Source of the DNA: Merismopedia glauca CCAP 1448/3
Lineage (GTDB): Bacteria > Cyanobacteriota > Cyanobacteriia > Cyanobacteriales > CCAP-1448
Reading direction: 5' to 3'
Length of the DNA stretch: 36,939 nt
Assembly: GCF_003003775.1 (NCBI RefSeq)
Contig: NZ_PVWJ01000048.1
Coordinates: 1 to 36,939 of the forward strand
Below the pieces are notes generated by a model. It did not search any database. It worked only from the letters and a program-made list of their open reading frames with translations, and was not told where the DNA came from. This document shows, piece by piece, positions 1 to 36,939 of the stretch (within the stretch, counting starts at the first letter, position 1; each line of letters starts with the position of its first letter). The translations under genes and the position numbers were made by a program.

Positions 1-131
1 AACGTGTCAAATTTAACTCCAATCGCTCTGGTTAACTTTTCTTTACATACTTATAAATTTTCCCGCCGACTTACTTATGTCTTGGATTAACGGCAAAATT
101 AAAAGGGAAGGTAGTTAGTCCTGAAGCACTT

Positions 132-329
132 ATGAAAGATGAGTGGTATTTTGCAGATAAAGAAAGCTGCCAATGCTACATTATTAATACTTGGATTGAA
201 GCAGAGAAAGAATACGAGCAGGTTGGTTTTGAAAAAGGTAGAAGACTGAATAGAGCAGTTTGGCTCATTTCTGCGGCTCTAGTAACTCTCACTATCAGTA
301 CAATACTCGTAACTATTTTCTCAGATTAA
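132..329 (+). CDS. Small single-span membrane protein, unknown function
   Basis: A 65-residue protein that I do not recognise. Residues 1-42 are polar and charged, with a CQC pair near residues 13-15 and an acidic/basic stretch ending in KGRRLNR. Residues 43-62 form one hydrophobic helix (WLISAALVTLTISTILVTIF). The positive charges just before the helix suggest a cytoplasmic N-terminus and a tail anchor in the membrane. It stands alone: the next gene is on the other strand, beyond a repeat array. There is no clear ribosome-binding site immediately upstream (GAAGCACTT), so the start is tentative. It could be a real small protein or a chance open frame; the well-formed membrane segment favours a real one. 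Confidence 0.45.
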   Translation: MKDEWYFADKESCQCYIINTWIEAEKEYEQVGFEKGRRLNRAVWLISAALVTLTISTILVTIFSD

Positions 330-365
330 ACATTTTGCACGATCTAAAGTTACAAAAGAAGATAG

Positions 366-560
366 GCGATCGCTCTCCCCAATCCTACTTTTAGATAGTG
401 GGCGATCGCATTTCCCAGATCATACTTTTGAATAAATGGCGATCGCTCTTTCCCAAAATCTTGCTGTTAGATAGTGGGCGATCGCTTTTTCCAAACCATA
501 ATGTTAGATAATGGGCGATCGCTTTTTCCAAACCATAATTTTGAATAAATGGGGATTGCC
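366..560. repeat. Tandem array of ~37-bp HIP1-containing repeats (array 1)
   Basis: Five GCGATCGC octamers begin at 366, 402, 439, 478 and 515, and a degenerate sixth lies at about 553-560, so the period is 36-39 bp. Each octamer is followed by a related AT-rich tail of the type TTTCCCAAATCATACTTTTA then GATAATGG, which gives the array a direction even though the octamer is palindromic. It lies directly downstream of the DUF4365 gene pair and matches array 2 on the other side in sequence and orientation. Confidence 0.85.
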
Positions 561-573
561 ATACAAATCGGTT

Positions 574-873
574 TTAGGTGGTAGGTACATCTGCATCTAT
601 CTCATTGACCATTTCTGGGAAAGACACTGATTCCAGAACAGATAGAAGATTCACTGCTTTAGCCAGCAGATATGGTGTATCTTCGTAATCATCTCGACTG
701 GGTAGAACAATTTGAATCGGTTTACCTAGATCGTCCACACCCTTTTCAAAAACGAGCAACCGTGGGTTGAGATGAGCGATCGCCATCCAGTGATGATGCT
801 GGAGATAGTTGACCATTTCCGCGACGTGAAGTTCTTGAATTCGAGGATAAATTGACAAGAGTTCAGGGGTCAC
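574..873 (-). CDS. Small protein translationally coupled to the DUF4365 gene
   Basis: An uncharacterised 99-residue protein. I place the start at GTG (873) because AGGAGA lies 7 bases upstream, and this GTG overlaps the stop of the preceding DUF4365 gene by 4 bases (GTGA). A longer open frame upstream only shadows that gene. The protein begins MTPELLSIYPRIQELHVAEM, then has a probable beta-strand region around LNPRLLVFEKG and an acidic tail. It shows no membrane segment or catalytic motif that I can name. The coupling implies that it works with the DUF4365 protein, perhaps as a partner or inhibitor subunit; that is inference. A homologous partner elsewhere could be longer, which would make this a truncated copy. 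Confidence 0.6.
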   Translation of the reverse strand: MTPELLSIYPRIQELHVAEMVNYLQHHHWMAIAHLNPRLLVFEKGVDDLGKPIQIVLPSRDDYEDTPYLLAKAVNLLSVLESVSFPEMVNEIDADVPTT

Positions 874-1382
874 GACCAATCTCCTGTTTTGACATTCTCT
901 ATTAAGGTTAGCAAAGATTCTGGGTTGAGGCGTTGCGATCTGGCTATGCGGATTCTGACAGATTGGCGATTTTCGCTGAGATTGCCACCAAGGTATTCCC
1001 AGTAGCAAGTTCCTTGCAATCTCAGTTCTGATTCTTCACAAATCAGCCATTGAGTGGGATCGGGAGGTAGTGCTAACAAAATTAGAATACAGGGAATCGC
1101 GGCTCTCATGCTGCGTCTGAGAATCAAATCATTGTAGGTTTTCACTTCTAGGTCATAGATAACATGAGTGGAGTCTAGTTGCCATTGGGTTGAAGCTTTG
1201 AGTTGAAAACTGAGGGAAAAGCCAGATTCAACTCGTCGATTTTGACGCACAGCAACTTCATCAAAGCTACCATCTACGCCATAGTCATATTCCCGAATAG
1301 CTAAGTTGAGTCCCGCACGTCCGGCGATCGCCCGAACATAGGCACGGCTTAACGCTTCAGCAATATGTTGGTCAGTTAACAC
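870..1382 (-). CDS. DUF4365 domain protein, PD-(D/E)XK nuclease-like
   Basis: A 170-residue protein that resembles the DUF4365 family, which is related to restriction-type nucleases and often lies in defence regions. The visible signature is an acidic site in YDYGVDGSF (residues 33-41) followed by FQLKAS (about 59-64), a D...QxK arrangement like the nuclease catalytic core. A hydrophobic strand (IPCILILLALP) and the WLICEESEL segment follow. The start is GTG at 1382; the ribosome-binding site is weak. It is co-transcribed with the downstream gene at 574-873 through a 4-base overlap, and the pair sits between two repeat arrays. No substrate can be read from the sequence. Family assignment is fairly sure; nuclease activity is inferred from the motif. 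Confidence 0.7.
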   Translation of the reverse strand: MLTDQHIAEALSRAYVRAIAGRAGLNLAIREYDYGVDGSFDEVAVRQNRRVESGFSLSFQLKASTQWQLDSTHVIYDLEVKTYNDLILRRSMRAAIPCILILLALPPDPTQWLICEESELRLQGTCYWEYLGGNLSENRQSVRIRIARSQRLNPESLLTLIENVKTGDWS

Positions 1383-1455
1383 AGTCAGTCACTTCTAGTT
1401 AGGAATAGCTGGCTGCATCGTAGCACGAGTAGTTCTAGATTTATTTTGATAAGGC

Positions 1456-1775
1456 GCGATCGCTCTTTCCCAATTCTACTTCTAGACAATAGGCGATCGC
1501 ACTTTCCCAAATCTTACTTTTAGATAATGGGCGATCGCTCCTGCTCAATCATACTTGAATACAGAAGGCGATCGCTTTTCCTATCCTGTTTCTAAATAAT
1601 ATGCGATCGCCCCACCAAAAACTTTCCCCATCACTGCGATCACTTTTCCTATCCTGTTTCTAAATAATATGCGATCGCCCAATCAAAAACTTTCCTCATC
1701 GGTGCGATCGCACTTCCCAAATCATAATGTTGGATAATGGGCGAGCGCTCTTTTCCAATCATACTTTTAGATAAT
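1456..1775. repeat. Tandem array of 33-38-bp HIP1-containing repeats (array 2)
   Basis: Nine units begin with GCGATCGC or a one-base variant at 1456, 1493, 1531, 1568, 1603, 1636 (GCGATCAC), 1671, 1704 and 1741 (GCGAGCGC). Outer units match array 1 (tail of the type CCCAAATCTTACTTTTAGAT). The middle holds a higher-order duplication: a 68-bp pair of units at 1568-1635 is repeated at 1636-1703 with few changes. It lies upstream of the DUF4365 gene start. Confidence 0.85.
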
Positions 1776-1836
1776 AAGTAGAACAGCACAAATAAATAAA
1801 GGTATGTAACAAAAAGTAAACTATGCTCAAATTCTC

Positions 1837-1906
1837 TTCCCTCCTGCCTCCTGCCCTCTGCCTTCTGCCTTGTCTCAACGATAAATATTCATGCCGACCT
1901 ACTTAG
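1837..1906. repeat. Heptamer (CTGCCTC-type) short tandem repeat with conserved tail
   Basis: About five imperfect copies of a 7-base unit (CTGCCTC/CTGCCTT) run from 1837 to about 1872. They are followed by a non-coding tail that includes ATAAATATTCATGCCGACCT. A similar tail (ATAAATTTTCCCGCCGACTT) occurs near position 52, so the tail appears to be dispersed. Short heptamer repeats are known from cyanobacteria. Confidence 0.6.
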
Positions 1907-2112
1907 CCCTCTTCTGTCACTTTCCGAAAACCCTTGCGATTTCTAATTTCTGTAGCTATTGTACTGTAAGCGATCGCTCAGTTATTTCTCAGTATAAATT
2001 CCCCAAAGCGATCAAATGACGAAAATTTAACTACAAATAGCTCTATGAATTGCTGTGACTTCTCTTGAAAATCTTTTATTAATAGGAAATACCGGAGAAT
2101 GACAGAAGAGGG
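1907..2112. mobile_element. 206-bp MITE-like element with TTAG target duplication
   Basis: Terminal inverted repeats of about 20 bp match at 18 positions. The left end reads CCCTCTTCTGTCACTTTCCG; the right end, read on the minus strand, starts CCCTCTTCTGTCA and continues to TCCG. The element is bounded by identical TTAG tetramers at 1903-1906 and 2113-2116. It has no coding capacity and is AT-rich. The published target consensus for IS701-family elements, as I recall it, is YTAG, so an IS701-type transposase acting in trans is the likely source. Confidence 0.7.
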
Positions 2113-2116
2113 TTAG

Positions 2117-2161
2117 GCGATCGCATTTCCAACATTATACTTTTAGATAACAGGCGATCGC
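2117..2161. repeat. Two further HIP1-array units
   Basis: GCGATCGC at 2117-2124 and 2154-2161, 37 bp apart, with the same tail type as arrays 1 and 2 (ATACTTTTAGATAA) in the same orientation. They directly abut the right target duplication of the MITE. Confidence 0.65.
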
Positions 2162-2197
2162 TTTGCTTTACTCTCCCTTGTTTTCAGGTAATGTGAC

Positions 2198-2234
2198 TTG
2201 ACTTTTATCCGACAATATCTAATACTATAGTATT
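2198..2234 (+). promoter_or_regulatory. Methyltransferase promoter with palindromic operator
   Basis: A TTGACT -35 box (2198-2203) and a TAATAC -10 box (2220-2225) are 16 bp apart, just upstream of the methyltransferase ATG at 2252. A perfect 14-bp palindrome, AATACTATAGTATT (2221-2234), covers the -10 box. Its right half, ATAGTATTCA with flank, recurs upstream of the C gene at 3874-3883. Binding here would block the promoter, as expected for a controller protein that represses the methyltransferase. Confidence 0.55.
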
Positions 2235-2251
2235 CATAAAATAACCAATTA

Positions 2252-2950
2252 ATGTTCTACTACTACGGCAGAAAAAAGCAAATAGCCAAATATTACCCCT
2301 CTCCTAACTTCGACACCATTGTAGAACCATTTGCTGGATCGGCTGCTTATTCATTATATGGAGAAAATTGGAAAAAAGAGGTTATTCTTTTCGAGAAGGA
2401 TGAAAGAGTTTCTACGATTTGGCAGTGGCTGATTAATGAAGCAACCCCAGCGAAAATAAATAGTCTCCCCGATCTAAGAGTTGGTGAAAAGAGTTCCGAA
2501 TTTCTTCATATCATTCATGCTGCCACTAAAATGGCTTTTCATTATAAAACCATTAAAGTTACTCCTGTTTTGGCAAGAAACTGGGAAATTAGCAAGCGAT
2601 ATATGGCGGAAAATTTGTTTAAAGTGAAGCATTGGAAGATTATCAGAGATGATTATAGATTAGCTCCTGATATAGAAGCAACTTGGTTTATCGATCCACC
2701 GTATAAAGAAGATGCTGGTAAGGGCTACCGTTATGGTAGTAAATTGATAGATTACCAGCAGCTAGCAGAATGGGCAAAGAGTAGAAAAGGGGAAATTGTC
2801 TTTTGTGAAGGACATTGTGGGGATTATTTACCCTTCAAGCCATTACTCGAGTTAAAGGGAGTAGCGGGTAAAACTAGCAAGGAAGTTATTTATTATCAAT
2901 CGAACAAAACAACTCAGCAGCTTGAGCTTTTTAAGCTTTGTCGTCAATAG
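2252..2950 (+). CDS. D12-class DNA adenine N6-methyltransferase (modification subunit)
   Basis: A 232-residue type II modification enzyme expected to methylate adenine in the target of the neighbouring endonuclease. The AdoMet-binding motif is VEPFAGSAAYSL (residues 24-35), and the catalytic motif is DPPY at 148-151, in WFIDPPYKEDAGKGYRYG. The order (FxG motif before DPPY) and the N-terminal YYYGRKKQI segment are those of the D12/Dam class. The enzyme is somewhat shorter than Dam (about 270 residues), so its target-recognition region is compact. It converges on the endonuclease gene with a 20-bp overlap of the 3' ends. No strong ribosome-binding site is visible upstream. The recognition sequence cannot be read from the protein; GATC is possible for the class but unproven. 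Confidence 0.88.
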   Translation: MFYYYGRKKQIAKYYPSPNFDTIVEPFAGSAAYSLYGENWKKEVILFEKDERVSTIWQWLINEATPAKINSLPDLRVGEKSSEFLHIIHAATKMAFHYKTIKVTPVLARNWEISKRYMAENLFKVKHWKIIRDDYRLAPDIEATWFIDPPYKEDAGKGYRYGSKLIDYQQLAEWAKSRKGEIVFCEGHCGDYLPFKPLLELKGVAGKTSKEVIYYQSNKTTQQLELFKLCRQ

Positions 2951-3608
2951 AGAATCTCATAATTTTTTGATATATATCTTTGTAGTATGACTCATTAATT
3001 ACAGCCACCCAACCCCGTCCCATCTTCTGTTTTCCACTAGATTTCATACCTGTCACTTTAGTATTTCTACCCTCAGTTCCACTAATCTCGCCCCAATCGT
3101 CGGTAACAAGATTGTCAGCATAAAATGTAGCTGTAATTTTTGGATGGTTAAAGTCATGTTCACTTTTCACAAAGTCCCACACTAAACCAAATAGTTTTTT
3201 GACCTCTCTATGATGAGCTTGCCAAGTAATCCCTTCAAGCGAGTTAATTCTTGGTTGTCCTGCCCTCAGATTTGCACCTTTAGTTATGTTTCCAACAGTA
3301 CATTTAATTTCTAAACCCATAGGGTAGTTACGTAGCACTTCCTCGGAAGCTTGCTCACCTGCTTTAGGAATAACGTCAGGATGTCCTTTCTCAATTGGGT
3401 TAACAATAGCTCCAGTTGAATTTGCGATAGACTGGCAAAACATGGAGCCAACAATTGAACTCGTAGTTTTATAGTCAATATTTTTATAAACAGTTGAAGG
3501 AATAGTTTCTAAAAACTCGTTTGTTTGATACAGTGCGGATTCAATATGTTGAGTAGTCACTTCAAATCCACAATAGATTTTAAAGTTTGAGTTAATTATG
3601 TATATCAT
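2931..3608 (-). CDS. Type II restriction endonuclease, PD-(D/E)XK fold
   Basis: A 225-residue protein next to a methyltransferase and a C-type regulator. The nuclease core is visible as PD at 77-78 (KGHPDVIPK) and E100-x-K102 in GLEIKCTVG. Downstream, conserved-looking blocks GITWQAHHREVKKL and DDWGEISGTEGRNTKVTGMK probably carry DNA-binding and dimer contacts. No signal peptide or membrane segment is present. It starts 17 bp inside the end of the C gene, so the two are translationally coupled, and its stop lies inside the 3' end of the convergent methyltransferase gene. Specificity is unknown to me; no isoschizomer family was recognised with certainty. The frame is intact, so the system looks functional. 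Confidence 0.8.
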   Translation of the reverse strand: MIYIINSNFKIYCGFEVTTQHIESALYQTNEFLETIPSTVYKNIDYKTTSSIVGSMFCQSIANSTGAIVNPIEKGHPDVIPKAGEQASEEVLRNYPMGLEIKCTVGNITKGANLRAGQPRINSLEGITWQAHHREVKKLFGLVWDFVKSEHDFNHPKITATFYADNLVTDDWGEISGTEGRNTKVTGMKSSGKQKMGRGWVAVINESYYKDIYQKIMRFSIDDKA

Positions 3609-3831
3609 TTATAGTATGTTCTATTTCAGCAATCAAGCTACTAGCAGTAATGTCTAAAGATTTTGATATTTCAAATAGGATTGACAGAGTAGGAGACTTT
3701 AAACCACGTTCAATTTGGCTAACGTAAGTGCGGTGAATACCTGCTCTGTCAGCAAGCTCTTCTTGGGAAATCTTTGCCTTCGTCCTGTACTTAACTACAA
3801 CTTTACCTAGAGCCTGATTGATGTCTGTCAT
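3592..3831 (-). CDS. XRE-family controller (C) protein of the R-M system
   Basis: A 79-residue helix-turn-helix protein, the usual size of restriction-modification controller proteins. The HTH is centred on SQEELADRAGIHRTYVSQIERG (in two blocks, about residues 22-43), followed by a dimerisation helix pair (TLSILFEISKSLDI). C proteins typically activate their own operon at low level and repress at high level, so the endonuclease appears only after the methyltransferase has protected the chromosome. Here it is the first gene of the C-R operon and overlaps the endonuclease gene by 17 bp. Inverted repeats suited to such a protein lie upstream of both this gene and the methyltransferase. Confidence 0.85.
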   Translation of the reverse strand: MTDINQALGKVVVKYRTKAKISQEELADRAGIHRTYVSQIERGLKSPTLSILFEISKSLDITASSLIAEIEHTINDIHN

Positions 3832-3846
3832 GGCAAAAATATCTCA

Positions 3847-3883
3847 GCTATAGAGACTAACAGTCTACAGACAATAGTATTCA
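3847..3883 (-). promoter_or_regulatory. C-R operon promoter with C-box operator
   Basis: Read on the minus strand, TTGTCT (3874-3869) and TATAGC (3852-3847) are 16 bp apart. Between them is the inverted repeat AGACT-AAC-AGTCT (3854-3866), which fits the GACTnnnAGTC type of C-box. An overlapping GTCT-AC-AGAC (3863-3872) and the motif ATAGTATTCA (3874-3883), shared with the methyltransferase operator, lie beside it. The arrangement suggests two adjacent binding sites of different strength. Confidence 0.6.
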
Positions 3884-3972
3884 AGATATATCAAATATTA
3901 TTTTGGATAGAAGTGAATGGCCGTAACATTTGTTGAGCATTTGCCATTGTTACATATCAAATCTATTCCTTT

Positions 3973-6933
3973 TCAATCGACTCCTTCAATTGGTGCGAAA
4001 CCGTGACGCTGAATGTTTTCTGTGATGACTTTCGGTTCCAAGAACTGCAATAGATAATCGGGGCCACCTGCTTTAGAACCCACTCCAGATAGCTTAAATC
4101 CCCCAAATGGTTGGCGAGAAACGATCGCTCCTGTTATCCCTCTATTGATATACAAATTGCCTACCTCAAACCTTTCTTGCGCTTCTTGAATGTGCGATGG
4201 GGTGCGGGAATACAAACCACCTGTCAATGCGTAATTTGTACCGTTAGCTATCTCCAAAGCCTCTTCAAAGTCTGAAGCCCGAATCACCGCAACTACGGGA
4301 CCAAAGATCTCTTCCTGGGCAATTTGGGCGGTATGGGGGACGTTTTTAAAGATGGTTGGAGGGACGAAATAACCCGTCTCTGGTGCGATCATTTCTAAGG
4401 CAAGTTCTGCTTCTTCTTTGCCAATAGCGATGTATTCTTTGATTTTGGCTTGGGCTTTGTCGTCGATGACGGGACCGACTTGGGTGCTGGGTAACTCTGC
4501 CATGCCTATGTTAAGCGATCGCGTTGCCTCGACAAATCTAGTCACGAATTTGTCGTATACTGCATCCAACACAATGACTCTGGAACAAGCAGAACATTTC
4601 TGTCCGCTATAGCCAAAGGCAGAATGAACGGCTCCGGCTACGGCTTGGTCTAAATCTGCGCTTTCATCGACTATTAACCCGTTTTTACCGCCCATCTCGG
4701 CAATTACGCGCTTCAAATGCTTCTGTTTGGGTTGCAAAATGGCAGCATTAGCATAAATCCAGCAGCCAACTTCTTGGGAACCTGTAAAAGCGATTAAATG
4801 GGTTTCGGGATGCTGTACTAAATATGCACCTGCTTTCGATCCTTTTCCGGGAACGTATTGGAAAACTCCGGCAGGAATGCCAGCTTCTAATAAAATTTCC
4901 GCAAATTTAGCAGCTATAACTGTAGAAACTTCGGCTGGTTTGAGTAGAGTACAGTTTCCTGTGACTAGAGCAGCTACAGTCATGCCAGCAGCGATCGCAA
5001 GTGGGAAGTTCCAAGGAGAAATGACGACTGCAATTCCCCTCGGTTGATAGGTGTAGCGGTTGGTTTCTCCGAGTACGTCGTAGCTGCTACCGAGATCCAA
5101 CCTTTCCATTTCGCTGGCATAATAGTTACAAAAGTCGATCGCTTCGGAAACTTCGGCATCTGCTTCGACTAATGGTTTTCCGACTTCTAAAACAATCCAT
5201 GCGGCTAATTCATCTCGTCTCTGCGTCATCAATTCCCCAGCGCGGCGCAATATAGCAGCGCGCTGACTGACAGGAGTAGCTTTCCACTTAGGAAATGCAG
5301 CTTTAGCCGCTTGCATGGCTTGTTCTGCTTGTTCTATGGAAATTAAGCCGACTTTACCAATTATTTCAGTGGGGTTGGAAGGATTAACGGAATCGATAAT
5401 CTCGGCTGTAGGTTCAAATTTACCGTTAATTATCGGAAAATAGGTTTTACCTAACTGTTGGCGCACTTTCTCGAAAGCTTGTTGCGATCGCGCTCTCGCC
5501 TCTACTTCAGCATAATCCGTATCGGGAACATTGGGAAACGGGGAATTGTAGGTAGGGGCGCAACGCGTTGCGCCCCTACAAGGTGTGGGCAAAGATAATA
5601 ATTCTGTAGCGGATTTATCGGCAAGGTTTTGGCGCAGAAAAGAACTATTGGCGGTATTTTCTAATAAACGGCGGATGAGATAAGCCATTCCTGGTAGTAA
5701 TTCCCCATAGGGACAATATACCCGCACCCGATAGCCCATGTCAGCTAAAACCTTGGCGAGTTTGTCTCCCATTCCGTAGAGAACTTGCATTTCAAAAGCG
5801 CGTTGGGGGACTTGCAAACTCTGAGCAACTGCAATAGCATGGGCTTGCGATCGCACATTGTGACTCCCAATTGCTGCATACAAATGCTGATGATTTGTTA
5901 ATAAGATCTCAGTTAATTTTTCAAAATTTAGATCTGTTTCTGCTTTGTCATTATAAACTGGTTGTTCCCAATCTTTCTGCGCCGCTTTGATAGTTTCGCG
6001 ATCCCAGTACGCTCCCTTTACCAATCTTACCGTTAAAGGATAGCCTCTAGTTTTTACCCAACTAATAATATCTAATAAATCTTGTTCGCTATCTCTTAAG
6101 TAAGCTTGGATAGTAATACCAATATTTGTTCTTTGGCGAAACTCATCTTCTAATAATAAATCCTTCAGAATTGCTAAAGTTATATCCTTGTATTCCGACT
6201 GCTCCATATCGAAATGGATTGCGACTCCCAATTCTTGAGCGCGGCGTAGTAAAATACGAATGCGATCGCTCACAATTTCCTGACTTCCTTTCGCATCCAA
6301 AGCATCAAATTGGGAATAGAATGCAGTCAGTTTTACCGATACTTGAACTTGGGCTAGACTTTCTCCATCGGCTTCATCAATTAAACCAATTTTCTTCCAG
6401 GTTTTAGCTGCTAATGCTAATTCTTCTATCAATTCTAAATATCTATTTAAATACTGTTTAGCTTCCGCTTCTGTAATTACAGCCTCGCCCAATAAATCGA
6501 TGGTAAATGCCATCTTATCTTTTCGCAAACGTTCCAATGTTTTCAGAACTTGAGGAATGTTTTCCCCAGCAATATATTTATGTGCTAGAGTCTGTACTGC
6601 TTTACTTATAGTAGTTGCGGCAACTTGTCCGGGTAAAGATTCCGGTTGGGCAAAGTTGAGCAATCCTTTTAAAACACTGGGTAGTTCTACAGATTCATCT
6701 ACTAAATATTCTTGCAGATGTCTGGCAATTTCTGGCTGACTTTGTAAAGCTGGCAAACAATCTATCAATCTAAATAATTGGACTCTTAATTCAGGATTAC
6801 TCATTGCCCAATCCAGCAACTTATCATCCCACCGCATTTGTTCGGTAAGCTGCTTCAACCACGAACGGTTTTCTCTAGTTAATCCTAAAATCTTTTGACC
6901 GATATTTTGAGTATTGATTTCTAAACTTTCCAT
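3973..6933 (-). CDS. putA: Bifunctional proline dehydrogenase / P5C dehydrogenase PutA
   Basis: A 986-residue enzyme that oxidises proline to pyrroline-5-carboxylate (FAD domain) and then to glutamate (NAD domain). The N-terminus lacks the ribbon-helix-helix DNA-binding domain of E. coli PutA, so it is catalytic only. The proline dehydrogenase barrel is seen in VSVKLTAFYSQFDAL, IHFDMEQSEYKD, VKGAYWD and GSHNVRSQA. The aldehyde dehydrogenase part has VVISPWNFPLAIA, AEMGGKNGLIV and the catalytic cysteine in SGQKCSACSR near residue 780, plus EEIFGPVV. The start ATG has AGG 8 bases upstream. The linker between the domains carries an in-frame palindromic repeat, residues about 452-461 (CRGATRCAPT). 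The frame is otherwise intact, so activity is expected. Confidence 0.95.
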   Translation of the reverse strand: MESLEINTQNIGQKILGLTRENRSWLKQLTEQMRWDDKLLDWAMSNPELRVQLFRLIDCLPALQSQPEIARHLQEYLVDESVELPSVLKGLLNFAQPESLPGQVAATTISKAVQTLAHKYIAGENIPQVLKTLERLRKDKMAFTIDLLGEAVITEAEAKQYLNRYLELIEELALAAKTWKKIGLIDEADGESLAQVQVSVKLTAFYSQFDALDAKGSQEIVSDRIRILLRRAQELGVAIHFDMEQSEYKDITLAILKDLLLEDEFRQRTNIGITIQAYLRDSEQDLLDIISWVKTRGYPLTVRLVKGAYWDRETIKAAQKDWEQPVYNDKAETDLNFEKLTEILLTNHQHLYAAIGSHNVRSQAHAIAVAQSLQVPQRAFEMQVLYGMGDKLAKVLADMGYRVRVYCPYGELLPGMAYLIRRLLENTANSSFLRQNLADKSATELLSLPTPCRGATRCAPTYNSPFPNVPDTDYAEVEARARSQQAFEKVRQQLGKTYFPIINGKFEPTAEIIDSVNPSNPTEIIGKVGLISIEQAEQAMQAAKAAFPKWKATPVSQRAAILRRAGELMTQRRDELAAWIVLEVGKPLVEADAEVSEAIDFCNYYASEMERLDLGSSYDVLGETNRYTYQPRGIAVVISPWNFPLAIAAGMTVAALVTGNCTLLKPAEVSTVIAAKFAEILLEAGIPAGVFQYVPGKGSKAGAYLVQHPETHLIAFTGSQEVGCWIYANAAILQPKQKHLKRVIAEMGGKNGLIVDESADLDQAVAGAVHSAFGYSGQKCSACSRVIVLDAVYDKFVTRFVEATRSLNIGMAELPSTQVGPVIDDKAQAKIKEYIAIGKEEAELALEMIAPETGYFVPPTIFKNVPHTAQIAQEEIFGPVVAVIRASDFEEALEIANGTNYALTGGLYSRTPSHIQEAQERFEVGNLYINRGITGAIVSRQPFGGFKLSGVGSKAGGPDYLLQFLEPKVITENIQRHGFAPIEGVD
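5552..5579. repeat. 28-bp perfect palindrome inside putA (family G)
   Basis: The arm GTAGGGGCGCAACG is followed at once by its exact complement. An identical copy lies at 9246-9273 between pntA and pntB, so this is a dispersed palindrome rather than putA sequence. It lies in the linker between the two enzyme domains and leaves the reading frame open, adding roughly ten residues that are rich in Cys, Arg and Ala. Confidence 0.85.
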
Positions 6934-6942
6934 ATTTACCTA

Positions 6943-7256
6943 TCAGTATTTAACAATATATTGACGCGCCAAATAATAACCATTTCTACCCGAAATTAAT
7001 CGATAAAGTCTTATTCCCAATTCCTTTGCATGAAGATATCGATAGGGCAGTTTGGTAACTGGGATGCCATCGAGTAGATTGAGTTGATAAAAAGACCTAT
7101 TAATTATTATAAATAATTTTTACTTTGCCTTAAGAATCAATGAAATTCTTAGCAAAATCCCGTATAAAATTCAACTTTATGGTTTCCTGACAGAGCTAGA
7201 GGAAGTTCGTACATAGCAAGCGCTTCAGCTAATCTATGTAGCCTATTAAAAACCAT
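6943..7256 (-). pseudogene. Decayed gene fragments upstream of putA
   Basis: Two short open stretches on the minus strand read like protein rather than intergenic DNA. One runs from 7119 to a TGA at 6943 (58 codons, no start codon) and contains LNLLDGIPVTKLPYRYLHAK and LYRLISGRNGYYLARQYIVK. The other, 7256 to 7149, starts with ATG and encodes 35 residues including RLHRLAEALAMYELPLALSG. They are separated by a stop and about 30 bp. The simplest reading is the C-terminal remains of one gene broken by frameshift and stop mutations. The first fragment ends 9 bp before the putA ATG. I do not recognise the family, and the coding character is judged by eye only. The rest of the gap to pntA (7257-7570) holds AT-rich DNA, a HIP1 site and a heptamer repeat. 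Confidence 0.35.
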
Positions 7257-7456
7257 GTAAATCGCCCTAAGTTGTACTTTACGATACTTTTGCCCTGTAA
7301 TAGAGATTCTGGCAGGTGGAGATTTAGTATACTTGATGGCAGAAAAATGAGATTAATTTACACAAAGTAACAATCAGAGCATCGCGATCGCATCTCGAAT
7401 TCTTGCTATCTTAAGTTGAAATGACTATTGTGTAGTAATTACAGAAGCTACAGAGT

Positions 7457-7494
7457 AAGTCAGAAGTCAGAAGTCGGAGGTCAGAAGTCAGAAA
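7457..7494. repeat. Short tandem repeat, GTCAGAA type
   Basis: Five imperfect copies of the heptamer GTCAGAA (with GTCGGAG and similar variants) lie in the leader region upstream of pntA. This is the same class of cyanobacterial heptamer repeat as those at 1837, 27854 and 33317, but with a different unit. Confidence 0.65.
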
Positions 7495-7570
7495 GTTTTG
7501 ATTGATGACTAATGGATGCTTTACTTACATCGTATTGTACTATCTCAAGTTGAGCGATCGAGGATACTTC

Positions 7571-9217
7571 ATGACCATCGCCTTAGAGCCACAGGTAAAA
7601 ACAGAGCAACCGCAGATAATTGACAGCCAAAAACCCAAAAAAGTTGGAATTCCCAAAGAAATATATCCAGGAGAATGTCGTGCTGCGGCTACCCCAGATA
7701 CAGCCAAAACTCTCCAAAAACTAGGCTTTGATGTTTTAGTCGAAACTGGAGCAGGTGCAGCAGCTAATTACCTCGACTCTGCTTACGCAGAAGCAGGTTG
7801 TCAAATCGTCGCAGATGCTAACACCCTTTGGGCAACAGCAGATTTAGTTTTAAAAGTACGTCCTCCCGAAGATTCAGAGATAGAATTAATTCGTGAAGGT
7901 CAAACCTTAATCAGCTTTATCTATCCGGCTCAAAACACAGAATTACTGCAAAAATTGAGCGATCGCAAAGCCACAGTGCTGGGAATGGATGCTGTACCCC
8001 GCATCAGTCGCGCTCAAAAAATGGATGCCCTCAGTTCAATGGCGAATTTAGCCGGATATCGGGCAATAATCGAAGCAGCAAACAACTTTGGACGCTTTTT
8101 CACCGGACAAATCACCGCCGCCGGAAAAGTCCCTCCCGCCAAGGTAATGGTAATTGGGGCTGGAGTCGCTGGATTAGCCGCTATTGGGGCTGCGAAGGGC
8201 TTAGGAGCCATTGTACGGGCTTTCGATACTCGCCCAGTGGTGAAAGAGCAAGTAGAAAGCATGGGAGCAGAATTCTTAGAACTAGAATTTGCTGAAGATG
8301 GTACTGGTGAAGGCGGTTACGCCAAGGTGATGAGTGAAGAATTCATCAAAGCGGAAATGGCATTATTCGCCGAACAAGCCAAAGAAGTTGATATTATCGT
8401 CACTACCGCTTTAATTCCTGGTAAACCCGCTCCGAAGCTGATTACCGAAGCAATGGTCAGCAGTATGAAGCAAGGCTCTGTCATCGTCGATATGGCATCC
8501 GAACAAGGCGGAAATTGCGAAGTTACCAAACCAGGTGAAATCTATCGCTACAAAGGCGTTACCATCGTCGGTGTGACAGATTTACCCAGTCGAATGGCAA
8601 ATCAAGCCAGTCAGCTATACGGTACTAACCTTTGTCATCTCCTCACCGATATGGGAGGAGCCGAAAAATACGTAGTAGACTACAACGATGAAGTAGTCCG
8701 AGGAGCCTTAATCTTACATAATGGTGATGTAACTTGGCCCCCACCAAAAGTAGAACCAAAACCTCAAGTTTCTACTCCCGCAGCTAGTAAAGCACCTGTC
8801 GCGACACCTGCACCTGCCAAATCCAAAGAGGTTCATGCAGCTTCAGCCAAGCCAACTACAGAAAGCAAAGGAAATCCCATTGGGAAATTAATCGTTCCCG
8901 CATTAGCTGCATTAGCCCTTGTTGGCGTAGGAATTGGCGCACCAGAATCGTTCTTATCTCACTTTACAGTCTTTGTTCTAGCCTGTTTTGTCGGTTGGCA
9001 AGTCATTTGGAACGTCTCCCCAGCCTTACACACTCCCTTGATGAGCGTTACTAACGCGATTAGCGGTATCATCATCATCGGCGGAATGCTGCAAATTGGT
9101 GGCGAAGGATTCTCTGCTACAACGATTCTAGGTGCATTAGCCGTTTTCTTAGGCACTATCAACATCTCTGGTGGATTTCTGGTTACCCAACGGATGTTAA
9201 AGATGTTCCAGAGGTAA
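7571..9217 (+). CDS. pntA: Proton-translocating NAD(P) transhydrogenase, alpha subunit PntA
   Basis: A 548-residue subunit of the membrane transhydrogenase, which couples hydride transfer between NADH and NADP+ to proton movement. Domain I (residues about 25-400) binds NAD: it begins [20 protein letters not shown] and has the dinucleotide-binding [20 protein letters not shown] near residue 195, then [20 protein letters not shown]-like sequence. A Pro/Ala/Lys-rich linker (about 400-445) leads to domain IIa with about four membrane helices. The ATG at 7571 is preceded by GAGGA at suitable spacing; a longer upstream open frame starts with non-family sequence and is rejected. Alpha is a single fused chain, as in Synechocystis, not split into two genes. 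pntB follows 111 bp downstream. Confidence 0.93.
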
Positions 9218-9245
9218 ATAGAGGAGAGATGCAGCGATATGGCGT

Positions 9246-9273
9246 GTAGGGGCGCAACGCGTTGCGCCCCTAC
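9246..9273. repeat. 28-bp perfect palindrome between pntA and pntB (family G)
   Basis: Identical over 28 bp to the palindrome inside putA (arm GTAGGGGCGCAACG). In RNA it would form a very stable 14-bp stem between the two transhydrogenase genes. No U-run follows, so it is more likely an attenuating or RNA-processing structure, or simply a dispersed repeat, than an intrinsic terminator. Confidence 0.85.
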
Positions 9274-9328
9274 GAATAATTTCTCTCATCTAATCTAAAA
9301 TACAAAATCTAAAATCCAAAATCGATTT

Positions 9329-10756
9329 ATGACCAATAACCTGCTAACAGTCGCATATATTGCGGCGAGTGCCTTGTTTATCCTTAGTTTGAGTGGATTA
9401 TCCAATCAGGAAACCGCTCGCAAAGGCAACCTCTATGGCATCATCGGGATGCTTGTTGCTTTCGTCGCTACAGCAATTACAGTTTCCCACAGTCCACGGG
9501 AATATGGCATTTTAGGTACAGTCATTTTACCTGGCGTGGTCATTGGGGCAGTTGTGGCTTCCCGCGTAGCGATGACGGAAATGCCAGAATTAGTCGCAAT
9601 TTTGCACAGTTTTGTAGGCGCAGCCGCCGTTTTAGTCGGGATTGCAACTTACCTAGATCCAGAAAGTTCTTTAACTGGAGTAGAAGCCACTATTCACCAG
9701 TTAGAAATCTTTATTGGCGTGTTCATCGGTGCGGTGACTTTTACGGGTTCAATCGTGGCTTTTGGGAAACTTAAAGCTATTATCAGCAGTAAATCTTTGC
9801 TATTGCCAGCACGTCACCTCTTAAATATTGGGATGCTAGCCGCTTCTGTGTGGCTGGGAGTTCAGTTTATGGGTGGTGGGGTTTTAGATAGCTTAACCTC
9901 CCTACTGGCGATGTGTGCGATCGCCTGCGTTTTGGGAGTACACTTGGTCATGGCGATCGGTGGCGCAGATATGCCAGTGGTAATCTCCATGCTCAACAGC
10001 TATTCTGGTTGGGCAGCCGCAGCCGCAGGTTTTATGCTCTCGAATGACTTACTCATCATTACAGGCGCATTAGTGGGTAGTAGCGGGGCAATCCTCAGCT
10101 ATATCATGTGTAAAGCCATGAACCGCTCCTTCTTCAGCGTGATTTTAGGCGGTTTCGGCGCAACCTCTGGCAGCACTCCTACAGCAGCTACCCCAGCAGG
10201 CGACGTGCAAGCCACTACGATTGAAGAAACCGTTGAACTGCTCAAAAATGCCAAAAAGGTCATTATCGTTCCAGGTTACGGCATGGCAGTCGCTCAAGCT
10301 CAACACGCTGTCTCTGACATTACCAAGATTCTCCGCAGTCAAGGCGTGAAGGTTCGGTTTGGGATTCACCCCGTAGCGGGAAGATTACCAGGGCATATGA
10401 ACGTCCTTTTAGCAGAAGCGAAAGTACCTTACGATATCGTCTTGGAAATGGACGAAATCAACGAAGATTTTTCCGAAACCGATACAGTATTGGTAATTGG
10501 AGCCAACGATACCGTTAATCCTAGCGCAATTGAAGATCCCAATAGTGCGATCGCGGGTATGCCAGTATTAGAAGTCTGGAACTCCACCAACGTCATCGTC
10601 TTGAAGCGCGGTATGGCTAGCGGTTACGCTGGGGTAGAAAATCCTTTATTCTACAAACCTAATACCAAGATGCTGTTTGGAGATGCGAAGAAAAACGTTG
10701 ATGCGCTTCTAGCTCAAATGAACTTAGCTCAAGAAAAGGTTTTGGTTAAGACTTGA
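9329..10756 (+). CDS. pntB: Proton-translocating NAD(P) transhydrogenase, beta subunit PntB
   Basis: A 475-residue partner of PntA. Residues 1 to about 265 are membrane domain II with roughly eight or nine helices, including the [20 protein letters not shown] block that lines the proton path. After a short Ala/Thr/Pro linker comes domain III, the NADP-binding domain. It shows [40 protein letters not shown] and [14 protein letters not shown], then [16 protein letters not shown]. Length is normal. The gene lies 111 bp after pntA in the same direction, with the family-G palindrome in the gap, and ends before an intrinsic terminator. It is probably co-transcribed with pntA and maintains the NADPH/NADH balance. 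Confidence 0.95.
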
Positions 10757-10781
10757 ATCTAGGGTTTTAGTAAATAGAAAC

Positions 10782-10813
10782 TGCCTCTTTAGCTATTTTA
10801 GGGGCATTTTTTT
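10782..10813 (+). terminator. Intrinsic terminator of the pnt operon
   Basis: The stem TGCCTCT (10782-10788) pairs with AGGGGCA (10800-10806), with one G-U pair, and is followed directly by seven T. It lies 26 bp after the pntB stop. Confidence 0.75.
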
Positions 10814-10925
10814 CGATTTTAAATTAAAAATGCTACTTTTAACGGGGAACAGCTTACCTCTTATCAGTTGTAAAAAGTTGTTGAGGGTACTGGCGTTGTA
10901 ACGTTCCCGTAATTTAAGGTATGTC

Positions 10926-10931
10926 TATAAT
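10926..10931 (+). promoter_or_regulatory. Probable -10 box for the TIGR04255 cassette
   Basis: A perfect TATAAT lies 28 bp before the ATG at 10960. No good -35 box is found at 16-18 bp, so activation or a weak promoter is likely. Confidence 0.4.
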
Positions 10932-10959
10932 GGAAATTTTAAAGTGAAAGTGAAGTTTC

Positions 10960-11751
10960 ATGAACTTGCCTGAGTTTGAGCGCGTACTTTACAAGCACAA
11001 CCCTTTGAGAGAGGTTGTGTGCCAGTTGCGCTTCCCACCAATACTCAAGATCTCTAATCAAGAGCCAGTTGAGTTTCAGGATGAGCTTAGGCTTCAATAT
11101 CCGCTTTTTGAGACAGTTAGGACGCAATTACCGTTAGAGATATCAAATGTTTGGCAACAGTTAGGTTTACCACAGCAAAATGAAGTTGCTTACAGTTTTA
11201 AGTCAGAAGACCAAAGATGGAATTTATCTATTACCAAAGATTTTATTGCTCTAGCTACCTTTTCTTACGAACGGTATGAACCATTTAAGCAACGTCTTGA
11301 GAAAGCTTTAGAAATATTTGAACGTATCTATAAGCCATCTTTCTATACTAGGGTTGGGCTTCGATACCAAGACTTAGTTATTCGTTCAAAACTTGAAATT
11401 GAAGATAAGAATTGGTCAGAATTAATTGCTAAAAATATTGCTTCAGAATTGTACGATCCAGAACTTTCTTCTTCAATTGAGACAGTAACAAAGAATCTAA
11501 TTTTGAACACAGAAAATGGAAAAATTAATTTTAATCATGGACTTGTTACAGTGAAAGAGGCACAGCAAAACAGTAATGAGATTGCTTATTTATTTGATGC
11601 TGATTTTTATACAGAACAGAAAATAGAAGGAAATGGAGATGTCTGGAACATACTCAGTCAGTTCAACCAATCTGCTAGAAGACTCTTTAGGTGGAGCATT
11701 ACAGATACCCTCCATAATGCCATGCAACCCCAGCCAGTTGACTCGGTATAA
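10960..11751 (+). CDS. TIGR04255 family protein
   Basis: A 263-residue soluble protein of the sporadically distributed TIGR04255 family, which has no assigned function. Family hallmarks visible are the N-terminal NPLREVVCQLRFPPILKI, EFQDELRLQYPLFE, the central FYTRVGLRYQDLVI and the C-terminal QFNQSARRLFRWSITDTLHN followed by MQPQPV. There is no signal peptide or membrane segment. It is the first gene of a three-gene cassette: the next frame begins inside its 3' end and the third follows 20 bp later. The region contains no GCGATCGC site, unlike flanking genes, which suggests later arrival. Family call is firm; role is unknown, with a toxin-antitoxin or defence role only a guess. Confidence 0.82.
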   Translation: MNLPEFERVLYKHNPLREVVCQLRFPPILKISNQEPVEFQDELRLQYPLFETVRTQLPLEISNVWQQLGLPQQNEVAYSFKSEDQRWNLSITKDFIALATFSYERYEPFKQRLEKALEIFERIYKPSFYTRVGLRYQDLVIRSKLEIEDKNWSELIAKNIASELYDPELSSSIETVTKNLILNTENGKINFNHGLVTVKEAQQNSNEIAYLFDADFYTEQKIEGNGDVWNILSQFNQSARRLFRWSITDTLHNAMQPQPVDSV

Positions 11752-12121
11752 ACCTAGTCAAACTTCATCAGGTATTACTCCCAATAATGTAGTTTTTGAT
11801 AGAGAAAGTGGCAAACCTATCATAATTCAGTATCCTTCTTTTGATTTAATGATGTCTGGAGCTTCTTTATCTTTCAGAACTGATTCTCAGCATTTGTCGC
11901 CTGAAAGATTAATGCTATTGCTAAAATGCTTGTTTAGTATTCTTAGTATTCAAACACTTCCAGAAGCTGCCCTGGAAGAAGCTTTTGAGGAGTTAGAGAG
12001 AATTTCTCGCTTCTATATGAATCGCCTATCTCATGCCAATATACCTGCGGTTCCTGCCAGTACCATCAAAGCTAAGTTAAGATCTACGCAAGTTAGACCA
12101 CCTATTGTTTTGGAACCTTAA
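11717..12121 (+). CDS. Unknown protein, middle gene of the TIGR04255 cassette
   Basis: A protein of 134 residues if translation begins at ATG 11717, which lies 35 bases inside the end of the preceding gene; TTG at 11737 is an alternative. Neither has a strong ribosome-binding site, so translational coupling is likely. The first 25 residues are rich in Ser, Pro and Thr and probably disordered. A core follows (NNVVFDRESGKPIIIQYPSF), then a long amphipathic helix, LEEAFEELERISRFYMNRLS, and a basic, Pro-rich tail. I do not recognise the family. An open frame extending further upstream to 11633 only shadows the TIGR04255 gene. Its position between two genes suggests a small partner subunit. Confidence 0.55.
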   Translation: MPCNPSQLTRYKPSQTSSGITPNNVVFDRESGKPIIIQYPSFDLMMSGASLSFRTDSQHLSPERLMLLLKCLFSILSIQTLPEAALEEAFEELERISRFYMNRLSHANIPAVPASTIKAKLRSTQVRPPIVLEP

Positions 12122-12141
12122 GCTGTTTGGTAAGTTAATGC

Positions 12142-12735
12142 ATGGAAGAACGAGCTATTTACCAAGCATCAGACAAAAATTCCTCGCTGAGGCAAGGAGA
12201 AATCCTAACAGGTGTAATCCAATATAAACCTGTTAGTGGTGAGTTTTTAGAAAAAGAACAGGAGTTGTCATTTGATGCTGTTCTTCATCCATATGCGATT
12301 GTAGTCACTCAGGATTGCGATCTAGATTGGGATTACAAAGCTAGGCAAGTTACGAATAGTCAACCCTCGAAACTCTTAAACTCGGTCATTTTATGCGAAA
12401 TTGCAACTGCAAGAGAAATTAGGGATACAGCAGATGACATAAATAGTGCAACTTGGAAATTGATAGCATCTCATCGTCATGAAAGATTTTACTTCTTTGA
12501 AAAAATTTCTCCTAAATATGAGGTAGATCAACAAGGCTTACCTGAACTTACTGCTGATTTCAAGAAAGTTTTTGGCGTAGATACGGCAACTTTATATCGT
12601 CAAATCGAACTTGGTATAGTTAAACGGCGAACTGTCTTAGTTAGTCCTTACTTAGAACATTTTTCAAGACGTTATTACAGTTTTCATAGTAGGGTTGCCT
12701 TGCCTTTCCAGTACGAAAGCGAACGTGAAGGTTGA
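12142..12735 (+). CDS. Unknown protein with QGEI and VVTQDCDL motifs, third gene of the cassette
   Basis: A 197-residue soluble protein. Two motifs stand out: SLRQGEILTGV near the N-terminus (about residues 14-24) and YAIVVTQDCDLDWD around residues 51-64, with an Asp-Cys-Asp that could bind metal or form an active site. A hydrophobic strand precedes it. Later segments include HRHERFYFFEKIS (basic/aromatic) and a C-terminal SPYLEHFSRRYYSFHSRVALP. I have seen similar Q-x-CDL proteins as neighbours of TIGR04255 genes in other bacteria, but I can give no function. It lies 20 bp after the preceding gene, in the same direction, so the three genes probably form an operon. AT-rich and HIP1-free, like its partners. 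Confidence 0.6.
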   Translation: MEERAIYQASDKNSSLRQGEILTGVIQYKPVSGEFLEKEQELSFDAVLHPYAIVVTQDCDLDWDYKARQVTNSQPSKLLNSVILCEIATAREIRDTADDINSATWKLIASHRHERFYFFEKISPKYEVDQQGLPELTADFKKVFGVDTATLYRQIELGIVKRRTVLVSPYLEHFSRRYYSFHSRVALPFQYESEREG

Positions 12736-12782
12736 GTATCTCTAGGCTACTTGGTAGGACTAGTATGTGCCAAACGCCTGTT

Positions 12783-12962
12783 TTATTCTAAAAACACCCA
12801 TTCCTTATCTAGAGCGATCGCTACCTCTATTTCCTCACCTGCTAGAATAACCAACTTGCTGTTGCGCTCATCTAGCCTCACCAAATAAATTGGGATGTAG
12901 AGTCCAGTTAAATCGAGACACACTTGGACACAACTGACGCATTGCTCAACAGTTGGAAAAAT
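12783..12962 (-). CDS. DUF6888-like small protein, possible ATT start
   Basis: A 59-residue open frame without an ATG. Its sequence is convincingly coding: PTVEQCVSCVQVCLDLTGLY, then IPIYLVRLDERNSKLVILAG and EEIEVAIALDKEWVFLE. This resembles a small cyanobacterial family that I believe is DUF6888. GAGGAG stands 6 bases before the ATT codon at 12962, exactly where an ATG would be expected, and an in-frame stop lies just upstream. So either ATT is used as a rare start, or the start codon has mutated and the gene is off. GTG further in would lose the first third. Homologues often pair with a second small gene (DUF6887); none is visible here. The rest of 12736-13106 holds scattered HIP1 sites only. 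Confidence 0.5.
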   Translation of the reverse strand: MFPTVEQCVSCVQVCLDLTGLYIPIYLVRLDERNSKLVILAGEEIEVAIALDKEWVFLE

Positions 12963-13106
12963 AGATTACTCCTCGCCTAAATTCGCTACGCTAAGTTTAG
13001 TCTAGCATTTGGAATTGAGCGATCGCACACCAGTTTCAGCATTTTGGAAAAGCGATCGCCTTATTGCTCGTTTATATTTGAGATATATCGTATTGAGTTT
13101 CCTGGT

Positions 13107-13328
13107 ATGGACATCACAGCTACCTTGAAAGAGATTACAGCATTAAGTGTTAGCGATCGCATTCGTTTGGTGCAAGCAATTTGGGACACTATCGCTGACG
13201 AGCAAGTTTACAGTAATCTCATAACATCGCAACAGCAAGAACTAGATCGCCGCATAGCCGATTATGAAGCTAATCCCGATGACGTGTTGACGTGGGAAGA
13301 GATTAAAGCTTCAATTAAAGGACTATGA
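13107..13328 (+). CDS. Addiction-module antitoxin component (TIGR02574 / PF09720 type)
   Basis: A 73-residue acidic protein, with the start chosen at ATG 13107 because the family begins here (MDITATLKEITALSVSDRIR); an upstream extension to 13044 looks non-coding. The pattern SDRIRLVQAIWDTIADE followed by QQQELDRRIADYEANPDD and LTWEEIKASIKG is the signature of this short antitoxin family. The antitoxin normally binds and neutralises a ParE/RelE-like toxin encoded immediately downstream. The stop overlaps the toxin start by 4 bases (ATGA), so they are translationally coupled. The antitoxin appears intact although its toxin is damaged. Confidence 0.85.
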   Translation: MDITATLKEITALSVSDRIRLVQAIWDTIADEQVYSNLITSQQQELDRRIADYEANPDDVLTWEEIKASIKGL

Positions 13329-13525
13329 TGAACTACGCTCTCGTATTTCGTCCAGAAGTTCGTCAAGAGTTAGACTCCTATGCAGTTGTTTATCGTGACG
13401 TTCGACGAGCAGTGTTGCGCCGCTTCCCCTATGCTGTCTACTATCGGATTATATCCAGCAGAGTAGTTGTGACAGCCGTTTTTCACAGTCGCCGAGATCC
13501 AAAAATCTGGCAAGATCGAACTTAA
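13325..13525 (+). pseudogene. ParE/RelE-type toxin with internal in-frame deletion
   Basis: Sixty-six residues, against about 95-100 for intact relatives. The N-terminal strand (YALVFRPEVRQELD) joins directly at residues 17-18 to the C-terminal half (SYAVVYRDVRRAVLRRFPYA then VYYRIISSRVVVTAVFHSRR and DP). The missing segment, about 30 residues, is the pair of helices that forms the antitoxin-binding and ribosome- or gyrase-contacting body in this fold. The frame is open from start to stop, so the loss was a clean deletion. The product is probably inactive, which would leave the cognate antitoxin without a target. The start ATG overlaps the antitoxin stop. Confidence 0.75.
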
Positions 13526-13655
13526 TATACGTTGGGCGATCGCAATCAAATATACTCGATCGAAGATGCCCGAAAAGCGATCGCCCCACCTGCATAATCA
13601 GCTTAATAATAGTTAGAATCGGCTCTAGGTATTATTTAACCAGAGGGAATTTACC

Positions 13656-14639
13656 ATGAGTAAGAGGAGGCGATCGCAAATTATTATTTTGTGTGTCATT
13701 TTCAGCCTAATTATTTGCTTAGTCCCATTTGCGGCTGATGCTCACCCTCTAGCTGTTTCAAAACTCTCTTTATCTTCATTCAATGAATTTTTCCCATCTT
13801 TGGCGGTAGCGCCCAGTGTCAGCGCTAGTCCATCACCGCAAACATATAGTTACTGGGATGCAACTTTCATCTTATTGCGAGAAGGGATGGAAGCTTTACT
13901 AGTAATTGTAGCTTTGCTAGCCTTTTTGGATAAAAGTGGTAATTCTCAATACAAGCGCTGGATTTGGATAGGTGCAGGTGCTGGATTAATCTTAGCTATT
14001 ATTACTGGGATTGTCGTCCAATTACTAGTTTCTAATGTTGCTGCCATCTTTACCAATCGAGAAATCATTGAAGGGGTAGTGGGTTTATTTGCGGCGGCGA
14101 TGCTATTTTACGTTAGCTACTGGCTGCATAGTAAATCTTCTTTAGGGGCATGGCAAGGTTATATTAAAGGAAAGATGGACTCAGCTATAGCTAAAAATAG
14201 CGTTTATTCTCTAGCTATCCTCTCATTTTTAGCAGTATTTAGAGAAGGTGCAGAAACAGTCCTATTTTACCTAGGAATTGCCCCAGCAATTGGGACTCAA
14301 TCTTTACTGATTGGGTTGGGGATAGGAACTGTGATGCTAATTGCGATCGCCTTTCTCATGTTAGGTTTAGGATTGCGTCTCCCCATCAAACCCTTTTTCA
14401 TATTTGCTAGTCTCCTCATTTACTACCTCGGCTTCAAGTTTATCGGTTCTAGCATTCACGCCTTACAGGTAGCTGGAATCATCCCCACAGATTTAATTGA
14501 CTTTATCCCCAAATTTAAACCCCTAGGATTGTATCCTTCCTGGGAAACCATTATTCCTCAAGCGATCGTTTTAGTAGTTGCGATCGCAGTGGTTGTCAAA
14601 ACTAGCCTTGGGGGATCAGAACCAGAATCTAGAAGCTAA
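13656..14639 (+). CDS. FTR1-family iron permease
   Basis: A 327-residue membrane protein for high-affinity iron uptake. A signal-like segment (residues about 7-29, ending in ADAHP) precedes a Ser/Pro-rich stretch. Two REGxE iron-binding motifs are present: LLREGMEALLVIVALLAF and VFREGAETVLFYLG, each within a membrane helix, as in yeast Ftr1p and bacterial EfeU. About seven hydrophobic helices follow. GAGGG lies upstream of the ATG at suitable spacing. No multicopper oxidase or EfeO/EfeB partner lies beside it, so it may work with an unlinked oxidase. The product may act in the plasma membrane. Iron specificity is inferred from the family; lead or other metal relatives exist. Confidence 0.88.
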   Translation: MSKRRRSQIIILCVIFSLIICLVPFAADAHPLAVSKLSLSSFNEFFPSLAVAPSVSASPSPQTYSYWDATFILLREGMEALLVIVALLAFLDKSGNSQYKRWIWIGAGAGLILAIITGIVVQLLVSNVAAIFTNREIIEGVVGLFAAAMLFYVSYWLHSKSSLGAWQGYIKGKMDSAIAKNSVYSLAILSFLAVFREGAETVLFYLGIAPAIGTQSLLIGLGIGTVMLIAIAFLMLGLGLRLPIKPFFIFASLLIYYLGFKFIGSSIHALQVAGIIPTDLIDFIPKFKPLGLYPSWETIIPQAIVLVVAIAVVVKTSLGGSEPESRS

Positions 14640-14939
14640 GTCCCCCAATTAGCAAATTTCCCCAATATCAAGGGTTTTTAAATTCCCCCTTTCAACAATC
14701 CGACTTCTGACTTTGTTTAACCCTTTACCCAGAGTGAAAAACTAGCGTTAATACTCGATCGCAACCACTCTCGCCCAATTAAGATAGCTCAGAGGCAATA
14801 TTTCAGATCGCTCAGTAAGCATAAATATCAACCCTAGGATAGATGGTTCAGAATCTATAGATATTAGATAGTGAGCAAGACCTAAAATAGTTTATTCCCA
14901 ATGGTACACATAACATAAGCCTGATGGAGCAAAACTCTG
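14640..14939. other. Intergenic region before glcD
   Basis: Three hundred bases without a gene. It is AT-rich, with runs of C in the first 60 bases and a partial HIP1 site (CGATCGC). No convincing terminator, RNA gene or riboswitch was seen. No clear Shine-Dalgarno precedes glcD; GATGGAG about 15 bases before the ATG is the nearest candidate. Confidence 0.5.
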
Positions 14940-16412
14940 ATGATACTTGCTACCCAAAACTCACCAGATTGGAAAACTATCGCTCAGCAATTAGTGGCGG
15001 TAGTCGGCAAAAATGGAGTAGTGCAACGGCGAGAAGAACTAATTACCTATGAATGTGATGGTTTAACTAGTTATCGGACTCGTCCAGCTTTAGTAGTATT
15101 ACCTAGAACTACTGAAGAAGTGGTAGAAATAGTCAAGTTCTGCGATCGCCATTCCCTTTTCTGGGTGGCTCGTGGTGCGGGAACAGGCTTATCTGGCGGT
15201 GCTTTACCTGTAGAAAATTGTGTCTTGATCGTCACCGCTTTGATGAACAAAATTTTAAAGGTTGATTTAGAAAATCAACAAGTAGTGGTTCAACCAGGAG
15301 TAATTAATAACTGGGTGACTCAGGCTGTCAGTGGTGCAGGGTTTTATTATGCCCCAGATCCTTCTAGTCAAATCATTTGCTCCATCGGCGGTAATGTCGC
15401 GGAAAATTCTGGTGGGGTGCATTGTCTAAAATACGGGGTGACGACTAACCACGTTTTGGGACTAAAAATTGTGACTCCAGATGGCTCTACCGTTGACCTT
15501 GGAGGCGAAATTTCGGAAATCCCAGGTTACGATCTGACCGGATTATTTGTCGGTTCTGAAGGCACATTAGGCATTGCCACGGAAATTACCCTGAAAATCC
15601 TCAAAACTCCTGAATCTATCTGCGTCCTCCTGGCTGACTTTAACACAGTAGAAGAAGCTGGAGCCGCCGTATCTGGAATTATCAGTGCTGGGATTATTCC
15701 GGCGGGGATGGAAATGATGGATAAATTAAGCATCAACGCCGTTGAAGATGTAGTTGCTACTGGATGCTATCCCAGAGATGCAGAAGCAATTTTGTTAGTA
15801 GAACTAGATGGCTTAGCTGTAGAAGTAGCGACTAATAAAACCAAGGTTGCCGAAATTTGCCGAGAAAATGGCGCTAGATCCATCACTACAGCTAATGACT
15901 TAGAAACCCGTATGAAACTGTGGAAAGGCAGAAAAGCCGCCTTTGCAGCGATGGGTAAACGTAGTCCCGATTATTATGTCCAAGATGGAGTCATTCCTCG
16001 CACCAAGTTACCAGGAGTGCTGCAAGAAATCGCTAATCTAGGTGAAAAATACGGTTATTTTGTGGCTAATGTCTTCCATGCTGGAGATGGAAATCTACAT
16101 CCCTTGATTCTTTACGATAACTCCATACCTGGAGCTTTAGAACAAGTGGAAGAATTGGGGGGAGAAATCCTCAAACTGTGTGTTAAAGTTGGCGGCAGTA
16201 TTTCCGGTGAACATGGAATCGGTGCTGATAAGCGTTGTTATATGCCCCAAATGTTTACAGAAACAGACCTAGAAACCATGCAATGGATTAATGAGGCTTT
16301 TAATCCCAAAGGATTAGCTAATCCTGGTAAAATTTTCCCTTCTCCACGCACTTGTGGAGAGTCAGCTAAAGTCAACCTCCCAGAAAAATTTCCTGATGTG
16401 GAAGTATTTTAA
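14940..16412 (+). CDS. glcD: Glycolate dehydrogenase, FAD subunit GlcD
   Basis: A 490-residue FAD-linked oxidase of the GlcD/D-lactate dehydrogenase family, which in cyanobacteria oxidises photorespiratory 2-phosphoglycolate-derived glycolate to glyoxylate. The PCMH-type FAD domain shows RPALVVLPRTTEEVVEIVKF, the pyrophosphate loop VARGAGTGLSGGALP (around residue 80), IGGNVAENSGGVHCLKYGVT and GSEGTLGIATEITLKI. The C-terminal oxidase domain contains VFHAGDGNLHPLIL and GGSISGEHGIGADKR, which carry the histidines typical of the substrate site. Full length. GlcE and GlcF subunits are not adjacent, which is common in this phylum. D-lactate or another 2-hydroxyacid is an alternative substrate. Confidence 0.9.
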   Translation: MILATQNSPDWKTIAQQLVAVVGKNGVVQRREELITYECDGLTSYRTRPALVVLPRTTEEVVEIVKFCDRHSLFWVARGAGTGLSGGALPVENCVLIVTALMNKILKVDLENQQVVVQPGVINNWVTQAVSGAGFYYAPDPSSQIICSIGGNVAENSGGVHCLKYGVTTNHVLGLKIVTPDGSTVDLGGEISEIPGYDLTGLFVGSEGTLGIATEITLKILKTPESICVLLADFNTVEEAGAAVSGIISAGIIPAGMEMMDKLSINAVEDVVATGCYPRDAEAILLVELDGLAVEVATNKTKVAEICRENGARSITTANDLETRMKLWKGRKAAFAAMGKRSPDYYVQDGVIPRTKLPGVLQEIANLGEKYGYFVANVFHAGDGNLHPLILYDNSIPGALEQVEELGGEILKLCVKVGGSISGEHGIGADKRCYMPQMFTETDLETMQWINEAFNPKGLANPGKIFPSPRTCGESAKVNLPEKFPDVEVF

Positions 16413-17078
16413 CTCCAATCTCTATGCTAGTTATCGGTGCCAATTTTCAGTGGCTATGAATCGTTGTGAATCTGCTCAACCTGAAACAGTGGCTTAGTTC
16501 AGCCTAGCCTTCTCAAAGTTGCACACCCCTTACCCTTGTCAAAAAGTACTCATTCTTAGAGTCCAGCGCTCCCCAAGTAAACCAGAAGCGGAATGCAAGC
16601 TCCAAAAGTCAGAAAAACTCCTAAGTCCTGACTAAACTCTCAGCAAGATACAGTCAACAATACTGTCCTTAAGCATCTCCAACTTTCGCTGACTTATATC
16701 TTAGAAGCGATCGATAGTTTTCTTGCCTTTGGATTGACTTTTAGTAAGTTTAGTGGTTTTAATTTGATACATACAATTTCAGTTTTTTATTGATGGTCTT
16801 AATTGGCAATCTCACTTGGTCAAGATGCTCACAATCCTCTAAGCTTAAAGCTTTGATTGATGGGATAAGTTTTAACTATTTCCTTGTAAGAGCTTGGGTT
16901 TTCGGTGAACAAACGAAGCATTTCTATGGCTCTGTAAATATTACTAATAAATTGAAAGGCACTAATTTATGATTCCGTATTTTTACTATGTCACCAGATC
17001 AAGGTAATTTATTAACCTATAGTATCCGAATTTAAAAATCTATCCTTCATCAAACTTCTACAAAAGGAAAATTATTAC
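16413..17078. other. Long intergenic region without a supported gene
   Basis: About 670 bp. The first 250 bp are mixed in composition; the rest is AT-rich. A 60-codon open frame at 16790-16972 has no ribosome-binding site and no recognisable family, and I do not call it. I found no tRNA cloverleaf, terminator or array. AAGGAAA at 17064-17070 serves the next gene. Confidence 0.5.
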
Positions 17079-18083
17079 ATGTATTATATGTCAAAGAAAA
17101 AAATACTGAAATTTATAACTGTTCTAACGATGACAGTTTTGTTATTATTTGGTTATTCAGTCGTTAATGCCTCTGGTCAAATACCTCCAGCACAATTACC
17201 AACTGGCTCCCTAGGCTCTAATACGGTAGATATTAGAACCACAACCGAATCGGCTACTCCTAACACTCATGGAGCTTTCCGAGCTAGATGCTTTTATTCT
17301 CATATGAATTATGATGACCCTATTGTTTTTCCTAATCAAATAGGTGCTTCTCATTTACATACTTTTTTTGGTAATACCAAAACTAACGCCAATTCAACTT
17401 ATCAATCCTTAACCACATCAGGCAACTCTACCTGTGAAGGTGGTATTGCCAACCGTTCTGCATACTGGGTACCTACTGTTATGACAGCTACAGGAAATCC
17501 CGTTCCTCCCAGTTTTTTACTTGTTTATTATAAATCATTTACCACCAGCACTGTCAAGAATATTCCCAATGCTCTGAGGATGGTGGCTGGCAGTAGCAAG
17601 GCTCAAAACGCACAAGATCCAAAGGTGACTTTTTGGGAATGCCGCAATCCATCAAATGTTGTGGTAGGAACAGGAGCCAGCATTCCTAATTGTCCCAAAA
17701 ATAGTACTTTAAAGCTGAGGGTAAATTTCCCCATCTGTTGGGACGGATTTAATTTAGATTCAACAGACCACAAAAGCCACGTCTCTTACGGAGTAAAAGG
17801 AAAATGCCCCCTTTCACATCCCGTTAATATCCCTAATGTTGGTTTTTTAGTACAGTGGAATGTCACAACTAACTCAACGACAGGATGGCGTTTGTCGTCT
17901 GATATGTACGATCAAAGTATACCTGGTGGTTACTCGGCTCATGCTGACTGGTTTGAAGGTTGGAAGCCAGAAATACGAACTACTTGGTTTGAAAATTGTT
18001 TGCGAGGAAGTAAGGATTGTCATGTAGGTTTATTAGATGATGGAGAGATTCTATATAACAGAGTTGTTCCCACCAGACGCTAA
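17079..18083 (+). CDS. Secreted DUF1996 domain protein
   Basis: A 334-residue exported protein of the DUF1996 family, best known from fungi and actinobacteria; its function is not established. A signal peptide covers residues 1 to about 31 (basic MSKKKILK, then a hydrophobic core, then VNASG). The domain starts with GAFRARCFYSHMNYDDPIVF followed by GASHLHTFFGNTKTN, the family hallmark with its SHLH and D-x-I residues. It continues with NRSAYWVPTVM, NFPICWDGFNLDS and SAHADWFEGW, including several paired cysteines expected to form disulfides. The ATG at 17079 has GGAAA 8 bases upstream; the later ATG at 17088 is too far away. It stands alone between two intergenic gaps. A carbohydrate-related role is sometimes guessed; nothing here proves it. 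Confidence 0.85.
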   Translation: MYYMSKKKILKFITVLTMTVLLLFGYSVVNASGQIPPAQLPTGSLGSNTVDIRTTTESATPNTHGAFRARCFYSHMNYDDPIVFPNQIGASHLHTFFGNTKTNANSTYQSLTTSGNSTCEGGIANRSAYWVPTVMTATGNPVPPSFLLVYYKSFTTSTVKNIPNALRMVAGSSKAQNAQDPKVTFWECRNPSNVVVGTGASIPNCPKNSTLKLRVNFPICWDGFNLDSTDHKSHVSYGVKGKCPLSHPVNIPNVGFLVQWNVTTNSTTGWRLSSDMYDQSIPGGYSAHADWFEGWKPEIRTTWFENCLRGSKDCHVGLLDDGEILYNRVVPTRR

Positions 18084-18364
18084 GCTATTGTGCATTTAAA
18101 TTTGATCTGGGTATGGCTCCAGGAGTAGAGGAGAGGGTTTGATAGCTGTGTTCCAAATATCTTTCATACCCAATGTAGATGCTGATTAGCTTAGTGGCTC
18201 AACTCGATGACAACTTGGTTCAGTACGTGGTAGTTTCTACTAACTGTCTAATCACCCCTGTAATTATTGCTCTAGTAGATCTCCCTATCGCCTAAATCAA
18301 TTAAAGTGGAAGGTGGAAAAAAGAATACCTAGAACTTGAGGGCAACCCAAGGGGGAAGAAGCAC

Positions 18365-20272
18365 ATGCACCTTAGTGAAATCACACATCCCAACCAGTTG
18401 CACGGTCTTTCGATCCGCCAGCTAGAGCAAATAGCTAGACAAATCCGCGAAAAGCATTTGCAAACAGTAGCTACTAGTGGCGGTCATTTAGGGCCGGGAC
18501 TGGGTGTAGTTGAACTCACACTGGCACTTTATCAAACGTTAGATTTGGATCGAGATAAGGTGATTTGGGACGTGGGTCACCAAGCTTATCCCCATAAGTT
18601 AATTACAGGCAGATACGATCGCTTTAACACTCTGCGCCAGAAAAATGGCGTAGCGGGCTACCTAAAAAGGTGTGAAAGTAAGTTCGATCATTTTGGGGCT
18701 GGACACGCTTCTACCAGTATTTCTGCGGGACTGGGCATGGCTTTAGCCCGCGACCTCAAGGGGGATAATTTTAAAGTAGTAGCAGTAATCGGAGACGGTG
18801 CTTTGACTGGGGGGATGGCTCTAGAAGCCATTAACCATGCAGGTCATTTACCCAAAACGAACCTAATGGTGGTGCTGAACGATAACGAAATGTCGATTTC
18901 TCCCAATGTCGGTGCAATTTCTCGTTATCTCAATAAGATGCGCCTCAGCCCACCTGTCCAGTTCCTCTCGGATAATTTGGGAGAACAGGTGAAAAACCTA
19001 CCATTCGTTGGGGAAGCTTTATCTCCTGAAGTCCAAAGGGTAAAAGAGGGGATGAAGCGCCTAGCTGTGTCTAAAGTTGGAGCAGTATTTGAAGAATTGG
19101 GCTTTACCTACATGGGGCCTGTCGATGGTCACAACCTAGAAGAGTTGATTTCTACTTTTAAGGAAGCCCACAAGATTACAGGACCAGTTTTAGTACACGT
19201 AGCCACGACTAAAGGCAAAGGGTATGCTATAGCCGAAAAAGACCAAGTTGGCTACCACGCCCAAAATCCCTTTGACCTAGCTAGCGGTAAAGCTATTCCC
19301 TCTACTAAACCCAAACCTCCTAGCTACTCCAAAGTTTTTACTGAAACTTTGATTAAGTTAGCCGAAGATAACCCAAAAATAGTTGCGATTACGGCAGCGA
19401 TGGCGACTGGGACTGGATTGGATAAATTCCAAGCTAAATTACCAAAACAATATGTAGATGTAGGTATTGCCGAGCAACACGCGGTGACTCTGGCAGCAGG
19501 ACTAGCTTGCGAAGGAATGCGCCCTGTAGCTACAATTTATTCCACCTTTTTGCAAAGAGGTTACGACCAAATCGTTCACGATGTCTGCATTCAAAACCTA
19601 CCTGTCTTCTTCTGCTTAGATCGGGCTGGTGTGGTAGGAGCAGACGGTCCAACTCACCAAGGGATGTATGATATTGCCTATCTGCGCTGTTTGCCAAATA
19701 TGGTGTTGATGGCTCCCAAAGATGAAGCAGAACTGCAACGGATGGTAGCGACAGGGATTAGCCATACATCAGGTCCTATAGCCTTGCGCTATCCTCGCGG
19801 TAATGGTTATGGAGCCACATTAATGGCGGAAGGATGGGAGCCTTTACCAATTGGGAAAGCAGAAATTCTGCGTCATGGCGATGATATTTTGTTCTTAGCC
19901 TACGGATCGATGGTTTATCCGGCAATGCAAGCGGCTGAATTGCTTAGCGAACACGGGATTGAAGCTACAGTGATTAATGCGCGCTTTGCTAAACCTTTGG
20001 ATGAAGAGTTGATTTTACCTCTGATGCAAAAGATTGGTAAAGTTGTCACTTTGGAAGAAGGTTGTCTCATAGGTGGTTTTGGTGCTGCGATCGCCGAAGC
20101 TGCGATCGATGCTAATATTTCTGCTCAAGTGAAACGACTTGGCGTACCCGATATTTTGGTAGATCATGCTACTCCAGATGAATCTTTAAGAGATTTAGGT
20201 TTGACAAGTGCTAAGATTGCCGACGAAGTTCGTCAGAATTTTTTCAGTCAACAACCTTCTGTGGTTAGTTAG
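18365..20272 (+). CDS. dxs: 1-deoxy-D-xylulose-5-phosphate synthase Dxs
   Basis: A 635-residue thiamine-diphosphate enzyme that condenses pyruvate and glyceraldehyde-3-phosphate, the first step of the MEP pathway to isoprenoids, carotenoids and the phytol of chlorophyll. Motifs in order: [32 protein letters not shown], the ThDP/Mg site [18 protein letters not shown] with [11 protein letters not shown], the catalytic glutamate in [18 protein letters not shown], and [18 protein letters not shown]. The transketolase C-terminal domain follows. The start has GGGGGAAGAAG just upstream. Full length and single copy in this window. A hairpin terminator follows between it and the convergent DUF2993 gene. 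Confidence 0.97.
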
Positions 20273-20338
20273 ATTTCTGCCGTAAGTTCTCTAATTCAAA
20301 GGTTGAGTTAGGGAAGAAGGCTATTCATCATGATGGGA

Positions 20339-20370
20339 ATTAGGGGTGTAATGCACCCCTAATCTCGTTT
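20339..20370. terminator. Hairpin terminator between dxs and the DUF2993 gene
   Basis: A 10-bp perfect stem, ATTAGGGGTG (20339-20348) with its complement at 20354-20363, around the loop TAATG. It is followed by CTCGTTTTT on the plus strand. It lies between two convergent stops, so it can serve dxs and possibly both genes. Its GGGG/CCCC arms resemble the dispersed palindromes elsewhere in the window. Confidence 0.65.
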
Positions 20371-21081
20371 TTAAGGTAAAACTTGTAAACCACCCCGAAA
20401 TATGATGTAGTCTGGTTCTAAGCTTAACTCTTCAATTTGCACATGGTCGCCCAAATCCACCTTAAATTCGGCTATATCTAGCTGCAAATCTGGCTCAATT
20501 TCGACTTGTACTCCATGAATTGTGAAAACATGACTGCTAGCTAACTGTAAACCCGCAGCTAGTAAAACTTTTCTGGGAGTGCAATTGTTATCTAACCAAA
20601 CTCCAGAGACGTGAATTTGGTTGTGACTCAACGTGACATTTTCCCAGATCGGCGGCTGGTTTTTGACAGATGCAGCTATTTCAGGTGAACTATGAGTGAC
20701 TAGCAAATCTACCAATAAATCTTTTAAAGCTGTAGATAGCAGAGAGGAAGATAGAGAAGCTTGTAAATCGTCGATTTTTAAAACTAACTCACCCCTAACA
20801 GGTACTGGCTCTAATAAACGTAAAGGCTTTCCCTGAATAATTTGACCTAAATTAACCCGAATATTTTCCCCAGTGAGTTCCACTTGGGTTAAATGCAATC
20901 CTTGATAAATCGCTTGACGAGCCAAAATAGAAACATGAGGGATGTATCCACCCAAGATTTGGCGATCGCCTCCACTAATTTTGACATCTATTGTCTCAGC
21001 TTGAGAAACCTGCGATCGCAACCACAGATAACCTGCTGGAGATAGCACTTTACTAATAATTCGACTTTGCTTTTCGCTCAA
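20371..21081 (-). CDS. DUF2993 domain lipid-binding protein
   Basis: A 236-residue protein of the DUF2993 family (LmeA-like in mycobacteria), widely kept in cyanobacteria. It begins ISKVLSPAGYLWLRSQVSQA and continues with beta-rich repeats such as DVKISGGDRQILGGYIPHVS, ILARQAIYQGLHLTQVELTG and VNLGQIIQGKPLRL. The second half is strand after strand (IHVSGVWLDNN, VQVEIEPDLQLDIAEFKVDL). This pattern fits an elongated, tubular lipid-binding fold. No signal peptide or membrane helix is obvious at the N-terminus, so location is open. Convergent with dxs. The cyanobacterial role is unknown; envelope lipid handling is the likely area. Confidence 0.8.
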   Translation of the reverse strand: MSEKQSRIISKVLSPAGYLWLRSQVSQAETIDVKISGGDRQILGGYIPHVSILARQAIYQGLHLTQVELTGENIRVNLGQIIQGKPLRLLEPVPVRGELVLKIDDLQASLSSSLLSTALKDLLVDLLVTHSSPEIAASVKNQPPIWENVTLSHNQIHVSGVWLDNNCTPRKVLLAAGLQLASSHVFTIHGVQVEIEPDLQLDIAEFKVDLGDHVQIEELSLEPDYIIFRGGLQVLP

Positions 21082-21281
21082 AATATCTATCTTCTAAATC
21101 TTGGCTGACCTAATTTTAACTAATGGATGCTTCGGGGCGCGATCGCGGCATTCACGGGAGGGTTCTGATAATTTTTTAGAAAAGTCAACTTTAGTGGGCT
21201 TTTTTGTGACTATTTACTTATAGCTGGGAAAAATAAGAATACACGTGGAAATATTCACTATTTTGCCCAGAGATCGCATAT

Positions 21282-23747
21282 ATGTATGTATATATCAGTT
21301 CCGAAGTTAAAAATAATCATCCACAACAGTTGAAGGCAATTGAAGATATGCAAAAACGAATTGAAGGAGGAGATCCTTTACTCTTCGGTTTGCTCTTCAG
21401 TCCTCGCTTTCCACTTTGGATTAAAAAAATCTGGGGAGGTTGGCGACTGATTGCGACGCTGATTTCAGTTGAGGACGAGCAAATATTGTGTTGTACTCAT
21501 CTATTAACTAGGGGAGGTCATGATTATCGAAATTTTCTAGATAATCATGAAATATGGGGACATAACAATATTACGCTTAATCAAGAACAGTTGCGCCAAT
21601 GGTTACAAGAGCGTCAGCAGGTAAAACCTAGAGAAAAACTGGTCTTGCCCAACAAAGCCTGGGAGTGGTTACGCAAACCAGAACTTTTACAGCCCGAAAA
21701 TCGGACTATTTTTGAAAGTAAAGAGTGGGTAGAGCAGTGGAGCGATCGCCAGTCAGGCATTAACGATAATTGGTCAACCTTTCACCGAATAGTGGTACAT
21801 CTACTTGAAAATGATCGAAAAGACTACAAAATAGAAGACTACAAAATAGAAAAAACAATACAGGCACAAGTTAAAGTATGTATTGAACCTCAGACAAATT
21901 GCGCGATCGTCTATAGCAAAGTCAATCCTAGCGATGCCCCAGAACGCGAAATCTGGTTTTTGCTCAAAGCATTCACCAAACGTCCCACACAGACCGAAAT
22001 TGCTCAACTAGGTCACAGATTGGGCTTATTTGGTGCGGCTGTCAATCGAGACTTGTTCGCACAGCCCGTTACAGCAGATAATTTAGCGCGGTTTGCACGT
22101 CGTTCTTATCCCGATTATTTAGTTTACGACCCTGAAATTTGGCACAGTTTAGAGGAGGAGACTGAAGCAAATTTGGCACTTTCTGGAGAAGAAGAAGAAT
22201 TATTGCATAATATGCAGTTTCCGGCTTTTATCAATGGACGGGCTGGCAGTGGCAAATCGACTATGCTGCACTATGCGTTTGCCTATTATGCAGATCTCTA
22301 CCTCAAACAAGTTCATGAGTCGGGAAATGAATCCTTACGCCCCTTGTTTTTAACATACAGCGATCGCCTGACCAATCGAGCGCGGGATGTCGTCAAACAG
22401 ATTTTAATCAGTCACGTTCAATATATAGCTAATATTAGAACTTATTTGCAACCAGACAGCCTCAACCTTCTTGATGGATGTTTTGAGTCTTTCCAAAGCT
22501 TTTTGTTGCAGCAGTTACCTCCTGAAGATGTTGACCTTTTTAAGAAGGAAAATTATGTCTCCTTCCACCGCTTCAAACAACTGTATCAGCACTCTTTTCC
22601 CAATCCTAGACACAACGCTGAAATTTGTTGGCACGCTATTCGTACCTATATCAAAGGCTTCGACTTCACGGAACGCGGAGGAGAGTTGATAGATATAGAA
22701 GAGTATCGTAATGAATTATGCCAAGCTGACAAAAGCATTGCTGACGATGTTTTTGCAGACATCTATCGTACTGTCTGGGACTGGTATCAAAAGCTCCAGC
22801 GAGAACAGCACTACTGGGACGACCAAGATTTAGTGCGGAAAGTTTTGCAAAATATGGTAGAAGGTGATGGATTGCAACATGGCTATGCTGCTATCTTCTG
22901 CGATGAGGCACAAGATTTCACTCGGCTTGAATTACAGCTAATTTTTCGGTTATCGATGTGGTCGCAATACCGCTTGTTGCCACCTATTCAAAGTTTACCT
23001 TTCGCCTTTGCTGGCGATCCAATGCAGACTTTAAATCCTACAGGGTTTGACTGGAACCAAATTCGTGCTGCTTTTTACGAGCGCATCTTAATTCCTATCG
23101 ATCCAGAAAATCAAATTGGTTTGCGCGATCGCACCATGTTGCGAGATTTGCAGCAAAACTATCGCTCGACTAGGGGAATCGTTCGGTTTAGTAACGTGGT
23201 TCATCTGTGGCGACGAATTTTGTTTAACCTCAATAATTTGAATCCGCAAACTCCTTGGTGGAAAAGCGAAGGTGTCTGTCCTCCCCTCAAGGGAATTATA
23301 GACGGCAATATTGGCAATATTACAGTAACGGAACTGCATAGTATTGCTAATGGAGATGCTATCTTCATCCTCCCTTGCAATGATGGTGGAGAATTAGCTT
23401 TTTTGCGCGATTTACCGAAAATGAAGCAAATATTTCCAGAGATAGAAAAAAATGAAATTCCCCTCCGAGTTTACAGTTCTGTTGCTGTCAAAGGGATGGA
23501 ATTTTCTCCGGTAGTTGTCTGCGGGTTTGGCGAATACTTTGCTAGGGAATTTGAAGATAGCTGTTTAGAAAACTTACAGGTAGATTCCAAAAATCTCAAG
23601 TTACAGTACTTTCTCAACAAGCTTTATGTAGCCCTTAGTCGCTCGACGAGAATCTTGGGCATAATTCAATACGGTTCAGTTAAAGAAAAAGTTGTTAGTT
23701 TGGCTAACGAGAGATGTGGCATTCAGCCCATCATCCAGAGACAATAA
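21282..23747 (+). CDS. Superfamily 1 (UvrD-like) helicase, C-terminally truncated by a MITE
   Basis: The 5' part of a very large gene. Residues 1-310 form an N-terminal region of unknown fold. The helicase motor has Walker A GRAGSGKST (319-327), motif II IFCDEAQDF (from 538), motif III FAGDPMQTLNPTGF (578 area), motif IV LQQNYRSTRG (626 area), motif V VKGMEFSPVVVCGFG (736 area) and motif VI LYVALSRSTRI (782 area). All core motifs are present. Native sequence ends at residue 795; the last 26 residues (QYGSVKEKV onward) are encoded by an inserted MITE, which supplies the stop. The original protein ran about 1357 residues, continuing with DTERGDRALWQAAS in another frame. Relatives are large UvrD-type proteins with helical-repeat tails, somewhat like TRANK1. 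The truncated motor could still fold; whether it works is unknown. Confidence 0.85.
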   Translation: MYVYISSEVKNNHPQQLKAIEDMQKRIEGGDPLLFGLLFSPRFPLWIKKIWGGWRLIATLISVEDEQILCCTHLLTRGGHDYRNFLDNHEIWGHNNITLNQEQLRQWLQERQQVKPREKLVLPNKAWEWLRKPELLQPENRTIFESKEWVEQWSDRQSGINDNWSTFHRIVVHLLENDRKDYKIEDYKIEKTIQAQVKVCIEPQTNCAIVYSKVNPSDAPEREIWFLLKAFTKRPTQTEIAQLGHRLGLFGAAVNRDLFAQPVTADNLARFARRSYPDYLVYDPEIWHSLEEETEANLALSGEEEELLHNMQFPAFINGRAGSGKSTMLHYAFAYYADLYLKQVHESGNESLRPLFLTYSDRLTNRARDVVKQILISHVQYIANIRTYLQPDSLNLLDGCFESFQSFLLQQLPPEDVDLFKKENYVSFHRFKQLYQHSFPNPRHNAEICWHAIRTYIKGFDFTERGGELIDIEEYRNELCQADKSIADDVFADIYRTVWDWYQKLQREQHYWDDQDLVRKVLQNMVEGDGLQHGYAAIFCDEAQDFTRLELQLIFRLSMWSQYRLLPPIQSLPFAFAGDPMQTLNPTGFDWNQIRAAFYERILIPIDPENQIGLRDRTMLRDLQQNYRSTRGIVRFSNVVHLWRRILFNLNNLNPQTPWWKSEGVCPPLKGIIDGNIGNITVTELHSIANGDAIFILPCNDGGELAFLRDLPKMKQIFPEIEKNEIPLRVYSSVAVKGMEFSPVVVCGFGEYFAREFEDSCLENLQVDSKNLKLQYFLNKLYVALSRSTRILGIIQYGSVKEKVVSLANERCGIQPIIQRQ
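21822..21851 (+). repeat. 15-bp perfect tandem duplication in the helicase N-terminal region
   Basis: The 15-mer GACTACAAAATAGAA occurs twice in a row and encodes DYKIE twice. It stays in frame and falls in the unconserved N-terminal part, consistent with recent slippage. Confidence 0.8.
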
Positions 23748-23768
23748 AAGCTTATCTGAACTGTATTG
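23667..23768. mobile_element. 102-bp MITE inserted in the helicase gene
   Basis: Terminal inverted repeats: CAATACGGTTCAGTTAA at 23667-23683, and at 23752-23768 its complement with 15 of 17 positions matching. Perfect 10-bp direct repeats, GGGCATAATT, flank it at 23657-23666 and 23769-23778. Removing the element and one repeat (112 bp) joins ...RILGII to DTERGDRALWQ in a single frame. A 10-bp duplication suits IS4-group transposases, so it is probably moved in trans by such an enzyme. Confidence 0.92.
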
Positions 23769-25467
23769 GGGCATAATTGATACTGAAAGAGGCGATCGCG
23801 CTTTATGGCAAGCTGCAAGTCCACAAAATCTTACCAAATTGGTAAAGCAACTGCCCGATAGTGAACTCCCAACTTGGCAATCTCAAGTAGAAGGGCTGTC
23901 AGATAGCTTCCATATGGGTATATTTCAAGATAGCAAGCCCTTGGAGCTAGCTCGAACCTTTATGCGAGAGGGTTTAAATACCAAAGATCGACGTTTTTTA
24001 GAAACAGCCGCCTATTATTACGATCGCGCTCAGCAATTTAATGAAGCCAAATACTGCCGCAGCTACTTGCTACGCCTTAATGGCAAATTGCGCGAAGCTG
24101 GCGAAGGATTTATGGAAATCGAGCATTTAGCAGATCGTTCCTTAAATCATCAACAGGATGCTTGGGAATGTTTTTTCTTAGGGCACCATTGGGAAAATAT
24201 GTGGCAATGGTGTGATCGCTATCCCGAAGCACCCGCAGCCAAATGGGAGCCAGTTGCAGCTTTTATGGCACAAATAAACCCCAAGCTTGATGCAAGTGAA
24301 ACTGTAGCTGTTCTGGCTGAATTCACGGTTTATTTACCCTCAATACTCCCCAGTAAATGCGATCACTCGATTTGGCAAGCGGTATTTGAATGCTATCTTC
24401 AGGGTATTGAAGAGGCGCTTTTAGCAGTTGCAAGTCTCTCGGCAAAACATCTTGACTCTTGGGAAAAAACCCTAATTAAGATTGCCGAAACAGGTTTCCA
24501 GGGCGATCGCACTTTGGCACTTGCGGCTAGTTGTGCTTATCGAGATTTTCGTTGCCAAGACGCAGTAACTTTATGGGACAAATGTGAAGATCGATCCTAT
24601 CAAGAACATAGATCCTATTTTTCTGCCAAAGGAATGTTCGCGTCCGTACCAGAAAATGTTCGCTGGTTCAATCGCGCTCAGCAGCCAGATCATATTGTAG
24701 CTATTTGGCAAAATGAAAAACATCAACACCAAATGGCTGTATGGCAACCCGTTTTAGCAGAGCTACGTCAGGCACTGGAAAAAACCGAAAATTACCGAGA
24801 TCTGGTCGCAATAGACATAAAACTAAATCAATGGGTGCGTGTCGTTCGCCTAGTTGCATCTCGCCTTCAAGTGCAAGATCCGGCTTTTGATGCCACTTTC
24901 CGTCTCCAGATCCTCAATCGCTTAACTAGCGATCCGCTATTTAACCCTCAATCGATTCAAAATGAAGCCAAACAACTCCAAATCTCAGTTCAGACAGCAC
25001 GAGAAGCTATATCTAATTTTGTAGTTGAAACTACCCAACTTAAAGCCTGGGAAGCCGATCTCAAGAATGTGGAATATATCGGTCAATTTCTAGCTTCGAT
25101 AGGCGAGTTGGTGCCTGCTTTAGGGTTCTATAAACGCTTTCGCGGTGCAGCAGATCTACAGCTATGTGGGTTAGCGCGATCGCGATGGAGCCAGATTAAG
25201 CACCAACAAGCAGAGCATTCTCAAAAAAGAGGAAAAATTGAACTTGCCAGCAGACAAAGACAAGATGCAGAGCGTACAATTGAATCTTGGTGGTGCAGTC
25301 CTAAATTATATGTTCTGCCAAAAACTACCTCAAAAGAAATTGATCGAGCATTATTTGCGGCTTTAAGTCAAAAAATTACTAATCGCTTGCAGAAATTGTC
25401 ACCCATCGAACTCAAACAGGTGTATGACTACATCAATTCGCTAGAGTCTCAGAGGGATCTTTTTTAG
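23769..25467 (+). pseudogene. C-terminal part of the split helicase gene, helical-repeat region
   Basis: About 565 native residues continuing the helicase frame after the MITE. They begin GIIDTERGDRALWQAASPQN, which in intact relatives directly follows helicase motif VI. The region is Trp-, Ala- and Leu-rich and looks like helical repeats of the TPR kind, for example FLETAAYYYDRAQQFNEAKY and LVPALGFYKRFRGAADLQLC. No catalytic motif is seen. An open frame starts at a TTG (23692) inside the MITE, but no ATG or good ribosome-binding site serves it, so separate translation is doubtful. The sequence itself has no stops or frameshifts after the insertion, so the damage is probably recent. It likely served protein-protein contacts. 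Confidence 0.8.
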
Positions 25468-25567
25468 AGCAAACTATAGGCAGGGCGAGCGATCGCCTTG
25501 CTCTATTAGTAGAGTAAAATTGGTAATTTGCGTAAGTCTTATAAATTTAAAATCGCCAACCCCATCT

Positions 25568-26338
25568 ATGTCTCAAAGATTACAGAAAATCTTATCTCAA
25601 TGGGGTGTAGCTTCTCGCCGTCACGCCGAACGGATGATTCTCGCTGGTAGAATTAAAGTTAACGGTCAAACGGCTCAACTCGGACAAAATGCAGATCCCC
25701 AAGTTGACCGCATCGAAGTAGATAACTGCATTATCCAACCTCAAGGGCGACCCCAGTTACTTTACATTCTACTGAATAAACCTTTAAGTACGGTTACTAC
25801 CTGTAACGACCAGCGAGGACGAACAACAGTATTAGATTTACTTCCGACTGAATTGACACATAGTCAAGGTTTGCACCCTGTAGGACGGTTAGATGCGGAA
25901 TCTACGGGTGCATTACTACTAACCAATGACGGAGAGTTAACCTTTGGTTTAACTCATCCTCGCCATTGTATCCCCAAAACCTATGAAGTTTGGGTTAAAG
26001 GTCATCCTCCTGAGTCAGTTTTGCAGCTTTGGCGGGAAGGAGTGATGCTATTAGGTCGAAAAACTCTACCTGCTAGCGTCAAGATTATTAAGGAAGAAGA
26101 TAGCCAAACCTTATTACAAGTTATTCTGAAAGAAGGTAGGAATCGGCAAATTAGGAGGATCGCTAAACAGTTAGGCTACCCTGTAATTGCTTTGCATCGA
26201 ACTGCGATTGGTTCGTTAAACTTAAAGAGTGATGAGCGATCGCTCGCCAGTGGAAAATATCGGTTTTTAGAACCCCAAGAAGTCCAGATTTTACAAGAAA
26301 ACATTCAACAAATATTTTTAGACGTAGAAAAAATTTGA
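25568..26338 (+). CDS. RsuA/RluB-family pseudouridine synthase
   Basis: A 256-residue rRNA-modifying enzyme. The N-terminal S4 RNA-binding domain is MSQRLQKILSQWGVASRRHA and ERMILAGRIKVNG. The catalytic domain has YILLNKPLSTVTTCNDQRGR and the active-site motif HPVGRLDAESTGALLLTNDG, in which the Asp of GRLD forms the nucleophile. HPRHCIPKTYEVWVKG and LKEGRNRQIRRIAKQLGYPV complete the family pattern. The start is put at ATG 25568, where the S4 domain begins; an open frame extends 16 codons further but looks like leader sequence. The target may be the large-subunit rRNA (RluB-like) or the small one (RsuA-like); sequence alone does not decide. It stands alone. Confidence 0.9.
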   Translation: MSQRLQKILSQWGVASRRHAERMILAGRIKVNGQTAQLGQNADPQVDRIEVDNCIIQPQGRPQLLYILLNKPLSTVTTCNDQRGRTTVLDLLPTELTHSQGLHPVGRLDAESTGALLLTNDGELTFGLTHPRHCIPKTYEVWVKGHPPESVLQLWREGVMLLGRKTLPASVKIIKEEDSQTLLQVILKEGRNRQIRRIAKQLGYPVIALHRTAIGSLNLKSDERSLASGKYRFLEPQEVQILQENIQQIFLDVEKI

Positions 26339-26440
26339 AGTCGCAGAAAATCTCTTAAAACTGTTATATTTTGAATTAATAGTTATATAACCTGCCTAAA
26401 TTTAATTACGGGTGCGAAGGGGATTCTAGGAGTGTTGGTA

Positions 26441-27223
26441 ATGCAAACAAGAGTGTCTGTAGATCGAGAAGAGCAAATCGAGAAACTGAAAGAGATAGGC
26501 GCTTTATTAAAGGAATCTCGGCGAGAAAAGTCAATTTCATTGGAAGAAGTAGCAGCCAAGACCCAAATCCGCGTGTCCTTGCTCAAAGCAATAGAATCAG
26601 GGCAAATAGATCCTCTACCAGAACCAGTTTATACCAGAGGTTTAATTAAGCAATTTGGTGATACTTTAGGATTAAATGGTAAAGAAATAGCTAACGATTT
26701 TCCTTTATCATATGCACCAAAATTAATGAAGTCTTATTGGATTAATTTACGCCCAACTCAAGTAAGACCATTACACCTTTATCTTTTATATATTCTATTA
26801 GTTATTGGCTCGGTAAATTATATTTCTTATTTACTCAATCAAGCCACCGTCAAAACTACTAGTAAAATTGCCGATCGACAGAGCGATCAAAGTATAGTAT
26901 CTAGTTCAGATCGTACTTCAATACGTGTTTCATCTGTCAACCAAAATTTAAATACCAACAATGGCTTACCAGACCAGTCTTTACGGGTTGGGATCGCTTT
27001 GAAGTCTTCATCATGGATTCGAGTTGTAGCTGATGGGAAAACCGAGTTTGAAGGGGTACTAGAATCAGGACAGCAGCGCACCTGGATCGCCAAGCAGCAA
27101 TTAACTGTAACCGCCCAAAATGCAGGGGGGGTGATGGTAGCTTTAAATGACCAAAAAGCGAAACAATTAGGTAAACCAGGTCAGCCGAAAGAGGTTACTT
27201 TTGGTAATAACCGTAAATCTTAA
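26441..27223 (+). CDS. RodZ-like protein (HTH, one membrane helix, DUF4115)
   Basis: A 260-residue protein with the RodZ layout. The N-terminal helix-turn-helix (IGALLKESRREKSISLEEVA, then KTQIRVSLLKAIESGQ) is cytoplasmic. A single membrane helix (LHLYLLYILLVIGSVNYISYL, about residues 107-127) follows a basic segment. A polar Ser/Thr-rich spacer leads to the C-terminal DUF4115 beta domain (SSWIRVVADGKTEFEGVLES and following). RodZ links the MreB cytoskeleton to cell-wall synthesis in rods; here a similar morphology role is inferred. ATG 26441 is chosen because TAGGAG lies 8 bases upstream; a GTG three codons earlier overlaps that site. Convergent with the glutaredoxin gene. Confidence 0.82.
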   Translation: MQTRVSVDREEQIEKLKEIGALLKESRREKSISLEEVAAKTQIRVSLLKAIESGQIDPLPEPVYTRGLIKQFGDTLGLNGKEIANDFPLSYAPKLMKSYWINLRPTQVRPLHLYLLYILLVIGSVNYISYLLNQATVKTTSKIADRQSDQSIVSSSDRTSIRVSSVNQNLNTNNGLPDQSLRVGIALKSSSWIRVVADGKTEFEGVLESGQQRTWIAKQQLTVTAQNAGGVMVALNDQKAKQLGKPGQPKEVTFGNNRKS

Positions 27224-27357
27224 TCGAGTAATCGGAGATCGATAGATACTAGATAGAGAAAGCTAATCCGTGAAATTACTGAAAGCAGTTTTCGTGAAGT
27301 AATAAAAAAGCGATCGCTGAAGTTACACAAATTGCAAAATTTTACACTATACGCAGA

Positions 27358-27382
27358 GTAAGGTGGGCATTGCCCACCTTAC
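27358..27382. repeat. 25-bp palindrome (family GTAAGGTGGGCA)
   Basis: Arm GTAAGGTGGGCA (12 bp), one central base, then the exact complement. It lies between convergent rodZ-like and grx genes. There is no T-run, so I treat it as a dispersed palindrome that may also slow transcription. The sequence differs from the putA/pnt palindrome but has a similar design (GTA...TAC ends). Confidence 0.75.
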
Positions 27383-27513
27383 AAATGGTATCTATGGGTA
27401 AGTCCTGCACCAAATAGGCGATCGCCATCCAGTTTTTTAGCTTAAAGTGGCAACCAAAGCCCCAAAATGACACTATGGCAAGAAAACAATCCTCCTCGTC
27501 TTGATTGAGAACA

Positions 27514-27837
27514 TCAAGAAGCTAAAGCCACCTCAACCATTTGCTGTAATTCTCCATTTTGGTACAATTCAATGGCTACATCCGAACCACCAACGAATTC
27601 CCCATTAATATAAATTTGAGGGATAGTTGGCCAGTTAGAATATTCTTTGATACCTTGACGTATTTCCGGATCTGCCAAAATATCGATTGTATGGTAAGAC
27701 ACCCCTAAAGAATTGAGAATTTGCACGACATTGTTGGAAAATCCACATTGGGGCATTAGTTTATTACCCTTCATGAATACCAGGATTTTATGCTGTTTAA
27801 CTAAATCATCAATCCGTTGTTGTACTTCTGGAGTCAT
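27514..27837 (-). CDS. Monothiol CGFS glutaredoxin (Grx4/Grx5 type)
   Basis: A 107-residue monothiol glutaredoxin. The active site CGFS is in [14 protein letters not shown] (cysteine near residue 32), preceded by the conserved [27 protein letters not shown] carries the cis-proline and glutathione-binding GG-S-D. CGFS glutaredoxins bind a labile [2Fe-2S] cluster with glutathione and pass it on, and they pair with BolA. The bolA gene lies about 240 bp upstream on the same strand. The start is at 27837; the longer open frame upstream runs through a repeat and is rejected. It is expected to act in cytosolic iron-sulfur trafficking. Confidence 0.93.
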
Positions 27838-27853
27838 AGTTTTATTACCAATT

Positions 27854-27884
27854 AAGGAAGAAGGAAGAAGGAAAAAGGAAGAGG
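27854..27884. repeat. Short tandem repeat, GGAAGAA type
   Basis: About four imperfect GGAAGAA heptamers lie just upstream (on the minus strand) of the glutaredoxin start. The same unit recurs at 33317-33345. Confidence 0.7.
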
Positions 27885-28075
27885 ATTGGCGTAGTAGCAC
27901 GTCCAGTCTTAAAATGTCAGTAAAGCGATCGCTCAACATATTTTAATTCAGTTGGCTTCGCATTTTCACCGCCCACAATTTTAGTCTGGACGAGTTAGTA
28001 GTCTGCGGGGAGCGCATAGAGAGATAAAACTATAGATTGCCAAAATAGTCGGACAGAGAGTCCAATTTAACAGCT

Positions 28076-28333
28076 TTAAGCTGTCTTTGCAGATAACCAG
28101 GCTTCAGGAGTATAAGTTTTCAAAGCCAAGGCATGAATCGCTTCTGTCGCCATTGCCGATTTTAGCGCACCATATACCAACTGGTGCTGTTGTACCAAGG
28201 TTTTACCTGCAAAAGCGGCAGAAACCACAACCGCTTGATAATGATCGCCACCACCAGTTAAATCTTGTACCTGGACTTCAGCATCTGGGAGGCTTTGTTT
28301 AATCATCGCCTCAACCTGTTGGGAATTAATCAT
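28076..28333 (-). CDS. bolA: BolA family protein
   Basis: An 85-residue BolA-type protein. It begins [20 protein letters not shown], with [20 protein letters not shown] as the characteristic loop, in which a His or Cys can ligate an iron-sulfur cluster with a glutaredoxin. The C-terminal helix [20 protein letters not shown] contains the RNA-binding-like helix. The ATG at 28333 has GGAGAG 7 bases upstream; the earlier in-frame ATG at 28417 does not fit the family start. The CGFS glutaredoxin gene is next on the same strand. BolA-Grx complexes act in iron sensing and cluster delivery, which is the likely role here. Confidence 0.9.
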
Positions 28334-28454
28334 GAAAAATCTCTCCGACAAACCAGCACCTTCCAGTTTACGCAACCCATAGCGCGTTTCGTGCATATTT
28401 TCCAATAGAGATGGCAAGCTGGATGCTTACTTTACAGATTGAAAATGTCATGGA

Positions 28455-29072
28455 TTAACGAGGTTGAGGGCTAGGAGAAGGGGTAGAGGAAGCAGCATTT
28501 CCACCGTAAGGAGTATCCACAAATCCGAGTTCGTAAAGTTGTTGATAAGATTTTTTGCCTAAGTCTCTAGTGGGGTTTTGACTGCGAATTACCTGAATTA
28601 ATAAGGGAACTGCTAATTCAGGTTGATTTTGCGCTCTATGGACTAATGCTAACTGATAAGTAGCTTCATCTCTTAAATTAGCTGTCTCTATCACTTTCCG
28701 ACGATGACCATCGACGAGGCGATTATCAATTCCGGCAAAACTACCAGCTAATTGTTGATAGAAATTAGATAGCTGATTAAAAACAACCCTAGCATCTTGC
28801 AGCTTTTTCACCGCCACAGGATAGTTTTGTGAGTCTATCGCTTTTTTAGCATCTTTCATCAAATCTTGTCCCGCTTTGATGCTTAATAAGCTGCTATTGC
28901 GGGGGATTGGATTGACATTATTAGGATCGGTAATATCGACCTGAGCGTATAGTGGTAGTTCAGGTCTTGATGTCTGTGCATGAAGGGCTGGCATTTGGGC
29001 TATTGCCATCATACAAGGCAAAAACATCAAACACTTCAAACCCAGACGACTTACAGTTTCAGAAGCTACCAT
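28455..29072 (-). CDS. Exported cyanobacterial protein with helical (TPR-like) repeats
   Basis: A 205-residue protein that I do not know by function. A signal peptide occupies residues 1 to about 33 (LGLKCLMFLPCMMAIAQMPA, then LHAQT). The mature part has helices such as LMKDAKKAIDSQNYPVAVKK and RDEATYQLALVHRAQNQPEL with the spacing of TPR repeats, then a Ser/Pro tail (ASSTPSPSPQP). ATG 29072 has GAGAG upstream; a TTG four codons earlier is possible but less suitable. It lies between bolA and plsC on the same strand. A periplasmic or lumenal assembly role is plausible from the architecture. Confidence 0.7.
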   Translation of the reverse strand: MVASETVSRLGLKCLMFLPCMMAIAQMPALHAQTSRPELPLYAQVDITDPNNVNPIPRNSSLLSIKAGQDLMKDAKKAIDSQNYPVAVKKLQDARVVFNQLSNFYQQLAGSFAGIDNRLVDGHRRKVIETANLRDEATYQLALVHRAQNQPELAVPLLIQVIRSQNPTRDLGKKSYQQLYELGFVDTPYGGNAASSTPSPSPQPR

Positions 29073-29190
29073 TGGCTCTCTCAAGTTATTGCAAAAAGTT
29101 TTGGCTGGCGCACAACTCTGCTGATTCTAGCATTGAGATGTTGCGCTTTCTCAGATTCAATTGATAGTGCCAAGACGGCGATCGCTCTGT

Positions 29191-29952
29191 TTATGTTCCT
29201 ACAAACAAAGGTGGATTAGCCAGATCTAAATCCATCAGAGAGGTTTCTAAAGCAGTAGTCAAGCGTTGAGTCGCTACCTTCATCGATTTTTTGACATCAA
29301 ACTCGTTCACTTCTAGAGGCGCACCAATGTGAATTTTGACCTGACATCCAAATTTAGGTGCTGCTTGGCTGTAACGGATGCTCATCGGTACTATTTTGAC
29401 TCCTTCTTGAGCTTTGGAATCTATTTTGGCTTGAGCATGACACGCCATCCTGACTAAACCTGGCTTCAGAGAACTCAATTGATTATCGCGAAAAATATTA
29501 CCTTCAGGGAAAATAACTAACATTTCTCCTGCTAAAAGTAATTCAACAGTATGGCGAAAACTGCCAATTCCTGGTTGTTCGGTATCTACTGGAAATCCTC
29601 CTAAGCGCCTGATGAACCAGCCTTGAATCCCCTTCATTTCATTAGCCGAAACCATGAATCGCAAGTGACGCTTGATGACGTGGTGTCCGACTGCATAGGG
29701 TACGATTAACGAATCCCAACGAGAACGATGGGTAGGAGCAATAATGACTGGACCAGTTCTAGGTAGGTGTTCTTGACCTATAATTTCGATTTTTGAGAAG
29801 TAACTTGGCAAAACCAGATATTTCCCCAGAGGATAGGCAATGGCAGTTAACCAGGGGGAAATATGGGAAGTAATTCGCTCTGTTTCCGGTGTTTGCGTTG
29901 GATTGATGGCTGCTGGAGAAACGTTAAGCTGCACGGGAGATGATTTATCCAT
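29191..29952 (-). CDS. plsC: 1-acyl-sn-glycerol-3-phosphate acyltransferase, PlsC family
   Basis: A 253-residue acyltransferase that adds the second fatty acid to lysophosphatidic acid, an early step of membrane lipid synthesis. Block I is THRSRWDSL (HX4D, with the catalytic His). Block II is around RHLRFMVSANEMKGIQGWFI and GGFPVDT. Block III is IFPEGNIFRDN, the substrate-binding motif. Block IV, VKIVPMSIRYSQ, is present. No strong transmembrane segment is seen, so the enzyme is probably peripheral. Cyanobacteria carry more than one paralogue, so chain specificity cannot be given. A 38-bp gap separates it from a tiny open frame and then the double phosphatase upstream. Confidence 0.88.
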   Translation of the reverse strand: MDKSSPVQLNVSPAAINPTQTPETERITSHISPWLTAIAYPLGKYLVLPSYFSKIEIIGQEHLPRTGPVIIAPTHRSRWDSLIVPYAVGHHVIKRHLRFMVSANEMKGIQGWFIRRLGGFPVDTEQPGIGSFRHTVELLLAGEMLVIFPEGNIFRDNQLSSLKPGLVRMACHAQAKIDSKAQEGVKIVPMSIRYSQAAPKFGCQVKIHIGAPLEVNEFDVKKSMKVATQRLTTALETSLMDLDLANPPLFVGT

Positions 29953-29990
29953 AACTAAGGTTAGTTAATTTCCACCATAGATGGATTCTC

Positions 29991-30125
29991 TCAAGGTTTT
30001 GTAGGGTTGTGGGACACTTTTTCATCTGCCATGCGATCGCGCTCTAAGTTATCCATTGCACGATACAAATCCTTACTAGGCATAGGAAAGCAGCAATTGT
30101 TATTTGTGTTGACGATCGCTTTCAT
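29991..30125 (-). CDS. Possible 44-residue protein between the phosphatase and plsC genes
   Basis: An open frame from ATG 30125 reading MKAIVNTNNNCCFPMPSKDL and YRAMDNLERDRMADEKVSHN. It lies in the same direction as both neighbours, 33 bp after one and 38 bp before the other. The C-terminal half looks like an amphipathic helix. No ribosome-binding site is evident; a HIP1-centred palindrome (GGGGCGATCGCCCC) lies just before it. No family recognised; it may be chance. Confidence 0.3.
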   Translation of the reverse strand: MKAIVNTNNNCCFPMPSKDLYRAMDNLERDRMADEKVSHNPTKP

Positions 30126-30158
30126 GAGAGCAGGGGCGATCGCCCCCACATTACCATT

Positions 30159-31505
30159 TTACAAAGCTCCCGCAGCAGTGTGATCGATCGCACCACCTCC
30201 CAAATGAGTCGTGATATTGAGAGATTGTAACACTGGCATCCCTTGAGCGCCTTCAGGATAATCAATTACGGTGACCGCACAGTTACCTTGCTTTATTTTC
30301 CAGAAATCTGCGGTTTTCAAACCCAAAATGTGACACAAAATTACTTTGTTCGTGGCATCGTGAGCTACAACTAGAGCAGTTCTAGATATTTCTGAGGCTC
30401 CTACTTCCTCTACAATAGCTTGCCAAGTGGGTATCGCCCGATCCCAAACTTGCTGTAAATTCTCTCCTTCTGGCATTTGTACCTGTTCGGGAATTGTTCG
30501 CCAACGCTGTAACTCTCCAGGGTAACTTGCGTCGATTTCGGCTTCTAATTTTCCTTCCCACAATCCGTGAGCGATTTCACTCAATCCAGAGCGAGTATCT
30601 AAATTAACTTGGGTATGAGCTTCTAAAATTATCTCAGCAGTCTCTTTAGGGCGCAGCATCGGGCTAGTAAAGGCTAAATCGAGGGGGACATCATGCAAGA
30701 AGGTTTTAGCTTTCTGTGACTGTTCTCGACCGTTTTCGTTGAGTGGTACGTCTATTTGTCCTTGAAATCTACCAGCGCGATTCCACTCGGTTTCTCCATG
30801 TCTAACTAGGAGCAATCTTGGCCCTTGATGACCGGGACGGACTTTTGGTAATGTTTCTCCCACATGAGAAGTTAAATTGAGGGATTCTAGTTGTACTGCT
30901 TCTCCCCAATCGCCAGCAAAGTTTAAAACCGTAATGCCACAATTAGATTGCTGGATAGCGTGATAGCGATCTGGAGACATACCTATCGCCGTGGCAATTA
31001 ATCCCCGATTAATCCCATTATGAGCCACAATTAAAACTGTTTCGCCTTGGTGTTTGCTAAGCAGTTTTTGCCAAAATTCCCTAGCTTGCTTGTATAGAGC
31101 TAAAACTGGATAATGCTCTTTAAAACCATCATCGGTGGGAATTTGCATCCGCAGTTCGTGGGGTTTCTCTTTCCAAGCGCGGTATTCTTGGGGAAAATTA
31201 GCTTTTACATCCTCTTTAAACAAGTTTTCCCATAGTGGCAAATCAATTTCCATTAACTGCTCATCTGGTTGCAACTTTAAGGCTGAATCTAACCCAGATA
31301 TAATTATCTCGGCGGTACTTTTTGCTCTTTGCAAGGGACTGCAATAGGCAGCATCAATCTGTATACTTTTGAGAGTATTGGCAACTTGAGCAGCATCGGC
31401 TTTGCCTTTTTCTGTCAAAATCGAATCATCGCTGCGACCTTGAATGCGACCTTGACTGTTATAGCTGCTTTGTCCGTGGCGTACAATAATGACTCGCGTA
31501 CTCAA
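30159..31505 (-). CDS. Tandem histidine phosphatase (phosphoglycerate mutase-like)
   Basis: A 448-residue protein with two histidine-phosphatase domains in tandem. Domain 1: VIIVRHGQSSYNSQGRIQGR (catalytic His near residue 10) and VLIVAHNGINRGLI. Domain 2: LLLVRHGETEWNRAGRFQGQ (around residue 233), SEIAHGLWEGKLEAEI and ALVVAHDATNKVIL. Both domains keep the RHG and the second His, so both may be active. In cyanobacteria some proteins of this family act as phosphoserine phosphatases in serine synthesis, others as cofactor-dependent mutases or unknown sugar-phosphate phosphatases; the substrate cannot be read here. Soluble, no signal peptide. Duplication and fusion of an ancestral single domain is evident. 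Confidence 0.85.
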   Translation of the reverse strand: MSTRVIIVRHGQSSYNSQGRIQGRSDDSILTEKGKADAAQVANTLKSIQIDAAYCSPLQRAKSTAEIIISGLDSALKLQPDEQLMEIDLPLWENLFKEDVKANFPQEYRAWKEKPHELRMQIPTDDGFKEHYPVLALYKQAREFWQKLLSKHQGETVLIVAHNGINRGLIATAIGMSPDRYHAIQQSNCGITVLNFAGDWGEAVQLESLNLTSHVGETLPKVRPGHQGPRLLLVRHGETEWNRAGRFQGQIDVPLNENGREQSQKAKTFLHDVPLDLAFTSPMLRPKETAEIILEAHTQVNLDTRSGLSEIAHGLWEGKLEAEIDASYPGELQRWRTIPEQVQMPEGENLQQVWDRAIPTWQAIVEEVGASEISRTALVVAHDATNKVILCHILGLKTADFWKIKQGNCAVTVIDYPEGAQGMPVLQSLNITTHLGGGAIDHTAAGAL

Positions 31506-31566
31506 TCTTCTCTCCAGGAAAATTTAGGGAGTTGTGTGGTTAACTTAAAAAGGGTTATAGCAGAAG

Positions 31567-31583
31567 ACGTAGCACTGCTACGT
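31567..31583. repeat. 17-bp palindrome ACGTAGCA-C-TGCTACGT
   Basis: A perfect 8-bp inverted repeat around one base, between the divergent phosphatase and CPBP protease genes. It is similar to short dispersed palindromes of cyanobacteria and different from those at 5552 and 27358. Confidence 0.6.
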
Positions 31584-31757
31584 ACAGAAGTCAGAAGATT
31601 TATTAGGATTCAGATGCTTACATTGTCCTAATTTTGATGTCCTTTGCTAGATTTTCTATATTTTTACGCAAATATATATAATAAGCAATTTTAGAAAGGC
31701 TATATTTAATTAATTTCAATCCTCATATTTAAGTTTTCGCGATCTCAGGTAATTTTG

Positions 31758-33314
31758 ATGAATCTTCAGACTATCAAGCGGGTATTGTTGGTCATCTTGA
31801 CCATTATTGCTGTTGGTCAAACGACAGTTTCACTATTTAATAGTTGGCAACAACCACAAACTCAAAGTCGCATTGAATTATATCAAACTAATCTGGTTTT
31901 AAATGCGACAGAATGGAAAAAGTTTACTGAAGCTAGTTCTAACAAAGATGCGGATATTTATCCAAAACTACGGGAACAATTAATCGGAAAAGAACCCCTA
32001 AAAAACGCTCAAAAGCAATATGAAGAATTAAAAACTTCCCTAACTAAGACACAAGATAGTATTAAAGGTGATTCTCTACGAGACGGCAAAGCTGGACGCT
32101 CTTCTTCAATTCTTGCTCAAACAGAACGTATTGGTTCAATTGTTGATGAATTAGATTTACGAATTGGCATTTTGCAAGCAGAACAGGGGCAAACTAATGC
32201 TGCTTTGGAAACTTGGACTAATCTAATTGAGAGATCTAAATTTAAAACTGATGGACTGAATAACTTTAAAACAGTAGCAGTTTTGATTGATTTATGGACA
32301 GATAAATCATCTATTACAGCTACATCGGAAACACAAATAAAAGCTAATTTAGATGGATGGTTTAAGTACAGAAGTTTAGCTAAATTATATCAAGTTGAGC
32401 AGCGACCAGCAGATTTAGCTAATTTAGAATTACAGCAACAAAATATTGCGGAGCAAGTAGTTAACAAATTACTTTTGGTGGGAGTCCTTCCCGTAATAGG
32501 TTTGTTAATTGGAACACTATTAATTTTAGGATTAACATTGCAGTTAGCTATCCGAAAGAAGCGATCTATCTTAGCCACAAATTCAGGCATTGGTTGGAAA
32601 ACTCCTTGGGATATAGAAACTATTAGCATAGTTTTAATTGTTGGTTTTTTCACAGTCAAAGATATAGTTTTGCCAATTGTTTTAGGATTAATTCTCAGTC
32701 TGTTCCAAATTAACCCAACTAAACTAGATAACTTACAACAGGTTATGTTTAGTTTTGTTGCTTATATCGGTATCGCAGTATTAGCAGTAACAATTTTGTT
32801 TTTCGCCATTAAAAAATACTTTCCTCTACCTCCAGATTGGTTTAAATTTAAATTAACTCCCCAGTCTATAGCCTGGGGAATTGGTGGCTATCTAACGGCG
32901 ATACCTTTGGTGATTATAATATCTTTAATTAACCAGCAACTTTGGGGAGACAGGGGTGGTGGAAATCCGATTTTACCAGTAGCTTTACAAGGGCAAGATA
33001 ATTTAGCAAAATTCCTTTTATTTTTAACCGCTTGCATTGCTGCACCGATATTTGAAGAGTTAATTTTTAGAGGTTTTCTCTTAGCTTCTTTAACTCGCTA
33101 TTTACCAGTTTGGGGTGCGATAACCGTTAGCGGTTTAATCTTTGCAGTTGCTCATTTGAGTCTTTCAGAAGTCATTCCTCTCACAGTTTTAGGAATGCTA
33201 TTAGGATTTGTCTACACTCGTTCGCGAAACCTATTATCTTCTATGTTAATGCACGCTTTATGGAATAGCGGGACTCTAATTACTTTGTTTATTTTGGGTA
33301 GTGGAAATAGCTAA
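31758..33314 (+). CDS. CPBP family intramembrane metalloprotease
   Basis: A 518-residue membrane protein. The N-terminal helix (VLLVILTIIAVGQTTVSLF) anchors a large hydrophilic, mostly helical region (about residues 30-235), followed by about eight membrane helices. The CPBP (Abi) protease motifs are in the C-terminal half: EELIFRGFLLASL (EExxxR), the His in VAHLSLSEVIPLT and HALWNSG (HxxxN), which together form the metal site. Family members process prenylated or signal proteins, or support bacteriocin immunity; the substrate here is unknown. ATG 31758 has CAGG at suitable spacing. The long N-terminal extension is not typical of short CPBP proteins, but is common in cyanobacterial versions. 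Confidence 0.87.
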   Translation: MNLQTIKRVLLVILTIIAVGQTTVSLFNSWQQPQTQSRIELYQTNLVLNATEWKKFTEASSNKDADIYPKLREQLIGKEPLKNAQKQYEELKTSLTKTQDSIKGDSLRDGKAGRSSSILAQTERIGSIVDELDLRIGILQAEQGQTNAALETWTNLIERSKFKTDGLNNFKTVAVLIDLWTDKSSITATSETQIKANLDGWFKYRSLAKLYQVEQRPADLANLELQQQNIAEQVVNKLLLVGVLPVIGLLIGTLLILGLTLQLAIRKKRSILATNSGIGWKTPWDIETISIVLIVGFFTVKDIVLPIVLGLILSLFQINPTKLDNLQQVMFSFVAYIGIAVLAVTILFFAIKKYFPLPPDWFKFKLTPQSIAWGIGGYLTAIPLVIIISLINQQLWGDRGGGNPILPVALQGQDNLAKFLLFLTACIAAPIFEELIFRGFLLASLTRYLPVWGAITVSGLIFAVAHLSLSEVIPLTVLGMLLGFVYTRSRNLLSSMLMHALWNSGTLITLFILGSGNS

Positions 33315-33316
33315 TT

Positions 33317-33345
33317 GAGGAAGGAAGAAGGAAGAAGGAAGAAGG
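33317..33345. repeat. Short tandem repeat, GGAAGAA type
   Basis: Four near-perfect GGAAGAA heptamers start 3 bp after the CPBP protease stop. The same unit occurs at 27854-27884. Confidence 0.75.
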
Positions 33346-33422
33346 GATAGCCAACAACTAACTAACGTTGACGTTCTCGAAATGGGTGGCTAAAATTTGG
33401 GAATGAAGCTATCTTGGAAGAA

Positions 33423-33668
33423 ATGACGGTTGCGATCGCCAGCTTCAACATCATGATTAATCCTTTTCCAGCCAAGTCAAAAACCCCAATTAAGCTGCTT
33501 AAGTTGCTCCCATATACACTCGTGGGATTGGGGGTGTTTTGGTTTAACTCTGAAACAAATCTTAATTATTTATTTCGAGGCTATCTAGTGTTACTAGAAG
33601 CTCAATTGGGTATATTGATCGTATATTTCCTAATGTCTAAAATCAACAAACTCCACAAAAATCGCTAA
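33423..33668 (+). CDS. Small membrane protein with two hydrophobic segments
   Basis: An 81-residue protein of unknown function. After a short N-terminus (INPFPAKSKTPIKLLK) come two membrane segments: LLPYTLVGLGVFWF and a longer one, YLVLLEAQLGILIVYFLM, and then a basic tail (KINKLHKNR). ATG 33423 is preceded by GGAAGAA; a TTG three codons upstream is an alternative. It sits 32 bp before the TM2 gene on the same strand, so the two may be co-transcribed. No family recognised. Confidence 0.5.
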   Translation: MTVAIASFNIMINPFPAKSKTPIKLLKLLPYTLVGLGVFWFNSETNLNYLFRGYLVLLEAQLGILIVYFLMSKINKLHKNR

Positions 33669-33700
33669 ATAAACCAGAATTTGGGGGAGATATTAAAATA

Positions 33701-34057
33701 ATGAAAAATAGAATTACTGCGGCTTTATTAGCCTTTTTTTTAGGTTACATCGGAATTCATAAATTCTACTTAGGTCAGAATGTAGCAGGTATATTATATT
33801 TATTGTTTTGCTGGACGTTTATACCAGGACTTATCGCCTTTTTTGAAACTATTGGTTTGTTATTAATGTCAGATCAAGCTTTTGATATTCAGTATAATCG
33901 CGGTGTCATGGGATATGGCGGTTATGGTGTTATTGGTGGTGAACTATCAAAAGACAAAGCCGCTACACTAGGAGAACTCAAAAAACTTTACGATCAAGGC
34001 GTAATTACGGCTGAAGAATATGAAGGTAAAAGGAGAAAGATTTTAGATTCTTTGTAG
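33701..34057 (+). CDS. TM2 domain and SHOCT domain membrane protein
   Basis: A 118-residue protein. The N-terminal TM2 domain has two membrane helices, NRITAALLAFFLGYIGIHKF followed by YLGQNVAGILYLLFCWTF, with the typical G-x-x-x-FYLG turn between them. A Gly/Tyr linker (MGYGGYGVIGG) leads to a SHOCT-type C-terminal helix pair, LGELKKLYDQGVITAEEYEG with KRRKILDSL, which is an oligomerisation motif. GGGGGAG precedes the start. The gene is followed 19 bp later by the helix-hairpin-helix gene, forming a small membrane-protein cluster. Function is unknown. Confidence 0.85.
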   Translation: MKNRITAALLAFFLGYIGIHKFYLGQNVAGILYLLFCWTFIPGLIAFFETIGLLLMSDQAFDIQYNRGVMGYGGYGVIGGELSKDKAATLGELKKLYDQGVITAEEYEGKRRKILDSL

Positions 34058-34076
34058 TTGAATCGGATGGTTAAAA

Positions 34077-34778
34077 ATGTCAAATTCTCCTAACTGGTTG
34101 CAAACAACTCCGCAATGGGTATGGCTATCACTAATTCCCACCTTTGGAGGATTGGCAATAGCCTATGCTGGAAAGAAAACTAGGACAAATGCTTGGATTG
34201 CTCTAGGATTGGGAACGACAGCAGCCGCTATAGTTTTGTATTCTACACCTTTGGGATCGTTGATTTGGCTATTCCAAGTGGGAACTGCTTTCTTTTTGAA
34301 AAAAAGGTATTTGCTGAAAACTTTGCCGAAGTCTGCTATGTTACCAGACGATCCGGAAAGTATTAAGTTGTTGGCTAAAGTCAAAGGAAAAGTCGATATC
34401 AATGACTGCTCTAAAGATGAGTTAGTATATAGTTTGGGTTTACCAATAGTTTATGCCAATGATATTGATTACGTCCGCAATCAAGGATATGTTTTTACCC
34501 ATGTGGAAGAACTATCAGAAATAGCTGGTATCCCCGAAAACTATCTCCGCAAAATAGCACCTCTGATCGTCTTTAGCTATGATTATAAAAAAGATTTTGA
34601 CTGGACTTGGCGGCGTTTGAATACTCTATCAATTGATGAATTAGTAGTGCATGGATTACCACCATCGATAGCACAAAAAATTATTATTGAAAGAGATAAT
34701 CGAGGTGCTTATCAATCAGTAGTAGAAGTAAGTCGGCGCACGGGTTTACCTTTGAGTGCATATAAACAGGTACTTTGA
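34077..34778 (+). CDS. Membrane-anchored helix-hairpin-helix (ComEA-like) protein
   Basis: A 233-residue protein. Residues about 12-75 hold two to three hydrophobic segments (WVWLSLIPTFGGLAIAYAG, IALGLGTTAAAIVLYS, LIWLFQVGTAFFL). The soluble part carries two helix-hairpin-helix repeats: VDINDCSKDELVYSLGLPIV with YVFTHVEELSEIAGIPENYL, and LNTLSIDELVVHGLPPSIAQ with GAYQSVVEVSRRTGLPLSAY. Such repeats usually bind DNA without sequence specificity, as in ComEA, the DNA receptor of natural competence, but the N-terminal membrane region differs from ComEA and a protein-contact role is equally possible. It lies 19 bp after the TM2 gene. Confidence 0.75.
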   Translation: MSNSPNWLQTTPQWVWLSLIPTFGGLAIAYAGKKTRTNAWIALGLGTTAAAIVLYSTPLGSLIWLFQVGTAFFLKKRYLLKTLPKSAMLPDDPESIKLLAKVKGKVDINDCSKDELVYSLGLPIVYANDIDYVRNQGYVFTHVEELSEIAGIPENYLRKIAPLIVFSYDYKKDFDWTWRRLNTLSIDELVVHGLPPSIAQKIIIERDNRGAYQSVVEVSRRTGLPLSAYKQVL

Positions 34779-34825
34779 AAATTGCCGATTATTTGGTAGG
34801 TTGATGTATTATGAGATTACTGTAG

Positions 34826-35131
34826 CTACCTTGGTGCTTTACGCCAACCGTTTGCGATCGCCTCTGACTCGGTACAAAACCATTTTTCTCCCTTGGCTGG
34901 ATCGATAACAGTTGATTCGTAATCTTCCATACCTGGCAAATGATAAAGCTTGATACCTGTGTTATGGGAGATATTGCCTTTGATCTTACATCCTGGTTTT
35001 GCGATAGATGCAATGAGAGAGGGATAATGACTACGACTAAACTCCATAGCAATTACAACGATTACAGCCAGAATCCCAAACCTAACCATAATTCCAATTA
35101 AACTTTGCTTTCTTCTTTTCCTCATAGTCAT
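34826..35131 (-). CDS. Small membrane-anchored protein with GCKIKGNI / WFCTE domain
   Basis: A 101-residue protein. A basic N-terminus (MRKRRKQS) and one membrane helix (IGIMVRFGILAVIVVIAMEF) lead to an extracytoplasmic domain: GCKIKGNISHNTGIKLYHLP, then YESTVIDPAKGEKWFCTESE and AIANGWRKA. The two cysteines could pair. This domain is common in cyanobacteria and also follows nuclease domains in some proteins; databases call a related motif the sunset domain, as far as I remember. Start is ATG 35131 (or 35125); an upstream extension overlaps the response regulator gene and is rejected. It follows that gene by 22 bp on the same strand. Confidence 0.65.
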   Translation of the reverse strand: MTMRKRRKQSLIGIMVRFGILAVIVVIAMEFSRSHYPSLIASIAKPGCKIKGNISHNTGIKLYHLPGMEDYESTVIDPAKGEKWFCTESEAIANGWRKAPR

Positions 35132-35153
35132 TGGTGTTGTAGGTGATAGTATT

Positions 35154-36869
35154 TTAGGATCGGCGATCGCTATTTCTCCGCCATCTAGTTTCTTGTAAAG
35201 TAGTACCAATTCCCTGCAAAATACCTTTGCCAATTAATCCTAAACCTTTGCCAATCACTTGAGTTAACAAGTATACTGTCACCCCACTAGCAAAAGAGAC
35301 TATTGCGCGCAAGCGAGGGGCGATCGCATCTCGTAATTCTAGTAATATAGTGACAGTTAACCTAATTCCCTGTAGCTTTTCTAACTCTTCCCGTCTGGGT
35401 GCATAAATAGATATTGTTTGAATTGATCCATTTTTCAGAACGTATAACCAATAGCGACTTTCAAAAATAGCAATCGGTTCGTCTAAATATTTTTCTCGGC
35501 GATATTTCCAAGATAATTCATTTCTAAATCTGGCAATTTCTCGGCTGGAAAGTAGTTTTTCTTGATAAAATACAGTTTTAATTTCTTCTAGTTCGCCAAA
35601 ACTATTTAATAAGGGTTGAATGACACTGTTAGCAACTTGTATAGTTAGATTCTGCAACAAAATTTCGGCTTTTTGCCAAGCAGTTGAACTACCAAATTCG
35701 TACTTAATTCCAGCTATTTCCAGAGATTCTTGATAAACTAAATATCCCAATAAAGTATTAAATAAAGGAATTTTATCCAATATTGATCGTCTCACAACTG
35801 GCAAATTAGTTAATAAAATATCTACTACTTGATAATTAGATTTGTCTACAGATAATGTATAGTATTTGCCGAAGAAATCCGTGATGCTAACTTGCCATAA
35901 ATCCTGAAGTATTTCTTGACTTTTTTCTTCAACTTGAGTCAAAGTAAGTTGGGATTTTTGCAATTGTCTGACTAATTCTTGGAAATTAGTGAGGATAATT
36001 TCTAAAAGTAAGTATTTTTTATTAGGCTTTAAAATATCAATTTCTAAAGGTATAGAAGTTTGATTTTCTACACCCAAAGCTAGCTTAATTCTAGTGGTTT
36101 CAAAGATTGGTTCAAAAGCCGATCGCGTCGAATTGGGCAATAATGGGGGTATACTTTGACTAGAAGTAGAGTCGGATGTTTCATGAAGAGGCGATCGCCC
36201 TACATTTCCAGGAAGTTCTACCTTCATAAAACTATCCCCTGGTAAAACCCGTTCTACCATCCATCTAGCAGTTTTTAGCTCTCTTTGCCGTCCCCTCCAA
36301 AATAACCAGTCTAACAGGGATAATTGACGGTTCTCCAGCTTCTTTTTAACTTGGGTTAAGGTACTGTCGATTTGCTCCAAACCCGATTGTCGCCAACGTT
36401 CTCGCCAACTAACTGGTAGTAACGGTGCAACTTGTTCCCAATAGCTTTTACCTGCGGCTGTTTCCCGAATTGCGGCGATAATTAGGTTAATATCCGTCCC
36501 TTTTGGGCAATATCCATTAACTATCCCAGCACTACTATTGAGTAATAACGTTCCCGATACTAGGCTAGATAAAACTAAAATTGGCAGTTGGGGATAAGCA
36601 GATTTCAATTGCTGACAAAATCCCCATCCTGTAGCCTCTGAAGACGTGCTAGTAGTTTGGGGATCTAATACTACCAAATCGATGGTGACAGAAGTAGATT
36701 GTATAAATTGCCAAGCTTCTTCAACCGTAGTCGCTTCAGCCACAATTTGCACATCTGGGAAAGGATTGAGAGCAACTCGCAATCCGAGACGAAAAATTGG
36801 ATCTCGATCAATTAATAATAGGCGGTATACGCGATCGCCGTTCGACGGTACGCTAGTGCTATCGCTCAT
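35154..36869 (-). CDS. Response regulator receiver fused to DUF3685 (Ycf55-like)
   Basis: A 571-residue protein. Residues 14 to about 135 are a CheY-like receiver: YRLLLIDRDPIFRLGLRVAL, the phosphoacceptor Asp in LVVLDPQ (near residue 69), and LPILVLSS with the conserved Lys in CPKG. The rest, with no DNA-binding effector domain, matches DUF3685, the domain shared with the plastid-encoded Ycf55 of red algae. It contains WLFWRGRQRELKTARWMVER and, near the C-terminus, FESRYWLYVLKNGSIQTISI. The C-terminal end has hydrophobic segments around ATVYLL-like sequence that may touch the membrane. Output is unknown. No histidine kinase is adjacent. A small membrane protein gene follows 22 bp downstream. 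Confidence 0.87.
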   Translation of the reverse strand: MSDSTSVPSNGDRVYRLLLIDRDPIFRLGLRVALNPFPDVQIVAEATTVEEAWQFIQSTSVTIDLVVLDPQTTSTSSEATGWGFCQQLKSAYPQLPILVLSSLVSGTLLLNSSAGIVNGYCPKGTDINLIIAAIRETAAGKSYWEQVAPLLPVSWRERWRQSGLEQIDSTLTQVKKKLENRQLSLLDWLFWRGRQRELKTARWMVERVLPGDSFMKVELPGNVGRSPLHETSDSTSSQSIPPLLPNSTRSAFEPIFETTRIKLALGVENQTSIPLEIDILKPNKKYLLLEIILTNFQELVRQLQKSQLTLTQVEEKSQEILQDLWQVSITDFFGKYYTLSVDKSNYQVVDILLTNLPVVRRSILDKIPLFNTLLGYLVYQESLEIAGIKYEFGSSTAWQKAEILLQNLTIQVANSVIQPLLNSFGELEEIKTVFYQEKLLSSREIARFRNELSWKYRREKYLDEPIAIFESRYWLYVLKNGSIQTISIYAPRREELEKLQGIRLTVTILLELRDAIAPRLRAIVSFASGVTVYLLTQVIGKGLGLIGKGILQGIGTTLQETRWRRNSDRRS

Positions 36870-36939
36870 CCTATTCCTGCTCTCTCAAACTTGGCTTAAC
36901 CTAACTGGAATTATAGTTTAAGGGGTTAGGGGTTAAGAC

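Follow-up and report, generated by a model that had tools for sequence, protein, structure and literature searches.

A 102-bp element that splits a UvrD/Rep-like helicase gene in Merismopedia glauca: a MITE with a probable partner in the IS4 family

The window analysed here is a stretch of 36,939 nucleotides that corresponds to contig C48 of the Merismopedia glauca CCAP 1448/3 genome, a 5.2-Mb draft in 254 contigs in which repeats are collapsed. Within this window a helicase gene is divided by a short segment bounded by repeats, which raises the question of what the segment is, how it came to lie there and what became of the gene. Our reading, to which we assign a probability of about 0.93, is that it is a non-autonomous type I MITE moved by the transposase of a resident insertion sequence (IS) of subgroup IS4, and that its insertion split the helicase gene.

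Structure of the element and the divided gene

The element spans positions 23667-23768 and is flanked on both sides by perfect copies of GGGCATAATT (Table 1), in agreement with the original prediction of a 102-bp MITE with a perfect 10-bp target duplication. It opens with CAATACGGTTCAGTTAA and closes with the reverse complement of CAATACAGTTCAGATAA, and the two agree at 15 of 17 positions, so that the predicted terminal inverted repeats are likewise present in the sequence. The ends of the element fold onto each other (z = -4.5 compared with shuffles), a pairing that is expected of terminal repeats. No gene lies within the 102 bp, as had been stated for the transposase, and a comparison with Rfam returned no family for the MITE sequence.

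Table 1 Features of the split locus in the window, and copies of the second MITE family elsewhere in the host genome (G000)
Feature	Position	Strand	Basis or remark
Upstream part of split UvrD/Rep-like helicase gene	21282-23747	+	PF00580, E 6.6e-07
Left target-site duplication GGGCATAATT	23657-23666	.	exact repeat at 23769-23778
Left terminal inverted repeat CAATACGGTTCAGTTAA	23667-23683	+	agrees with each end of the IS4-family IS at 17/17 positions
MITE interior, without coding gene	23684-23751	+	short blastn against the IS; Rfam
TAA stop codon from the element	23745-23747	+	sequence
Right terminal inverted repeat, inward CAATACAGTTCAGATAA	23752-23768	-	15/17
Right target-site duplication GGGCATAATT	23769-23778	.	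exact repeat of the left one
Downstream part of split gene, 562 codons	23779-25467	+	homology to the C-terminal region of orthologues without the insert
Second MITE family, copy L045/L057	C9:49167-49269		
Second MITE family, copy L056	C32:35106-35208		

The upstream helicase frame encodes 821 aa and ends at the TAA within the MITE, confirming that the element supplies the stop codon of the upstream piece. When 112 bp are left out, a single open frame of 1,357 codons without internal stop is obtained, reading RILGIIDTERGDRALWQ, and the proposed restoration of one frame thus holds. Assignment of the gene as a helicase rests on the PF00580 match listed in Table 1. Elsewhere in the order the orthologous helicase genes are undivided, with open frames of 1,118-1,619 codons, so that the original description of a giant helicase gene split by the element stands as regards the split, while "giant" is only relative. 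The 112 bp are absent from these orthologues, as the prediction implied: in at least eight genomes the matches to the first and the second part meet on neighbouring bases, and the empty-site orthologues include those of G010, G038, G004, G012, G013, G028, G005 and G007. The orthologous protein at the empty site reads, for example, KLYVAASRATERLFIIDTETGEHNLW, and the window with the insert removed reads KLYVALSRSTRILGIIDTERGDRALW, an alignment that places the insertion shortly after helicase motif VI, which on our reading of the sequence is probably YVAxSR. The full-length helicase is most likely inactive. PADLOC assigned the helicase to no defence family. Its neighbours between positions 18365 and 27223 are housekeeping genes, encoding a DXP synthase, an LmeA-like protein, a pseudouridine synthase and a RodZ-like protein.

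Genomic copies and the probable partner insertion sequence

The host genome contains seven copies of the MITE (on contigs C48, C5, C17, C109, C19, C4 and C3), identical across all 102 bp. In the orientation of the element their duplications are GGGCATAATT, CGTCATAGCT, GGCTATATTG, GGCGATCGAT, CAATATAAAC, ACTTATTGCT and ATCTATATGT, all seven exact, all seven 10 bp long and each different in sequence, a combination that is not due to chance. The identity of the copies together with their intact duplications indicates recent movement and supports the view that the insertion into the helicase gene is recent. Long genes are broken by three of the seven copies. At the C17 site the joined flanks encode a 577-residue kinase-FGE-sulfatase protein and at the C109 site an MscS channel of 484 residues that carries a cNMP-binding domain; the element interrupts both genes, whose joined empty sites are long open frames with good domain matches. 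The duplication of the C5 copy (L010, G000:C5, around position 2007), AGCTATGACG, includes what is probably the ATG of a small protein resembling a four-helix bundle; an ATG is thereby retained on either side of the MITE. For the C19, C4 and C3 sites no long frame spanning the insertion was found. Among 60 relatives the MITE is present in its own genome only, and across 391 genomes of the order it has elsewhere only partial or approximately 70% matches; moreover, plasmids and phages yielded no DNA similar to it and viral contigs no MITE-like patterns.

The 17-bp left end of the MITE recurs at 17 further places in the host genome, 16 of them about 60 bp from a contig tip and one, on C14, at 800 bp; they mark the ends of a longer repeat, which the assembler failed to cross. 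Ten of these junctions continue inwards with GCTTCAAAG... and seven with GGCTATGCAG..., representing ten left-end and seven right-end junctions of an IS that occupies some 10 or more sites. For four pairs of junctions the 10-bp flanks agree exactly and are oriented as a target duplication would be. Apart from C14:1-816 no sizeable copy is present in the draft; this piece comprises the first 816 bp of one IS, is frame-shifted and ends at the contig end, and when translated it shows matches to the IS4 N-terminal domain and to an IS4 transposase model. Since the assembly has collapsed the IS copies, an intact transposase gene cannot be read in the host draft, and of the host's own transposase only the N-terminal part is legible.

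In Tolypothrix campylonemoides we found IS relatives of 1486 bp whose 17-bp ends are both perfect and which are flanked by 10-bp duplications, and near-identical ISs, likewise with perfect ends and 10-bp duplications, occur in Nostoc. The 816-bp host piece is 85% identical to one 1486-bp relative, which encodes a 420-residue frame with Nterm_IS4 (PF13006) and DDE_Tnp_1 (PF01609) domains and whose transposase scores above the cut-off of NF033592; the YREK motif of the Tolypothrix IS copy reads YHQRWEVENTIDELK. Subgroup IS4 is described by ends of the form -AATR--------WTW----, a size of 1400-1650 bp and a duplication of 10-13 bp (PMC2266710, Table 1). With its ends (CAATACGGTTCAGTTAA), 1486 bp, 10-bp duplication, DDE domain and YREK residues the partner IS resembles this subgroup in each respect and, judged by sequence, fits the IS4 family, subgroup IS4, which narrows the IS4-group enzyme proposed earlier. 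The original prediction also called for other genomic copies and for a full IS with the same ends, and the seven MITE copies, the IS junctions and the 1486-bp relatives answer to this.

Unlike the ISs of subgroup IS4, the MITE is 102 bp long, has no transposase and borrows their ends only. It is short and multicopy, with inverted repeats, 10-bp duplications and no transposase gene, and its ends match an IS of its own genome at 17 of 17 positions at one end and 15 of 17 at the other. It thereby resembles the type I MITEs of bacteria (PMC3542288, PMC10969869), which are short and geneless, have the ends of resident ISs as well as duplications, and also occur in several identical copies, some of them within genes. 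For the MITEs of Anabaena sp. 90, in contrast, no IS with matching ends could be found, and they were therefore assigned to type II (PMC3542288), whereas the host MITE has such a partner. Nezha and other named cyanobacterial MITEs are reported to be active in work cited in PMC10969869, and as far as that description goes Nezha is comparable to the host MITE as a cyanobacterial MITE. The 17-bp end sequence was not found in the literature searched. Overall, the element is a real, recently active MITE with an IS partner and is ordinary in kind.

Target preference, mobilisation and competing explanations

Insertion targets were scored by comparing the centre of the duplication with TATA on both strands, with a threshold of 3 of 4. 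This threshold is reached by six of the seven MITE sites, all four sites of the resident IS and, for related ISs, by 11 of 12, compared with 6.5% of background 10-mers, and the target preference NNNTATANNN is common to MITE and IS. According to the base at position 12 of the terminal repeat, elements can be divided into A-type and G-type; in 143 out of 148 short elements (L126-L294) this position is equal at both ends. Among insertions with perfect duplications, a score of at least 3 was obtained for 46 out of 53 A-type but only 2 out of 42 G-type cases, where the counts refer to insertions, not independent lineages, and the division was made after seeing the first data, which the larger confirming set includes. 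The host genome itself contains a second, G-type MITE family of 103 bp, with two identical copies (Table 1) and 10-bp duplications GGGGCGGGTT and ATTGTCGCCC; its interior has a close relative in a genome of another taxonomic family (G106) and weaker kinship to elements in G189 and G138 and to the MITE of the window.

Most likely, the MITE was mobilised in trans by the IS transposase. The DDE transposase of the resident IS would recognise the 17-bp ends of the MITE, synapse the two ends and excise the element, a cut-and-paste chemistry inferred by analogy with the family. Insertion would then proceed at NNNTATANNN-like sites by a 10-bp staggered cut, which gap fill-in would turn into 10-bp direct repeats. 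One such insertion after motif VI would have split the helicase gene of approximately 1,357 codons and given its first part a stop, with loss of the full-length helicase as the probable outcome.

Alternatively, the MITE may have been moved by another transposase, either one since lost or that of an IS with similar ends, with the resident IS as a bystander. The left end of the MITE, identical to that of the resident IS, argues against this, as do the 10-bp duplication that the two have in common, their shared TATA-like target preference, which differs from that of the G-type elements, and the seven identical copies, which point to recent activity; the right end is less easily reconciled with the resident IS, since two of its 17 positions deviate from the IS end and it reads GATAA, whereas all 25 full ISs examined have T at position 14 (GTTAA) at both ends. 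In short blastn searches the MITE interior showed no similarity to the partner IS beyond the ends, so that the MITE is not a simple deletion copy of it, and for the G-type sister family, despite its two copies, no G-type IS was found in the host genome. Taken together, we consider a bystander role unlikely and mobilisation by the resident subgroup-IS4 transposase the better explanation.

Still less probable is a functional split, in which the gene would now specify two proteins, with the element supplying a stop for the first and, close by, a restart for the other. The first product retains its motor motifs, including motif VI, and acquires 26 element-encoded residues in place of the lost C-terminal 562, and the downstream frame is open backwards into the MITE as far as 23692, which would make coupled translation possible; yet the insert contains no promoter-like site or Rfam element, the two-gene form was not seen in relatives with both helicase parts, and identical insertions lie at other loci without such a design. 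That the repeat is a product of chance or assembly can be practically dismissed despite the fragmented draft with its collapsed repeats, as 102 bp is below the common short read length and seven different flanks with exact duplications, together with uninterrupted orthologues, refute it.

Related short elements and their lengths across Cyanobacteriales

A scan of the 391 genomes of the order identified elements with these ends in 59 genomes at 87-117 bp and in 54 at 118-147 bp, with no matches to a reversed control pattern. Perfect 10-bp duplications accompany 96 out of 147 short-element insertions for which both flanks are available, and one genome, G168, is exceptionally rich, with 83 and 46 short elements. 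Between families the interiors mostly show no relationship, and many of them harbour dispersed palindromic repeats. At position 14, 69 of the 148 short elements have A (GATAA) at one end and T at the other, and none has A at both. One family (L217 and relatives in G364, G296 and G383) has lengths of 111, 118, 125 and 132, steps that are explained by a 7-bp GGGGAAA-like interior repeat.

Between 87 and 117 bp the lengths cluster near 92-95, 99-104 and 111-114, a spacing that may possibly reflect about one helical turn (10.5-bp periodicity). A phasing prediction for 118-148 bp was fixed before that range was searched; 34 out of 46 lengths fell inside the predicted windows against 67% expected, the windows being too wide for a sharp test, and the fixed-phase test on this held-out range was not significant (u about 1.0-1.2). 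A pooled test of 23 clusters gave p = 0.0002 but includes the data that prompted the idea. IS50 is a member of the IS4 family, and artificial IS50 transposons of similar size reportedly show helical phasing. We therefore offer only as a speculative suggestion, with the odds rather against it, that across Cyanobacteriales many unrelated interiors are packaged between one IS4-type end pair, as elements of 90-143 bp, under the constraint of transpososome assembly, visible in preferred lengths that differ by roughly a helical turn and in the recurrent pairing of a consensus with an altered (GATAA) end, which full ISs lack.

In conclusion, the ends, the length of the duplication and the target preference together connect this cyanobacterial MITE with the IS that probably mobilises it; no such connection had been available for the Anabaena sp. 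90 MITEs (PMC3542288). The A-type and G-type end classes with their differing targets make it directly testable which transposase moves which MITE, and short elements in which one end is altered are widespread and provide natural data on the minimum length of an IS4-type transposon. If the proposed constraint on length is true, the geometry of the synaptic complex would be recorded in the lengths that MITEs have in nature.
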